DNA of 56,402 nucleotides, taken from contig JAFBAP010000078.1 of assembly GCA_019247695.1 (NCBI GenBank), positions 1 through 56,402 on the forward strand. Direction: 5' to 3'. The notes beneath the pieces were generated by a model, which saw only the letters and a list, made by a program, of their open reading frames with translations, did no database searches and was not told the origin of the DNA. Position 1 is the stretch's first letter; every line of letters begins with the position of its first letter. This DNA is from Verrucomicrobiota bacterium. GTDB taxonomy: Bacteria; Verrucomicrobiota; Verrucomicrobiia; Chthoniobacterales; JAFAMB01. This document shows positions 1 through 56,402 of this stretch, one piece after another. A program made the position numbers and the translations under genes.

Positions 1-1302
1 GTGATAGGCGAGCAGCCGGCCGCCTTTGACCGCGCGACCTCGATCGTGGTCCCCCATTCCCGCCGCGCCTTGGCCCAGGCTGCGGCCCTCTTTTTCGGCC
101 GGCCGGCGGACAAGCTGCGGATTGCCGGAATCACCGGCACCAACGGAAAAACCACCACGACGTACCTCATCAAACACCTCCTGGAACGAGCCCACCAGCG
201 CACCGGCCTGATCGGGACGGTCGCCTACCAGGTCGGCGACCGCGTGTTGGCGGCTGAGCGCACGACGCCGGAAGCCCTCGATCTGCAGGAAATGCTGGCG
301 CGGTGCGTTGAAGCGCGCTGCCAGGCGGTTGCGATGGAGGTTTCCTCGCACGCTTTGACTCAGGAGCGCGTCGCCGAGATCGCTTTCGACGTCGGCGTCT
401 TTACCAACCTTACGCAGGACCACCTCGACTTTCACCGGAGTATGAAAAATTACTTCGACGCCAAGGCGAAGTTGTTCGAATCCCTGCGCGCCCACCCTCA
501 GAAAACCAAGGCGGCGGTGATCAACATCGATGATCCGTACGGGCAACAATTGGCGGCCCGTTTCGGCAAGGATCTTCGGCTGGTCACGTACGGAATGGGG
601 GCGCGGGCCGAATTCAGGGCCAGCAATTTCAAGGTGGAGCTGAGCGGAACCTCCTACCAGTTGGACGCGCAGGAACGCTCCTACCTCGTCCGGCTCCCGC
701 TGATCGGCCGCTTCAACATCTACAATTCGCTGGCGGCTCTGGCGGCGACTTACGCGATGGGCGTCGACCTGCGGTCCTCGGTTCTGGCCCTGGCGCGTTC
801 ACCCCAGGTTCCGGGCCGGCTGGAAATGGTGCCGGCCAAGCGCCAGTTCCAGGTTTTCGTCGATTACGCCCACACCGACGATGCGCTTCTGAACGTCGTC
901 AAGACCTGCCGCGACCTGCGCCCGCACCGGCTCATTCTGGTTTTCGGTTGCGGCGGAAACCGCGACCGGGCCAAGCGCCCGCTTATGGGGGCGGTTGCCG
1001 ACCAGTACGCCGATCACGCGATCATCACTTCCGATAACCCGCGCAAGGAAGACCCGGAGGCGATCCTGCGGGACATCGAGGCCGGCTTCCGGCGCCGCAA
1101 TTACGAAAAAATCGTGGACCGCCGTGAGGCGATCGCACGGGCCATCGCCCTGGCCGAGTCGCGTGACATCGTTCTGATCGCCGGCAAAGGCCATGAAAAG
1201 TACCAGGAGTTCGCTGATCACATCGTCCCGTTTGACGACGTGGAAGTCGCCGCGCGCGCCCTCGAGGATCGGCCCGTGGAATTGGTGCGTCATGGATCCT
1301 AG
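1..1302 (+). CDS. murE: MurE, UDP-MurNAc-tripeptide ligase (5' partial)
   Basis: This cytoplasmic Mur ligase adds the third residue of the peptidoglycan stem peptide in an ATP-dependent reaction. The ATP-binding GTNGKTTT motif is at about residues 46-53 of the visible part, a KAKLF segment near 155-159 fits the carbamylated-lysine region, and DNPR at 345-348 followed by KEDP is the signature of enzymes that use meso-diaminopimelate. A GHEKYQE motif lies near the C terminus. Family members have about 490 residues and their P-loop near residue 115, so roughly 65-70 N-terminal residues are outside the window; the GTG at base 1 is probably an internal valine codon. The 3' end overlaps murF by 11 bases, which suggests translational coupling. 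Identity is clear. Confidence 0.96.
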   Translation: MIGEQPAAFDRATSIVVPHSRRALAQAAALFFGRPADKLRIAGITGTNGKTTTTYLIKHLLERAHQRTGLIGTVAYQVGDRVLAAERTTPEALDLQEMLARCVEARCQAVAMEVSSHALTQERVAEIAFDVGVFTNLTQDHLDFHRSMKNYFDAKAKLFESLRAHPQKTKAAVINIDDPYGQQLAARFGKDLRLVTYGMGARAEFRASNFKVELSGTSYQLDAQERSYLVRLPLIGRFNIYNSLAALAATYAMGVDLRSSVLALARSPQVPGRLEMVPAKRQFQVFVDYAHTDDALLNVVKTCRDLRPHRLILVFGCGGNRDRAKRPLMGAVADQYADHAIITSDNPRKEDPEAILRDIEAGFRRRNYEKIVDRREAIARAIALAESRDIVLIAGKGHEKYQEFADHIVPFDDVEVAARALEDRPVELVRHGS

Positions 1303-2677
1303 ACCGATTGCACAGATTGCCGTCTGGTTAGGCCTGGGCGTTCCGGCCGGAGACGTCCAGGTGCAGCGCATCGTGACCGACAGCCGGATCGTGAAGCCGG
1401 GCGACCTTTTCGTGGCGTTACACGGCGAGAAATTCGACGGGCACGCGTTTCTGGCGGCGGCGAAGGCGGCGGGCGCGGCCGGTGCAGTCGTTTCGAGGCC
1501 GGATCCGGCCCTGCACGATTGGCCGCAACTGTGCGTGGCCGACACGCTGGCGGCCCTGCAGGGGATCGCGGCGGCCTACCGCGCAACGCTGCCGCTGCAA
1601 ACTGTGAGCGTCACCGGCAGCAACGGCAAGACGAGCACGAAGGAGATGCTCGCGGCAGTCCTCGGCGTGCGTTACCGGGCCGGCAAAACGCTCGGCAACC
1701 TGAATAACCACATCGGCGTCCCGCTTACCTTGCTGAGCTTCGGGTCGGAACACGAATTGGGGGTGGTGGAAATGGGGACGAATCATCCGGGTGAACTCAA
1801 GCCCCTGGCGGCCCTGGCGCGATCTGCGGCAGCCGTGATCACCAACATCGGCGTGGCGCACATCGGTCATTTCCATTCCCAGGAGGCCATTGCCGTCGAA
1901 AAAGCGTCCGTCGCGGAGGCGATCGGTCCCGAAGGATTCGTGGTGCTGAACGCCAACGACCGGTTTAGCCCGTGCATCGCGGCGCGCTGCCGGGCGGCGG
2001 TGACGACCGCCGGGCTGGGGCGAGGCGAGGTCCAGGCGCGGGACCTGCGGTTTCACGATCGCGGGGTGAGTTTCACCCTGGCCGACGGCGCCCGTGCCGA
2101 GCCCGTGGAGTTGCCGGTCCCGGGCGAACACATGGTTGCCAACGCGGCGCTGGCGGTCGCCGCCGGCTTGCGATTTGGCGTCACCCTGGCCGAGGCGGCT
2201 CGCGCGTTGGCCGGCCTGCAATTGCCGGGGGGCCGATTCCGCGTGCAGAAGCTGCGGGAGATGCTCATCGTGGATGACGCCTACAACGCCAACCCGGACT
2301 CGATGGTGGCGGCGCTGCACACGGTCGCGCGCATGCAGTCCGGCAGACGCAAAGTGGCCGTGCTCGGCCGCATGGCGGAACTGGGTGAGGAGAGCGAAGC
2401 CGGTCATCGCCGGGTGGGCCGGAGCGCCGCCGAGGCCGGGTTCGAGTGCGTCATCACCGTGGGCCATGAGGCCGCCGAGATCGGGCGGGCGGCGGCCGCC
2501 GCGGGTTCGCCCCTGGTGCGCGCCACGGGATCGCACGATGAAGCGGTGCAACTCCTCCGCAGCGTGCTCCGCGCCGGGGACGTGGTTCTGGTCAAGGGCA
2601 GCGCCTCGGCCGAAATGGGCCGGGTGATTTGGGGCCTTGAAGCGCTGGAAAAGGAGGGTAAGTGGAGGGCGCCATGA
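1292..2677 (+). CDS. murF: MurF, UDP-MurNAc-tripeptide--D-Ala-D-Ala ligase
   Basis: MurF joins D-Ala-D-Ala to the UDP-MurNAc-tripeptide and completes the pentapeptide. The 461-residue protein carries the Mur ligase P-loop GSNGKTST at about 109-116, a central EMGTNHPGEL motif, and a DAYNANPDSM motif in the C-terminal half, all typical of MurF rather than its paralogues. I place the start at ATG 1292, inside the end of murE, because the longer reading in this frame begins in murE sequence and has no family-like N terminus. The stop overlaps the mraY ATG by four bases. Its D-Ala-D-Ala substrate would come from Ddl, encoded further along the same operon. Confidence 0.96.
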   Translation: MDPRPIAQIAVWLGLGVPAGDVQVQRIVTDSRIVKPGDLFVALHGEKFDGHAFLAAAKAAGAAGAVVSRPDPALHDWPQLCVADTLAALQGIAAAYRATLPLQTVSVTGSNGKTSTKEMLAAVLGVRYRAGKTLGNLNNHIGVPLTLLSFGSEHELGVVEMGTNHPGELKPLAALARSAAAVITNIGVAHIGHFHSQEAIAVEKASVAEAIGPEGFVVLNANDRFSPCIAARCRAAVTTAGLGRGEVQARDLRFHDRGVSFTLADGARAEPVELPVPGEHMVANAALAVAAGLRFGVTLAEAARALAGLQLPGGRFRVQKLREMLIVDDAYNANPDSMVAALHTVARMQSGRRKVAVLGRMAELGEESEAGHRRVGRSAAEAGFECVITVGHEAAEIGRAAAAAGSPLVRATGSHDEAVQLLRSVLRAGDVVLVKGSASAEMGRVIWGLEALEKEGKWRAP

Positions 2678-3786
2678 TGTACTATTTGTACTATCTCAGC
2701 CAGCCGCCCCATTTTGTCCTCAGCGGGTTCAACGTTTTCCAATACATCTCCTTCCGGGCGGTGTGCGCGGCGATCACGGCGTTTTTGCTGTGCCTGCTCT
2801 TCGGCAGTTGGGTGATCCGGCTTCTCACCTCCCTGAAATTCGGGCAGCCGATCCGGACCGCCGAGGAGGTGCACCGGCTCTATGAATTGCACGGGGGCAA
2901 AAAGGGTACGCCGACCATGGGCGGCGTCCTCCTGATGGGCTCGGTGGTAATCGCCACGCTGCTGTGGGCGCGCTGGGATAATGGCTTTGTCTGGCTCTGC
3001 CTTTTTACGATCGTCTTCACCGCCGCCCTGGGGTTCGCGGACGACTACCTCAAGGTCAAGAAGAAGAAATCCGACGGTGTTCCCGGGCGGGTGAAGCTGG
3101 TCTGCCAATTTTTTCTGGCCGTCGTGGTGACCGCCTATTTTCTGCTGAATCCGAGCCTGCAGGTCCAGGCCAAGGAGCTTTTTATCCCATTCTTCAAGGA
3201 CCCGATCGTCGAAAACCTGGGCTGGTTGACGCTGATTTTTTACGCCCTGGTCATCATGGGGGCGTCCAACGCGGTGAACCTTACGGATGGGTTGGACGGC
3301 CTGGCCACGGGTTGCACGGTAACGGTGGCGTCCACGTACGCGGTGATGACGTACGCCGCGGGCAGCGTCCCGCTTTCCACCTACCTCGATTTGCCGTTTT
3401 ACCGTCAGAGCGGCGAACTGGCCGTGCTCTGCGCCGCGCTGGTCGGGGCCGGTCTTGGTTTTCTTTGGTTCAACTGTCATCCGGCGACGGTGTTCATGGG
3501 CGACACCGGTTCTCTCTCGATCGGCAGCACCCTGGGGGTGGTGGCGATCTGCTGCAAACAGGAACTGTTGCTGGCGGTGGTCGGCGGCATCTTCGTGATC
3601 GAAGCCTTATCGGTGATTGCGCAGGTCCTGAGCTTCAAGCTGCGCGGCAAACGGGTGTTGCTGATGGCGCCGTTGCACCACCATTTTGAACTCAAGGGCT
3701 GGAAAGAAAACACCGTTATCGTGCGTTTCTGGGCGATGTCGCTGATGTTCGCCTTTCTCGGGCTGGCAACGTTGAAACTGCGATGA
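2674..3786 (+). CDS. mraY: MraY, phospho-MurNAc-pentapeptide transferase
   Basis: This integral membrane enzyme transfers phospho-MurNAc-pentapeptide from UDP to undecaprenyl phosphate, forming lipid I. The 370-residue protein is strongly hydrophobic with about ten predicted helices and shows the family motifs: FADDYLK near 121-127, NLTDGLDGL at 202-210, FMGDTGSL, and a late MAPLHHHFE loop with the conserved histidines. I choose ATG 2674 because GGAGGG lies five bases upstream and the start overlaps the murF stop (ATGA); a GTG at 2662 is possible but stands only three bases from another AAGGAGGG. The stop overlaps murD by four bases. Confidence 0.96.
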   Translation: MMYYLYYLSQPPHFVLSGFNVFQYISFRAVCAAITAFLLCLLFGSWVIRLLTSLKFGQPIRTAEEVHRLYELHGGKKGTPTMGGVLLMGSVVIATLLWARWDNGFVWLCLFTIVFTAALGFADDYLKVKKKKSDGVPGRVKLVCQFFLAVVVTAYFLLNPSLQVQAKELFIPFFKDPIVENLGWLTLIFYALVIMGASNAVNLTDGLDGLATGCTVTVASTYAVMTYAAGSVPLSTYLDLPFYRQSGELAVLCAALVGAGLGFLWFNCHPATVFMGDTGSLSIGSTLGVVAICCKQELLLAVVGGIFVIEALSVIAQVLSFKLRGKRVLLMAPLHHHFELKGWKENTVIVRFWAMSLMFAFLGLATLKLR

Positions 3787-5120
3787 GATTCGAAGGAAAA
3801 CGTGCGGCGGTCCTGGGTCTGGGCAGCAGCGGCGAGGCCGCGGCGAAGTTGTTATGCCGGGAAGGGGCCCGGGTGACGGTGCTTGACAGCGGTACGCCCG
3901 ACCCCGTCCGGGCGAGCGGCCTGGCTGCGCTCGGCATGACGCTGGTCCTGGGGGAGCGCGCAAACACCGTGCCGGGTGATTATGATTTGGCCGTCGTCAG
4001 CCCCGGCATCGCCCCTGCAGCGCCGCTGTTCCGGAGGTTTGTGACCCGCGGGACGCCGTTGGTCGGGGAACTGGAGTTGGCCTTTCAATGCTGCCGCCGG
4101 CCGGTGATCGCCATCACGGGCACCAACGGCAAAACCACCACGACGCAGTTGATCGAACGCGTCCTGAACCAGGCAGGGGTAAGGACCGTCGCCTGCGGAA
4201 ATATCGGACGGCCGCTCAGCGACGCGCTCCTGGAACAGGAGCGCCTGGACCGGTTCACCCTCGAGGTGAGCTCGTTCCAGCTGGAAACCATCCAAACGTT
4301 TCGCCCGGAGGTTGCGGTATGGCTTAACCTGACGCCGGATCACCTGGACCGTTACCGCGACATGGACGAGTACCGGCAGGCCAAGCTGCGGGTTTTTGAA
4401 AATCAGACGGCGGCTGATTTCGCGGTCGTCAACCTGGCCGATGCGCTGCCGCCGTTGGGAGCCCGGCGGATCACCTTCAGTGCCTCGATGCCGGGAGGCG
4501 ATTTCTGGAGTAAGGGAGACAACCTCTACCACGGGGACCGGCATATCCTGAGCCTGCGTGACACCGGCCTGCGCGGTGTGCACAACCTCGAGAATGTCAT
4601 GGCAACGCTGGGCGTTGCGCTGGCGCTCGGACTTGACCTCGCGGCGGCTGCTGAAGCGATCAAATCGTACCGCCCGCTGCCGCACCGCTGTGAACCGGTC
4701 GGTGAACGTGCCGGCGTGACGTTCATCAATGATTCCAAGGCGACGAACCTCGACGCCATGGCCAAGGCGCTGGAATCAGCCGAGCAGCCCATCGTTCTCA
4801 TCGCCGGCGGCAAAGACAAAGGCTTCGGGTACGAGCCGTTACGGGATCTCGCCGCGCGAAAAGTGAAGCGGGCCGTGCTCATCGGCGAAATGGCGCCGGC
4901 GATCGAGGCAGCCTGGCTGGACCGGGTCCCGTGCCTGCGGGCGGCGACCCTGGCTGAAGCCGTGCGCGCGGCGGCCGGCGCCGCTTCGGCGGGCGACGTC
5001 GTCCTGTTCTCGCCCGGCACATCGTCTTTCGACATGTTCAAAAGCTACGCCGACCGCGGCGACCAGTTCCGCCGGATCGTTCAGGAGTTACCACGTGAAG
5101 ATGATGAAACGTTCCCTTAA
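3783..5120 (+). CDS. murD: MurD, UDP-MurNAc-L-Ala--D-Glu ligase
   Basis: MurD adds D-glutamate to UDP-MurNAc-L-alanine in the cytoplasm. The protein has 445 residues, the usual length. An N-terminal Rossmann-like segment (GLGSSGEAAAKLL) is followed by GTNGKTTTT at 113-121, the EVSSFQLE motif, the NLTPDHLDRY motif and a C-terminal INDSKATN plus AGGKDKG pair, a combination specific for MurD. Its ATG overlaps the mraY stop (ATGA), and its 3' end overlaps the next gene by 26 bases. Nothing unusual in composition or length. Confidence 0.96.
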   Translation: MRFEGKRAAVLGLGSSGEAAAKLLCREGARVTVLDSGTPDPVRASGLAALGMTLVLGERANTVPGDYDLAVVSPGIAPAAPLFRRFVTRGTPLVGELELAFQCCRRPVIAITGTNGKTTTTQLIERVLNQAGVRTVACGNIGRPLSDALLEQERLDRFTLEVSSFQLETIQTFRPEVAVWLNLTPDHLDRYRDMDEYRQAKLRVFENQTAADFAVVNLADALPPLGARRITFSASMPGGDFWSKGDNLYHGDRHILSLRDTGLRGVHNLENVMATLGVALALGLDLAAAAEAIKSYRPLPHRCEPVGERAGVTFINDSKATNLDAMAKALESAEQPIVLIAGGKDKGFGYEPLRDLAARKVKRAVLIGEMAPAIEAAWLDRVPCLRAATLAEAVRAAAGAASAGDVVLFSPGTSSFDMFKSYADRGDQFRRIVQELPREDDETFP

Positions 5121-5835
5121 CCGCATACCCAGCAAGCACGCCTCCAACCAACGCCTGCGCGCGACGGCCCAGCGCGCCCCGGTGAAATACGCGCCGGAGG
5201 AGCATGAGGTTGAAGAGCCCAACGTGAAACTATCCCGCGCTTTCGTGGTGGTGCTGCTGTTGCACGTCGTGGCGGTCGGCGGCATTTTTGCCTTCAGCGC
5301 GTTGAAAGACCGCCAGCAGGCCGGCAGCGGGACGGCGAAAGGCCGGGGGGAATCGCTCCCGGGCAACGTCGCGGCGACCACAAACCAGAACGAGTTGACG
5401 CCGGCGGCCAACTCCACCCACCGGGTCAAGCCGGGTGAAACGCTCGCAACGATCGCCATGGCCAACGGCCTCGCGCCTCACGACCTCGAGCTGGCCAACA
5501 ACCTTAAGCCCGGCGCAGCGCTGGTTCCCGGCAAGGATCTGGTCGTTCCCGAGAAAGCGGCCCTGCGCCCGGTACCGCTGAACGTCCAGAAACTCGTGGA
5601 AAACCCCAAGACGGCGGCGCCCCCGAAAGCCGGCAACAACGCGGCCCCGGACAAGGGTGGCACCGGTCCCGATAAAGAGGCTGAAGACGGTTCCCGCAGT
5701 TACGTCGTCCAGCGCGGCGATACCCCGGCGCTGATCGCCAGGCGATTGAAAGTGAGTGCCGCCGAGCTGCTGAAGGTGAACAACATCCAGGACCCGCGGA
5801 AGCTGCAGGTCGGCCAAAAGCTGGCCGTTCCATAA
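5095..5835 (+). CDS. Membrane-anchored protein with two LysM domains
   Basis: This 246-residue protein has a basic N terminus (to about residue 48), one hydrophobic segment at about 49-70, and two LysM peptidoglycan-binding domains at about 109-152 and 201-246, joined by an Ala/Pro/Lys-rich linker. I infer an inner-membrane anchor with the LysM domains in the periplasm holding murein. It lies between murD and ftsW, so it probably serves growth or septation, though no catalytic domain is present. GTG 5095 is preferred because CAGGAG lies seven bases upstream; ATG 5101 and ATG 5104 are alternatives. The start overlaps murD by 26 bases. No known gene name can be given. Confidence 0.88.
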   Translation: MKMMKRSLNRIPSKHASNQRLRATAQRAPVKYAPEEHEVEEPNVKLSRAFVVVLLLHVVAVGGIFAFSALKDRQQAGSGTAKGRGESLPGNVAATTNQNELTPAANSTHRVKPGETLATIAMANGLAPHDLELANNLKPGAALVPGKDLVVPEKAALRPVPLNVQKLVENPKTAAPPKAGNNAAPDKGGTGPDKEAEDGSRSYVVQRGDTPALIARRLKVSAAELLKVNNIQDPRKLQVGQKLAVP

Positions 5836-5869
5836 TCTGTAACCGAGCCTGCGCCCGCTACCGTTCGTC

Positions 5870-7015
5870 ATGCACAAACAAAGCGCCTACCTCCTGGTGC
5901 TGGCCGTCGGGACGCTGACCCTGATCGGCATCGTCATGCTTTTCAGCACCGGCGCCTACGCCCCGGACAACCACGGGGACGAATTCAGCTTCTTAAAAAA
6001 GCAGAGTTTCTGGTTAGGGGTAGGTCTCACCGGAGTAGTCGTGTGTTCAGTGGTCGACTACCATTGGTGGCAGAAAACCTGGCACTTTTGGTTAGGCGCT
6101 TCGATCGTCCTCCTCACCCTTTGTTTCATCCGTCCGATCGGGATGCGGTTAAATGGTTCATCCCGCTGGGTGCACGCCGGGCCGCTGACCTTTCAACCGT
6201 CGGAGCTGGCCAAGCTGGCGTCGGTTATGTTCATCGCCTGGTGGTTTTCCAGAGAGGAGGAGGTTAAACGGAAGTTTCTGCAGACCTTCGCTTTTCCCTT
6301 CGCGGTGATCGGCGTCATTTTGCTGCTGATCATCACCGAGACGGACCTGGGCAGCACGCTGCTGATCGGCGGGACGGTCCTCCTGATGATGTTTGTCGCC
6401 GGCACCAGTTTGCGTTACCTGGGGCCGCTGGTGTTGAGCGGTCTGGTGGGTCTCCTGGCGGTGGCCTGGCGCATCTCCGAACGCCAGAGCCGGCTGCTCG
6501 CGTTTCTTAACCCGGAAAAATACCAGGAGACCGAAGGCCACCAGCAGTTGATGGGGCTCATCGCGTTCGGCTCCGGCGGGATCGACGGCCTCGGCCTGGG
6601 CAACGGGCGCCAGAAGATGTTGTACCTGCCTTACGCACACACCGACTTCATTTTCCCCGTCATCGGCGAGGAACTCGGCCTGAAGGTGACCTTGCTGGTG
6701 GTGTTCTGCTACCTGCTTGTCCTGACCGCGGGCATCCTGATCTCTCTGAATGCCAAGGACCGTTTCGGGATGCTCGCCGGGTTCGGCTTGACTACCATTC
6801 TGGCGCTGCAGGCGGCCATCAATATCGGGGTGACAACTTCGTTACTGCCTAACAAAGGTCTGCCGCTCCCTTATATCAGCTATGGAGGATCCAACTTATT
6901 CTTCAGCCTGGTCTGCGTCGGCATCCTCATTAACATCTACCGGCAGGGTAAGGATACCTCTTCCTCAGACAAAACGCGGCTCCCGGTGCGCATCCGCCAC
7001 CTGAAGAGGATTTAG
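5870..7015 (+). CDS. ftsW: FtsW, SEDS-family septal peptidoglycan polymerase
   Basis: FtsW belongs to the SEDS family, multi-pass membrane glycosyltransferases that polymerise lipid II, here presumably at the division septum. The 381-residue protein has about ten hydrophobic segments, the RWVHAGPLTFQPSE loop, and the GLPLPYISYGGSN signature near the C terminus. RodA has similar motifs; the position between murD and murG in the dcw cluster argues for FtsW. It is separated from the LysM gene by 34 bases and from murG by 13. The C-terminal tail is short and basic. Confidence 0.93.
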   Translation: MHKQSAYLLVLAVGTLTLIGIVMLFSTGAYAPDNHGDEFSFLKKQSFWLGVGLTGVVVCSVVDYHWWQKTWHFWLGASIVLLTLCFIRPIGMRLNGSSRWVHAGPLTFQPSELAKLASVMFIAWWFSREEEVKRKFLQTFAFPFAVIGVILLLIITETDLGSTLLIGGTVLLMMFVAGTSLRYLGPLVLSGLVGLLAVAWRISERQSRLLAFLNPEKYQETEGHQQLMGLIAFGSGGIDGLGLGNGRQKMLYLPYAHTDFIFPVIGEELGLKVTLLVVFCYLLVLTAGILISLNAKDRFGMLAGFGLTTILALQAAINIGVTTSLLPNKGLPLPYISYGGSNLFFSLVCVGILINIYRQGKDTSSSDKTRLPVRIRHLKRI

Positions 7016-7028
7016 CGGGCCGGGATTC

Positions 7029-8114
7029 ATGAACGTGGCGATTGCATGCGGCGGCACGGGAGGGCACCTGTTTCCAGGGATTGCCGTTGCCGAAGTGCTG
7101 CAGGCGCGCGGTCACCAGGTGTTGCTGCTGATCTCCGAAAAACCGGTCGACGCGACGGCGGTGCGGGACCGGACCGAGTTCCGCATCGAGCGCATTCCCG
7201 CAATCGGGTTGCCGCGCCTCGTCTCGGCGGACCTGCCGCGATTTGCCTTCAAGGCGGTGAAAGGGTTTGCCCGGTGCCAGCGGGTGTATCGGGATTTCCA
7301 GCCGCAGGCGGTGCTGGGGATGGGCGGCTTTACGTCCACCGCGCCGATCCTCGCCGGCCGGGTACGCCGTTTACCTACCTTTGTGCACGAATCGAACGCT
7401 ATCCCGGGTAAAGCGAACCGTCTGAATGCCCGGCTGGCCAGCCGCGTGTTGGTCGGGTTTGAGGATTGCCGCCGTTTTTTTCCCAGGGCTCGCGTCGAGG
7501 TAACTGGAACACCGGTCCGGGCGAGCCTGCGCAGTACCGTCGACTGCGCTGCGGCGCGACGCGACCTGGGGTTGAAAACAGATTTTCAGACCGTGTTGAT
7601 AATGGGCGGCAGCCAGGGCGCGCACGGGATCAACCAGGCGACCCTGGCAACCCTGACGCGTTTCGCCGGCCGTCCCGTTCAATTCATTCACCTCACCGGG
7701 ACGCAGGATCAAAACAGCGTTTCGGAAAGTTATAAAAGCGCGGGCATCCCGGCGTTTGTGGGCGCGTTTTACCATCGCATGCAGGACGTTTACGGGGCAG
7801 CCGATCTCGCGGTGGCGCGTTCCGGAGCCGCGAGCCTGGCTGAGCTTGCTTACTTCGGGGTACCCAGCGTGCTGATCCCATTTCCGTACGCGGCGGAAAA
7901 TCATCAACTTTTAAATGCGGAAATATTTGCGAGGCAGGGGGCGGCTGAAGTAATACAGGAGGCGCGGGTCGACAAAGACACGCTTGGCTCATTGATAGAC
8001 CGGCTTCTGGCGGATGGCGCCGGGAGAAGGCAGATGGCAGCACGAATGCGGGCGTTGGCCCCGCAGGATTCAGCCGAGCGAATTGCCCGGTTGATCGAGA
8101 CATCCGTCAAATGA
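7029..8114 (+). CDS. murG: MurG, lipid II synthase (GlcNAc transferase)
   Basis: MurG is a peripheral inner-membrane glycosyltransferase that adds GlcNAc to lipid I to give lipid II. The 361-residue protein has the N-terminal GGTGGH loop at 8-13, MGGF with downstream VHESNAIPGKANR, the GGSQGA hinge motif, and a C-terminal ARSGAASLAEL motif that contacts UDP-GlcNAc in the family. The length is normal. The ATG stands 13 bases after ftsW, and the stop overlaps murC-murB by four bases (ATGA). Confidence 0.96.
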   Translation: MNVAIACGGTGGHLFPGIAVAEVLQARGHQVLLLISEKPVDATAVRDRTEFRIERIPAIGLPRLVSADLPRFAFKAVKGFARCQRVYRDFQPQAVLGMGGFTSTAPILAGRVRRLPTFVHESNAIPGKANRLNARLASRVLVGFEDCRRFFPRARVEVTGTPVRASLRSTVDCAAARRDLGLKTDFQTVLIMGGSQGAHGINQATLATLTRFAGRPVQFIHLTGTQDQNSVSESYKSAGIPAFVGAFYHRMQDVYGAADLAVARSGAASLAELAYFGVPSVLIPFPYAAENHQLLNAEIFARQGAAEVIQEARVDKDTLGSLIDRLLADGAGRRQMAARMRALAPQDSAERIARLIETSVK

Positions 8115-10408
8115 ATTTAGCGGTAGAAGAAATCACGACCGACCTCCTCTTAAGCGGTTCCCGGCGCGTCCACCTCATCGGCGTCGCGGGATCCGGCATG
8201 AGCGGTTTGGCGGGGTTGCTGCTGGCGTTAGGGCATGAGGTCAGCGGCTCGGATCGCGTCAGCACGGGCGAGATCCAAAGGCTGCAGAAGCTCGGTCTGA
8301 GGTTTCACCTGCCGCAGACGGCAGAAACCGTCCACGGGGCTGAGTTAATCATTTACTCGTCGGCGATCCGGACCGGGAACCCTGCTTTCGACGAGGCGCG
8401 TCGTCTCGGGCTGCCGATGCTGCGCCGGGCTGAAGCGCTTGCCGCCGTGATGTCATTGAAGAAGGGCATCGTGATTGCCGGGATGCACGGCAAAACGACG
8501 ACCACGGCGATGGCCGCCCACGTCTTGCGCTGCGGCCGGATGAAGCCGTCCCACTACGTCGGCGCAGAAATTCCCCTGCTCGGCACGAACGCCTGGTGGG
8601 AAAGCGAAGGCGAATACTTCGTGGCGGAAGGGGACGAGAGCGACGGCACCCTGACCCAGTATAAGCCGGAGCATTGCATCCTTCTGAACGTCGAGGAGGA
8701 ACACCTCGATTACTACGAAGATCTTCCGGCGATCGAGCGCGTGTTCCGGACGTTTCTTGAACAGACGCGCGGCACGGCCTTTTACTGCGTGGATGACCCG
8801 CACGCGGCGCGGCTGGGCGGGGCGCACCCGCAGGCCGTCAGCTTCGGATTCGGCGAGCGCGCCGATTACCGAGGCGGCGCGGTTTCGGCCACCGCGTTCG
8901 GCTCGGATTTTGAAGTCAGTGGCCGCGGCCGCTTTTTGGGGCGGGTCTTCCTCGGGGTACCGGGACACCACAACGTAAGCAACGCGCTTGGGGTGATCGC
9001 CCTGGCCCTTGAACTCGGCCTTGAATTCAGGGACGTGGCCGGCGCGCTCGAGTCGTTCCGCGGCGCTCGCCGCCGGTTTGAGGTGAAGCTGGCCGGCCCG
9101 GAATACACGGTCATCGACGATTACGGCCACCATCCTACCGAGATCAGGGCGACCCTCGCCACGGCCAAGGCTTTGGATTGCGCGCGCATCCTGGTGATGT
9201 TCCAACCGCATCGCTACAGCCGCACCCTGGCGCTCAAGGAAGAATTCGGACGGGCGTTTGCGGGCGCCGGCCTGGTCTATGTAACTGAAGTTTATGCGGC
9301 CAGCGAACGGCCGATCGCGGGAGTTGACGGCAACCTGATCGTGAGTTCGGCGCGGGCGCAAGGCTTCGACCAAGTCCATTACTTTCCGAAACGCCAGGCC
9401 TTGCATCGTGAAGTCGGCCGGGTGGCGCGGCCGGGCGACCTGATCATCAGCCTCGGGGCTGGGGACATCCACGAAGAGGCCGCCAAACTGGTGCAGGATT
9501 TGCAATTGGCGGCCGAACTGCGCGAAGTGATCGGCGCGGGCGAGGTCCGCCTCTACGAGCCGCTTTCGAAACATACTACCCTGCGGGTGGGCGGACCGGC
9601 GCAATTCTGGGTCGAGCCGGAAACGTGCGCCGGGCTGTCCAGCCTGCTGGCCTTTTGCTCCGCGCGGCGCTTGCCGGTTTTTGTGCTCGGACGGGGGTCG
9701 AACCTGCTCGTGCGCGACGGCGGCATCCCCGGAGTCGTGATTCACCTCGACCGCGGCGATTTCCTCTCCCTCAAGGTGCGAGGCCACGAGATCCATGCCG
9801 GGGCCGGGCTCCGGCTGAAGCAGGTTTGCGCGGCTGCCCGAACGGCGGGCCTGGGCGGTTTCGAGTGGATGGAAGGCATTCCCGGCAGCGTGGGGGGGTG
9901 CCTCCGGATGAACGCCGGCGCCATGGGGTCGGAAGCGTTTCAACAGGTCGTCAGCGTGCAAACGATGAACGTGCGCGGCGAGTTTGAGACCTTGTATCCG
10001 GACCAGATGGACGTGCGCTACCGCAACGTGCCGGCCCTGTCGGACCGTATCGCCGTGTCAGCGGGGTTTCGAGGTTTCCCGGCCTCCCTCGACGAAATCA
10101 ATGACCGCCTCGAGGCGTCGATCCGGAAACGAAAAGCCACCCAGCCGATCGCGGCGAGTGCGGGGTGTATCTTCAAAAATCCGGTTGAATGCCCTGCGGG
10201 CAGGCTGGTGGAAGAACTCGGGTTAAAAAACCTGTCGGCCGGCGCAGCCCGCGTATCGGAAGTGCATGGCAATTTCATCGTGAACGACGGGGGCGCCAAG
10301 GCTTCCGACGTGCTCGATCTGATCGAGGAAATTCGGAGTGTAGCCAAACGGAGCCGAGGCATCGACCTCGAGACGGAAGTTCAGATTATAGGAGTTGCGG
10401 ATGCATAG
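8111..10408 (+). CDS. murC-murB: MurC-MurB fusion: UDP-MurNAc--L-Ala ligase and UDP-GlcNAc-enolpyruvate reductase
   Basis: One 765-residue frame joins two enzymes. Residues 1 to about 460 are MurC: a GVAGSGMSGLA nucleotide loop at 24-34, GMHGKTTTT at 124-132, EGDESDGTL and DDYGHHPTEI. From about 475 to 765 it is MurB: RVGGPAQFW, the FAD-binding GRGSNLLV near 526, GIPGSVGG, and AGCIFKNP near 685, where a cysteine stands at the place where many MurB proteins have the proton-donating serine. MurB reduces enolpyruvyl-GlcNAc to UDP-MurNAc and MurC adds L-alanine, so consecutive steps are tethered. MurC-MurB fusions occur in Verrucomicrobia and relatives. It overlaps murG by four bases and ddl by eight. 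Confidence 0.95.
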   Translation: MNLAVEEITTDLLLSGSRRVHLIGVAGSGMSGLAGLLLALGHEVSGSDRVSTGEIQRLQKLGLRFHLPQTAETVHGAELIIYSSAIRTGNPAFDEARRLGLPMLRRAEALAAVMSLKKGIVIAGMHGKTTTTAMAAHVLRCGRMKPSHYVGAEIPLLGTNAWWESEGEYFVAEGDESDGTLTQYKPEHCILLNVEEEHLDYYEDLPAIERVFRTFLEQTRGTAFYCVDDPHAARLGGAHPQAVSFGFGERADYRGGAVSATAFGSDFEVSGRGRFLGRVFLGVPGHHNVSNALGVIALALELGLEFRDVAGALESFRGARRRFEVKLAGPEYTVIDDYGHHPTEIRATLATAKALDCARILVMFQPHRYSRTLALKEEFGRAFAGAGLVYVTEVYAASERPIAGVDGNLIVSSARAQGFDQVHYFPKRQALHREVGRVARPGDLIISLGAGDIHEEAAKLVQDLQLAAELREVIGAGEVRLYEPLSKHTTLRVGGPAQFWVEPETCAGLSSLLAFCSARRLPVFVLGRGSNLLVRDGGIPGVVIHLDRGDFLSLKVRGHEIHAGAGLRLKQVCAAARTAGLGGFEWMEGIPGSVGGCLRMNAGAMGSEAFQQVVSVQTMNVRGEFETLYPDQMDVRYRNVPALSDRIAVSAGFRGFPASLDEINDRLEASIRKRKATQPIAASAGCIFKNPVECPAGRLVEELGLKNLSAGAARVSEVHGNFIVNDGGAKASDVLDLIEEIRSVAKRSRGIDLETEVQIIGVADA

Positions 10409-11345
10409 TTTTCTGGCGGGACAAAAGGTGGTGGTATTGTGCGGCGGTCCTGGCGCGGAGCGCGAGGTGTCGCTCCGGTCAGGCGCGGCGGTGGGCAAAG
10501 CGTTGCGGGCGCTCGACGCGGAAGTCGTCCTGATGGATGCAGGAGCGGATGGAACCCTTCAGTTGCCCGACGCCGTGGATGTGGTGTTCAACGCGCTGCA
10601 CGGGACCTTCGGCGAGGATGGCACGGTCCAGCGCCTGCTTGAGGAGCAAGGGGTGCCGTACACCGGGGAGAACGTGGCCGGCAGCCGGTTGGCATTCGAC
10701 AAGATCGCATCCAAACAGCGCTTCATCGAGCGCGGCGTGCCGACGGCGGCCTACATCACCGTACGCAGGGGGGATTCCGGCCGGCCGAGCTTCGCTTTGC
10801 CGGCGGTGGTCAAGGTCCCCTGCCAGGGGTCCAGCGTCGGCATTTACATCGTCAGGACCGAAGCGGAATTCGACGCTGCCGTGGCGGCGGCTTTCGCTCA
10901 GACCGGCGAAATTCTGATCGAGGAATTTGTCGAAGGCCGCGAACTCACGGTCGGCATCCTGGGCAGGCAGGCGCTGCCGGTGATCGAGATCCGGCCGAAA
11001 GGCGGTTTCTACAGTTACGAAAACAAGTATACCTGGACCAACCGGGGGGGCGCCGCGGAACACGAGTGCCCGGCCGCGCTGGATCCCGCGGTCACCCGCC
11101 TCGTCCAGGAAACCGCGCTGGCCGCGCATCGTGCGCTCGATCTGGAAGTCTACTCGCGAGTGGACGTTATCCTGGACCGGCGAGGCCGGCCCTACGTGCT
11201 GGAGGTCAACACCATCCCGGGAATGACCGAAACCAGCCTGCTGCCTGAGGCCGCCGGGGTTGCCGGCCTTTCCATGCCGAAGCTTTGCGAAAAGATCGTT
11301 GAGCTCTCCCTCGACAAGCGGACCTCGAACCAGCGCCAATGGTAA
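10401..11345 (+). CDS. ddl: Ddl, D-alanine--D-alanine ligase
   Basis: Ddl makes the D-Ala-D-Ala dipeptide used by MurF. The 314-residue ATP-grasp protein shows the N-terminal GGPGAEREVSL motif, NALHGTFGEDG, PYTGEN, VKVPCQGSSVG, EEFVEGRELTVG and the C-terminal VLEVNTIPGMT metal-binding segment. I choose ATG 10401, six bases after GGAG; a TTG two codons upstream is in frame but less likely. The start lies inside the end of murC-murB and the stop overlaps ftsQ by seven bases. The residue pattern fits D-Ala-D-Ala rather than D-lactate specificity, although this cannot be proved by eye. Confidence 0.94.
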   Translation: MHSFLAGQKVVVLCGGPGAEREVSLRSGAAVGKALRALDAEVVLMDAGADGTLQLPDAVDVVFNALHGTFGEDGTVQRLLEEQGVPYTGENVAGSRLAFDKIASKQRFIERGVPTAAYITVRRGDSGRPSFALPAVVKVPCQGSSVGIYIVRTEAEFDAAVAAAFAQTGEILIEEFVEGRELTVGILGRQALPVIEIRPKGGFYSYENKYTWTNRGGAAEHECPAALDPAVTRLVQETALAAHRALDLEVYSRVDVILDRRGRPYVLEVNTIPGMTETSLLPEAAGVAGLSMPKLCEKIVELSLDKRTSNQRQW

Positions 11346-12406
11346 AAAAAATTCCGCCCAGGCAGAATCGCCGGGTCTCGACGGGACGCCAGCGTCGCGA
11401 TCAATACCTGCTCGACGTCAAGGTGCGCGCGCACAAAGCGGCCGCGCAACGGACCCAACGCGTGATTTTTTTGTCCTGTATTCTGGTGACGGCGCTGGCC
11501 GTCGTGGGCGGCATCACCTTCGGTACAAAGAGCGCCTTGAATGCGCTCTTTTTCAAAAACCCGGATTACCGCGTCAAAACCATCGAGATCGTCTCGGACG
11601 GCAATCTTAGCCGGGAAGCCATCCTGCGGGCCTGCAATCTGAGCGAGGGCATGAACATTTTCTCGGTCAACCTCCCGCAGGTACGGGAAAGTCTCGGCAG
11701 CCTTCCGCAGATCGAAGACAGCCGCGTCGAACGCATTCTCCCCGATCGTCTGGTGATCAAAGTCCAGGAACGGCGCCCGGTGGCGTGGGTGGTTCCTCCG
11801 GAGACAAACCTGGCCTCGTTTAACTTCGAAAACGCCTACCTCATTGACCGGCGGGGCGTTCTGCTCAAAACCAAATCCATCGCCCCCGAGTACCGCGGCC
11901 TGCCTGCGATTTCAGGGGTCAAGACCAGCAACTATTCGCCCGGGCAGGCACTCGATCAGGACGAAGTGCGGGCAGCATTGGACCTTATCCGGATCAACTC
12001 CGAGATCCTGCAGACCCGCTTCCAGATCCGGAGCATTGACGTCTCGAAAGGGTATTGCCTGGTCGCCACCGACCGCCAAAAGGCCAGCGTGACGTTTAAC
12101 CTGGATAACCTCGAGTGGCAACTGCACCGGCTCGCCCTCCTGCTCGACTACTGCGAGCAGAACAGCAAGGCGCTGCAAACAGCGAACCTGATGGCCGAAC
12201 GCAACGTGCCCGTGACCTTCGTCCCGGAGGAAACGCCTGAAACGCTGGATGACCCCGAGGAAATCGATCAGCAGCCCGAGGTCATCATCCCCCACAACGC
12301 CGCCAAACCCGCCGGCAAGGTTATCATCGGCAGAAACAAGGCCGAGGGCCGGAGAACAAAGGGCGGGGTGCCGAAAAAAGCGTCGCACGTACGGCATGCC
12401 CTCTAA
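11339..12406 (+). CDS. ftsQ: FtsQ/DivIB-like divisome protein with POTRA domain
   Basis: This 355-residue protein has a basic cytoplasmic N terminus of about 40 residues, one membrane segment at about 41-62, and a periplasmic region starting with a POTRA-like domain at about 78-147 (YRVKTIEIVSDGNLSREAIL and onward). FtsQ links FtsB/FtsL and other divisome parts in the periplasm. Overall sequence conservation in this family is weak, so the call rests on topology, POTRA pattern and position between ddl and ftsA, which is the classical place. The C terminus past about residue 300 is hydrophilic and acidic, then basic, and probably disordered. It overlaps ddl by seven bases. Confidence 0.86.
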   Translation: MVKKIPPRQNRRVSTGRQRRDQYLLDVKVRAHKAAAQRTQRVIFLSCILVTALAVVGGITFGTKSALNALFFKNPDYRVKTIEIVSDGNLSREAILRACNLSEGMNIFSVNLPQVRESLGSLPQIEDSRVERILPDRLVIKVQERRPVAWVVPPETNLASFNFENAYLIDRRGVLLKTKSIAPEYRGLPAISGVKTSNYSPGQALDQDEVRAALDLIRINSEILQTRFQIRSIDVSKGYCLVATDRQKASVTFNLDNLEWQLHRLALLLDYCEQNSKALQTANLMAERNVPVTFVPEETPETLDDPEEIDQQPEVIIPHNAAKPAGKVIIGRNKAEGRRTKGGVPKKASHVRHAL

Positions 12407-12427
12407 ACTCGAGAAGGTTCGACTGGA

Positions 12428-13636
12428 ATGGCTAAAGATAATATTTTCGCAGGCCTTGAGATCGGTACCTCGAAGGTTTGCGTCGTGGTGGCCGAAGCGC
12501 GTCATGACGGCACCGTAAAGGTATTGGGCATCGGGACGGTTCCCTCGCGCGGTATCCGGAAGGGCGAGATCGTTGATTTCGAAACGGCAAAACGCTGCGT
12601 GCACGATGCCATCGTTGATGCCGAGGAAAAAAGCGACGTCGACATCAGTGAAGTCTATCTCGGTATCACCGGCGGCCACATCCGCAGTTTCAACAACCGG
12701 GGCGTGGTCCTGCTGGAAGACGATCGCGAGGAAATCGAGGAGCACGACCTTAAAGAGGTGTGCAAGAACGCGTGCGACGTCAGCCTGCCGGAACAAAACA
12801 CGATCCTGCACACGATCGTCCAGCGTTACTACGTGGACGGCCGGGACGGCGTGCTCAACCCGGTGGGGCTGTTCGGCAAACAGCTGGAGGCGGATTACCA
12901 CATTGTTTACGGGATCGGTAACCGGATCAAGAACGCCATCCGCTGCGTCAAGGAACTCGATCTGGAGACGACGGACGTGGTGATCAACTCGTTCGCCACG
13001 GCCCAGGCGATTCTCGACAAGAACCAACGGCAACTCGGCGCCATTGTGATCGACATCGGCGGGGGTACCACCGATTACGTCGTGTACGTCGGCGGCGCCG
13101 TCCGTCAAAGCGGCGTCCTGGGCGTCGGCGGCGACCACATCACCAACGACATTTCCATCGGCCTGAAAATCCCGACCGCACGCGCCGAAAGACTGAAGAT
13201 TGAAGAAGGCAACGTCAACCTGGGCACCACCCGTCCCGATGAAACGATCGTCCTGAAAGACGAGACGGGGTTTGCCGGCCGGGAAGTTGAGCGCGAAGTT
13301 CTGAACCAGATTATCCATGCGCGGCTCCGGGAAATCCTGGAGGTCGTGCGTCGTCAGATCGAGGCGGATCAGAAGAGCCTGGACCTGGTGGGCGCCGGCG
13401 TTTTCATTACCGGCGGCTGCAGTCAGATTCGCGGGTTGGAATCTCTGGCGATGGAAGTGTTCAGCATGCCCGTACAGATCGCGCACGCGTTGCCGATCGC
13501 CGGGGTGACCTCGGCCTTCGAGAACCCGCAGTATGCGACCGCCCTGGGGCTTGTCCGGTATGCCCAGTTCATGCACATGGACCGGCCGGCCCCGAGAAGC
13601 ATTTTTGGCCGGTTGAAACGTTTTTTTTTCGCCTGA
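12428..13636 (+). CDS. ftsA: FtsA, actin-like membrane tether for FtsZ
   Basis: FtsA is an ATP-binding actin homologue that anchors FtsZ polymers to the membrane and recruits late divisome proteins. In the 402-residue protein I see phosphate-1 GLEIGTSKV near the start, phosphate-2 VIDIGGGTTDY in the middle, and the adenosine motif FITGGCSQIRG late. The end, SIFGRLKRFFFA, is a basic and aromatic amphipathic helix that fits the membrane-targeting sequence of the family. ATG 12428 follows ftsQ by 21 bases. The ftsA-ftsZ gap is 51 bases and AT-rich, with an AGGAAGGG ribosome site for ftsZ. Confidence 0.95.
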   Translation: MAKDNIFAGLEIGTSKVCVVVAEARHDGTVKVLGIGTVPSRGIRKGEIVDFETAKRCVHDAIVDAEEKSDVDISEVYLGITGGHIRSFNNRGVVLLEDDREEIEEHDLKEVCKNACDVSLPEQNTILHTIVQRYYVDGRDGVLNPVGLFGKQLEADYHIVYGIGNRIKNAIRCVKELDLETTDVVINSFATAQAILDKNQRQLGAIVIDIGGGTTDYVVYVGGAVRQSGVLGVGGDHITNDISIGLKIPTARAERLKIEEGNVNLGTTRPDETIVLKDETGFAGREVEREVLNQIIHARLREILEVVRRQIEADQKSLDLVGAGVFITGGCSQIRGLESLAMEVFSMPVQIAHALPIAGVTSAFENPQYATALGLVRYAQFMHMDRPAPRSIFGRLKRFFFA

Positions 13637-13687
13637 TCGGAAAAATTCAATAAATACCAAAAGCTATAAAACCAGGAAGGGAATGAG

Positions 13688-15013
13688 GTGATCGAATCAA
13701 AGGCTATGGTCCAATTAAACCGGCAATATGAACGCAGTTACAGTTTAGAAGAGCCGATCACGATAAAGGTCGTCGGGGTGGGTGGGGCCGGCTCGAATGC
13801 GTTGGATCGCGTCATGCTGGACGGCATCGATGCGGTGGAGATGGTAGCGATTAACACCGATGCGCAGTCGTTGGCCGCGTCCGTGGCTACCCAGAAAGTT
13901 CAGCTTGGCCGGAGCCTGACGCGCGGCTTGGGGACGGGTGGCGACCCGGAGCTGGGGCTCGCGGCGGCCCAGGAGGCGGTTGAAGAAATCCGGAGCGTCC
14001 TGCGCGGCGGCAACGTCATCTTTATCTGCACGGGGCTGGGGGGCGGCACGGGATCGGGGGCCGGCCCGTTGATCACGCAGCTTGCCAAGGAGAATAACGC
14101 GCTGGTGCTGGTGTTCGCGGCGATGCCTTTCAGCTTCGAGGGCCGGCGCCGATGCCAGCAGGCGGCGACAAGCCTGGCGCAGCTGAGGTCGGTGGCCGAT
14201 GCCGTCGTCTGCTTTGAGAACGACAGGATGGCTGAACTGGCGTTGCCTCGGATGGGAATCCACGAGGCCTTCGCGGCTGCAGACCTGACCATCAGCCAGA
14301 GCATTCGCTCAATCGCCAACCTTCTGCAGCATCCTGGGTTGCTTCACATCGGGTTTGACGACGTGTGCGCCGTCCTGCGTAACGGGGATGCGCGCGCCCT
14401 CTTCGGGTACGGTGAGGCGGAAGGCGAAAATCGGGCGCACGAGGCCCTGACGAGGGCCTTGAAAAGTCCCCTGATGAACCGGGGCGAGTTGCTCGCTGAC
14501 GCCTACCACGCCGTGGTTCATATCTGCGGGGGGACGAGCGTCACCCTGGGCGAGGTGCAAATCGTGATGGAGGAGTTGAACCGGCACATCAACGAACAGA
14601 CCCAGATTTTCATGGGGATCGGGATCAACTCAAAAATGGGGGGCAAACTGTCCGTCAGTGTCCTGAGTTCGCTTGGGGACGGCTCCGTCCGGGCGGTGCA
14701 GCCGCCGCCGGCTCTGCACGCTATACCCTACCAGACGTTGCCTGCGCCCGTTCCGGACACCGGTCCGGACCCTGCCAGGGCGACGGTTTTACCGGATCGT
14801 GCCCGCATTGCCGCAGGCCCGGTGCCTGTGTCCGTTGCCGGTGAGGGTGATCATGGCACGACCGGCCCGTTTCAACCACCGCCTAAGCGGGCGGAAGTGA
14901 TGCAGGCAGAGCCGGCGTCCCGCGGCCGCTTTGACAAGGGTGAGCCGACTATCATCGATGGTCAGAACCTCGACATCCCGACGTTCCTGCGCAAAAACCC
15001 GGAGAATCGTTAG
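13688..15013 (+). CDS. ftsZ: FtsZ, tubulin-like division GTPase with divergent T7 loop
   Basis: FtsZ polymerises with GTP into the Z ring. The 441-residue protein keeps GVGGAGSNALD near 31-40, NTDAQ at 56-60, the GGGTGSG signature at 118-124, FSFEGRRR, and a C-terminal peptide DIPTFLRK at about 429-436 that in the family binds FtsA and other partners, after a long Pro-rich linker. The synergy (T7) loop is altered: where E. coli has N207, D209 and D212, this protein has His220, Gly222 and Asp225, with an extra Asp224. The two acidic residues that aid GTP hydrolysis in the neighbouring subunit are therefore not both in their usual place. GTG 13688 is preferred, six bases after AGGAAGGG; ATG 13706 is possible. 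Confidence 0.94.
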   Translation: MIESKAMVQLNRQYERSYSLEEPITIKVVGVGGAGSNALDRVMLDGIDAVEMVAINTDAQSLAASVATQKVQLGRSLTRGLGTGGDPELGLAAAQEAVEEIRSVLRGGNVIFICTGLGGGTGSGAGPLITQLAKENNALVLVFAAMPFSFEGRRRCQQAATSLAQLRSVADAVVCFENDRMAELALPRMGIHEAFAAADLTISQSIRSIANLLQHPGLLHIGFDDVCAVLRNGDARALFGYGEAEGENRAHEALTRALKSPLMNRGELLADAYHAVVHICGGTSVTLGEVQIVMEELNRHINEQTQIFMGIGINSKMGGKLSVSVLSSLGDGSVRAVQPPPALHAIPYQTLPAPVPDTGPDPARATVLPDRARIAAGPVPVSVAGEGDHGTTGPFQPPPKRAEVMQAEPASRGRFDKGEPTIIDGQNLDIPTFLRKNPENR

Positions 15014-15066
15014 GTGCGATGCGGATCGCGGAAGGCCCGAACCGGCCTGCAGGAAACCGTGACAGC

Positions 15067-15092
15067 CGCCCCCGGGCATGCTTCCGGGGGCG
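15067..15092 (+). terminator. Perfect 9-bp hairpin after ftsZ
   Basis: CGCCCCCGG at 15067-15075 pairs perfectly with CCGGGGGCG at 15084-15092 around an eight-base loop. It stands 54 bases after the ftsZ stop and before the Fur-family gene, the natural end of the dcw operon. No run of T follows, so this is not a classical intrinsic terminator; it may stabilise the 3' end or support factor-dependent termination. Confidence 0.5.
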
Positions 15093-15146
15093 AACCCGAT
15101 ACGTGCTGGACGCGGCCTTTCGAAAAGGGTATATTATCGGCTTGGC

Positions 15147-15794
15147 ATGGCGTTTGAACGCACAGAGTGTATCCTTCATCAGATTTCGCCGAAGGCGTTC
15201 TCCGCCGCTGTGCGTCCCCCGGTGAGTTCGGTTCCGCCAACCGGCCCGGAGGCAAACAAGCATCCGGAGGCCCTGTTCCAGGAAGCGCTCAGCTTCCTGC
15301 GGGAGGGAGGCTACCGGGTGACAAAACCGCGCGAGCTGATCCTGCGTGCGGCCATCTCCTTCACCGGACCGTTCCACGCCGAGGACCTGCTGGCCAAAGC
15401 CCGCGAGATTGACCGGTTGATCTCCCTGGCCACGGTCTACCGGACCTTGCCGATGCTGCTGGACAGCCGTCTCATCCGGGAGGTCGAGCTCAACCGCGAA
15501 CACCGCTATTACGAGGTGAACCGGGAGCAATCGCCGGCGGCGTTTCACATCGTGTGTACGGACTGCGGCCAGGTCGTACAGGTGCAGGACGAGTGCATCA
15601 CCCTGCGTGAACGTTTCCTGGCCAATCGCCTGGGCTTCAAGCCGTCAAAACTGAACGTTCGCATTGAGGCGACGTGTCTGGAGTTGCTGCAAACCGGCGA
15701 GTGCCGCCGGCGTGAGCCCGAAAGTCCGCCGGGTGCGGGCTCCAGGGAGGCGTCGCCGAAATTCAAAAGCGAGGCCGGACAGGCCGCCCCTTAA
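15147..15794 (+). CDS. Fur-family metal-responsive transcriptional regulator
   Basis: The 215-residue product has a winged-helix DNA-binding domain at about 43-115 (GYRVTKPRELIL, then ATVYRTLPMLLDS, the typical recognition helix) and a dimerisation domain with HIVCTDCG at 134-141, which gives one CxxC zinc pair. The usual second CxxC is replaced by two cysteines at about 177 and 186 with nine residues between them, so the structural zinc site looks modified. Fur, Zur and PerR subtypes cannot be separated by eye. ATG 15147 gives about 40 extra N-terminal residues; in-frame GTG 15210 or 15222 would give a more typical length. TATATT at about 15130 may be a promoter -10 box. Confidence 0.85.
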   Translation: MAFERTECILHQISPKAFSAAVRPPVSSVPPTGPEANKHPEALFQEALSFLREGGYRVTKPRELILRAAISFTGPFHAEDLLAKAREIDRLISLATVYRTLPMLLDSRLIREVELNREHRYYEVNREQSPAAFHIVCTDCGQVVQVQDECITLRERFLANRLGFKPSKLNVRIEATCLELLQTGECRRREPESPPGAGSREASPKFKSEAGQAAP

Positions 15795-15855
15795 GGCGCC
15801 GCGCCTGTGTCTTGCCTCAAGCCGCGTTTCGGCTCCGGATCAGTCGGTCAGTCAA

Positions 15856-16590
15856 TCAATCGTTGCGCCGGATCTTCGAGAGAAGCCGCAGGATTTCCAG
15901 GTAAAGCCAGACCAGGGTCACGGTCAGGGCAAAGGCGCTGTACCACTCCATCCACTGCGGGGCGCGGACCTGCACCCCCTGGTCGATGAACTCGAAATCA
16001 AGCACGAGGTTCATCGCCGCCACCGCCGCCACCAGGAGGCTGAATCCTATGCCGACCGGACCTGCATCCTGCAGAAACCCGAATGACTGATGGCTGAACA
16101 GGGAGAAGATCATGTTCCCGAGGTAAAGCAGAACCACCCCGGCAGTTGCCGCCACGATCATGGATCGAAACGTCTGGGAGACGCGGATGAAACCGGCCTG
16201 GTAGCCGGCGAGCAGCGCGAACATCACTGAAAAGGTCAGGCAGACCGTTTGCACCACGATGCCGTGAAAGCGCTGCTCGAAGAAGACGGACACCGACCCG
16301 ATAAACAAGCCTTCGGCCAGGGCGTAACACGGGCCCGAGACCCGGCTCCAGACCGGTCTGAAGGCAGTTACCATCGCCAGGATAAATCCCCCGAGAGCGC
16401 CGCCGAAGGCGAAGGGCGCAGCCAGACCGGGTTCGTGGAGACAAGCGCGCCAGCTGAACGCGGCGGATCCTGCCACGAGCACCAGAAGCAGAAGGGTTCG
16501 ACTGACCACGCCTCGCAAGGTCATCGCGCGAGCCGATGCCGGCAGCGCACGAAACATCGATTCAGTTAAAACCGGATTTGTTGAACGCAT
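15856..16590 (-). CDS. Bax inhibitor-1/YccA-like membrane protein
   Basis: This 244-residue protein has about seven hydrophobic segments and ends in a basic tail (ILRLLSKIRRND). The starting segment MRSTNPVLTES, the YALAEGLFIGSVS stretch and the following acidic residues fit the bacterial Bax-inhibitor-1-like family; better-known relatives such as YetJ behave as pH-sensitive calcium leak channels, but no function is shown for this subgroup. I place the start at ATG 16590; a longer reading to 16794 runs through the downstream part of the sigma-factor region and is unlikely. It is transcribed in the same direction as the sigma gene but separated from it by a terminator, and converges on the Fur-family gene. 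Confidence 0.82.
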   Translation of the reverse strand: MRSTNPVLTESMFRALPASARAMTLRGVVSRTLLLLVLVAGSAAFSWRACLHEPGLAAPFAFGGALGGFILAMVTAFRPVWSRVSGPCYALAEGLFIGSVSVFFEQRFHGIVVQTVCLTFSVMFALLAGYQAGFIRVSQTFRSMIVAATAGVVLLYLGNMIFSLFSHQSFGFLQDAGPVGIGFSLLVAAVAAMNLVLDFEFIDQGVQVRAPQWMEWYSAFALTVTLVWLYLEILRLLSKIRRND

Positions 16591-16692
16591 AAGGAGCTTT
16601 GAAGGAGTTATATTATGCCACAGGCGGGCCGGTTTTGCTCGAAAAACGCGGGTGGCCGGCACACCCGGCGGGACGGAACCGAGGCCGCATTC

Positions 16693-16730
16693 AAAAAAAA
16701 CCAAGGCCGCGCGGCTTGCACTGCGCGGCC
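16693..16730 (-). terminator. Intrinsic terminator of the sigma-factor gene
   Basis: Read on the minus strand, GGCCGCGC pairs with GCGCGGCC (16705-16712 and 16723-16730, ten-base loop), followed after four bases by eight T residues (16693-16700). It lies 35 bases after the sigma-factor stop. This is the clearest intrinsic terminator in the window. Confidence 0.85.
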
Positions 16731-16765
16731 ATCGTTCCGAGAACTTCGTTTCAGGGTTCGACCGT

Positions 16766-17620
16766 TCAGGCCAGAACTTCCTGAGGAACGTCAATCGGCT
16801 TCTCTTTCTTGCTCAACGCCCGGCGCAGCTTTGCCAAAGCAATGTTCTGCAACTGCCGGATGCGTTCACGGGTCACGCCGAACTTCTTGCCGACCTCTTC
16901 CAGGGTCTTCGGTTTGCCGCCGTCCAGTCCGAACCGCTGAAAGATGATCTTCCGTTCGCGATCATCGAGCACTTCAAGCAATTCGCTGACTTCGTCGCGG
17001 AGGTTCTTATCCCGCAACAACTCAAACGGCGTCTGCGCATCCTCATCTCCAACGATCTCACCGAACTCGGTCGAGTCATCGTCGCTGATGGGAGCATCCA
17101 ATGAGGCAGGACGGATCGAGACCGTCTTGAGCTGTGAAACCTTGCCGCTGGAAATGCCGATCTCCTCGGCGAGTTCCTCATCGGTCGGTTCACGCCCCAG
17201 TTCCTCGCTCATTTGCAAGGAAACCCGTCTCATTTTTGAGATCTTATCGACCAAATGGACCGGCAGACGGATGGTCTTGCTCTGGTTGGCCAGCGCGCGT
17301 TTGATGGATTGTTTGATCCACCAAGCAGCGTAGGTACTCAGTTTGCCACCTTTTGCCGGGTCGAAGCGCTCCACGGCCTTCATCAAGCCGATGTTGCCCT
17401 CAGAGATCAGGTCAAGCAGCGGAAGCCCTAAATTCGCGTAATCGTGTGCAATTTTAACCACCAAGCGAAGGTTCGCCTTAATCATCAACGCACGCGCTTC
17501 ACGGTCGCCCTTCTTGATGCGCGCGGCGAGCTCAATCTCTTCTTGGGGGGTGAGAAGCGGAATTTGTCCAATCTCGCGGAGATATATCTTAATCCCCGTA
17601 TCTGAATCTTCACCAGCCAT
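16766..17620 (-). CDS. RNA polymerase sigma-70 family factor, RpoD/RpoS-like
   Basis: The 284-residue protein begins almost directly with region 1.2 (IKIYLREIGQIPLLT), followed by region 2 with AHDYANLGLPLLDLISEG, FDPAKGGKLSTYAAWWIKQ for core binding and -10 melting, region 3, and region 4 with TLEEVGKKFGVTRERIRQ as the -35 helix-turn-helix. It lacks the long region 1.1 of a housekeeping sigma factor, so a group 2 (RpoS-like) alternative factor is most likely, but a short primary sigma cannot be excluded. ATG 17620 gives the family-like start; a start at 17656 would add twelve residues. No anti-sigma gene is adjacent. Confidence 0.92.
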   Translation of the reverse strand: MAGEDSDTGIKIYLREIGQIPLLTPQEEIELAARIKKGDREARALMIKANLRLVVKIAHDYANLGLPLLDLISEGNIGLMKAVERFDPAKGGKLSTYAAWWIKQSIKRALANQSKTIRLPVHLVDKISKMRRVSLQMSEELGREPTDEELAEEIGISSGKVSQLKTVSIRPASLDAPISDDDSTEFGEIVGDEDAQTPFELLRDKNLRDEVSELLEVLDDRERKIIFQRFGLDGGKPKTLEEVGKKFGVTRERIRQLQNIALAKLRRALSKKEKPIDVPQEVLA

Positions 17621-18030
17621 AGTAACGTGTTCGGTATTCCAAAGACAACCAACCATCTTCTCTGCCCGAAACAGCGGGCCTGAGAAAATGCTTAACCACC
17701 TTAATCAATTCCTTCGGGCTTTGACACCCCAAGAAGTCACGGTGTTCAAGAAAATCCTTTGCTATTCTCTTATTTTTAGTTCTCAGCAAAGGATTGTTCC
17801 AAAAAGGGTTTCGCCTCTTACTTCCAGCTTGGATTCTAAAAAAATCCCAAGCCGCCATCGTTTTGCCCTTGTCCCGCCACAAGCAGCGTCATGCTTGTCC
17901 GGGGTCAAACGTGAACCTGCAAGAAACCACAGCATTATAGGGTTGTCAAAAAATTCCTCACGTTAAGCCCCGTTGCAGGTCTGACCCGGCCAACCCGGGC
18001 CGGTGCCGCGAAGCCGTAGCGGAGTTTACC
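17621..18030. promoter_or_regulatory. AT-rich intergenic region between divergent sigma-factor and PRC-barrel genes
   Basis: About 400 bases with clearly more A and T than the flanking genes. It must contain the promoter and leader of the sigma-factor gene (leftward) and of the PRC-barrel gene (rightward). The stretch 17750-17850 is richest in T and A runs. I could not fix -35 and -10 boxes with confidence. Small open frames cross it, but none has a ribosome site or a recognisable product. Confidence 0.5.
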
Positions 18031-18552
18031 ATGGACATTTCATCACCTGAGGACCCGGCGAATACCTGGACCGGAAAGAGCGTTCTGGACTCGGACGGCC
18101 AACAAATCGGCGTCGTCGACGCAGTCTGGCTCGATCCATCGACGTTGGCGATCGAGTTTGCGGGCGTTCAGATCGGCTTGGGGTTCGGAAAAACGCACCT
18201 GGTTCCCGCAAAAATGGTCGTCCCCTCGGAGGACGAGTATGCCGTCCGGCTTCTCTGCCCGGGCTCGCTCGTCAAAAGCGCGCCGGCCTTTGTCCCGGGT
18301 CTGGAGTTGGCCGCGCTTGACAAGGAACGAATCAATCAGCACTTCGGAGTCCAGGTACCTGCGCAGCGGGTTACCGATATCCAGGACGTCCGGCCGGGTG
18401 AAGGCCTGAATCCCGGGCAGGCGGAGCCGCCGAACGAGCCGGGTTCCCTGGCCCTGACCCCGCCTCCGCTACCCGAGAGCGAACACACCGCTGCTGAACG
18501 CGCTTTCCCTACGGAGCACCCATTAAAAGACTGGATCAACGAAGCTCACTGA
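18031..18552 (+). CDS. PRC-barrel domain protein
   Basis: Residues 12-75 (GKSVLDSDGQQIGVVDAV, a variable loop, then a second strand set) fit a PRC-barrel, a small beta-barrel found in RimM, photosynthetic reaction-centre H subunits and many stress proteins. The 173-residue product has no signal peptide or membrane segment, and the last 60 residues are Pro- and Glu-rich and probably unstructured. The role is unknown. It is divergent from the sigma-factor gene and convergent with the glycosyltransferase; its stop is followed at once by a tandem repeat. Confidence 0.72.
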   Translation: MDISSPEDPANTWTGKSVLDSDGQQIGVVDAVWLDPSTLAIEFAGVQIGLGFGKTHLVPAKMVVPSEDEYAVRLLCPGSLVKSAPAFVPGLELAALDKERINQHFGVQVPAQRVTDIQDVRPGEGLNPGQAEPPNEPGSLALTPPPLPESEHTAAERAFPTEHPLKDWINEAH

Positions 18553-18612
18553 CCGCCACCCGTCACCCGTTACCCGCCACTCGTTACTCGTTACCCGTTA
18601 GCCGTTACCCGC
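18553..18612. repeat. Degenerate GTTACCCG tandem repeat filling a convergent gene gap
   Basis: The 60 bases between the PRC-barrel stop and the glycosyltransferase stop consist almost wholly of variants of an eight-base word such as CGTTACCC, CGTCACCC, CGTTACTC and CGTTAGCC. The same word recurs at 51651-51670 beside argG. The repeat touches both stop codons. Confidence 0.8.
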
Positions 18613-19773
18613 TCACCGCCCGTAAACCCTCCCTTTCCATTCGGATCGCTGCCCGTGCCAATAGCGCCAGGCTGACGACCACGTCATCAGCAGGTAGAGA
18701 AAACTGGCTCCGGAAAGGGCAAAAACCCGCCACCAGGCCAGCCGGTAAAATCGGATCACGGGCGTGTAAGTGGCGGCCATGATGCCCACGGCCGCAAGGC
18801 CCAGCAACCGGGTCCGGCGCCGCGCAAAAATCAGTGCCGCCCATGGCACCCAGAAGAGGGCAAGCATGGCAACGGTTGTGCCCGCGAGAAGAAACGAAGA
18901 ATAACCGAGCTGGGTAAAGGCCGTGCGGTCCACCATGCGCCAGAACTCAGCCAAGCGGCCGTAAGACCGCCGGCTTTTCACGGCGTGACTTAATCCGACC
19001 CAGGTGCTGCCGCCGGAACGTTTAACCTCCTTTGCCAGCGTGCAATCATCGATGAGCGCACCTCGCAACGCTGCGAATCCGCCTAAGGTGCGAAGCCGGT
19101 CCGTGCGCAGAAGGATGCAGCCCCCGGCTGCGACCCCCAGTTTGGTTCCGGGCCGGTTGCCGAGGGCGAACGGGTAGAGCAGTTTGAAAAAATAGACAAA
19201 CGCGGGCACCAGCAGCTTTTCCCAATCCGATCGGGCGCTGAGTTCGGCCATGACCGAGACCAGGTCGCGCTTCTCCGTTTCCAACTTGCGCAGCAGCGCG
19301 GCAAGGGTTCCCGGAAGCAATTCGATGTCGGCATCCAGGAGCAGCACCAGTGGCGATTGCACCCGGGTCAGCCCCTGGTGGAGCGCCCAGAGTTTACCCG
19401 ACCAGCCGGGGGGCAGCGGTTCGCCCTGGATGACGGTCAGTCTCTCGGCCGGAACGGCCGCCCGGGCGTACCCGGCGGTTTCATCGGTTGACTGATCATC
19501 AATGACGACCATCTGCAAACCCGCGCCCTGCGCTGCCAGCGCCTTGAGGGTACGGCTGATGGTCGCTGCCTCGTTTCTGGCGGGAAGCAGGGCCGTCACT
19601 GACCCCAGGTCCAGGTGGTTTGCCGCCGGATCAGGCTCGAGCCGTTCGCGGGTGCTCCAGGGGCGCCAGGGAAGCAGGCCCAGGCAGGCCCAGGCCGCGG
19701 CAACCGGCAGAATGGCGCCTTGTAAAGCCTCCTGAGGCCATGCGACCCCGAACGGCCCTCGGCTTAGTCGCAT
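18613..19773 (-). CDS. HpnB-like family 2 glycosyltransferase, membrane-bound
   Basis: The 386-residue protein has an N-terminal hydrophobic segment, a GT-A fold glycosyltransferase domain (TALLPARNEAATIS, VVIDDQSTDET, and the DADIEL metal motif), a GALIDDCTLAKEV motif and three or four C-terminal membrane segments. This order fits the hopanoid-associated glycosyltransferase HpnB family, whose substrate is not well established; no other hopanoid gene is in the window. I choose ATG 19773 because it overlaps the stop of the upstream aldo/keto reductase (TGATG), so the pair is translationally coupled. A longer reading to 20022 would run through that gene and is rejected. Confidence 0.8.
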   Translation of the reverse strand: MRLSRGPFGVAWPQEALQGAILPVAAAWACLGLLPWRPWSTRERLEPDPAANHLDLGSVTALLPARNEAATISRTLKALAAQGAGLQMVVIDDQSTDETAGYARAAVPAERLTVIQGEPLPPGWSGKLWALHQGLTRVQSPLVLLLDADIELLPGTLAALLRKLETEKRDLVSVMAELSARSDWEKLLVPAFVYFFKLLYPFALGNRPGTKLGVAAGGCILLRTDRLRTLGGFAALRGALIDDCTLAKEVKRSGGSTWVGLSHAVKSRRSYGRLAEFWRMVDRTAFTQLGYSSFLLAGTTVAMLALFWVPWAALIFARRRTRLLGLAAVGIMAATYTPVIRFYRLAWWRVFALSGASFLYLLMTWSSAWRYWHGQRSEWKGRVYGR

Positions 19774-20831
19774 CAGGCCGATTGAGGGTAGCCCAGGTAC
19801 CGTGGGTTCTGGGCCGTCGAATCGAATTTGTTCGAGGTTTTGTAGAGCTCGAATTTCCCGCTGGCGGCCGCCTGCCGGGTTTTGGCAAGCAGAGTGGCCA
19901 GTTGTTCGGAGTTGAACGGCTCGTAAGTACGAACCGCCTCGAACGCCTGATCCAGGATCTGCATCGAGTCGATGCCGGTAATGACCACTGAGACCGGCAA
20001 ATGCATCGCGTAATGAAGGCATTCAATCGGGGACACGGTGTTGCTTTTCAGCAGGAGACCGTCGCCCATGCTTTTCATTCCCAACACGCCGATGCCTTCC
20101 TTTAACGCCGCCGGAACCACCTGGTGCCGAAAACTACGAAAATGCGCGTCCATGAGGTTGAGCGGCATCTGAACGGTATCGAACTGGAAACCGTGCTGTC
20201 CAGCCACCTCCAGCATCCGGAGGTGAACGGCCGGATCTTTGTGACCGGTGAACCCGATGAAACGGAGTTTGCCGGCCTGCTTTGCTTCGAGAAAGGCCGC
20301 CATGGCGCCGTTCTCATCGAAGATCTGGTCCGGATCCTCCATGCGGATGACCTCGTGGTGTTGCAGGAGGTCCAGGCGGTCGGTTTGAAGGCGCTGCAGG
20401 GATTCTTCGATCTGCTGGGCTGCCGCCTGTTTGGTGCGGCCGTCAATTTTGGTCATCAGAAAGGCTTTGTCCCGGTAACCGTCACGGAGCGCCTTTCCCA
20501 TCCGGATTTCGCTGGCGCCCTGGTTGTAATCCCAGGAGTTGTCCAGGAACGTGATCCCGCGATCGATCGCGGTGCGGATGATCCGGATGCTGTCGGCTTC
20601 ATCCGGCTGCTTGCCGATGTGGAATCCGCCGAGCCCGACGAGCGAGACCTGCTGGCCCGTACGCCCCAAGGTACGGTACAGCATGTCACCTTTTCTGGTC
20701 TGCTCGGGGTGCGGTTGATCCTGACCGGATTCCTCCGCGCCGCTCGATGCCGGCAAAAGCGCCGGAGCAACGAGTCCGGCGCCCAAGGCAAGGGAACTAT
20801 TTTTCAGAAAATCACGGCGACTGGTTTTCAT
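19773..20831 (-). CDS. Tat-exported aldo/keto reductase
   Basis: The 352-residue protein starts with a twin-arginine signal (SRRDFLKNSS, then a hydrophobic stretch and an Ala-rich cleavage region near 30-35), which points to export in folded form to the periplasm. The mature part is an aldo/keto reductase TIM barrel: GLGGFHIG, the catalytic set D and Y in LDNSWDY, K in MTKIDGR and H in LQHHEV, then GFTGHKDP. The physiological substrate is unknown. The gene starts inside the end of larB (20-base overlap) and runs into the glycosyltransferase by one base. Its co-translation with nickel-cofactor genes suggests a shared pathway, which is inference only. Confidence 0.88.
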   Translation of the reverse strand: MKTSRRDFLKNSSLALGAGLVAPALLPASSGAEESGQDQPHPEQTRKGDMLYRTLGRTGQQVSLVGLGGFHIGKQPDEADSIRIIRTAIDRGITFLDNSWDYNQGASEIRMGKALRDGYRDKAFLMTKIDGRTKQAAAQQIEESLQRLQTDRLDLLQHHEVIRMEDPDQIFDENGAMAAFLEAKQAGKLRFIGFTGHKDPAVHLRMLEVAGQHGFQFDTVQMPLNLMDAHFRSFRHQVVPAALKEGIGVLGMKSMGDGLLLKSNTVSPIECLHYAMHLPVSVVITGIDSMQILDQAFEAVRTYEPFNSEQLATLLAKTRQAAASGKFELYKTSNKFDSTAQNPRYLGYPQSA

Positions 20832-21504
20832 AAGATGTTCTGGTTCCGAAAGCGCCGAGCACGCGCAACGCCGCGCAAGCTGCACCGTAGCCGTTATCCA
20901 CGTTTACGACGACCAGCCCCGGGGAGCAGCTGGCCAGAGCCGCCTGCAGGGCAGCCGTGCCGTTAGCCGCAACCCCATAGCCGACGGAGGTGGGCACGGC
21001 GATGACCAGGCCCGGCACGAGCCCGCCGACCACGCTGGGAAGTGCACCGTCCATTCCCGCGACGACGATTACGACGGGGAAGGTCCGGATTTCTTTGATC
21101 CGCTCGAGGAGGCGCCAGAGCCCGGCAACGCCGACGTCGCTTGCCAGGGTGGTTGCCTGACCATAAAACGCCAGGGTCCGCATGACTTCCAGGACCACCG
21201 GTGCGTCGGATGTACCGGCTGAGAGAACGGCGACCCGGGGACGTGCCGGAGGCGCTTTTATCAGGCCAAAAAACGCCGTGCGCGAGACCGGATCGTAGTC
21301 GAGCTGCCGCTTCAAATCCGGCGGCAACCCGTCGTACTGGCGTTGCGCCAAGCGGGTCAGCAAGATCGACTGCCCGGCTACAGCCGCTTGTTCAAGGATC
21401 CGCGCCAGCTGGGGAACGCTCTTGGATTCGGCGTAAACGGCCTCGCTGAAACCGAGGCGTTCGGCGCGGTCGAAATCGAGTTTGATCTGCTCGTCCTCGC
21501 GCAT
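20812..21504 (-). CDS. larB: LarB, nickel-pincer cofactor biosynthesis carboxylase
   Basis: LarB carboxylates and hydrolyses nicotinic acid adenine dinucleotide, the first step to the nickel-pincer nucleotide cofactor of lactate racemase and related enzymes. The 230-residue protein has a short N-terminal domain and a PurE-like C-terminal domain with VLSAGTSDAPV, AGMDGALPSVVGGL, TSVGYG and a final NVDNGYGAA, the usual signature. It follows larE by two bases and overlaps the downstream aldo/keto reductase. Identity is clear. Confidence 0.93.
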   Translation of the reverse strand: MREDEQIKLDFDRAERLGFSEAVYAESKSVPQLARILEQAAVAGQSILLTRLAQRQYDGLPPDLKRQLDYDPVSRTAFFGLIKAPPARPRVAVLSAGTSDAPVVLEVMRTLAFYGQATTLASDVGVAGLWRLLERIKEIRTFPVVIVVAGMDGALPSVVGGLVPGLVIAVPTSVGYGVAANGTAALQAALASCSPGLVVVNVDNGYGAACAALRVLGAFGTRTSYENQSP

Positions 21505-21506
21505 CG

Positions 21507-22358
21507 TCAGGTGTGCAGAAAAGCGCTGCCGACCCGGTAACGTTCATACCGGACGGCGGTGCCGGGCGGGATCGCAACTCCGGCGTCCGGTAAGGACCGG
21601 AGGTGGCAGGTAAGCCGATCTTGATCGTCGATGGAAAGCTGCCCAAGGGTTTGCGGATCCAGCTCGATGACGATTGCACCGCGCCGGACCCGGCACCGGA
21701 CGACCTGGGGCTTTAAGCTGGCGGCGATAGCTTGTTCGACCCGGTGAATCAAGCGCAGCGTATCCGCCTCGATGCGGATACCCGATTCGACCCGGCTTGC
21801 CAGGCAAGGCGCGGCGGGCAGGTCGGCGATGTTCCCGAGCCCGAGGCGTGCAGCCAGCGCCCGGACGTCCGCCTTGGCCAGGCCTGCTTCGACGTACGGG
21901 TGCCGCACCCTGAAGAGTCGTGCCGCTTCCAGGCCGGGACGATACTCGCCCAGGTCATCCTGATTGGCTCCCGAAAGGATTGTCGCGTCCGTCAACCGGT
22001 GAATCGCTTCATAAAGGCTGTGCTTGCAGTGGAAGCAACGGTTAACCGGGTTGCTGCGGTAATTCTCATTTCCAAACTCGCCCGCATCGAAAACGGTCAG
22101 AGACCAGCCTTCCCGTTGCGCAAGGGCGCGCACCCTCGCACTCGCTTCTTCAGGGACGGCCGGGGAAACCGCGTGAAACATCGCGGAAGCGCCGTCGGGC
22201 AGCACCCGGTGGGCCAGCGTCGCCAGGGTAAGGCTGTCAACCCCTCCGCTGACTGCGATGGCGACGGGCTGCACGTTGCGCAGGATATCGTTCAGCCGGC
22301 CCTCAATGCCGTCCAGGTCAACAGGGTCAGGCGCGTAAAGCTCAGGCGCTTTCGTCAT
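21507..22358 (-). CDS. larE: LarE, ATP-dependent sulfur transferase for the nickel-pincer cofactor
   Basis: LarE activates the nucleotide intermediate with ATP and delivers sulfur to form its thiocarboxylates. It has the PP-loop SGGVDS at about 37-42, RCFHCKHSLY at 108-117, and PCLASR with Cys185, which fits the sacrificial cysteine of single-cysteine LarE enzymes. A three-cysteine cluster like that of the iron-sulfur type is not evident, so I infer sacrificial chemistry. ATG 22358 overlaps larC by 17 bases and gives 283 residues; an upstream ATG at 22397 would add 13 residues and is equally possible because neither has a clear ribosome site. Confidence 0.93.
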   Translation of the reverse strand: MTKAPELYAPDPVDLDGIEGRLNDILRNVQPVAIAVSGGVDSLTLATLAHRVLPDGASAMFHAVSPAVPEEASARVRALAQREGWSLTVFDAGEFGNENYRSNPVNRCFHCKHSLYEAIHRLTDATILSGANQDDLGEYRPGLEAARLFRVRHPYVEAGLAKADVRALAARLGLGNIADLPAAPCLASRVESGIRIEADTLRLIHRVEQAIAASLKPQVVRCRVRRGAIVIELDPQTLGQLSIDDQDRLTCHLRSLPDAGVAIPPGTAVRYERYRVGSAFLHT

Positions 22359-23817
22359 GGCCGGGAAGTTCGGTGGGTGGAACCTTTTGGTTTTCATGCT
22401 CGGCTTTAAACCACGGTTGACGGTCCCGCAGCTGCCGGAAAGCCTGCTCCGTTGCCAGTTGGCCAGCTTCGATTCGGCGAAAGTGCCCGCCCTCGATGCG
22501 GGCCAGATCTTCGATCTCGGCCTTTCCCGAAAAACCGGCGCCCGGGCGTGACACGACCTTCACCCTGACCGGCCGGCCCGTCACCGCGACCGGCTCAATG
22601 GTGCGTGCCAGGGTGAAACCGTGCACAAAATGGTAACGCAACCCGATGGTGGTAGTCTCTTCAAAGCACCGCCGAGCCACTTCCTCGACGTCATCCGGAG
22701 CGGTGAGAAGCCGGAGATGGGCGGCCGACCGGCCCCGTTTTCCGATCGCGGTCTGCTGCACGACATCGAGAATCGCAGGGTGCGAGCGTAACCGGTCCAA
22801 AGCGGCGGCAAGGTCCTCCGGCGTCTGGTCGTCCACTTCAAATTCCACCACGGCAAGCTCGCGCCGGCAGAAGTCCGGCGCGGGAAATCCATCGGCCACC
22901 GTGCCTTCGGCCGGGTGGCCGGGCCGCCAGTCCTCCGCTGCCGCCGCCGTGTCCATCTGCGAAGCGGCGCGGTCGTCTTCCTCCCGCCGCGCCGGAGCTT
23001 CCGAAAAGGCCAGTACGCGCAGGCAGTTGCTGATACCGGCCAGCGATTTGGTGCCCAGGCCGGTGCCGGAGCGCAAAAGCGCCTGCGAAATCCGCCGGCC
23101 AAGCGGTCGGCAACCCAGGTAACGGACAATGGCTGCGCCGGTCGGGGTGACGCGTTCGCCATCGATCCCATCCTGGTGCACCGGAAAGCCCTCCAGCAAC
23201 CAAGCCGTTGCCGGGGCCGGCACCGGAAGCAATCCATGGGCGGTCCGGATGCGCCCGGTACCCAATGGGAGAGAGCCGATCGACCACAGGCCTGCGTCTA
23301 ATACCGCAATCAATTGGGCGGCTCCGACAATGTCGACGATCGAATCGGTCGCGCCGACTTCATGAAAGGCCACGTGTTCCTCGGCGATCCCGTGGACCTG
23401 CGCTTCCGCCTGGGCCAAAAGGCCGAAGATCCCGAGAGCATGGGATTTGACGCCGGCCGGCAAAAGGGCGTCGCCGATCAATCCCTTGATTTCCCGCCAG
23501 GTAACGTGCCCGTGCCCGTGCCGGACGGGCGCCGCGTCCGGAGCCGGCCACGGCACAGACGCATGCTGGTGTTCGCCCGTATGATGGTCCTCGGCGTCAC
23601 CATCACCCGCCTGGGCGCCGTCCACCTCGACTAAAAAACGCAACCCATGCAAACCATGGTTCCGGTGCGCTTCCACGCGGCAGGCGCGCAGCCCAGGCAG
23701 GCGCATTGCATCGACAGCCGCAAACAGACCATCCTGATGCTCCGGAAAAGCATGCAACAGGGCCGCGATGAACATGTCTCCTGCGATGCCTCCTACCGGA
23801 TCTAATTGTACTTCCAT
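22342..23817 (-). CDS. larC: LarC, nickel insertion enzyme (cyclometallase) with His-rich loop
   Basis: LarC inserts nickel into the pincer nucleotide in a CTP-dependent reaction. The 491-residue single frame begins with LDPVGGIAGDMFIAALL, typical of the family, has VGATDSIVDIVGA and PTGAAIV motifs, and a separate C-terminal domain. In Lactobacillus plantarum the two parts need a ribosomal frameshift; here they are one frame. Residues about 78-105 form a His-rich stretch with at least eight histidines, which may store or bind nickel. ATG 23817 gives the family start. No larA racemase gene is in the window. Confidence 0.92.
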   Translation of the reverse strand: MEVQLDPVGGIAGDMFIAALLHAFPEHQDGLFAAVDAMRLPGLRACRVEAHRNHGLHGLRFLVEVDGAQAGDGDAEDHHTGEHQHASVPWPAPDAAPVRHGHGHVTWREIKGLIGDALLPAGVKSHALGIFGLLAQAEAQVHGIAEEHVAFHEVGATDSIVDIVGAAQLIAVLDAGLWSIGSLPLGTGRIRTAHGLLPVPAPATAWLLEGFPVHQDGIDGERVTPTGAAIVRYLGCRPLGRRISQALLRSGTGLGTKSLAGISNCLRVLAFSEAPARREEDDRAASQMDTAAAAEDWRPGHPAEGTVADGFPAPDFCRRELAVVEFEVDDQTPEDLAAALDRLRSHPAILDVVQQTAIGKRGRSAAHLRLLTAPDDVEEVARRCFEETTTIGLRYHFVHGFTLARTIEPVAVTGRPVRVKVVSRPGAGFSGKAEIEDLARIEGGHFRRIEAGQLATEQAFRQLRDRQPWFKAEHENQKVPPTELPGHDESA

Positions 23818-23934
23818 GCTCAGAACGGCCGTCCCCGGACGGTTACCCCCCACGTTGACACCACAATCAACCGGGCTGCAAGCGAATGGTCCTGGGGGCG
23901 ACTCCCTGAGCGTGGCGTACGGCGTGCAGTCCGG

Positions 23935-24567
23935 TCAGGCGGAGATTCGCCGGCGACGGCGGGCGAGTTTCCTGGCCGCCGGACAACCGGCAATCCCGGC
24001 CAGGGCAACGAGGGCAAGCAGGAACGTGGAGGTTTCCGGTACCGGGGTCACCAGAATGCGTGCATCGGAAATGTTGAGCCCAATGTCGTTCACCGTACCG
24101 CTCGGCAGGATGTCAGCCCGGCTGAGCGTAAGATTGGAAAAGGTACCGGTATTCAGCACGGGGCCGCTCTGCAATTGCGTGTAGAGGGGGTTCAGGCTGG
24201 TGCTGGCATTCACGCTGAATTGGAATGCCAGGAGGTCGTTCCCGTGCTGCAGGTCGAAGCCGAGTTGGGGGTACGCGCTGGCGATCTGCAGGGCCACATC
24301 GCTCGAGGTGACGGGCTCTTTGACGCCCCCGACCTGATAGGAGAGACCGGTTGGCGTAATCGAAAGGTACCGGCCGCCGACGTCGAGGGTCAGGTGGGCG
24401 GTATCGAGGGTGAAATCGAGGCGGAAGGGGGCCGGGTTCGACCCCACGAAACTCGGCCAGCCCGGGGTACCGTCGATCACTCCAGTGATGTCGTAACTGA
24501 CTGCATTGCCATAAGCCGAGCCGAACGTGAACGAAGCCAGCGCCACAATTGCTATGAAAATTCTCAT
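23935..24567 (-). CDS. PEP-CTERM sorting-signal protein
   Basis: The 210-residue protein has a signal peptide (about residues 1-20), a beta-rich middle without a recognised enzyme domain, and the end PVPETSTF followed by a hydrophobic segment and a run of arginines, the tripartite PEP-CTERM signal that exosortase systems process. It is probably exported and delivered to the cell surface or extracellular matrix. The function is unknown. No exosortase is nearby; such proteins are usually scattered over the genome. The 117 bases between it and larC hold no recognised feature. Confidence 0.82.
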   Translation of the reverse strand: MRIFIAIVALASFTFGSAYGNAVSYDITGVIDGTPGWPSFVGSNPAPFRLDFTLDTAHLTLDVGGRYLSITPTGLSYQVGGVKEPVTSSDVALQIASAYPQLGFDLQHGNDLLAFQFSVNASTSLNPLYTQLQSGPVLNTGTFSNLTLSRADILPSGTVNDIGLNISDARILVTPVPETSTFLLALVALAGIAGCPAARKLARRRRRISA

Positions 24568-24648
24568 TTACATAGTTGCATTACCCGAATCGGCCCCGCC
24601 GAGTCGAGCGCAGAGTTCTGGCACACCACGGCCACGGCGAAGAAACGG

Positions 24649-25033
24649 ATCACACGGCGCCACGGCGGAACACGGCGAACACGGCGGGAAGAGGGGGAAA
24701 GAGTTCGGAGTTCGGAGTTCGGAGTTCGGAGTTCGGAGTTCGGAGTTCGGAGTTCGGAGTTCGGAGTGGCATCTGGGGGGCAGGTGCGAGTGTCAAGCTT
24801 AGAGTTACCGCCCGCTCCTCTTAATCTGTGTCAATCTGTGTAATCTGTGGATGGATCCTCTTTTCTGCGTTCTTCTGCGTGTTCTGCGGATCATTTCGTT
24901 TTCCCGCCGGGTGAGCCTGACGCTCCAGGGAGATCGGGCCCGGTTCTACGACGCCTCCGGGCTCCGAACCCCGAACTCCGAACTCTTCCTCTTCCCGCCG
25001 TGGTCGCCGTGTGCCGCTGTGGCGCCGTGTGAT
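24649..25033. repeat. Composite intergenic repeat with imperfect inverted ends
   Basis: The outer arms, about 24649-24725 and 24957-25033, are inverted copies with a few mismatches, built from words such as CACACGGCGCCACGGCGG, CACGGCGGGAAGAG and GAGTTCGG. Inside are two word sets, TCTGTGTCAATCTGTGTAATC (beginning about 24824) and TTTTCTGCGTTCT with following TGCG words (about 24860-24895). The internal block recurs at 49857-50015 and the outer word at 46381-46621. It lies between the PEP-CTERM start and the VOC stop and holds no credible gene. No transposase or target duplication was seen. Confidence 0.8.
24701..24767 (+). repeat. Heptanucleotide tandem repeat (GAGTTCG)n
   Basis: Nine perfect copies of GAGTTCG are followed by a partial copy. 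The array lies inside the left part of the composite repeat. Short versions of the same word occur in reverse at 24962-24985 and 49983-50014 and forward at 46369-46379. Confidence 0.95.
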
Positions 25034-25064
25034 TCTTTCCCGCTGTGACCTTGGTGTGACGCCG

Positions 25065-25430
25065 TCACGGGTTGCGCTTCTGGAGCGTAACGGTATTGCC
25101 GTCCGGATCCAGAATGACCGCCTTGGGGCACGCGGAACTCTCCACCGGTTCGATGAGGAAGGTGCATCCGATTGATTTCAATTCCCCGATGGCCGCCTCA
25201 AAATCCTCCATCTCCAGAGCGACCGGGCCGCCATCTACCGAGGGCTTGCATTGCTCGGCGCCGGAGCCGATGGCCAGCACCCCCGATCCGACTTCGTATT
25301 CAACCCAGCTCATACCCCGCCCTTCGTATACCGTGCCTGAGCTCAGGCCGAGGGTTCCCTCGTAGAAATCCCGCGCCCTTTTGAGATCGGTGACGGGGTT
25401 AACGGCGAATGCAAGCTCAACGTCCTTCAT
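25065..25430 (-). CDS. VOC-superfamily (glyoxalase-like) protein
   Basis: The 121-residue product has the paired beta-alpha-beta-beta-beta modules of the vicinal oxygen chelate fold: FAVNPVTDLKRARDFYEGTLGL at the start and VILDPDGNTVTLQ at the end. The superfamily includes glyoxalase I, dioxygenases and resistance proteins; the usual metal ligands are not obvious here, so the reaction cannot be named. Its stop lies about 30 bases from the composite repeat. It has the same orientation as the transglutaminase gene upstream, but the 125-base gap argues for a separate transcript. Confidence 0.8.
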   Translation of the reverse strand: MKDVELAFAVNPVTDLKRARDFYEGTLGLSSGTVYEGRGMSWVEYEVGSGVLAIGSGAEQCKPSVDGGPVALEMEDFEAAIGELKSIGCTFLIEPVESSACPKAVILDPDGNTVTLQKRNP

Positions 25431-25555
25431 TTTTTCTCGAATGATGAGAGGCGATCAGTAAAGGGGTGGTCTCCCGGGCTGTCAACCACCGCGAATTCCT
25501 GGGGCGGGCAACGGCTCCATGGGTGCCCGCATCGCTGCAGGCACGCCGGCCGCCG

Positions 25556-26395
25556 TCAGGCGGTGACGGGCTGAACTCCGCTGGGCGCTTTGATTTCTTC
25601 GGTAATCACCGTGAATTTCTCCAGCCGGTGACGCCCGAAGACCATCGTGATCGGGACGTCCGCCGCGTCTCGTCCTCGTCCGATCACGATGCGGCCGATC
25701 CGCCGCCGGTTATGACGACCATCGAAGGTATACCAACGGTCGCCCAGAAAAACTTCGAACCAGGCGCTGAAGTCCATCGGGTCCGGCGAGGGTGGTACGC
25801 CGATGTCGCCGAGGTACCCGGTGACGTAACGGGCCGGGATGTTCAGGCACCGGCAGAGCGTGATCGACAGGTGGGTAAAATCGCGGCAAACGCCGACCTT
25901 TTCCCGGAAAGCATCCAGCGCGGTGCGGGTGGCGCGGGCTTGCATGTAATCGAAGCGCAGGTGCTTGTGCACGAAGTCGACCACCGCCTGCACCCTGGCC
26001 CAACCGGGCGGCGTGTTGGCGAACTGTTGCCAGGCGAAATCAAGGAGTTCGCTGTCGACTTCGCAATAGCGGCTCGGCAAGAGGAATTGCAAAGTTTCGA
26101 CGGGCAGGTTCCGGACGTCGTGTTGAGCCGCGTCCGGCGCGTAAACATCAGGTTCCCCGCTGTCCCGGATGACGGCTTCATTTACGAATCGGATGGTACC
26201 AGCCGGGGCACTGACCCGCCCGCAGTGGTTACCGAACACGTCATGATAATGCGTGATGGGGGATTCGGGCTCGATCCGGAAGAGTTCGTCTCCGGTTAGA
26301 TCGGCCTCACGTTCGGGATGAACGCGCAGCAGGTAGATGACGGCGGTCGGGAATGGCAAACTAAGGGCGATATCATATCCGATCTTGATCAGCAT
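25556..26395 (-). CDS. Transglutaminase-like protein
   Basis: The 279-residue protein has an N-terminal beta domain as in bacterial transglutaminase-like proteins and a core domain with the catalytic cysteine in GVCRDFTH (about residue 170) and ARYVTGYLGD. The place where many members have the catalytic histidine reads DFSAWFE (Ser about 210), followed by RWYTFDGRHN, so a different histidine may serve or activity may be lost. Such proteins may be peptidases or crosslinkers. ATG 26395 is preferred because it gives a family-like MLIKIGYDIAL start; it begins 14 bases after the M20 gene, suggesting an operon. Confidence 0.83.
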   Translation of the reverse strand: MLIKIGYDIALSLPFPTAVIYLLRVHPEREADLTGDELFRIEPESPITHYHDVFGNHCGRVSAPAGTIRFVNEAVIRDSGEPDVYAPDAAQHDVRNLPVETLQFLLPSRYCEVDSELLDFAWQQFANTPPGWARVQAVVDFVHKHLRFDYMQARATRTALDAFREKVGVCRDFTHLSITLCRCLNIPARYVTGYLGDIGVPPSPDPMDFSAWFEVFLGDRWYTFDGRHNRRRIGRIVIGRGRDAADVPITMVFGRHRLEKFTVITEEIKAPSGVQPVTA

Positions 26396-26409
26396 AAGGC
26401 GGTCCGTGG

Positions 26410-27609
26410 TCAGGGATTGGCAAAGGCGTTTGGCCAGCACGAGAGTACGCGCGCAAGCAGGCGCGCTCCTATCAGGAGGGCCCGTTCATCGATGTCAAAC
26501 GTAGGGGTATGCAGGGGAGTGACGGGGCGTCCGGGCGTGTTCGTCCCGAGGCTGATCATGCACCCGGGGGTCAGCCGCGTGTATTCGGCAAAGTCTTCGG
26601 CGCCCATGCTGACGCGGTCATCGGTCGCGACGGCAGCATCCCCGAGCAGTTCACGAGCAGCGCCGGCACAAAGCCGGGCGATGGCGGGATCATTGACCAA
26701 CCCCGGAAGCAACGGGTCAAACCTGGGGGTGACGGTTGCCTGGAAAGCCTGGGCGGCACTTGCGCACAGGCGTTGAAGACAGTCGTGGGCGCGTTCGGCC
26801 GTTGGTTGGTCGACGGAACGGATGGTGCCTTTCAGGGAAACGTGATTCGGGATGACGTTGGAGGCATGTCCGCCCTGGATGGCGCCAATCGTGACGACTA
26901 CCGGGTTCCGGGCGTCGTTCTGTCGCGGCAAAGCCTGGTAGATCAGCGTTATCAGGTGGGCCGAGGCGGCGATCGGGTCCACGGTGTCATGCGGCCGGGC
27001 GCCGTGTCCCCCACGCCCCGTCACCTCGATCGTGAAATCCTGGCACCAAGCGGTGCGTGGCCCGGGCGTGACGCCAACGGTTCCGACCGGCCGGTTCGGA
27101 TCGACGTGGAGCGCCACTACAGCCTCAACCCCGGACAGGGCGCCCTGACGGATCATCTCAAGCGCCCCCTGGCCGACCTCTTCGGACGGCTGGAAAATGG
27201 CCCGCCAGCCCACTGCCAACCCCTCTGCGCGGTGAAGCGCCAGCGTCAAGCCCAGCAGGATGGAGGTATGCGCATCGTGCCCGCAGGCGTGCATGACGCC
27301 GGGCTGCTGTGAACGGTACTCCACCGGATTTGCCTCCTCGATCGGCAGGGCATCGATGTCGGCCCGCAGCGCGATCACGGGTTTGCCGGGAGACGGGACG
27401 GCCGTTGCCGGATCCGCAATGATGCCGCGGTTGCCTTGGCCGACCCGGTGAGGTACCGCCGCCCGCGCCAATCGTTCACTCAGGTAGGCCGTCGTCGCAA
27501 ACTCGGCCCCGCTCAACTCAGGGTAGCGGTGAAGGTGCCGCCGCGTCTCCGGTAAAGTCGCGGCAAGGCGCTCCAGCCTGCCCTCAAGATTATCCACAGT
27601 GGCACTCAA
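26410..27609 (-). CDS. M20-family amidohydrolase (hippurate/IAA-amino acid hydrolase type)
   Basis: This cytoplasmic zinc-type hydrolase removes an acyl group from an N-acyl amino acid. Motifs are RRHLHRYPELS near the start, ALRADIDALP, HACGHDAHTSILLG, QPSEEVGQGA, the dimerisation region with GRGGHGARPHDTVDP, and GAEDFAEY near the end, which hold the expected metal ligands. The exact substrate is unknown. The 399-residue reading starts at TTG 27609, which overlaps the stop of the upstream gene; GTG 27597 is an alternative that would remove four residues. It is followed by the transglutaminase-like gene after 14 bases. Confidence 0.9.
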   Translation of the reverse strand: MSATVDNLEGRLERLAATLPETRRHLHRYPELSGAEFATTAYLSERLARAAVPHRVGQGNRGIIADPATAVPSPGKPVIALRADIDALPIEEANPVEYRSQQPGVMHACGHDAHTSILLGLTLALHRAEGLAVGWRAIFQPSEEVGQGALEMIRQGALSGVEAVVALHVDPNRPVGTVGVTPGPRTAWCQDFTIEVTGRGGHGARPHDTVDPIAASAHLITLIYQALPRQNDARNPVVVTIGAIQGGHASNVIPNHVSLKGTIRSVDQPTAERAHDCLQRLCASAAQAFQATVTPRFDPLLPGLVNDPAIARLCAGAARELLGDAAVATDDRVSMGAEDFAEYTRLTPGCMISLGTNTPGRPVTPLHTPTFDIDERALLIGARLLARVLSCWPNAFANP

Positions 27610-28658
27610 CTCACTAATGCGGTCGCGGCCAGCGGTTTCTGCTCAGTCCCGCATCGGGCGGCATCGACCTGCCGCAAGGTACAGATCGTCCGTTCAATCT
27701 CGGCCAGCGTTTCCGCCAGGGCCGGACTTAAAGAGACCAAAGCGGGCGCCGCCTGGCGCAAGGTTGCGGCCATCGACTTCAGCAGGTTTTCAGTCGTACC
27801 GAAGGGGCCCGTCGAGAATTGGCGGTACCGGTCCCACGCTTTCCCCTTGGCTTCCTCGCTGGTGAGTTCTCCACACCGGATCTGCGCCAGTTGCCGGATC
27901 AGCTCACTGGCCATGTAACCGTCACGCCCATGGAGCCGTTTGTCCGTTTGCCGCAGCTTGTCCAATGAATCGATTGTCCAATCTTCGTAGTAAAGCCTCG
28001 CCGCCGTGAGCACGGCATCGTGGCCTTCCTGGTTAATAGCAAGTTCGTCGATGATCCGGCCCAGGAGGCGCTCATAATAGGCCTCCGCCGTCTTGAAGCG
28101 CTCCCTCAGCTCGGGTGAACTCAGGTAACGGTCCCTGACGGCCATCACCTGTACGGCGTGGATCATTTCTTCACGGAGCGCCGACCGGATGCGCTGGCGA
28201 TAACCTTCGGCATCCTTGTCCATAAGCTCCCAATCCGCCAACAGCGGGTAAAAAAAAGCCACAATGTTCACGCTGCCGAGATTGCCCACGTTGTAACAAC
28301 ACGCAAAGTACGGCGGCTTGCGTGCCTTGCCGCCTCGGCAACGAACCCTGACTCGCGAGACCGAGAATTTGATTCCCAGAGCCTCTGCGGCGATTTTGAA
28401 CCGGCGGGTTTCCTCGAAGAAAATGACTTTCGGGTTCACCTCACAGGTCGTCCCTGCCGTTTCCGGACCATGTAGGTAATAAACCGCCATTGTTGTCGCC
28501 AGTGTTATTTTTAAAGCGAGCTGGATTTTTTCTGCGGCCAAACTAGCGCCCGGGTAAACGCATTCAATTCCATCCTCTACGACGATAATTTGATCAGGTG
28601 TATCACTTAAGAGGCAGTTTTTGTGCCCACCAAAGCGCACTCCTGAAGATGGCTGCAC
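27606..28658 (-). CDS. Unrecognised protein with an EExxH motif
   Basis: I do not recognise this 350-residue protein. It has no signal peptide and no clear membrane segment. Residues about 75-140 include a cluster of cysteines (VRCRGG and YFACCYNVG), followed by REEMIHAVQ at 162-170, which resembles part of a metal site but lacks the first histidine of a HExxH peptidase. The second half is helical, charged and regular. The start is uncertain: an ATG at 28490 would remove the first 56 residues, which look less well coded and more AT-rich. The stop overlaps the M20 start, so the two genes are probably coupled. Confidence 0.6.
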   Translation of the reverse strand: MQPSSGVRFGGHKNCLLSDTPDQIIVVEDGIECVYPGASLAAEKIQLALKITLATTMAVYYLHGPETAGTTCEVNPKVIFFEETRRFKIAAEALGIKFSVSRVRVRCRGGKARKPPYFACCYNVGNLGSVNIVAFFYPLLADWELMDKDAEGYRQRIRSALREEMIHAVQVMAVRDRYLSSPELRERFKTAEAYYERLLGRIIDELAINQEGHDAVLTAARLYYEDWTIDSLDKLRQTDKRLHGRDGYMASELIRQLAQIRCGELTSEEAKGKAWDRYRQFSTGPFGTTENLLKSMAATLRQAAPALVSLSPALAETLAEIERTICTLRQVDAARCGTEQKPLAATALVS

Positions 28659-28912
28659 AAAAGGGCGGGTCGCGAGTGACTAGGTCCCTGGACGGCCGCT
28701 CTCATTGTGGTGGGCGACGGCAGACAATTTTTAGATCGTAGCGGCAACGCGGACCGGGAGCCAGCTTCCGGCTGCGCTTTTTTAGGCGCGACCGCCCGTT
28801 TGTAATTTGGCCGGTTCGCTTTAGGATACAATTCACTAAGTTTTCCTTTGTGGCGCGACCGGCACGCTCCTCCTGTGCGCTTACGGTGAGGTGAACGCAA
28901 TTTTTCCTTGTT
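28659..28912 (+). promoter_or_regulatory. Leader region upstream of the DEAD-box helicase gene
   Basis: About 250 bases between two divergently transcribed genes. The 60 bases before the helicase ATG contain an AT-rich stretch (28815-28845) and a T-rich tract just before the start, a plausible place for a promoter and leader. Long leaders are common before cold-induced helicase genes, but no named motif is visible. Confidence 0.35.
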
Positions 28913-30358
28913 ATGACTGCGAAACTTTTTTCCGAACTGAACCTCTCCCCGGAGCTGCTGAAAGCGATCGACCGCCTCGGGTATGAAAAGGCTACGCCCA
29001 TCCAGGCAGAAACCATCCCCCTCCTGCTCAGCGGTCGCGACGTCATCGGTCAATCGCAAACCGGTTCGGGCAAAACCGCAGCCTTCGCCGTTCCCCTGGT
29101 TGAGCGAACCGATCCGCAGCAGGGCGTGGTGCAGGCGATCATCCTTTGCCCGACCCGCGAGCTCGCGGTTCAGGTGGCCGAGGAGGTTTTCAAAATGGCC
29201 GCCTTCAAACAAGGCCTTCATTGCGTGCCGATTTACGGCGGCCAGTCTTATGACCGCCAGTTGCGCGCCCTGCGCCAGGGTGCCCAGATCGTCATCGGAA
29301 CCCCGGGCCGGGTTCTGGATCATCTGAGCCGCGGCACCTTGCGCCTGGATCAGGTCCGGATGGCCGTGCTCGATGAGGCTGATAAGATGCTCGACATGGG
29401 TTTCCGGGAGGACATCGAGGAGATCCTGCGAGCCGTACCGTCCACCCGGCAGTTCATTTGCTTTTCAGCAACGTTCTCAAAGCCGATCCAGGAATTGATC
29501 CGTACCTTCGGGCGCGACCCTCAGACGGTGCGCATCGAGCACAAGATGCTGACCGTCCCGACGGTTGAGCAGACCTATTATGAGATCCGTGGACGTTCCA
29601 AAACCGAGGTGCTTACCCGTCTCATCGACTTTCTCGATCTCAAACTCGCCATCATTTTTTGCAATACCAAACGGATGGTGGACGAACTCGCCGATGAACT
29701 GGTTGCCCGGGGTTACCTGGCCGACCGGTTGCACGGCGACATGAGCCAGGCCCAGCGGGACCGGGTGATGCAGAAATTCCGCACGGGTAATCTGGAGTTT
29801 CTGGTGGCCACGGACGTGGCGGCCCGCGGCCTGGATGTCGAAAACGTTGAGGTGGTGTTCAACTACGACTTGCCCTGGGACGAAGAGGACTACGTGCACC
29901 GGATCGGCCGGACCGGGCGCGTCGGCCGTTCGGGACGCGCCATCTCGTTTGCTGCCGGACGCGAGATCTACAAGCTGCAAAGCATTGAGCGCTACGCGCG
30001 GACCAAAATCCTCCGCCGCATGCCGCCTTCCCTGGAGCAGATCGAGGAAAAGCGGACCAGCGCCTTTTTCGAGCGAATCCGGGGTGCCCTTTTGCAGGAC
30101 AACTTCCAAGCCGAACAAGACCTTGTGGATCGCCTGTTGGAGCAGGGATTCTTGTCGACCGATATCGCGTGTGCGGCCCTCCAGGAATTGCGAAAGGAAG
30201 ACAATCGCCGCGTCGATGTGTCGCCCCGGCCTTCCGCCGAAGCGGCCGAGGATACCTTCGCAGGTGGTGGAGGCAGGAGACGGGATGGTGAGGGCATCCG
30301 GCGACGCAACCGTCCCCGGCCCAGCCGGCCGAAAAGGCCGCACCGCAATCGAGGGTAA
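28913..30358 (+). CDS. DEAD-box RNA helicase, DeaD/CsdA-like
   Basis: This ATP-dependent RNA helicase probably acts in ribosome assembly or RNA turnover in the cytoplasm. The 481-residue protein starts with the Q motif (FSELNLSPELLKAI, TPIQAE), followed by QTGSGKT, PTRELAVQ, TPGRVLDH, DEADKMLD, SATF, and HRIGRTGRVGR, all motifs in order and intact. After the two RecA-like domains comes a helical region and an Arg/Gly/Pro-rich basic tail, which probably binds RNA. The length lies between RhlE and DeaD; the exact subfamily is not fixed by eye. Confidence 0.93.
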   Translation: MTAKLFSELNLSPELLKAIDRLGYEKATPIQAETIPLLLSGRDVIGQSQTGSGKTAAFAVPLVERTDPQQGVVQAIILCPTRELAVQVAEEVFKMAAFKQGLHCVPIYGGQSYDRQLRALRQGAQIVIGTPGRVLDHLSRGTLRLDQVRMAVLDEADKMLDMGFREDIEEILRAVPSTRQFICFSATFSKPIQELIRTFGRDPQTVRIEHKMLTVPTVEQTYYEIRGRSKTEVLTRLIDFLDLKLAIIFCNTKRMVDELADELVARGYLADRLHGDMSQAQRDRVMQKFRTGNLEFLVATDVAARGLDVENVEVVFNYDLPWDEEDYVHRIGRTGRVGRSGRAISFAAGREIYKLQSIERYARTKILRRMPPSLEQIEEKRTSAFFERIRGALLQDNFQAEQDLVDRLLEQGFLSTDIACAALQELRKEDNRRVDVSPRPSAEAAEDTFAGGGGRRRDGEGIRRRNRPRPSRPKRPHRNRG

Positions 30359-30675
30359 GGCTCGAGGGATCCAGGCAAGGTGCCGTGAAGGCTTCGCGGC
30401 GCCCGTTTACCACGCTGCGTCCGGCGCTGGTTGTGCAAGCGGCATGCGCGCGCAGCCATCGGGGTGAGCAGGCCCGAATGAGGCTGCGTTTGGCGCTCAC
30501 GCCCGCCGCTGAGACGCTCAACCCGTCTCCGTGAAAAAATCGGGGAGGCATCCCTCCCGCGCAGGCGTAGCGCAGGGCCGTTTCGGGCCTTATCCTATGA
30601 GAAAATTGGCTTGTCTGGCCATTATTAGTTTTTATCTTATTACACCGGTAACTCATTGTTGCCGGTGGTTGTCAG
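30359..30675 (+). promoter_or_regulatory. Intergenic region upstream of the PAS histidine kinase gene
   Basis: About 317 bases without a supportable gene. TTGTCT at 30611-30616 and TATCTT at 30633-30638, 16 bases apart, make a plausible promoter in an AT-rich patch just before the kinase gene. Short hairpins (GGGAGG with CCTCCC at about 30541-30556) stand between the helicase stop and this patch. Confidence 0.4.
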
Positions 30676-33324
30676 ATGCGTGCTCTCCCGGAAGAAATGG
30701 TCAGCGTGGCCGATACGCGGCGGTTTGCAGGGCGGATGGCCTGCACCTGCGCAGGGGTGTCGGCGTTAATGAGCTGCGTCGTGATGGCAGGCTGGATATT
30801 CCACTGCCGTATTTTGATCAGCTTCATGCCGGGGCTGGTGCCGATGGAGTTCAGTCTTGCGTTCGGCGCGGTCGTGGTCAGCGTATCGCTTTTGCTGGCC
30901 GCAATGGAGCGACGCCATCGGCGGTCGGGGCTGTACCGGGCGCTGAAGTATGGATCCGTCGCGCTCGCGTGCGTGGCGCTGCTGGTGGCGGGTTATAGTT
31001 TGTTGGAGTCATTTACCAGGATGGGCTTGGGGATTGATCGAGGCCTCTGGCCCGACACCTTTGACGATGCGGGCCGACTTCCCATCCGTCCCTCGCCTGC
31101 CGGGGCGATCGCGGTCGGGCTGGCCGGCATGGCCCTCCTTGCCTGGCGCCGTCCAGGAGGGCTGGCGCTGTATTCCGGCTGCATCGTCGCGCTGATTTGC
31201 CTGGCCTGGCTTTCGGTCGCAGCCTTGGTTTACGGGGCGTTCGATCGGGAGCCGGCAGTGTTTCGCAGCGTCCTCCCTATGCCGGCGGCGGCTGCTTTCG
31301 TTTCGGCGGCCACCGGGTTCGTGTTTCTACGCCCGTTTGAAGGCATGCTGCGGCTTTTCTCGAGCCCTTGGCGGGCCGGTTCGCTTGCCCGGCGGCTGGT
31401 ACCGGCCGGCGCGTTTCTGACGGTGGCGCTTGGCTTTGGCACTTTGTGGGCGCAGCGCCGCTGGGGCCTGGGCCCGGCGCTCGGCCTGGCGGGGTATGGG
31501 ACGGGGGTATTCGTTTCGCTCGCAGCCCTTTCGCTGCGCGGCGTGATGGCGCTGGACCGGCTCGACCGGCGTCACCGGCGGGCTGAACGGGAGGTGCAAC
31601 GCGCCCTGGTGCGTGCCCAGGCCTTTTACGAATTCGCACCGGGCGGAATGGTGGTCATGGACTCAGCGGGGAGAATCCAAACCGTCAATTCAGAGATCGA
31701 ACGGCTTTTCGGGTACGAACGATCTGAACTGATCGACTACCCCATCGGTCACCTGCTGCCCGGTGTGCAGATGCTGCAGGCCGTTGTCAACGTGCCGGCT
31801 CAACACCGCAGCGGGTCGCGATTCGCCGTCGAGGTCCGCTTCAATCCGCTCGCCACCTCCGGAGGCCGGTTTGTGATTGCCTCCATTCGCGACGTTAGCA
31901 AGCAGGAGGCGGCCCTTCAGGCATTGCGCGAGCGGGAATCCCTCCTGGCCGAGGCTCAACGGCTGGCGCACCTCGGCAGCTGGTCGCGCAATCTGACTAC
32001 CGGCCTGGAAACCTGGTCGGACGAGCTATACCGGATCCTGGGTTATGCGCCGCAGAGGGTGCCGGCAGACCAGGCGCTGATTAGAGGCGCGCTTCATCCC
32101 GAGGATAAAGCGGCTGGGATCGCCATGATGGGGACTGCGCCGGACCAACCGGAATACCGGGACGTCAAGTGCCGGATCCTGAGAGGCACCAACGAGGTGC
32201 GCTACCTCCGCTGCTCCGCCACGGTGCTAAGGGACAGCTTTGGCACCCCGGTGTCTTTGCTCGGCATCATGCTCGACGTCACCGAGCAGGAAATGGTCGC
32301 ACGGGCCTTGGAGGAAAGTGAGGAGCGCTTTCGCAGCGCGATCGAACATTCCGCCATCGGGATGGCCATCCTGGCGCTTGACGGCCGCTTTCTAAAAGTC
32401 AACCGCGCGTTATGCGAGCTCGTCGGGCGAGGCGAGCAGCAGATGCTCGCGATGACGTTTCAGGGAATCACCCACCCGGACGATCTGGAGGCCAGCCTTA
32501 CCCAGATGCAGGCGCTCCTTGTCGGGGAGGCCAGCTGTTGCCAACTGGATAAGCGGTACCTTCACCAGAACGGCCGGATCGTCTGGGTTATGGTTACCTG
32601 TACCGTGATACGCAACAGCGACGGCCATCCGTTGCATTTCGTGAAGCAGATCCAGGACATCACGACTCGTAGAGAGGGTGAGCGACAAACCAAGGCTTCC
32701 CTGGCCGAAAAAGAGGTGCTGCTGCGCGAGATCCATCATCGGGTAAAAAATAACATGCAGGTGATCTCGAGCCTCCTCGAGCTCCACGCCGCCGGTCTGC
32801 GGGACCCGGCGGATGTCGAGATCTTTAAGGGTTGCCAGATGCGCATTCACGCGATGGCCCTGGTGCACGACCGGCTCTACCGGGCCAACTCACTGGCCAC
32901 GATCGATTTCGGGGCGCACCTGGTTGACCTGGCGGCGCTGATCGGCCGAAGCCAGTGTAAGACCGGCCGGAGAATCGTGCTTACCACCGACTGCGAGAGC
33001 GTCGAGCTTAACCTCGATACGGCCCTGCCGCTTGGACTGATCGCCACCGAACTGGTCTCCAACGCCTACAAACACGCGTTTCGCGACCGGGAGAAGGGCC
33101 GCATCGGCGTGGCCTGGAAAAGCTTGCCGGACTGCAAGGTGGCCCTTCGGGTCACCGACGACGGTGCCGGCTTTCCGGGTGGGATCGAACCGGCAAAAAC
33201 CAACTCGCTCGGGCTCCGGCTGGTCCGGATGCTCGTTCGTCAGATCCGGGGCGAATTAAGATTTTCTAATGGGAATCTAAATTCCATTGAAATTATCCTG
33301 ACTATAAACGGAGATAAGGGTTAG
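30676..33324 (+). CDS. Membrane PAS sensor histidine kinase (HisKA_2 type)
   Basis: The 882-residue protein has about eight hydrophobic segments between residues 25 and 290, then three PAS domains at about 315-410, 425-540 and 545-665, an H-box EIHHRVKNN with the likely phosphorylated His688, and an ATPase domain with NAYKHAF and DDGAGF motifs. The H-box and ATPase pattern belong to the HisKA_2/HWE-related kinases. I infer a membrane sensor whose signal reaches the kinase through PAS domains; the ligand is unknown. The next gene follows after two bases and encodes a hybrid protein, the obvious partner. Confidence 0.9.
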   Translation: MRALPEEMVSVADTRRFAGRMACTCAGVSALMSCVVMAGWIFHCRILISFMPGLVPMEFSLAFGAVVVSVSLLLAAMERRHRRSGLYRALKYGSVALACVALLVAGYSLLESFTRMGLGIDRGLWPDTFDDAGRLPIRPSPAGAIAVGLAGMALLAWRRPGGLALYSGCIVALICLAWLSVAALVYGAFDREPAVFRSVLPMPAAAAFVSAATGFVFLRPFEGMLRLFSSPWRAGSLARRLVPAGAFLTVALGFGTLWAQRRWGLGPALGLAGYGTGVFVSLAALSLRGVMALDRLDRRHRRAEREVQRALVRAQAFYEFAPGGMVVMDSAGRIQTVNSEIERLFGYERSELIDYPIGHLLPGVQMLQAVVNVPAQHRSGSRFAVEVRFNPLATSGGRFVIASIRDVSKQEAALQALRERESLLAEAQRLAHLGSWSRNLTTGLETWSDELYRILGYAPQRVPADQALIRGALHPEDKAAGIAMMGTAPDQPEYRDVKCRILRGTNEVRYLRCSATVLRDSFGTPVSLLGIMLDVTEQEMVARALEESEERFRSAIEHSAIGMAILALDGRFLKVNRALCELVGRGEQQMLAMTFQGITHPDDLEASLTQMQALLVGEASCCQLDKRYLHQNGRIVWVMVTCTVIRNSDGHPLHFVKQIQDITTRREGERQTKASLAEKEVLLREIHHRVKNNMQVISSLLELHAAGLRDPADVEIFKGCQMRIHAMALVHDRLYRANSLATIDFGAHLVDLAALIGRSQCKTGRRIVLTTDCESVELNLDTALPLGLIATELVSNAYKHAFRDREKGRIGVAWKSLPDCKVALRVTDDGAGFPGGIEPAKTNSLGLRLVRMLVRQIRGELRFSNGNLNSIEIILTINGDKG

Positions 33325-33326
33325 CG

Positions 33327-35315
33327 GTGGAACAAGTTATGTCCGTGTCATGCGAGCCAGACGCCGGTCGGGCTGAGAAAGGGCCGGCTATCCTGATAGT
33401 GGAGGACGAAAGCCTCGTGGCCATCCACCTCGAGGATCGCCTCACGAAGATCGGTTACGAAGTCTGTGGGGTGAGCGACAGCGCCGCTGAAGCGGTCGCT
33501 ATCGCTCTTGCGCAAACGCCCGATCTGGTGTTGATGGACATTCACCTGCACGGTGAACGGGACGGGATCGACGCGGCCGCCGAGATCCGGAAGATAGCCG
33601 ACGTACCCATCATTTTTGTCACGGCTCATGCCGACGATGCCACGCTGAAACGCGCCGGGATTACCGAGCCGTTCGGTTACGTGCTCAAGCCGTTTGACGA
33701 GCGCGAGCTGAAAGCCACCATCGAGATCGCGCTGTACCGCAAACGGACGGAGCAAAGGCTTCGAAAGGTGGAACAGTGGTTGTCGGCCACGCTCGGGAGC
33801 ATGGGGGACGGGGTAATCGCAACGGATGCGTACGGGCAGATCAAATTCATCAATGCCATCGGCGAGGCGATCACCGGGTGGAGCCGGGAACTGGCGCTGG
33901 GCCGGCACTTTTATGACGTATTCGTGGTGGAAAAAGGGGCGGAGGGACCGCCCGTAACCGATCTTCTCGAGCGCGCCACCGTGGACGGCCTGGCCATTGC
34001 CCTGGAAGAGGGGCACTGTTTGCGGACGCGCGAAGGCAGGCACGTGGCGTTGGATGACAGCATCGCGCCTATTCGCGAGAGAGACGGCACCTTAACCGGG
34101 TACGTAACGGTGTTTCGCGACGCGACGGCCCGCAAAGAGGCGCAGGAGGAACGGTTGCGGCTTGAAGAAAAGATGCGCGAGGCCCTCCGCTTGGAGAGCC
34201 TGGGCCAGGTGGCCAGCGGCGTCGCGCATGATTTCAACAACCTGCTGGTAGCCGTCACGTTGAACACCTCGCTCGCCCGTACCCTGGTGAGGGAGGGTAC
34301 GCCCATGGCCGAGTTGCTGGACGAGATCAAAACCGCCGCGAGCCGGGCCGCGCGGCTCTGCAACCAGATGTTGGCGTATGCAGGCGGGGGTTCCCTGGTG
34401 ATGAGGGCATTGAACCTGAACTCCTTCGTGCGGGAGGCGGCACCGCTGCTGAAGGTGGTTATCCAGAACCACGCGACGCTGGCATTGAATTTGGAAGAGA
34501 GCTTGCCGCCGATCCTGGCCGACGGCGCGGAACTCTACCAAATGGTGATGAATCTCGTTCTCAACGCGTCTGAGGCGCTTGGTGAGGGGTCGGGGTGCCT
34601 CAGCATCGGGACCCGCCGGTTTCGAGCCGATCAATCCTTTCTAGCCGAATGCCGCCTGAATTCCGAGTTGTCCGAAGGTGAATACGTTCTTCTGGAAGTC
34701 AGCGACCCCGGTCACGGCATGAGCCCCGAGACGCTCACCCGCATCTTCGACCCGTTTTTTACGACCAAGTTTACCGGACGAGGGCTCGGCTTGTCGGCGG
34801 TCCTGGGCATCGTGCGCGCGCACGGCGGCGCGATCCACGTCGAAAGCACGCCGGGGCAGGGTACGACGTTCCGGATCCTATTCCCGCGGGCAAGTAGCCC
34901 GCCGGTGGTGGGAACGGCGCGGGCCGTTAACATGAGCTGGAAAACCAGCGGGCGGGCACTTCTCATCGACGACGAACCGATCGTCCGTCTGGCCGCCACC
35001 CACGCCCTCCGTCACTGCGGCTTTGAGGTCGAGACGGCTGAGAACGGCCGGCAGGCGATCCAGAAACTGCTTGAGCGGGCCGGTGGCTACCGGGTGGTTC
35101 TGCTTGACCTGACCATGCCTGAGCTCCACGGCGACTACGTGCTCAAGGTCATCCGAACCCATTTTCCGCGGCTTCCCGTCGTGATCATGAGCGGCTACAC
35201 GGAGCGGAAGGTAAAACCTCTCTATGAGGAGGATAGTGGAACGGTCTTTATGCAAAAGCCGTTTTCGCTCGAGAAGCTCGTGGAAAAACTGACCCTACTG
35301 TTGGGAGAAAGCTGA
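33327..35315 (+). CDS. Hybrid response regulator/PAS histidine kinase with two receiver domains
   Basis: The 662-residue soluble protein has an N-terminal receiver (VEDESL, phosphoacceptor Asp71 in LVLMDIHL, Lys121), a PAS domain at about 150-270, a HisKA domain with His301 in GVAHDFNNLL, an ATPase domain with NLVLNASEAL and FDPFFTTKFTGRGLGL, and a C-terminal receiver with Asp594 in LLDLTMPE. With the preceding membrane kinase it could form a relay from kinase to first receiver and on to the second, but no DNA-binding output is fused. GTG 33327, two bases after the kinase stop, follows a GGAGATAAGGG ribosome site. Confidence 0.9.
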   Translation: MEQVMSVSCEPDAGRAEKGPAILIVEDESLVAIHLEDRLTKIGYEVCGVSDSAAEAVAIALAQTPDLVLMDIHLHGERDGIDAAAEIRKIADVPIIFVTAHADDATLKRAGITEPFGYVLKPFDERELKATIEIALYRKRTEQRLRKVEQWLSATLGSMGDGVIATDAYGQIKFINAIGEAITGWSRELALGRHFYDVFVVEKGAEGPPVTDLLERATVDGLAIALEEGHCLRTREGRHVALDDSIAPIRERDGTLTGYVTVFRDATARKEAQEERLRLEEKMREALRLESLGQVASGVAHDFNNLLVAVTLNTSLARTLVREGTPMAELLDEIKTAASRAARLCNQMLAYAGGGSLVMRALNLNSFVREAAPLLKVVIQNHATLALNLEESLPPILADGAELYQMVMNLVLNASEALGEGSGCLSIGTRRFRADQSFLAECRLNSELSEGEYVLLEVSDPGHGMSPETLTRIFDPFFTTKFTGRGLGLSAVLGIVRAHGGAIHVESTPGQGTTFRILFPRASSPPVVGTARAVNMSWKTSGRALLIDDEPIVRLAATHALRHCGFEVETAENGRQAIQKLLERAGGYRVVLLDLTMPELHGDYVLKVIRTHFPRLPVVIMSGYTERKVKPLYEEDSGTVFMQKPFSLEKLVEKLTLLLGES

Positions 35316-35847
35316 CGCGATCTGCGGATCAGACGGGTGGTTTCCAACGCGCGGCCATTTAGTTAATACCATTCAGACGTTATCTCGATAGAATGTCGGC
35401 TCGGGGGGCGCCGGAGGGTGCTCCGTGGCTGGTTGAATCGGCCTTGGACCCAATGGACCCGGAGACCTTGGCCGGCCCGTCGGGCCTGGACCGTTTATAC
35501 GGTTTAACAGGTGTAACGCCGGCAGGGCACCGGGGAAGGAAGACAAGATTTTACCTCCATGGCCGTCGAAACGGTGTAAGGCCGCCGGAAGGGGCCGCTT
35601 TCAGCCGTAAGCCGTACGATCCACGCAGGCCGGTGCGCAAAAATAAACACTGCGCGCCATGTTTCAGGCATCCGCCGTGCTCATGATCCGGCACGGACGG
35701 GGCCGGAAGCGCGTGGTTTCCCGTGAAAGGTGCCCGGTAACCCTGGATTCACCGTCTTTTTCAGGGGTAAGGGCCGGAGGTGGCACGCGTCGCGCTTCAG
35801 GTCGGATTTCTCGAACACACATTCTACTAACCATCCGAAAACCTACC
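35316..35847 (+). promoter_or_regulatory. Long intergenic/leader region upstream of narK
   Basis: About 530 bases without a gene I can support. An AT-rich patch at 35360-35395 may hold a promoter. An open frame at 35393-35686 has no ribosome site, no recognisable domain and irregular composition, and I do not annotate it. A further frame running into narK from 35659 is also open but lacks family-like sequence before 35848. No known riboswitch was recognised. Confidence 0.35.
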
Positions 35848-37053
35848 TTGAACATCGCCCAATTTAAATCCGCGGGACACTGGCCGACGTTGCTGGCAGC
35901 TTTTATTTACTTTGACTTTTCCTTTATGGTTTGGACGGTGCTTGGCCCCCTGGGGGTCCAGATCGGTGAAAGTCTGCACCTCACCGCCGAACAGAGGGGC
36001 TTGATGGTGGCAGTGCCGATCCTGTCGGGCGCATTGTTAAGGATTGTGCTCGGGCTGGCGGTCGACCGGTTCGGCGCCAAGAGAACGGGCATTACCGCCC
36101 AATTGATTGTCATGGCCGGCCTGGCCACCGCCTGGCTGGTCGGGCTTGGGGGTTTTGAGGCCACCCTGCTTTTAGGCATGGTGCTGGGGTTTGCCGGGGC
36201 AAGTTTCGCCGTGGCCCTGCCGCAGGCCGGCCGCTGGTACCCGCCTCACTTGCAGGGAATGGTCATGGGCCTGGCTGGAGCCGGCAACGTCGGCACGGTG
36301 CTCGATGCCCTGCTCGCACCCCGGCTGGCTGCGGCCTACGGGTGGCGGGTCGTCTTCGGGCTGGCGCTCATCCCGGCGGTGCTCGTTCTGCTGTTCTACG
36401 CCTTGGTGTCCCGAGAGGCTCCCGTTCAGGTGACGCCCAAGCGGCTCGGCGATTACTGGAAACTCCTGAAAGACCGGGATGCCCATTGGTTTTGCTTCTA
36501 TTACACCATTTCATTCGGCGGGTTTGTGGGGCTGGCCAGCTCCTACGTCCTCTTCTTCAAAAGCGAATTCAACGTGCCGGCCGTGCACGCGGGCGACCTG
36601 GCTGCCCTCTGCACCTTTACCGGCGCGATGCTGCGACCCGTAGGCGGCGCCTGGGCCGATCGGGCCGGGGGCATCCGTGCGCTTTACCGCTTTTACCTGA
36701 CCGCGGCGCTGGCGCTGTTGGCGGCGGCGCTCGGTCAAAATCTCTATTTTGCCCTCGCGATGCTCCTGGTGGCTTCCGGTGCGCTTGGAATGGCCAACGG
36801 TTCGGTGTTTCAACTCCTGCCGCAACGTTTCGGCAAGGATATCGGCGTAATGACGGGGCTGGTCGGCGCCGGCGGCGGGGTAGGCGGCTTTTACCTCGCC
36901 AGTTCCCTGGGCTTATCCAAAGGTCTGACCGGATCGTACCTGGCCGGTTTCTGCGTTTTTGCCGGGCTCTGCCTGCTGGCCATCGCCGGCCTCAGCATCG
37001 TGAAACTGCGCTGGCGAACCACGTGGGGCGCCGTGGCCGGTGCGCGAATCTAG
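35848..37053 (+). CDS. narK: NarK-type nitrate/nitrite transporter
   Basis: This inner-membrane major-facilitator protein has about twelve hydrophobic segments in 401 residues. The start NIAQFKSAGHWPTLLAAFIYFD, the first signature around GLAGAGNVGTVLD, and the second around GLVGAGGGVGGFYLA are those of nitrate/nitrite porters. The start is TTG 35848, because the family begins exactly there; an ATG-led longer form from 35659 adds a basic segment of no known type. The next gene, a phosphatase/kinase fusion, follows after 44 bases. Import of nitrate for assimilation is likely, but no nitrate or nitrite reductase is in the window. Confidence 0.88.
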   Translation: MNIAQFKSAGHWPTLLAAFIYFDFSFMVWTVLGPLGVQIGESLHLTAEQRGLMVAVPILSGALLRIVLGLAVDRFGAKRTGITAQLIVMAGLATAWLVGLGGFEATLLLGMVLGFAGASFAVALPQAGRWYPPHLQGMVMGLAGAGNVGTVLDALLAPRLAAAYGWRVVFGLALIPAVLVLLFYALVSREAPVQVTPKRLGDYWKLLKDRDAHWFCFYYTISFGGFVGLASSYVLFFKSEFNVPAVHAGDLAALCTFTGAMLRPVGGAWADRAGGIRALYRFYLTAALALLAAALGQNLYFALAMLLVASGALGMANGSVFQLLPQRFGKDIGVMTGLVGAGGGVGGFYLASSLGLSKGLTGSYLAGFCVFAGLCLLAIAGLSIVKLRWRTTWGAVAGARI

Positions 37054-37097
37054 TCGATCTGGTCGGTCCGGCTCGACCGTAAAGGCGCGACCACGAA

Positions 37098-38750
37098 GTG
37101 AAAATAAATGCCACCAGCTTTGGCTGCGCGCGTTCGGATCAGCAACCGTCGCAAGACGCCTTTGCGGTGAAGTCCTGGGGCGAGACGCTCATCGCCGTGC
37201 TGGCGGACGGCGCGGGCGGAGCCAAGGCAGGCGGGGAGGCGGCCGCCCGGGTCGTCGAATCGCTGGTCAATAACTATGCGGTTCGTCCAAAGAGTTGGAG
37301 CCCGCAGAAGGCCCTGGCGGAGTTTACCCGGCTGGTAAACCAACGCCTCTACCAGGATTCGCTCATCCGCTACGGATCGCCCGAGATGGTTTCCACGGTG
37401 TCCGTAGCGGTGATCGAAGGCGATAAACTTCATGGCTTGAACGTCGGCGACTCACGGGTCTACCTCTCCCGCGGCGGTGAGCTCCGCCGGCTCTCGGATG
37501 ACCACGTGTGCAAAGAGCCCGGCATGCGCCACGTGCTCGATCGCGCCGTCGGCATCGCGCCGGAAGTGAACCCGCACTTTTTCGAAGTCGACCTCGTGGA
37601 CGGAGATATTGCGCTGCTCTGCTCGGATGGCGTTTCCAACGTGCTCGACGAGGCGATGCTCGGCGCCAAGCTGCGGGCGCGATGGGCAGCCCGGGCTTTG
37701 GTTTCCAACGCCCGGGCAAAGGCGACGCCCGAGGCGCTCGACGATATGAGTGCCGTCGTGCTTGACATCGCGGAGACCGGTAAACTCCAGGCCGTGAGCA
37801 AAATTCCGCTCAAGATTCCTGCGTCGCTGCGCAAAGGTGACGTGATCGACGGGTTCACCTTGCTGAAACCGTTTCAGCACAGTGATCGCGCTTGGCTGGC
37901 CGCCCGCGAGGGCCAGCGTTTCGTGTTGAAATTTGCGCCGCTGGAGGCTCGTGACGACGAGGAGGTGCTCAACCAGTTCGTCAAGGAGACGTGGAACGCC
38001 ACGCGCCTGCAGGCGTCCGACTTTTTTGTCCGTGCCTTTCTGCCGGATCAGGCCTCCGTGCGTTGCTACGCGATGGAATTCATCGAAGCGCCCAGCTTGA
38101 GAACGCTGCTGCGCTCCCGCCCCCTGGCGGTCGATGAGGCCATCGCGCTGGGAAAGTTTCTGCTGAACGCAAGCCAGCACCTGCTTCGGTTTGACCTCGT
38201 GCATGGCGACGTCAAGCCGGAAAACATCCTCGTCTTGAGCAGTTACGACACCATCACGTTCAAGCTGGTGGACCTCGGGAGCACGTCCGAACTCTTCTCC
38301 ATAACGTCACGGGCCGGTACCGCCAGTTACCTGGCGCCCGAGCGTTTTCACGAAGCGCCTGTTTCCGAACGTACCGAGGTCTATGCCATCGGCGTCACCC
38401 TTTTCGAAGCCCTTACCCGGAGTTTCCCTTACGGTGAAATTGAGCGTTTTCAGACGCCGCACTTTCACGAGGTGAAAACGCTGTCCCGCCTGAACCCGAA
38501 CGTGCCGCCCTGGCTGGAATCGGTACTGTTTCGGGCGATCTCACCGGACCCGGAGCGGCGGTACCGGAATTACTCCGAAATGCTTTTTGAGCTTGAGCAC
38601 CCTGACCAGGTCCAGCCGTTCCGCCGCAAGAACGGCGCATTCCTGGAACGAAACCCGGTCGCTTTCTACCGGGCCATGTGTCTGCTTCTGCTGGTGCTCT
38701 GCGCCGGCCTGATTGTGAAGCTGCTGGCCGCAGGCGTTAAACTACCGTGA
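37098..38750 (+). CDS. PP2C phosphatase-Ser/Thr kinase fusion, membrane-anchored
   Basis: Residues 1-235 are a PP2C-like phosphatase (LADGAGGAKAGGEAA at 35-49, VGDSRVYL at 116-123, LLCSDGVSN at 173-181). Residues about 250-510 are a Hanks-type kinase with Lys278, the catalytic loop HGDVKPEN at 369-376 and DLG at 392-394. A membrane helix near 525-545 ends the 550-residue protein, so both domains face the cytoplasm. Both active sites look intact, and the two halves could oppose each other. A comparable kinase stands beside nasA and nirB in Pseudomonas, which suggests a link to nitrate use. GTG 37098 is the only likely start. Confidence 0.9.
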   Translation: MKINATSFGCARSDQQPSQDAFAVKSWGETLIAVLADGAGGAKAGGEAAARVVESLVNNYAVRPKSWSPQKALAEFTRLVNQRLYQDSLIRYGSPEMVSTVSVAVIEGDKLHGLNVGDSRVYLSRGGELRRLSDDHVCKEPGMRHVLDRAVGIAPEVNPHFFEVDLVDGDIALLCSDGVSNVLDEAMLGAKLRARWAARALVSNARAKATPEALDDMSAVVLDIAETGKLQAVSKIPLKIPASLRKGDVIDGFTLLKPFQHSDRAWLAAREGQRFVLKFAPLEARDDEEVLNQFVKETWNATRLQASDFFVRAFLPDQASVRCYAMEFIEAPSLRTLLRSRPLAVDEAIALGKFLLNASQHLLRFDLVHGDVKPENILVLSSYDTITFKLVDLGSTSELFSITSRAGTASYLAPERFHEAPVSERTEVYAIGVTLFEALTRSFPYGEIERFQTPHFHEVKTLSRLNPNVPPWLESVLFRAISPDPERRYRNYSEMLFELEHPDQVQPFRRKNGAFLERNPVAFYRAMCLLLLVLCAGLIVKLLAAGVKLP

Positions 38751-38856
38751 ACGGACCGGCAGCCGCCTCAAAATGCAATATCAAACATATTTACTATACC
38801 AAGCGGGGGCGTTCGCAACTGCCCGCACTCCCCCCTGGCGTCCGGTACCCGGGCTC

Positions 38857-39684
38857 CTACCGGTAACGGTGGCGATGGTGCGCGGCGCGCGTTCGGCTCT
38901 GGCGATGGACGTGGGAGCGGTAGACCCTTCGGGAACGAACGTAGCGCCGGTAAATCGCGCGACGGCCGCGGGACGGCCGGTAAAAGTGCCGAGCCGGGGC
39001 GGTAATCACGGGCGCCTGAATTCCGTACGGGTTGCCTTCTTGCCGCTGCGCCAGGAGCCCTGCAGCGATGGCGCGCGCCAGTCGTTCCTGGTAATCGCCC
39101 CGATCCGCCAGGCGGCTTTCTTCCGGATTGGTCAGAAAGCCGCACTCGCAAAGGATCGCCGGCACGGCTGAACGCCGGACGACGAAAAAGCCGCGCCAGT
39201 GAACGTAGCGATCCTCGGCCCCGGTGGCCGCGAGAATCGCGCGGTGAACCCGCGTTGCCAACCCCAGGCTGTCCGCCCGGTAAAAGTACGTTTCAATTCC
39301 GCGGGCGCTCCAACGGAAGGCCGCATTGAAATGGATGCTGACGAAGACTGCACGCCCTTGGAAGTAATACGTGGCCGCCGCACGTTGGCCCAAGGGCACG
39401 AACTCGTCCGCGTTACGGGTCATCACCACCCGCAGGCCGGCAGAGCGAAGAATGCGCGCAAGCCGGCGCGCAACGGCCAGCGTGACGGTTTTCTCCTGCG
39501 GATAGGTTCGCAGGCCCAGGATGCCGCCCGGATCGTACCCGCCGTGGCCGGGGTCAACGACGACCGTGTCAAAGCCGCGCGGCCCTTCACCCAGCGCCAG
39601 GGGTGAAAAACTAAAAAAAAGTAAAAACGCAGACAAGGCCAAAACCGATGCGCCGGATCTGAACTGCAATTGATGGGCAAACAC
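38857..39684 (-). CDS. Secreted N-acetylmuramoyl-L-alanine amidase (Amidase_3)
   Basis: This periplasmic enzyme cleaves the bond between MurNAc and the stem peptide. After a hydrophobic signal peptide come VVVDPGHGGYDPGG, EKTVTLAVARRL, VVMTRN, SIHFNAA and ILCECGFLTNPEE, the zinc and catalytic motifs of the family. The last 45 residues are unusually rich in Arg, His and Tyr and may bind the anionic murein or lipids. The start GTG 39684 leaves a normal signal peptide; an open reading to 39810 gives an N terminus unlike an export signal. It converges with the phosphatase/kinase gene. Confidence 0.87.
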   Translation of the reverse strand: MFAHQLQFRSGASVLALSAFLLFFSFSPLALGEGPRGFDTVVVDPGHGGYDPGGILGLRTYPQEKTVTLAVARRLARILRSAGLRVVMTRNADEFVPLGQRAAATYYFQGRAVFVSIHFNAAFRWSARGIETYFYRADSLGLATRVHRAILAATGAEDRYVHWRGFFVVRRSAVPAILCECGFLTNPEESRLADRGDYQERLARAIAAGLLAQRQEGNPYGIQAPVITAPARHFYRPSRGRRAIYRRYVRSRRVYRSHVHRQSRTRAAHHRHRYR

Positions 39685-39883
39685 GGGCCGATATATAGCG
39701 CAACTGAAAGCTTTGCGCCCGTGAGGGACAAAAAAATTGTCGCACTGCTGATTCACTCGCTGAGGCGCGGATTCCCGCCGAACCGTCCCGAACTCACTAT
39801 AAAACGACAATTATATCGTAAAGTTTACTTGAAATTATCATATTTATTGGTCTATGGGTAATGGGCTTTAAATTCTCTTAAAT

Positions 39884-40078
39884 ATGAAGATGATAGTATA
39901 TGGCGCTCTGGCGATCGGTTCTTTAACCTACGTTTCTGCGGATTTTGCAGTGCCAGCCAAGGATCAGGTGCGCCGTTCAGGCCATCAGGAGGATAAAGCC
40001 TGGGAATCTCTCCGGGGGCACAGCCCTGCCCCGAAAGTCAGTTGGACTCCCCTCCGCCCGAAAGTTCAACGGGTATAG
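39884..40078 (+). CDS. Possible small secreted protein
   Basis: This 64-residue reading begins with MKMIVYGALAIGSLTYVSA, a short signal-peptide-like segment with an Ala-type cleavage site, and continues with a basic, Pro-rich tail. The 80 bases upstream are AT-rich and could hold a promoter, but no ribosome site is visible. I do not recognise a family. The coding call is weak and rests on the export-like start only. Confidence 0.3.
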   Translation: MKMIVYGALAIGSLTYVSADFAVPAKDQVRRSGHQEDKAWESLRGHSPAPKVSWTPLRPKVQRV

Positions 40079-40174
40079 CCGCCGGCCGGGCCGTCGCGTG
40101 ACGGGATACCGGGGCGCGGAAAGAGGGGACTTTTCCCGGCCGTGCAACCCGGACCGATCGCTCGTTGCCATTGC

Positions 40175-40207
40175 CCCCCTTAGGGCATAAAATCAGCCCC
40201 AAGGGGG
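40175..40207. terminator. Strong hairpin between the small ORF and the SnoaL-like gene
   Basis: CCCCCTT at 40175-40181 pairs with AAGGGGG at 40201-40207, and GGGC with GCCC inside, with one mismatch and a nine-base A/T-rich loop. It lies between convergent readings, so it may stop transcription from either side. Neither side is followed by a T run. Confidence 0.4.
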
Positions 40208-40309
40208 ATGAAAAAGAAAGGATTCAGCCGGTGACCCGTGGAGCGGGGCAGATCCCGATGCCGGGTAATCGCGGAAGCTTGCCCGCGGGTGCGGCGACCC
40301 GCGTCAAGC

Positions 40310-40825
40310 TTAAGGTTGCAGGGAAGTGGTGTGCGCGGCGACGATCTTCCACTCACTGTCCATCCGGCGTACCACCAGGGTTGAAGTCCCGACAACCTTG
40401 CTTCGCGGGCGCCCCAGCAGCATATCCCACCATAAGAGCACGTAGGCCATGTCGGGCTCGAGCATCTGAACCTTCACGCGCTGGGCCTCAAGATAACCCA
40501 TCAGTGAGCGGTCAGAAAACCCGTTCACGTAATTTGCGTAGAGTTGGTCCCAGCCGAAGACCTGCTCCCCGTCATCGAGATACACCAGCTTCGGGCTTTT
40601 CCAGTAGGCTGCCATAAAGCCCTCAATGTCTTGAGAATTCCAGGCTGCCACCTGCCCCATGATCAGGAGATATACCTGGTGGGCACTCGACTGCTCGCCG
40701 TTTGCTGAATCCGAAGAAACCGAGTCGAAGGTCCAAACCTGATCAGCGCTTGAGGCCAGCGCCGGCGCTGCACATGCGGTGGCAAGCAGCAGGGCCAAAA
40801 ACACCGTTTTCAAACTCCTACCCAT
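40310..40825 (-). CDS. Secreted SnoaL/NTF2-like protein
   Basis: The 171-residue protein has a signal peptide (basic start, hydrophobic 8-20, cleavage near ALA-SS) and an NTF2-like domain: VAAWNSQDIEGFMAAYW, a GWDQLYANYVNGF middle, and a final WKIVAAHTTSLQP. Proteins of this fold bind small ligands or act as weak enzymes, and the exported ones are poorly known. A palindrome and AT-rich sequence directly upstream suggest a regulated promoter. No neighbour explains its role. Confidence 0.78.
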   Translation of the reverse strand: MGRSLKTVFLALLLATACAAPALASSADQVWTFDSVSSDSANGEQSSAHQVYLLIMGQVAAWNSQDIEGFMAAYWKSPKLVYLDDGEQVFGWDQLYANYVNGFSDRSLMGYLEAQRVKVQMLEPDMAYVLLWWDMLLGRPRSKVVGTSTLVVRRMDSEWKIVAAHTTSLQP

Positions 40826-40834
40826 CCTTAAGAG

Positions 40835-40852
40835 TTATCATTTATATGATAA
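40835..40852. promoter_or_regulatory. Operator-like palindrome upstream of the SnoaL-like gene
   Basis: TTATCAT and ATGATAA pair perfectly around TTAT. The palindrome lies ten bases before the start codon of the minus-strand gene, in the only strongly AT-rich patch of the region, and could be an operator or overlap the promoter. No binding protein can be named. Confidence 0.4.
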
Positions 40853-41208
40853 TATGCTCCCAAATCTAGTATTTTCGGTAATGTTGTCTGTTTTTTAACG
40901 AAAATTGCGCCGGTTCACGCGTCAGGTGTGTGGATCAAGTCAGCCTTGGCGTACCGTTTTTGCGCCCGGACGAGCCGGGTGAGCCCGGCGGTTTGGGTGG
41001 GCTGAACGGTTTTGGCGGGGTGACCTGATGATGCCCTCAGGCGCATGCCGGTCAGCCGTCCAGTGTAGACTCGTAGCTTTGCAATCGGAGAATACCGCAG
41101 TTGATTACCTGTAGGCCCGCAGGCCGCCGATTCCGGGCGATCACGGCTGTAAACGGGCGGGCTCCGGCTGGCGGCCTGCGGCGAACCTGTGACATGACAT
41201 GACATGAA
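40853..41208. other. Intergenic region before the quinone oxidoreductase gene
   Basis: About 350 bases between divergent genes. The first 60 bases are AT-rich and probably serve the SnoaL-like gene. The rest is GC-rich with no supportable gene. It ends in three copies of GACAT directly before the oxidoreductase start, where a ribosome site would be expected but is not seen. Confidence 0.4.
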
Positions 41209-42171
41209 ATGAAAGCGATTCGAATCCATGAATTCGGCGGCCCGGAGGTAATGAAACCGGAGGACATCCCGATCTCAAAACCCGGGCCCGGCGAAGTCCT
41301 GGTGCAGGTGAAAGCAGCGGGTGTGAACCCGTTCGAGACTTACATCCGGGCCGGAACCTACCCTGCAAAACCTGAACGGCCGTTTACCCTGGGTACGGAT
41401 GCAGGCGGCATTGTGGCTGAAACCGGTCCGGGCGTTACGGACATCGACGTGGGGGCACGCGTCTATACGGGTGGAACCATTACCGGCTCTTACGCTGAGT
41501 TCACCCTTTGCAAATCCACTCAGATCCATCCTCTGCCGCCGGCGGCGTCGTTCTCGCAAGGTGCGGCCGTGAACACCCCGTGTGCGACGGCCTACCGCGC
41601 CCTGTTCTTCCGCGCCCAGGCGCAGCCCGGCGAGACGGTACTGGTTCACGGCGCAAGCGGCGGGGTGGGCACCGCGGCGGTGCAACTCGCTCGAGCTTAT
41701 GGTTTGACGGTGATCGGTACTGCCGGCAGCGACAAAGGCCGGGAGCTTGTCCGCAGCGAAGGCGCGCACCACGTTCTGGACCATCATGCGCCGGATTATC
41801 TGGAGAAACTGCGTGAGATCACCGGTGGCGGCGGCGTCGACGTCATTATCGAGATGCTGGCCAATGTGAATCTGGGCAAAGATCTGACGGCACTTGCGCG
41901 CTCCGGCCGGGTCGTGGTTGTCGGCAGCCGGGGAACCGTGGAAGTCAACCCGCGTGACGCCATGAGCCGCGACGCCGCCGTCCTTGGGATGACGCTCTGG
42001 AACACGCCGGAGAAAGAGCTCGAGCGCATTCACGCGGCCTTGGCGGCGGCCCTGGAGAACGGGATTTTGAAACCGGTGGTAGGACGCGAATTGCCGTTGG
42101 CCGAGGCTGCAAGGGCTCACCAGATTCTGATGGAACCCGGTGCCCATGGAAAAATCGTCCTGATCCCGTGA
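41209..42171 (+). CDS. Zinc-independent quinone oxidoreductase (zeta-crystallin-like)
   Basis: This medium-chain dehydrogenase/reductase has 320 residues: a GroES-like N-terminal domain (AAGVNPFETYIRAG, TLGTDAGGIV) and a Rossmann domain with HGASGGVGTAAVQLA for NADPH. The structural and catalytic zinc cysteines of alcohol dehydrogenases are missing, as in quinone reductases of the zeta-crystallin type. It probably reduces quinones or other conjugated carbonyls. The start is crowded with overlapping ATG triplets from the GACAT repeat; ATG 41209 fits the family N terminus. Confidence 0.88.
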   Translation: MKAIRIHEFGGPEVMKPEDIPISKPGPGEVLVQVKAAGVNPFETYIRAGTYPAKPERPFTLGTDAGGIVAETGPGVTDIDVGARVYTGGTITGSYAEFTLCKSTQIHPLPPAASFSQGAAVNTPCATAYRALFFRAQAQPGETVLVHGASGGVGTAAVQLARAYGLTVIGTAGSDKGRELVRSEGAHHVLDHHAPDYLEKLREITGGGGVDVIIEMLANVNLGKDLTALARSGRVVVVGSRGTVEVNPRDAMSRDAAVLGMTLWNTPEKELERIHAALAAALENGILKPVVGRELPLAEAARAHQILMEPGAHGKIVLIP

Positions 42172-42182
42172 ACTCGCCCCGT

Positions 42183-42222
42183 GCGGGCCCGGGCCTCCCG
42201 GCCGGTGCCACGGTGGGCCCGC
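42183..42222. terminator. Possible bidirectional terminator hairpin
   Basis: GCGGGCCC at 42183-42190 pairs with GGGCCCGC at 42215-42222 between the convergent oxidoreductase and MgtC-like genes. The 24-base interior can itself fold. There is no T run, so intrinsic termination is uncertain. Confidence 0.35.
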
Positions 42223-42233
42223 TTCACCGCCGG

Positions 42234-42935
42234 TCAGGGCTTCCACTCGAGGTTGAGGACTCCGGGCTGCCGCGCAAGGCTGTGCAGAAACGGAGGCGGC
42301 TGCGGATCGTCGGGGGAGGCCCGCCAGTGCACTTCGATGCTGAACTGCCGCTCATGGCGCCGTTCGTCATAGGTTATCGCCCAGGTATCGGTTTTGTAGC
42401 CGGTCGCCTTGAAACGGGCACTGATCTCATCCTCGGTCGGGCCCTCCCCGGTGTCCGCCACCGTCAACGTCAGCGTTGCGTGGCGGTCTTGTTTCCAGCG
42501 TTTCTCGACCCATTTCAAGCCCCACAAGACAACGAGGCCCAACGCGAGCGATGCCAAACCGAGTGCGAGTTGGCCGCCGCCGAAGCAGAGACCGAGCACG
42601 GTGACGAACCATAGGGCGGCGGCGGTGGTCAGGCCCAGGACGAGGCCCTCCTTGCGCACGATCGCACCGGCGCCGATGAACCCCATACCGGTCAAAATGC
42701 CGAGCGGCAGGCGCATGAGGTCCAGCTGGATGTAGGAATTGGCGGCCTTGCCGGACGTGTCGAGCAGTAGGTTGACTTCCAGCATGGTGATGGAGGCAGC
42801 CAGGCAGACCAGCAGGGTCGTACGCAGCCCGGCAGGATGGCCGTGCTCGCCCCGGTTCAGGCCGATCAACCCACCCGCCAGGACGGTCAGGACTAACCGT
42901 AGAGCAACCTCCGGCCACCCTATCGTGGGAGACAT
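42234..42935 (-). CDS. MgtC/SapB-family membrane protein
   Basis: The 233-residue protein has four or five hydrophobic segments in the first 150 residues with LAGGLIGLNRGEHGHPAGLRTTLLVCLAA and GMGFIGAGAIVR, the signatures of the MgtC/SapB family, and a soluble C-terminal domain of about 80 residues. Family members are linked to growth in low magnesium and to control of ATP synthase, but many are uncharacterised. No magnesium transporter gene is adjacent. A leader before the gene (toward 42960) shows no clear motif. Confidence 0.87.
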   Translation of the reverse strand: MSPTIGWPEVALRLVLTVLAGGLIGLNRGEHGHPAGLRTTLLVCLAASITMLEVNLLLDTSGKAANSYIQLDLMRLPLGILTGMGFIGAGAIVRKEGLVLGLTTAAALWFVTVLGLCFGGGQLALGLASLALGLVVLWGLKWVEKRWKQDRHATLTLTVADTGEGPTEDEISARFKATGYKTDTWAITYDERRHERQFSIEVHWRASPDDPQPPPFLHSLARQPGVLNLEWKP

Positions 42936-43003
42936 AACTTGATTCCGTTCATCACAACAGTTTCGCCGGGTGAACGCGTGCGGTCGGCACCAAACGTTAC
43001 ATG

Positions 43004-43027
43004 CGGCGGCGAAGATCTTCGCCGCCG
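43004..43027. promoter_or_regulatory. Perfect 24-bp palindrome in the MgtC-collar intergenic region
   Basis: The sequence reads CGGCGGCGAAGA and then its exact reverse complement, without loop. It lies in a 300-base gap between the divergent MgtC-like and collar-protein genes, 68 bases before the MgtC-like start and 213 bases before the collar gene. A protein-binding site or cruciform is possible. The rest of 42936-43240 shows no gene. Confidence 0.5.
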
Positions 43028-43240
43028 TCGGCGACGGCCGGCAACTTCATCGAGGCGGCGGAATAGGTCGGCCGGATCTTCATAGGCCCGCGCGCTCAAG
43101 TTCACCCGCGACCGTAGCCGCCGGTCAGCAGCCCGACTCCCAAGGCCGGCATCCAGCAACCGGCGCGCCGCGAGCAAGCTTTCTTAGCTGCCGTTAGATT
43201 GCCCTAGCCATCGGGGCTCTCTTGGACTTAATTCACGGTT

Positions 43241-44866
43241 ATGAGCGAACCCCCAGATAGCCCCATTCCGCCCATTGGCGGCGAACCCCCAGAAAGGACA
43301 CCTGCTGCACAGCCATCCCCCCCCGGACCGTGGTGGCGGGATTGGTACCGCGACTTGCGGCCGGAGGAAGGGATGCTGATCGTAGCAATCATCGCCCCGA
43401 TTATCGCGGTCATCGTGTCGCTCGTGACTGCAGGCTTGGTGAGCAGCCATACCAGAGCCGACGTTCGGCGAATGGACAGCGAACTGCGCTCCGTCCGGGA
43501 CTCGGTACAGGGGACCAGCCGGGCTGACGCCCAGCGGCTGGATACTGAACTGCGTCCAATCCGCGAATCGCTGCAGGGAATTAGCCGGGCCGACATCCAG
43601 CGGTTAGACAACGAACTTCGTTCCGTACGCGACTCGGTGCAGGGAGTCAGCCGGGCCGATATCCAGCACTTGAACAACGAGGTTGCGTCGATGCGGGACT
43701 CGCTCCAGGGGGTGACTAAGGCCGACTTTGACCGGCTGAACAATGAGCTCGCCTCGCTGCGGGATTCGCTGCAGGGCGTCACCAAAGCTGACCTGCAAGG
43801 GTTGAGCAATGAACTGGTCTCGCTGCGGGAATCCGTTCAGAGGGCCAACGGTGAAGACAAAGGGCGGCTGGACGATCTGGTGCAGCGGGTCAACGCGGCT
43901 GAGAACCGGCTCCGGCCGTTTCAGGACGAAGTTGAGCGGCTTAGAGGTCGGGCCGCAGACGCTTCCAAGGATCTGAACGAGGCAAGAAGCCAGTACCAGC
44001 AGGCGCACCAGGTCATTAACGATTTTCAGATCATCATTCGCAATTATGATGCGGTTCTGACGGTTAAAGAGGCTGAATTCAAGGGGATGGTGAAGGACCT
44101 GGAGAATAACGTCGGAGCCCTCGTTCTTGAGCAGATGCCGATCGGCAGCATCCTGATGTGGCCGCTCACGGAAAAGCCGCCTGCGAAATGGCGAATTTGC
44201 GATGGCCAGCCCGTGACCAGTCAGGAAGGCCCTGAGTTTTGCCAGCTTTTCAGGGACGCTTACTGGACAACCGACGGCGGGAAGGCTGTCCATGTGCCGG
44301 ATTTAAGGGGGTATTTCATCCGTGGTGCTGACACCCGTAAGAGCGGAGACCCTGATAAAATCGACGAAGATGCCCCTCGTGAGGTTGGGAGTAAGCAGGC
44401 TGAGAAGCTGCCGCAGCACACCCACGACGTCTCCGACGTGCGGGTAGCGGGCGGTCTGGGGACGGAGCAGAGCAGAAATTTGTTTGCTTATCAGACCCAG
44501 CGGCGGGAGCAGCTGAGACCTGGCAGTGATGTCCGAACGTTCCCGGTTGGCAGCGGCGAGGCGCCGGGGAATGCCCCTTTGGCTTCGGCGCCCGGCGGCG
44601 GGGCAGCAAGCCCGAATCCCGTTCAGGCGCAAGCCGGCGTGGAGGGGGCGGCGCCCAGCCCAGCGGCCATAGGAGGCGGGGAGACGCCGAATGCCCCCGT
44701 CGCCCCGGTGCAAACGCAAGCGCAGACCCAACCCCCGGCCTCTGGAGCCGATGCGGAGGTTGACGCCATGGCGTTGCGAGGTGACCTCGGACCGATGATA
44801 AAGCAGCAGGGAAAGCTCCGGCCTGACAACATCGCGCTGCAATTCATCATTCGAGTTCAGCGTTAA
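43241..44866 (+). CDS. Membrane-anchored coiled-coil protein with phage tail-collar domain
   Basis: The 541-residue protein starts with a Pro-rich segment (1-40), then a membrane helix at about 44-67. Six 22-residue repeats follow at 71-202 (pattern SRADIQRLDNELRSVRDSVQG), then more coiled coil to about 290. Residues about 299-400 form a tail-collar-like domain: PIGSILMWPL, WRICDGQP, VPDLRGYFIRGAD and PQHTHD, as found in phage fibres and microcystin-dependent proteins. A Gly/Ala/Pro/Gln-rich insertion (about 405-508) precedes the final RPDNIALQFIIRV strand that normally closes the collar fold. I infer an envelope-anchored stalk with a fibre-like head. There are no other phage genes here. Confidence 0.75.
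   Translation: MSEPPDSPIPPIGGEPPERTPAAQPSPPGPWWRDWYRDLRPEEGMLIVAIIAPIIAVIVSLVTAGLVSSHTRADVRRMDSELRSVRDSVQGTSRADAQRLDTELRPIRESLQGISRADIQRLDNELRSVRDSVQGVSRADIQHLNNEVASMRDSLQGVTKADFDRLNNELASLRDSLQGVTKADLQGLSNELVSLRESVQRANGEDKGRLDDLVQRVNAAENRLRPFQDEVERLRGRAADASKDLNEARSQYQQAHQVINDFQIIIRNYDAVLTVKEAEFKGMVKDLENNVGALVLEQMPIGSILMWPLTEKPPAKWRICDGQPVTSQEGPEFCQLFRDAYWTTDGGKAVHVPDLRGYFIRGADTRKSGDPDKIDEDAPREVGSKQAEKLPQHTHDVSDVRVAGGLGTEQSRNLFAYQTQRREQLRPGSDVRTFPVGSGEAPGNAPLASAPGGGAASPNPVQAQAGVEGAAPSPAAIGGGETPNAPVAPVQTQAQTQPPASGADAEVDAMALRGDLGPMIKQQGKLRPDNIALQFIIRVQR
43451..43846 (+). repeat. Six tandem 66-bp coding repeats
   Basis: Each unit encodes 22 residues beginning Ser/Thr-Arg/Lys-Ala-Asp and ending Val/Leu-Gln-Gly. 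The first is the most divergent, the third and fourth the most alike. A period of 22 equals two hendecads, which fits a coiled coil with nearly straight or right-handed packing rather than a plain heptad pattern. Repeats of this type can change in number by slippage. Confidence 0.9.
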
Positions 44867-45127
44867 CCGGCATGACGTCGAGGTGTCTGTCCGGCGCAAG
44901 AACACTGGTGCCAGCGCATGATCAATGGCGTCCTGCCGGTGCCTTCCTTGGAAACAGGGGAGATACCGGCCGGGACAAATAGTCGTACGGCACTCTTGAG
45001 CGAACCCGACCACGCGTGTACAAATCATCCCGCCCACCCAGGAGGCGGTTTGCCTTGGCGCCGTTTCCACGACTAAATGCAGGGAAGTCGGGACGGATTT
45101 ATTTCAGTGGCAACTCAGGCATTTTGT
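44867..45127. other. Intergenic stretch without recognised gene
   Basis: The 261 bases between the collar-protein stop and the leader hairpins show no gene, repeat or terminator that I can support. Together with the hairpins and small ORF, the gap to the response-regulator gene is about 440 bases. Confidence 0.4.
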
Positions 45128-45164
45128 GCAGAGTGTTGCTCTGCGGCCGGGGTGTAAGCCGGCC
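45128..45164 (+). promoter_or_regulatory. Two abutting hairpins in the response-regulator leader
   Basis: GCAGAG at 45128-45133 pairs with CTCTGC at 45139-45144 (five-base loop). The next base begins a second perfect hairpin: GGCCGG at 45145-45150 pairs with CCGGCC at 45159-45164 (eight-base loop). With no base between them the stems could stack. They lie about 60 bases before a strong ribosome site. A leader RNA structure is likely, but its class is not known. Confidence 0.5.
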
Positions 45165-45221
45165 CGTTCCGGCATAGGCTTATCAATGACCGACATGACC
45201 ATTAGACAAGGAGGTAGGACC

Positions 45222-45320
45222 ATGGATGTTCAAGGCGGCGCGCTGAGAAAGGGGGGTGGAAGCCGTGCCGATCGGGGCTTGAACGCTCGTGTGTCATCAT
45301 TCGCGTGTACGAGTTGGTAG
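45222..45320 (+). CDS. Short upstream ORF with strong ribosome site, overlapping the response regulator
   Basis: AAGGAGGT at 45208-45215, six bases before ATG 45222, is the best ribosome site in this area. The frame encodes 32 residues (MDVQGGALRK, then Gly/Arg-rich) and ends at TAG 45320, 13 bases inside the response-regulator reading. It contains A AAG GGG at 45248-45254, a canonical -1 slip heptamer in the right phase; a -1 shift there would enter the response-regulator frame, which is open from 45218. A short stem (45260-45264 with 45276-45280) follows five bases later. It may be a leader peptide, a frameshift product or the mark of a one-base indel. Confidence 0.45.
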   Translation: MDVQGGALRKGGGSRADRGLNARVSSFACTSW

Positions 45321-45712
45321 GGATCAGAATCGTTCTTGTTGAGGATCACGCGGACACCCGGGAATCGACCAGCCGCATTCTCGAGATGTACGGTGCGCAA
45401 GTTACGACGGGTGCAAACGGGCAGGAAGGTCTGGCTGCGATCCGCATCCTGCGACCGGACGTCGTGGTGGCAGATCTGGCGATGCCGGAGATGGACGGTT
45501 ACACGTTGATTCGAGAAGTGCGAGCCTTGGGGGCGGAGTCGGGCGGGGCGGTTCCGATGATTGCGCTTTCGGCGCACGCCAGTCCGGACGAGAGAGTGCG
45601 GACCCAACACGCTGGATTCTCCCTGCATCTGGCCAAGCCCACCAAACCGGCTAACTTGGTGCAGGCCATCCTGAACGTGGTCGACCAGGGCAAGGGAGGG
45701 GCACTGCGTTAA
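45305..45712 (+). CDS. Single-domain response regulator (receiver only)
   Basis: The 135-residue product is one CheY-like receiver: acidic pocket VEDHADT, phosphoacceptor Asp in VVVADLAMPEMDG (about residue 57), the switch Ser in ALSAHAS and Lys in LAKPTKP. There is no output domain, so it acts by protein contact or as a relay. GTG 45305 is the first usual start in this frame, but no ribosome site precedes it; the good one belongs to the overlapping upstream ORF in another frame. Coupling or -1 frameshifting from that ORF may supply translation. No kinase gene is adjacent. Confidence 0.85.
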   Translation: MYELVGIRIVLVEDHADTRESTSRILEMYGAQVTTGANGQEGLAAIRILRPDVVVADLAMPEMDGYTLIREVRALGAESGGAVPMIALSAHASPDERVRTQHAGFSLHLAKPTKPANLVQAILNVVDQGKGGALR

Positions 45713-45798
45713 GCGGCCCGGGCCCGGACGGGATCTCCATGACGGCATGCGACCAACGGCGGAGGCCGAGGCGTGCCGGTCCAGGCTGGCCTGGCCTC

Positions 45799-46365
45799 TT
45801 ACCCTTCGTCGGTCTGAAGCCCGGCATCCCTGTCCGGTAACTCCATGACAAAGCTGGCGCGCGTCTCGAGGCGCTCCGTGCCGTGCCCGGGAGGAATCAT
45901 AAGTTCCCTGAGCGTACCATCCCAGGTTTTCGCGCCCAGGTATAAGCCCACCAGCGTAATCGGGAGCCGGAACCTCCGTGGCCCGATGCTGCCCGGGTTA
46001 CAGAACCAGACTTCGTCCGACTGGGTGATGGACGCTTTGTGAGAGTGGCCCGACACGACCAGCCGCAAACCGGCTATGCGCGGGTTGAGGTCGAGCCGTT
46101 CAAGCTGGTGGAGCAGATAGACGAGTTCACCGTTGACCGAGATGATTTCGGTCGCCGGCAAGCTCAGTCGATCGCCGTCGACATTGCCGCACACGGCGAT
46201 GGTCGGCGCAAAACGTTCAAGCCACGCCAGGACACCGGCGGAGCCCACGTCTCCCGCATGCAGGATCAGGTCCGCACCGGCCAATTCCGGTTCCACGCCG
46301 GTGCGGATCAAACCATGAGTGTCCGAGAGGATGACCATTCGCTTTATGTCCGAAAAGGCGTGCAT
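45799..46365 (-). CDS. YfcE-like calcineurin-type phosphodiesterase
   Basis: The 188-residue protein has the complete metallophosphoesterase set: LSDTHG, LHAGDV, CGNVD and SGHSH, followed by CNPGS near the end, in the order of the YfcE/MJ0936 family of small phosphodiesterases. The natural substrate is unknown. ATG 46365 is used; an ATG at 46338 would remove nine residues and also gives a family-like start. The start lies 16 bases from the large inverted repeat, so the promoter must be within or beyond that repeat. Confidence 0.88.
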   Translation of the reverse strand: MHAFSDIKRMVILSDTHGLIRTGVEPELAGADLILHAGDVGSAGVLAWLERFAPTIAVCGNVDGDRLSLPATEIISVNGELVYLLHQLERLDLNPRIAGLRLVVSGHSHKASITQSDEVWFCNPGSIGPRRFRLPITLVGLYLGAKTWDGTLRELMIPPGHGTERLETRASFVMELPDRDAGLQTDEG

Positions 46366-46380
46366 GTGGAGTTCGGAGTC

Positions 46381-46621
46381 CGGTCACACGGCGGGCGCGG
46401 CGGAGAAGAATCACACGGCGCCACGGCGGGCCGCAGCGACCACGGCGGGAAGACAGAAAATTACCCGGCACCCGATGCTTGACCCCGAATTCGGCTCCTG
46501 GCAAGGATTACGCCGTGCCTGTCCAGCCGCCCTCATTGGTGGCATTCTTCTTCCCGCCGTGGTCGCTGCGGCCCGCCGTGGCGCCGTGTGATTCTTCTCC
46601 GCCGCGCCCGCCGTGTGACCG
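46381..46621. repeat. Perfect 73-bp inverted repeat (241 bp in all)
   Basis: Bases 46381-46453 are the exact reverse complement of 46549-46621, 73 of 73 positions, with a 95-base centre. The arms consist of the words CACACGGCGCCACGGCGG and CACGGCGGGAAGA known from 24649-25033. The right arm ends five bases from the dtd stop and the left arm begins 15 bases from the YfcE start. The centre carries a TTACCCGGCACCCGA word like that beside argG and no open frame of note. Without transposase, a small non-autonomous element or a large RNA hairpin are the main readings. Confidence 0.9.
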
Positions 46622-46626
46622 AATTT

Positions 46627-47079
46627 TTACTGCCACTCCCGGGTATCGATCCAGATGGTAACGGGGCCGTCGTTGATCAGACTGACTTCCATGTGGGCGC
46701 CGAATTTGCCCGACGCCACCGGGCCGCAATGCCGTCCCGCCAGTAACCGGCAAAAGCTTTCATAGAGCGCCTCGGCCTTTTCCGGGGGAGCCGCATCGAC
46801 GAAGGAGGGCCGGTTGCCTTTCTTTGTCCGCGCGAAAAGTGTGAATTGGCTGATCACGAGAATGCCGCCGGCCACCTCCGTGACGGAACGGTTCATGGCC
46901 CCTTGCGCATCCGAAAAGATGCGAAGCTGCAATGTTTTCCGTGCCAGCCACTCCAGGTCTTCCGGTCCATCCGTGACGCCGACCCCGAGCAGCATCAGTA
47001 ACCCGCTGCCGATTGCCCCTGCCTCATGGCCGTCGACCGTGACCGAAGCCGTTTTTACCCGCTGGATCAAGGCGCGCAT
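46627..47079 (-). CDS. dtd: Dtd, D-aminoacyl-tRNA deacylase
   Basis: Dtd removes D-amino acids (and glycine) wrongly attached to tRNA. The 150-residue protein has MRALIQRVKTASVTVDG at the start, the SQFTLFA motif in the middle and NDGPVTIWIDT at the end, where the Gly-cisPro motif enforces chirality. I start at ATG 47079; a reading extended to 47319 has no family character. It is divergent from the CPBP gene, 54 bases apart, and its stop touches the inverted repeat. Confidence 0.93.
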   Translation of the reverse strand: MRALIQRVKTASVTVDGHEAGAIGSGLLMLLGVGVTDGPEDLEWLARKTLQLRIFSDAQGAMNRSVTEVAGGILVISQFTLFARTKKGNRPSFVDAAPPEKAEALYESFCRLLAGRHCGPVASGKFGAHMEVSLINDGPVTIWIDTREWQ

Positions 47080-47133
47080 GGCCGGAACCCGGTTCGACGT
47101 TTCGGCGAACGCGTGTAAGCTTTGCGTTTTACC

Positions 47134-47943
47134 ATGAGCTATCCCTTCGCATTGGTTGCCGCGCTCCTCGTTGCGGTGAGCCTGGCTGTCTACGTGCGTC
47201 TCTTTCGGCTCGTTTACGCGACCGGCGGGGGAAAGGTCAGCGCCGAGCAGCTTACATGGGTAGACGTGGTATTTGCAACGGCACTGGTGTTTTACATCGT
47301 TTTTCAATCGTTTGCCCACTTGAAGACGGCGGGTTCGCCCGGCGCCGCAAGCTTCTCAGGAGAGCAGTTGATCCTGGCGACGCTGCTTTCGTGGGCCCTG
47401 ATTCTCGGCCCGATCCTCATCTCCTTTCGAGCCCGCGGCATTCGGGTGGGCCAATTGTTTGGTTTCGACCGGTTGCCGATCCTGCGGGCGATCGTGTGGG
47501 GGGTTGGGCTGTTGTTCACGGCACTGCCGCTGGTCTTCGGGACCAGTGAAATTGTCACCCAATGGCTGAGAGACCGTTCCGGGCAGGATTCGCAGGAAAT
47601 CATCCAGGTTTTCCGAGACTCGACCCAGCCCGGGCAGCGCGTGTCCATCATCCTTCTGGCCGTCGTGATTGCACCCGTGGCGGAGGAACTGGTGTTTCGC
47701 GGTTATCTGTACACGGTGATGAAACGATTTTTCGGGTCGCTGCCATCGCTTGTTTTCACGGCGGTGCTGTTCGGCCTGGTGCACGTGAACGTCCCGGCGC
47801 TGGTGCCGTTATTTGTGCTGGCGTGCGCGTTTACGATCGCCTACGAGGTGACCGGGTCGTTGTTCGTGCCGATGGCGATGCATGCGGTGTTCAACGCGCT
47901 GAACCTTGTCGCAGTCCTGATGTTTCCGCATGACCTTAGCTGA
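47134..47943 (+). CDS. CPBP-family intramembrane metalloprotease
   Basis: The 269-residue protein has about seven hydrophobic segments and the CPBP/Abi motifs in order: EELVFRG, FGLVHVN and MAMHAVFN, which hold the catalytic glutamates and histidines. Members cleave membrane or prenylated proteins, and in bacteria often give self-protection from bacteriocins; the target here is unknown. ATG 47134 gives the best start; TTG 47122 is possible. The 3' end overlaps thiL by 14 bases, so the four genes to tsaB may be one transcript. Confidence 0.88.
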   Translation: MSYPFALVAALLVAVSLAVYVRLFRLVYATGGGKVSAEQLTWVDVVFATALVFYIVFQSFAHLKTAGSPGAASFSGEQLILATLLSWALILGPILISFRARGIRVGQLFGFDRLPILRAIVWGVGLLFTALPLVFGTSEIVTQWLRDRSGQDSQEIIQVFRDSTQPGQRVSIILLAVVIAPVAEELVFRGYLYTVMKRFFGSLPSLVFTAVLFGLVHVNVPALVPLFVLACAFTIAYEVTGSLFVPMAMHAVFNALNLVAVLMFPHDLS

Positions 47944-48811
47944 CGCCGGTGAAGATCAGGTTGTGGCGCAGCTCATCAAGGCGCTGCCTAACGATGCGCG
48001 CGTGCTTGTGCCGGCAGGGGACGACTGCGCGGTGGTTCGTCACGGGCCCGAGCTTCTGTTGCTGAAGACCGATTGCGTGATAGAGGACGTCCATTTCACG
48101 CGCGCATCGCCGCCGCGAGCGGTCGGCTGGAAGGCGCTCTGCCGGGCGGTCAGCGACGTGGCGGCCATGGGGGGCTGGCCTGGAGACGCCCTGATTACCC
48201 TTGCCGCCCCTCCCGCGCTGGAGTTCTCCTGGGTGCGCGGGCTCTACGCCGGATTGCGGCGCGCGGCGGAAAGGTATCGCATCAACGTCGTTGGCGGCGA
48301 GACTGCCAGATCATTGGGTGGCATCTTCATTTCCGTCGCCCTGACCGGGTCGGTGCCCTCGGGACGATACGTGACTCGGGCCGGCGGTGAACCCGGTGAC
48401 TCGATTTTCGTCACGGGAAAACTGGGTGGCTCCCTGGCCGGCCGTCACCTCCGTTTCGAGCCGCGGGTGGAGGAGGCCGTGTGGCTGAACGAAAATTTCC
48501 GTCTTCACGCCATGATGGATCTCAGTGACGGGCTCGCCAAAGATTTACCGCGTCTGGCGCGGGCGAGCGGCGTCGGGTTCCGGATCGACCGCGCGGCCGT
48601 GCCCCTGAACCGCGGCTGCACCGTCGACCAGGGGTTGGGGGACGGCGAGGATTACGAACTGCTTTTCATCGTCGCGCCGGAAGAGGGTGCCCGGCTCCAG
48701 GCTGCGTGGCCTCAGGCGTTTCCCAAATTGAAGCTGAGCCGGATTGGTGAGCTTAACACCGGCACCGCGGTTGATGGGGTGCCGGGAGGGTATGACCATT
48801 TTCGGCGTTAA
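47930..48811 (+). CDS. thiL: ThiL, thiamine-monophosphate kinase
   Basis: ThiL phosphorylates thiamine monophosphate to the active diphosphate. The 293-residue protein shows GDDCAV, KTDCVIEDVHF, VSDVAAMGG, GGETARS and MDLSDGLAKDLPRL, the metal and nucleotide sites of the PurM-like ThiL fold. The ATG lies 14 bases before the end of the CPBP gene. tsaE follows after 14 bases. No other thiamine gene is in the window. Confidence 0.93.
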   Translation: MTLADAGEDQVVAQLIKALPNDARVLVPAGDDCAVVRHGPELLLLKTDCVIEDVHFTRASPPRAVGWKALCRAVSDVAAMGGWPGDALITLAAPPALEFSWVRGLYAGLRRAAERYRINVVGGETARSLGGIFISVALTGSVPSGRYVTRAGGEPGDSIFVTGKLGGSLAGRHLRFEPRVEEAVWLNENFRLHAMMDLSDGLAKDLPRLARASGVGFRIDRAAVPLNRGCTVDQGLGDGEDYELLFIVAPEEGARLQAAWPQAFPKLKLSRIGELNTGTAVDGVPGGYDHFRR

Positions 48812-48825
48812 CGCTCGACCGGATC

Positions 48826-49233
48826 GTGGAACGGATTTGTCATTCTCCCGAGGAAACGCAGGCGGTCGGGTTCGATCTGGGTCAATCGACCGTACCCGGA
48901 GCGGTATTGGCCTTGCACGGGGACCTGGGAGCGGGCAAAACCGAGCTGGTCAAGGGTTTGGCTGCCGGGCTGGGGAGCGACGAACCCGTCAGCAGTCCCA
49001 CATTTACCCTCGTTCACGAATATCGGGGAGGCAGGCTGCCGGTATTCCATTTCGATTGGTACCGGCTCGAACGTGCCGACGAGCTGGAGGAAACCGGATT
49101 CTACGATTACCTGGACCGGTGCGGGGTGACGGTTATCGAATGGGCCGGCAGGTTCCCTTCGGAATTGCCGCCGGGAACTCAACACGTTTATCTGTCGTTC
49201 TTAACGGATGACGCCCGTGAGGTACGGTGGTGA
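48826..49233 (+). CDS. tsaE: TsaE, ATPase for t6A tRNA modification
   Basis: TsaE is the ATPase partner of TsaB and TsaD in making threonylcarbamoyladenosine at position 37 of ANN-decoding tRNAs. The 135-residue protein has a Walker A loop GDLGAGKTELVKGL, the SPTFTLVHEY segment and a late VIEWAGRF motif, as expected. GTG 48826 is the likely start. The end overlaps tsaB by seven bases, so both are translated together. The two genes support a shared role in the same modification. Confidence 0.94.
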   Translation: MERICHSPEETQAVGFDLGQSTVPGAVLALHGDLGAGKTELVKGLAAGLGSDEPVSSPTFTLVHEYRGGRLPVFHFDWYRLERADELEETGFYDYLDRCGVTVIEWAGRFPSELPPGTQHVYLSFLTDDAREVRW

Positions 49234-49835
49234 TCGAGCTTGCGATCGAGAATTCAACCGGCCGGGGCAGCCTTGCCGTCGCGAAGGATGGCTGCGTAGT
49301 GCAGACGGCGTCGTTTGAGGGGTCCAGCCAGTTGGCGCTTGCCGTCGCCGCGGCCCGGCAGGCGGTAACCGCTTTCGATCGTATCGTAATCGGTACCGGA
49401 CCGGGTTCGTACACCGGTTTGCGGGTGGCAGCCGCAACGGCCCTGGGGTTACAGGTAGCTCTCGGCTGCGAGTTGGCGGGATGCCCGTCCGTACTCGGGT
49501 TTGCCGAGGACACCTACCTTGTGATCGGGAACGCTCGCCGTGGAAGCTATTTCTTTGCCATGGTCCGCCACCACCGCCTCGCTGACGGTCCCCGGCTTAT
49601 CCCCGCCCACGACCTCCACGTAACGCTGGCCGCATTGCCGTCCATACCCTGTTTTGCGACCACGCCAATTCCGGAAAACGTTCAGGCCCGGTTTAGCGAC
49701 CCTGGCGCAGAACATCTTCTGAGTCGGTCCCCTGCCTGGACTGCTTCGGTCGAACCGCTCTACCTGAAAGGGCCTCACGTAATGGTGCCGAGTGTCGGGT
49801 GTGGGGTGCCGGGTAAATCAGGAGAAGCCACGTAA
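49227..49835 (+). CDS. tsaB: TsaB, t6A biosynthesis protein with repeat-derived C terminus
   Basis: TsaB is an ASKHA-fold protein that pairs with TsaD and is needed for t6A synthesis. The 202-residue product has IELAIENSTGRGSLAV at the start and GTGPGSYTGLRVA in the middle, followed by a weakly conserved second half, as usual. The last 17 or so codons are unusual: the bases 49785-49815 consist of the GGTGTCGGGTG and GGTGCCGGGTAA words found in the intergenic repeats near 51650, so the C terminus seems to have been extended by repeat sequence. The active region is not touched. Confidence 0.92.
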   Translation: MVIELAIENSTGRGSLAVAKDGCVVQTASFEGSSQLALAVAAARQAVTAFDRIVIGTGPGSYTGLRVAAATALGLQVALGCELAGCPSVLGFAEDTYLVIGNARRGSYFFAMVRHHRLADGPRLIPAHDLHVTLAALPSIPCFATTPIPENVQARFSDPGAEHLLSRSPAWTASVEPLYLKGPHVMVPSVGCGVPGKSGEAT

Positions 49836-49856
49836 CCTATACCTCCGCCGTGTGAC

Positions 49857-50133
49857 CTTAATCTGTGTCAATCTGTGTAATCCGTGGACGTTTTCCCTTT
49901 TCTGCGTTCTCTGCGTGTTTTGCGGATGATTTCCTCTTCCCGCCGTGTTCCGCCGGACGATCGGACCCGTTGATACGACGCCTCCGAACTCCGAATGCCA
50001 AACTCCGAACTCCCTCCTCTTCCCGCCGTGTTCGCCGTGGCTCGCCGTGTTCGCCGTGTGAACTCTTACGTGGTGCCCGCCACACCCGCTGCGGCCGCCG
50101 CGTGACCGTGTGAACTCTTACGTTGTGCCCGCC
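49857..50133. repeat. Composite repeat copy upstream of argG
   Basis: From 49857 the word series TTAATCTGTGTCAATCTGTG, TTTTCTGCGTTCT, CTTCCCGCCGTG, GACGCCTCCGAACTCCGAA repeats in the same order and orientation as at 24821-25010. A 28-base direct repeat at 50054-50081 and 50106-50133 differs at one base. The region 49836-50160 thus has no room for a normal promoter outside the repeat, and argG may be expressed from within it or from tsaB. Confidence 0.8.
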
Positions 50134-50160
50134 GTGTGACCGTGTATTGGTGCAGCCGCC

Positions 50161-51456
50161 ATGAAAATCGTCGTTGCTTATTCCGGAGGGCTCGACACCT
50201 CGGTCATTTTGAAATGGATCAAGCAGGTTTACGACGCGGAAGTCATCGCGTTCTGTGCAGATATCGGCCAGGAGGAGGAACTGGAGGGGCTGGAAGAAAA
50301 AGCGATCAAAACAGGCGCCAGCAAATGTTACATAGATGATCTGCGGGAAGAATTCGCGCGCGACTTCGTTTTTCCCCTTTTTCAGGCATCGGCGCTGTAC
50401 GAGAACCAGTATTATCTTGGAACCAGCATCGCCCGGCCGTTAATCGCCAAGCGCATGGTGGACATCGCGCGCGCTGAAGGTGCCCAGGCCGTGGCCCACG
50501 GGGCAACCGGGAAAGGCAACGACCAGGTGCGCTTTGAGTTGACGGCCGCTGCGCTGGCGCCGGAGATCGAAGTCATTGCCCCATGGCGCCAGGAGCGTTT
50601 CCGCAAGGAGTTCCCCGGCCGCGCCGAGATGATCAGGTATGCCGAGGAACAGGGTATTCCCGTTACGGCGAGCGCCAAAAAGCCGTACTCGATGGATCGC
50701 AACCTCCTGCATATCAGTTATGAAAGCGGGATACTCGAAGACCCATGGATTGACGCCAGCGCCGAGGATCTCCGAGACATGTACCGCCTTACCGTGTCAC
50801 CCGAAGAGGCGCCGGACCGTCCGGAATACGTGGAGCTGGAATTCGAGCGCGGCATTTGCACGGCGCTGGGTCATGAAAACCTGTCCCGGTTGCTGCACGA
50901 TCTCGGCTACCCGGGCGAGCTGCCCGGCAGCCAGCAGGAGCGGGTCCGGTTATCGCCCCTTTGGGTTATGCGGGTGTTGAACCTGCTCGGCGGCCGCAAC
51001 GGCATCGGCCGCGTGGACATGGTCGAGGATCGCTTTGTGGGCATGAAGAGCCGCGGAGTCTACGAGACGCCGGGCGGCACGATCTTGTTCTTTGCTCACC
51101 GGCAACTCGAATCGCTGACGATGGATCGCGAGGTGATGCACCTGCGTGACGGTCTCGGGCCGAAGTACGCGGCACTCGTCTACAATGGATTTTGGTTTGC
51201 GCCGGAACGTGAAGCCATTCAAGCGCTGGTCACCGAATCGCAAAAACACGTCACCGGCCTGGCTCGGGTAAAACTCTACAAAGGCAACGCGATCGCCGCA
51301 GGCCGCACCTCGCCGGTGAGCCTGTACAATCCGCAGATTGCCACGATGGAAGCGGATCCGACCCAGGCGTACAATCAATCCGACGCGACCGGTTTCATCG
51401 CGTTGAACGCGCTGCGGTTGAAAGTTGCCACCCGCGTGCACCGCCACACGGCGTAA
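50161..51456 (+). CDS. argG: ArgG, argininosuccinate synthase
   Basis: ArgG condenses citrulline and aspartate with ATP, the second-last step of arginine synthesis. The 431-residue protein starts with [16 protein letters not shown] (the PP-loop), has [31 protein letters not shown], and [13 protein letters not shown], all diagnostic. Length and motifs are normal. Repeats flank it: the composite repeat ends 28 bases before the start, and an inverted repeat begins two bases after the stop. No other arginine gene is adjacent. Confidence 0.95.
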
Positions 51457-51457
51457 G

Positions 51458-51703
51458 AATGCCACAAAGGGAAGAGGTGCCGGGTGCCGGGTGTCGAGTC
51501 GAATGCCACGAGTGACCGGCATCTCCATCTGTGGCATTCTGCTTACCACGCCGGTGACCTTCCTTGATTCCTTAACCGTGTAACCTCAGGGAGAAGGGCT
51601 CCAAATCAGGGGCTCTTCCATTCGTGGCATCGCACCCGGCACCCGCTCTTCGTTACCCGTTACCCGGCACCCGACACCCGACACCTCTTCCCTTTGTGGC
51701 ATT
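51458..51703. repeat. Inverted repeat between argG and the ketosynthase gene
   Basis: Bases 51458-51479 are the exact reverse complement of 51682-51703 (22 bases). Further in, the arms continue with GGTGCCGGGTG/GGTGTCGGGTG words with a few differences, and a second pair (GAATGCCACGAG near 51501, CTCC-ATTCGTGGCAT near 51618) is also inverted. CGTTACCCGTTACCCGGCAC at 51651-51670 matches the word at 18553-18612. The left arm begins two bases after the argG stop and the right arm ends 17 bases from the ketosynthase stop. No gene is visible. Confidence 0.85.
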
Positions 51704-51720
51704 TTCTGCCGTGGCATTTG

Positions 51721-52953
51721 CTAGACCCGCTTGTAAACCACGCAGGAGTTGATCCCGCCGAATCCGAAGGCGTTGCTCAGGATGTAAGTGAGCGGCTTTT
51801 CGCGCGGTTGGTTCGGAACGACGTCAAGGTCACAGGCGGGGTCGACTTCCTCATAGTTTAACGTCGGGGGCACAAAGTCACGCTCGAGGGCCAGCGCGCA
51901 AATGATCCCCTCGATGGCGGCACTCGCTCCGAGCGGATGCCCATAGTACGCTTTGGTGCCGCTGATCATTAACCGGCGCGCGTGTTCGCCGAAGACCGCC
52001 TTCACGCAGAAACATTCATTCGCATCGTTTAACTGCGTCGAACTGGCATGGCCGTTGATGTAATCGATCTGTTCGGGATGCACCCGGGCCGAAGCCAGTG
52101 CGTCGACCATGGCTTGGATGCATGATTCACCGGTTGGCAGGGGCGTCGTCATGTGAAACGCATCATTATTGAGGCTGTAACCGATGACCTCAGCGTAAAT
52201 GTGCGCGCCGCGCGCCCTGGCATGCTCGTATTCCTCCAGCACCAGGCTTGCCGCACCCTCGCCCATGACGAAGCCATCGCGCCGCTTGTCGAACGGGCGG
52301 CACGCCGAACTCGGGTCTGCACTGCGGCTCATCGTCCGGATAAAGGCAAATGCGCCGAAGGTAAGGGGGCTCAGCGGCGCCTCTGCCGCTCCTGCCACCA
52401 TGACGTCCGCCCAACCATCCCGGATATAGCGCAAGGCTTCGCCGATTGCCACGTTGCCGCTTGCGCAGCTGTTCGAGTTTGTGGTGCCCACGCCGCGCAG
52501 GCCGAACTCGATCGCCGCGTTACAGTGAGCTGATCCGCCGAACACCTGGAGCGCCAACGTCTGGTGCACCGATTTCGGGCCCCCTTTCACAAACGCCTTG
52601 TGCTGGCTTTCCGCATTGGCCACCCCGCCGAGGGCCGTCCCGAAACTGACGCCGACGCGAGGCTGGGGATCGCCGGTTGAGTAGTTCAGCCCGGCGTCTT
52701 GCAGGGCCAAGGCCACGGAGCCGACCGCAAACTGCGCGTATCGGTCCAGGCGCTTGAGGCGGTGCGGCGGGAAGTAACGTTCGGGGAACCAATCTTTAAC
52801 TTCGCTCGCGCTGCGGGCGTTGAAGATAGCCGCATCAAAATAGGTTACGGGCCCGATTCCCGTGCGGGCCGCCTGGAGACCCTCCCAAAACGCATTTTTC
52901 CCAATTCCGATCGAGGTTATGGGGCCCAGGCCGGTTATGACGACTCGTCTCAT
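51721..52953 (-). CDS. Beta-ketoacyl synthase (FabF-like, variant active site)
   Basis: This thiolase-fold condensing enzyme has 410 residues. The catalytic triad is present but in altered surroundings: cysteine in NSNSCASGN (usual TACAS-type), the first histidine in NGHASSTQLND (usual NAHGTST) and the second in TKAYYGHPLGAS. These changes suggest a role other than ordinary fatty acid elongation, for example a special lipid or polyketide. ATG 52953 overlaps the stop of the SRPBCC gene (ATGA), so both are translated together. No acyl-carrier protein gene is near. Confidence 0.88.
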   Translation of the reverse strand: MRRVVITGLGPITSIGIGKNAFWEGLQAARTGIGPVTYFDAAIFNARSASEVKDWFPERYFPPHRLKRLDRYAQFAVGSVALALQDAGLNYSTGDPQPRVGVSFGTALGGVANAESQHKAFVKGGPKSVHQTLALQVFGGSAHCNAAIEFGLRGVGTTNSNSCASGNVAIGEALRYIRDGWADVMVAGAAEAPLSPLTFGAFAFIRTMSRSADPSSACRPFDKRRDGFVMGEGAASLVLEEYEHARARGAHIYAEVIGYSLNNDAFHMTTPLPTGESCIQAMVDALASARVHPEQIDYINGHASSTQLNDANECFCVKAVFGEHARRLMISGTKAYYGHPLGASAAIEGIICALALERDFVPPTLNYEEVDPACDLDVVPNQPREKPLTYILSNAFGFGGINSCVVYKRV

Positions 52954-53387
52954 TTTGTCTCCAGGTAAGCCTTCATGCAAGCGAGGGTCCGGCTCGCAAC
53001 GGGTCCGATAAAAAATCCACCGATAATCGGTTCAGCAACAGGCGCCAGTGCCGGAATTCGGAAATGCAGATCGTGCAGAATCGTCACCAGCACCCCCCGC
53101 TCCTGTTCCTCGAAAGTCCAGACGACCTCCATCCCTTTGGTCCAGGCTTTCAGATGCCGGAACCGGACCTGCCCGGCCCGCCGGTCAATGATCTGCTCCG
53201 AGACCCAGGAAATCGGCAAACCGTTCCGTTTTGCTGCCATCTTCACCACATTTCGTTCCGGACCGCGCTCATAGTAGTGGATGTACCGGTAATGAGGCAG
53301 AAACCGGGGCCAGGCTTCCAGGTTGGCGGCGGTTTCGAACACCCGTTCCTTGGAAGCGTGCATGATGATGGAATTGGACTGGTGCAT
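52950..53387 (-). CDS. SRPBCC/polyketide cyclase-like protein
   Basis: The 145-residue protein has the helix-grip fold pattern of the SRPBCC superfamily: IIMHASKERVFETAANLEAWPRFL at the start, a beta-rich centre, and a long C-terminal helix (MKAYLETK). Such proteins bind hydrophobic ligands; some cyclise or dehydrate polyketides. Its coupling with a ketosynthase gene supports a biosynthetic role. The gene starts six bases after the stop of the reductase gene. The catalytic residues of any one family are not clear. Confidence 0.82.
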   Translation of the reverse strand: MHQSNSIIMHASKERVFETAANLEAWPRFLPHYRYIHYYERGPERNVVKMAAKRNGLPISWVSEQIIDRRAGQVRFRHLKAWTKGMEVVWTFEEQERGVLVTILHDLHFRIPALAPVAEPIIGGFFIGPVASRTLACMKAYLETK

Positions 53388-53393
53388 TTCGTA

Positions 53394-54068
53394 TTATCGG
53401 TCTCGCCGGTAATGCAGATAGGCCTCGTCTCCATGGACTTCGAGGTTCATCATCCGATACGCGCGGCTTGCTGATAAGAACGCATCAGAAATGCCTAAAA
53501 GTCCCGGTGCATGCTCGCCACCGAATAATTTAGGGACGATGGTGGCATAGATTTCATCGATCAGGTCTCGTTGCGCCAATGCCCGGATCAGCGTCGGTCC
53601 GCCTTCGCAGACAAGTGTCCGCACGCCGTATTCGGCATAGAGAAACGACAATACCTGGTCCGGATCCTGCCAGTCGCGCTCAGACCGGTGCACGCGAACG
53701 TGGTCCGGCCAGGGGACCTCGGTCTCAATCGAACTGCCGGTAAAAAGCAGGATGGGACTGAACTTCTGGCCGAATACCGGCAGATTCAGGTCCAGCTTGC
53801 CCGAACCGGATAGAATCACCCGGAGCGGGTACTCGGTTTGCCCGCGATCCTTACGCTCCCGGCGGAGTTCCGCGTCCGGCATGCCCATCGTCATCCGGTC
53901 TTTTTCCAACGTTCCCCGCCCGACCATGATCGCATCGCCAAGGGAGCGGATTTCCAGGAGGCGCCTTTTGTCGTAAGCGCTGGTGAAAGTGGTCGGGGTA
54001 AAGCTGGCGGTGGAAATTTTGCCGTCAACAGTCAAGGCAAAATTGATCAGGACCTTCGGACGCGGCAT
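53394..54068 (-). CDS. RibD C-terminal/dihydrofolate reductase-like reductase
   Basis: The 224-residue protein shows the RibD_C/DHFR fold: VLINFALTVDGKIS at the start, AIMVGRGTLEKDR, and a late VCEGGPTLIRALAQRDLIDEIY. The fold uses NADPH and reduces pterin or ribosyl-pyrimidine substrates; a riboflavin role is possible but no rib genes are near. In this operon it may serve another reduction. The ATG at 54068 begins eight bases after the isomerase stop. A longer reading to 54101 overlaps the upstream gene and is less likely. Confidence 0.85.
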   Translation of the reverse strand: MPRPKVLINFALTVDGKISTASFTPTTFTSAYDKRRLLEIRSLGDAIMVGRGTLEKDRMTMGMPDAELRRERKDRGQTEYPLRVILSGSGKLDLNLPVFGQKFSPILLFTGSSIETEVPWPDHVRVHRSERDWQDPDQVLSFLYAEYGVRTLVCEGGPTLIRALAQRDLIDEIYATIVPKLFGGEHAPGLLGISDAFLSASRAYRMMNLEVHGDEAYLHYRRDR

Positions 54069-54076
54069 GCGGCAAC

Positions 54077-54994
54077 CTACCGTTGCCCTAAGACGCGCCA
54101 TTTGGCGAGTGCGGCGATGATTTCAGCTGCAGGGAGCCGCGGGCTCATCTCCCAAACGCACAAGGTTTCCGGCGGCAAAATCGCGAACAGCTCCGCCCAG
54201 GGCGTCATCCCCGTGAACGGGGCGAGGTGATCGAGGTCCGGAAAGCGTACATCGTGCACGTGAGCACCGAACAGGCGGGATTTCATCGCCGTGAGCCATT
54301 CCCGGTGATCGATCCAGCCGAGGTTGGCCCGGACCTGGGCATGGCCGAAATCGTGCCAGTAGCCGACTTCCGCAAAGTCAGCTTCACCGAAGAGCGCCGC
54401 GAATTCCCGTTCGCTCGGGACGGTCTCGAGCCCGATTCGATTTTCGATCGCCAGTTTTACGCCGGCGGCCTTTGCGTACTGCGCCAAAGGAACGAGCCAT
54501 TGCCGGACCCGCTCCAGGACGAGGGCTCGTGCGCCTTCGCGCGCTTTAAGCGCTGCGATCTTGGCTTTGACGTAGCCCCGATCCAGATAGTGGCCGCGAC
54601 GGATCAATGCAATCAGCTTGTCGGTGTAAGGCGGCATTGGGACGGAACCGAGGTGCAGCACCACGTACCGGGCGCGCAGGGTGGCCGCCCAATCGATGGT
54701 TTGCCGGGTGTACCGTGCCGCCCGCTCGCGTTCCTCGGGCCGGTGCGAAGTGCATTGGTAGCAGTCCGGGTCAGCCCGGAGAATTTGCACCGGTAACGGA
54801 CAGAAGTTGTGGAGGCTGGTTACTTCCAGTTCGTGCCTGCCAAGGTAATCGACGATACCGTCCCATAACGACAGCCGGACGCCATGCCCGAGTTCCACCC
54901 GGTGAAAGCCCAGGCCGGCAATCTCGGCGAGCATCTGCTCGCCCCGGGTGTGGCGTCCGGAATTCCAGCAGGTTGAAAAAGCCGGTTCGTTCAC
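54077..54994 (-). CDS. Sugar phosphate isomerase/epimerase-like TIM-barrel protein
   Basis: The 305-residue product has the xylose isomerase-like TIM-barrel pattern: EIAGLGFHRVELGHG, VTSLHNFCPL, YVVLHLGSVP, LAIENRIG, WHDFGHAQV and the late AHVHDV and VWEMSP. The glutamates and histidines that bind a metal in this superfamily are present. The substrate cannot be told. GTG 54994 is used because the longer reading begins with a Pro/Arg segment unlike the family. The gene lies 136 bases after the phosphorylase stop and leads into the reductase. Confidence 0.82.
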   Translation of the reverse strand: MNEPAFSTCWNSGRHTRGEQMLAEIAGLGFHRVELGHGVRLSLWDGIVDYLGRHELEVTSLHNFCPLPVQILRADPDCYQCTSHRPEERERAARYTRQTIDWAATLRARYVVLHLGSVPMPPYTDKLIALIRRGHYLDRGYVKAKIAALKAREGARALVLERVRQWLVPLAQYAKAAGVKLAIENRIGLETVPSEREFAALFGEADFAEVGYWHDFGHAQVRANLGWIDHREWLTAMKSRLFGAHVHDVRFPDLDHLAPFTGMTPWAELFAILPPETLCVWEMSPRLPAAEIIAALAKWRVLGQR

Positions 54995-55130
54995 CTGCGC
55001 ACCGATACGAGCAGGGCTGGAACCGGGGCAGAGCACCCAAACGAGCGTCCTCCGGCCAGCCGGATGCGCCGCGCGGTGCATCGTCTGCCTGGTCGGGGCC
55101 GCATCGTCCGCCTCGTAATAGGTGCGTTGC

Positions 55131-56402
55131 TCAACTTGCCCAGGTCACCAAGCGCATCTCGTGTTCCTGGTTAAGGTGCGGATGAGTAGGGACCACCCGC
55201 ACGTTAAGCCCGTAGCTGCCGCTTTCCGAAGCCGAAATGGCGCCCCGGAAACAGTAGACACCGTTGCCGTTGGCCTTCTCCACCTCGGTCAGGTCCACCG
55301 TGTAGGGGTTCCGCAGGATACCGTGATCCGTCTCCCCGATGTAGGCCTGGACCCTGACGTGAGCCGGGCTGACCGGGCCGAGGTAAACGCGCGCGTTCAC
55401 CTTCAGGGTGTCGCCCACCATCATGGCGGCGCCGTTCTCACTGGTGTCGACCGATTCAATGCGGATCTTGGACCAGTCGACCCGAGTGGCATGCTTCCAT
55501 TCGGCCAGCTCCACCGCGGCCCGGCACTTGCCTGCACTCAGGGCCTGGAATGCCGCCGCCGCAGGTTCATAGAGCCGTTCATTGTACTCCGTCACCATCC
55601 GGTGCGTGTTAAACACCGGCGTCACGCTGCGGATCGACTCGCGCATCAGCTGGATCCAGGCAATCGGCAGGCGTCCATCCGGTTTGGCGTAATAGAGCGG
55701 GATGATCTGGTTCTCGAGGATGTTGAAGAGGCTGTCCACGTCAACCGCGGTCTGGAAATCGTCGGGACCGCCGGTGATTTCCGGCCCGATCGGCCAACCG
55801 TTCTTCCCGTTGTAGCCTTCGCACCACCAGCCGTCCAGAACGCTGAAGTTCAGGCCCCCGTTGGGAGGCAACTTCATGCCGCTGGTGCCGCTGGCCTCAA
55901 GGGGACGCAACGGGTTGTTGAGCCAGAGGTCGACGCCTTGGTAGAGGCGGCGCCCGATGTAGGTGTCGTAATCTTCGACGAAGACCACCGCATGCTCCAG
56001 GCCGGCCTCCCGCGACGCCTGGTAAACCTCCTGGATGAACCGTTTACCCGGCTCATCTTTCGGGTGCGCCTTGCCGGCAAAAACAAATTGCACGGGCCGC
56101 TCTTCGTTCTGGACGAGTCGAAGCAGGCGTTCCTTGTTCGTGAAAAGCAGGTTGCCGCGCTTGTAGGTGGCAAAACGCCTGGCGAACCCGATCGTCAGGA
56201 CTTCGGGGTTGAGGATGCTGTTGATCCGGCGCAACTGCTCCGGCGACTCACCATGACGCGCGCGCTGTATTCGAAGCCGTTTGCGCACGAATTCGATCAG
56301 CCGCTGTTTGAGCCCCTGGTGCGTTTCCCACAATACCTCGTCGGGAATATCGATGACCCGGCGCCAGTACTCCGGGTCGGTGAGGTGTTCGTCCCAGTCA
56401 GG
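55131..56402 (-). CDS. Alpha-glucan phosphorylase, GlgP-like (5' partial)
   Basis: This PLP enzyme releases glucose 1-phosphate from alpha-glucans such as glycogen. The visible 423 residues are the C-terminal half of an alpha-glucan family phosphorylase: GFARRFATYKRGNLL, FAGKAHPKDEPGK, LWLNNPLRPLEASGTSGMK with the PLP-binding lysine, and NGGLNFSVLDGWW, followed by an extra beta domain. The frame stays open to the window end (reading ...DEHLTDPEYWRRVIDIPDEV before TTG 56333), so that TTG is internal and the start is outside. The short type of about 700-850 residues is likely. It may be the first gene of the minus-strand operon or stand alone. Confidence 0.9.
   Translation of the reverse strand, partial: PDWDEHLTDPEYWRRVIDIPDEVLWETHQGLKQRLIEFVRKRLRIQRARHGESPEQLRRINSILNPEVLTIGFARRFATYKRGNLLFTNKERLLRLVQNEERPVQFVFAGKAHPKDEPGKRFIQEVYQASREAGLEHAVVFVEDYDTYIGRRLYQGVDLWLNNPLRPLEASGTSGMKLPPNGGLNFSVLDGWWCEGYNGKNGWPIGPEITGGPDDFQTAVDVDSLFNILENQIIPLYYAKPDGRLPIAWIQLMRESIRSVTPVFNTHRMVTEYNERLYEPAAAAFQALSAGKCRAAVELAEWKHATRVDWSKIRIESVDTSENGAAMMVGDTLKVNARVYLGPVSPAHVRVQAYIGETDHGILRNPYTVDLTEVEKANGNGVYCFRGAISASESGSYGLNVRVVPTHPHLNQEHEMRLVTWAS

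Follow-up and report, generated by a model that had tools for sequence, protein, structure and literature searches.

The stretch 46381-46621 is an internally shortened member of a family of hairpin-forming DNA elements, of which several hundred lie between genes in a Verrucomicrobiota genome. It lies in a window of 56,402 nucleotides, by which we mean the whole stretch of DNA analysed, corresponding to contig C78 of a draft assembly of 5.19 Mb in 191 contigs. We consider it rather probable that the stretch is an internally deleted copy of a dispersed mosaic hairpin element, that one of its arms was recently copied onto the other, and that the content of these elements turns over by non-reciprocal exchange.

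The arms of the inverted repeat are exact reverse complements at 73 of 73 positions and are separated by a spacer (the loop) of 95 nt. For comparison, the window was shuffled 20 times with a first-order Markov model, and the longest perfect inverted repeat within 700 nt then spanned 12-14 bases. The 73-base repeat is thus genuine, and the perfect match claimed in a first-pass annotation of this DNA was confirmed. The features of the element, its neighbouring genes and the other family elements of the window are collected in Table 1.

Table 1 Features in and around the inverted repeat, and further family elements of the window
Feature	Position	Strand	Basis or remark
Left arm, A-type words (CGGTCACACGG...CACGGCGGGAAGA), outer end leftmost	46381..46453	+	exact inverted repeat; 61 further genome matches
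Right arm, exact reverse complement of left arm	46549..46621	-	inverted-repeat comparison
Flanking B-type word (GGAGTTCGGAGTC)	46368..46380	+	sequence
Loop module M1, with C-type word GAATGCCACCAATG	46511..46552	-	multicopy; inner palindrome splits M1 from M2 in most other copies
Loop module M2 (TAATCCTTGCCAGGAGCCGAATTCGGGGTC...GGGTAATTTTCTG)	46450..46516	-	multicopy
M1-M2 junction; the inner palindrome of full copies is absent	46511..46516	.	M1-M2 gap 6 nt
dtd (D-aminoacyl-tRNA deacylase), upstream gene	46627..47079	-	named by first-pass annotation and sequence resemblance
YfcE-type phosphodiesterase gene, downstream	45799..46365	-	46338 is a possible conserved start
Second two-sided element of the family	24620..25060	.	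arm search and word mapping
Third family element	49845..50142	.	word mapping
Fourth element, composed of C-, F- and G-type words	51458..51703	.	word mapping

The right arm ends (46621) 5 bases from the dtd stop (46627), and the left arm begins (46381) 15 bases from the upstream ATG of the YfcE gene (46363-46365). The first of these distances, both given previously, stands as it was; the second holds for the upstream ATG only. Another in-frame ATG, at 46336-46338, better fits the usual YfcE start (MVILSDTHG), and if this is the start, the distance to the arm is 42 nt. The dtd/YfcE gene pair is kept in the independently assembled genome of a sister species (G001, a Verrucomicrobiota MAG), but without a comparable hairpin between the genes. 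The G001 gap also has family words, and no target-site duplication was found in 23 elements, so the repeat was not simply inserted into an empty spot, as the word "wedged" in the first-pass annotation might suggest.

Searching the genome with the arm gave 63 matches, the two arms included, the best of the others being 90% identical; the 61 further matches bear out the suggestion that its words belong to a repeat family. Many matches pair up, with a forward copy followed 100-400 bp on by a reverse copy. Related inverted pairs, whose absence from the genome had been named as grounds for doubt, are common, the loop recurs and perfect arms of 50-119 bp occur elsewhere, and the arrangement is therefore not unique, as had been thought. 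Intergenic clusters of the repeat words have a density of about one per 10 kb, the element surveys having sampled about 1.05 Mb of genome stretches. Within the second element of the window, at 24701-24767, the B word is expanded as a tandem array of a 7-base unit (GAGTTCG/GTTCGGA).

The loop is itself a repeated module, with matches at 22 other places in its own genome and no match in G001, and the arm-plus-loop architecture of 46381-46621 recurs elsewhere in the genome. As read from the loop-matching loci, full copies span about 350-390 bp and consist of an A-type arm, M1, an inner palindrome (TACGCCGTCTTTGCCCCGGAGCGGC...GACGGCGTA), M2 and the A-type arm reversed. The spacing between M1 and M2 is 90-103 nt in 12 of 16 measured copies and 15, 15 and 43 nt in three more, against 6 nt in 46381-46621, which is therefore an internally deleted copy without the inner palindrome. 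The M1-M2 join appears to sit at a short microhomology, as hairpin-mediated slippage would give.

Word order was counted using nine words; word H, which has the opposite order, was left out and treated as a separate repeat family. In all 81 two-sided clusters the forward words came first and the reverse-complemented words second (50/50 in the first 844 kb, 14/14 in another 209 kb, 15/15 in G001 and 2/2 in the distant genome G117), and because the signs of the words were partly set from examples, the independent samples (209 kb, G001 and G117) are those that matter. The elements are also placed with respect to genes: their edges lie at a median of 5 nt from a facing stop codon (59% within 20 nt) and 62 nt from a facing start codon (15% within 20 nt; Fisher P = 5e-9), and among gaps of at least 100 bp an element is carried by 25 of 64 convergent and 12 of 87 divergent ones (P = 5e-4), these counts being approximate, as a simple codon model was used for gene calling and elements lengthen the gaps that they occupy. 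None of the repeat families considered accounts for the strictness of the word order or for the boundary at stop codons.

The words at a given site differ between species. Family words were present in the same gap of this genome and G001, but as different strings, at six of six sites compared (46.4, 49.8 and 51.5 kb in the window, 23.4 and 28.7 kb in C116, and 30.3 kb in C27), a plain count over sites picked by available synteny. Two copies on contig C15 consist of near-identical blocks broken by unlike blocks, as segment-wise exchange would give. Element content may thus turn over by non-reciprocal exchange among copies, either through ectopic conversion or through replication template switching.

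Both arms of 46381-46621 carry the same private differences from every other copy, of which the nearest is 90% identical, and each is the best match of the other. One arm was therefore probably copied onto the other, and recent copying or conversion, as first proposed, is the best account of the identity of the arms. That the two arms of an element generally evolve in concert was considered and set aside as weakly supported: over 34 arm pairs, mean identity was 0.857 within elements and 0.840 between elements (P = 0.09), and the M subfamily had no excess of within-element identity. The word content of the two halves of an element is usually unlike. For 5 of 64 elements, where 1 was expected, the best partner of a half was the opposite half of that same element (P = 0.003). 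Scanning 1.33 Mb revealed perfect arms of 119 bp at C27:30278-30396/30497-30615, spanning the whole gap between two convergent stop codons, together with arms of 60 bp at C100:10717 and of 57 bp at C208:7863 in G001, and two further pairs of 50 bp. Arm-to-arm copying would then be sporadic rather than general across the family, and such sporadic copying explains these findings better than two copies inserted independently.

In E. coli, template switching by the polymerase makes imperfect inverted repeats perfect (PMC7202029), and it has been described as a route to perfect inverted repeats (PMC8794818). In the present case, one arm may recently have been copied onto the other at the hairpin, by template switching within the molecule or by conversion, which would yield 73 identical bases with the private changes included; gene conversion, or the duplication of one half in inverted orientation in a single step, would look no different from template switching in the sequence. 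The case resembles quasipalindrome template-switch mutation in E. coli, phage T4 and yeast, where an imperfect inverted repeat turns perfect in one event (PMC7202029; PMC8794818), and both arms share changes that set them apart from all other copies, as expected of such an event. In contrast to the reporters, the arms are far longer, the loop has 95 nt, and the event is inferred from the sequence of one genome. The perfect arms look like a frozen instance of copying between arms, which has mostly been investigated with engineered reporters. As each genome offers several hundred natural replicates and a sister species is available, it should be possible to measure how fast ectopic exchange, homogenisation of the arms and deletion at the hairpin proceed.

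Recent transposition could also give identical arms, if the stretch were a MITE (a non-autonomous transposon, here with terminal inverted repeats of 73 bp) whose insertion between dtd and YfcE was too recent for the arms to have diverged; we regard this as unlikely. The family does consist of short non-coding elements with terminal inverted repeats in many copies, it has a multicopy internal module and internal deletions, similarity between copies ends near the element edges, and the M module is absent from G001. However, the two- to nine-base target duplication that the first-pass annotation had proposed to look for gave no signal in 23 elements, 46381-46621 among them (mean best 1.65 vs 1.74 for shuffled flanks). 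No empty site was seen in G001, where this gap, like the other five compared, holds other family words; the arms of other copies usually differ, and the two halves often carry different words. No autonomous partner with the same ends was found in the 1.05 Mb sampled. Two IS200-like Y1_Tnp (RAYT) genes (G000:C19:62262-62624 and C153:14742-15080) have flanks without family words, apart from a single B word close to where contig C153 ends. With no target duplication and no partner found in these samples, the element was not classed as a demonstrated MITE.

The predicted fold of 46381-46621 as RNA has an energy of -214 kcal/mol (z = -19), in agreement with the very stable hairpin that had been anticipated, and as single-stranded DNA the predicted value is -133. 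On the dtd-YfcE (sense) strand no U-tract follows the stem, while AATTTTT follows it on the opposite strand. An intrinsic terminator was rejected, as the GC-rich stem has no immediate U-tract on the dtd-YfcE strand. An Rfam search of 46381-46621 gave nothing at gathering score; MIR1437 and isrG appeared below threshold, both driven by the hairpin. An effect of the hairpin on dtd/YfcE mRNA is plausible from the sequence, and placement just past stop codons fits a putative role as a 3'-end hairpin. Such a role has been hypothesised for REP elements (PMC3733652), and RNase III acts on Correia elements (PMC2649163). With less certainty than the copying of the arms, we suggest that in RNA the element may be a 3'-end hairpin that protects the transcript, is cleaved by RNase III or aids termination, and that might be tolerated or favoured directly after stop codons.

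Selection might also keep the arms equal if a perfect hairpin of RNA or DNA were needed, for example in dtd/YfcE transcript processing; this would accord with the very stable predicted fold and the position right after a stop codon. We nevertheless find it improbable: G001 has the dtd/YfcE pair without such a hairpin, pairing would put up with G-U pairs and mismatches and so does not require 73 perfect pairs, and the arms are imperfect in most elements. An assembly artefact, in which two slightly different arms were collapsed into one sequence or a fold-back read was joined, is more improbable still, for although the assembly is a draft of 191 contigs and several contig ends adjoin family copies, the loop is an asymmetric family module, other long perfect pairs are present in both genomes, and both flanks of 46381-46621 are syntenic in G001. 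Because of this synteny the stretch is not a chimeric join, a doubt that the first-pass annotation had raised.

Copying of one arm within a dispersed mosaic element, the reading that we prefer, places the family beside several known systems. Like the Correia elements of Neisseria (CREE/NEMIS), it is short, dispersed, intergenic and genus-restricted, with inverted-repeat ends, a core and internal-deletion variants, and Correia copies also occur with symmetrical or asymmetrical ends (PMC2649163). Correia elements, however, have 104-157 bp, ends of about 26 bp and a TA target duplication, whereas the present elements have about 350-390 bp and arms of about 73-110 bp, target duplication was not found, and the words assort freely between halves. 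By host phylum, size and target duplication the family is set apart from CREE. With REP/BIME/REPIN sequences it shares several hundred intergenic palindromic copies, a mosaic structure and frequent location downstream of genes (PMC3733652; PMC2817692), but its units are far longer than 20-40 bp and follow a strict forward-then-reverse order instead of alternating. The tetranucleotides GTAG and CGTC are absent from the arm and its complement, and with no such tag and no RAYT gene flanked by family words, assignment to the GTAG/CGTC class of REP/BIME was rejected.

We file the family as a variant of the Correia or BIME type, in the manner of which it would work. It is a tentative alternative, and one against which we lean slightly, that it represents a previously undescribed class of intergenic element, with fixed slots after stop codons, shuffled words placed forward then reversed, content rewritten between species from other slots, and an occasional snap to a perfect palindrome. 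Searches of the open-access literature found no published description of the repeat family.

The family is present in G001, had no match in nine other genomes of the taxonomic family, and gave a single 29-base match in one genome of the order. The A core, a 21-base part of the arm, was counted 292 times in this genome and was absent from all 144 other sampled genomes of the phylum. In a phylum-wide search word D (ATCCACAGATTACACAGATTAACACAGATT) occurred 129 times here, 22 times in a distant genome and once in a further one. From these counts, the A-type family looks genus-restricted, and word D looks older or shared. In G117, a distant genome of the phylum, D words at L175:1490-1930 (G117:C1:4210145-4210543) have the same forward-then-reverse order, and the D word there begins with TTATCCACA, which we take to resemble a DnaA box.

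Other repeats were observed in the course of the analysis. In five clusters of another dispersed repeat (AACCCTGGGCTA / TAGCCCAGGGTT) the order is reversed, the reverse copy coming first (L096, L097, L099, L106; e.g. L097:19136-19533), and inverted pairs related to it reach 92 perfect bases (C27:41003-41094 / 41332-41423). At L068 and L069 (genomes G010 and G008, from other genera of the taxonomic family), different words (CTCACGCAAAGACGCAAAGGCGC) occur in inverted pairs of 19 and 34 bp, and a like architecture built from other words may exist in these genera.
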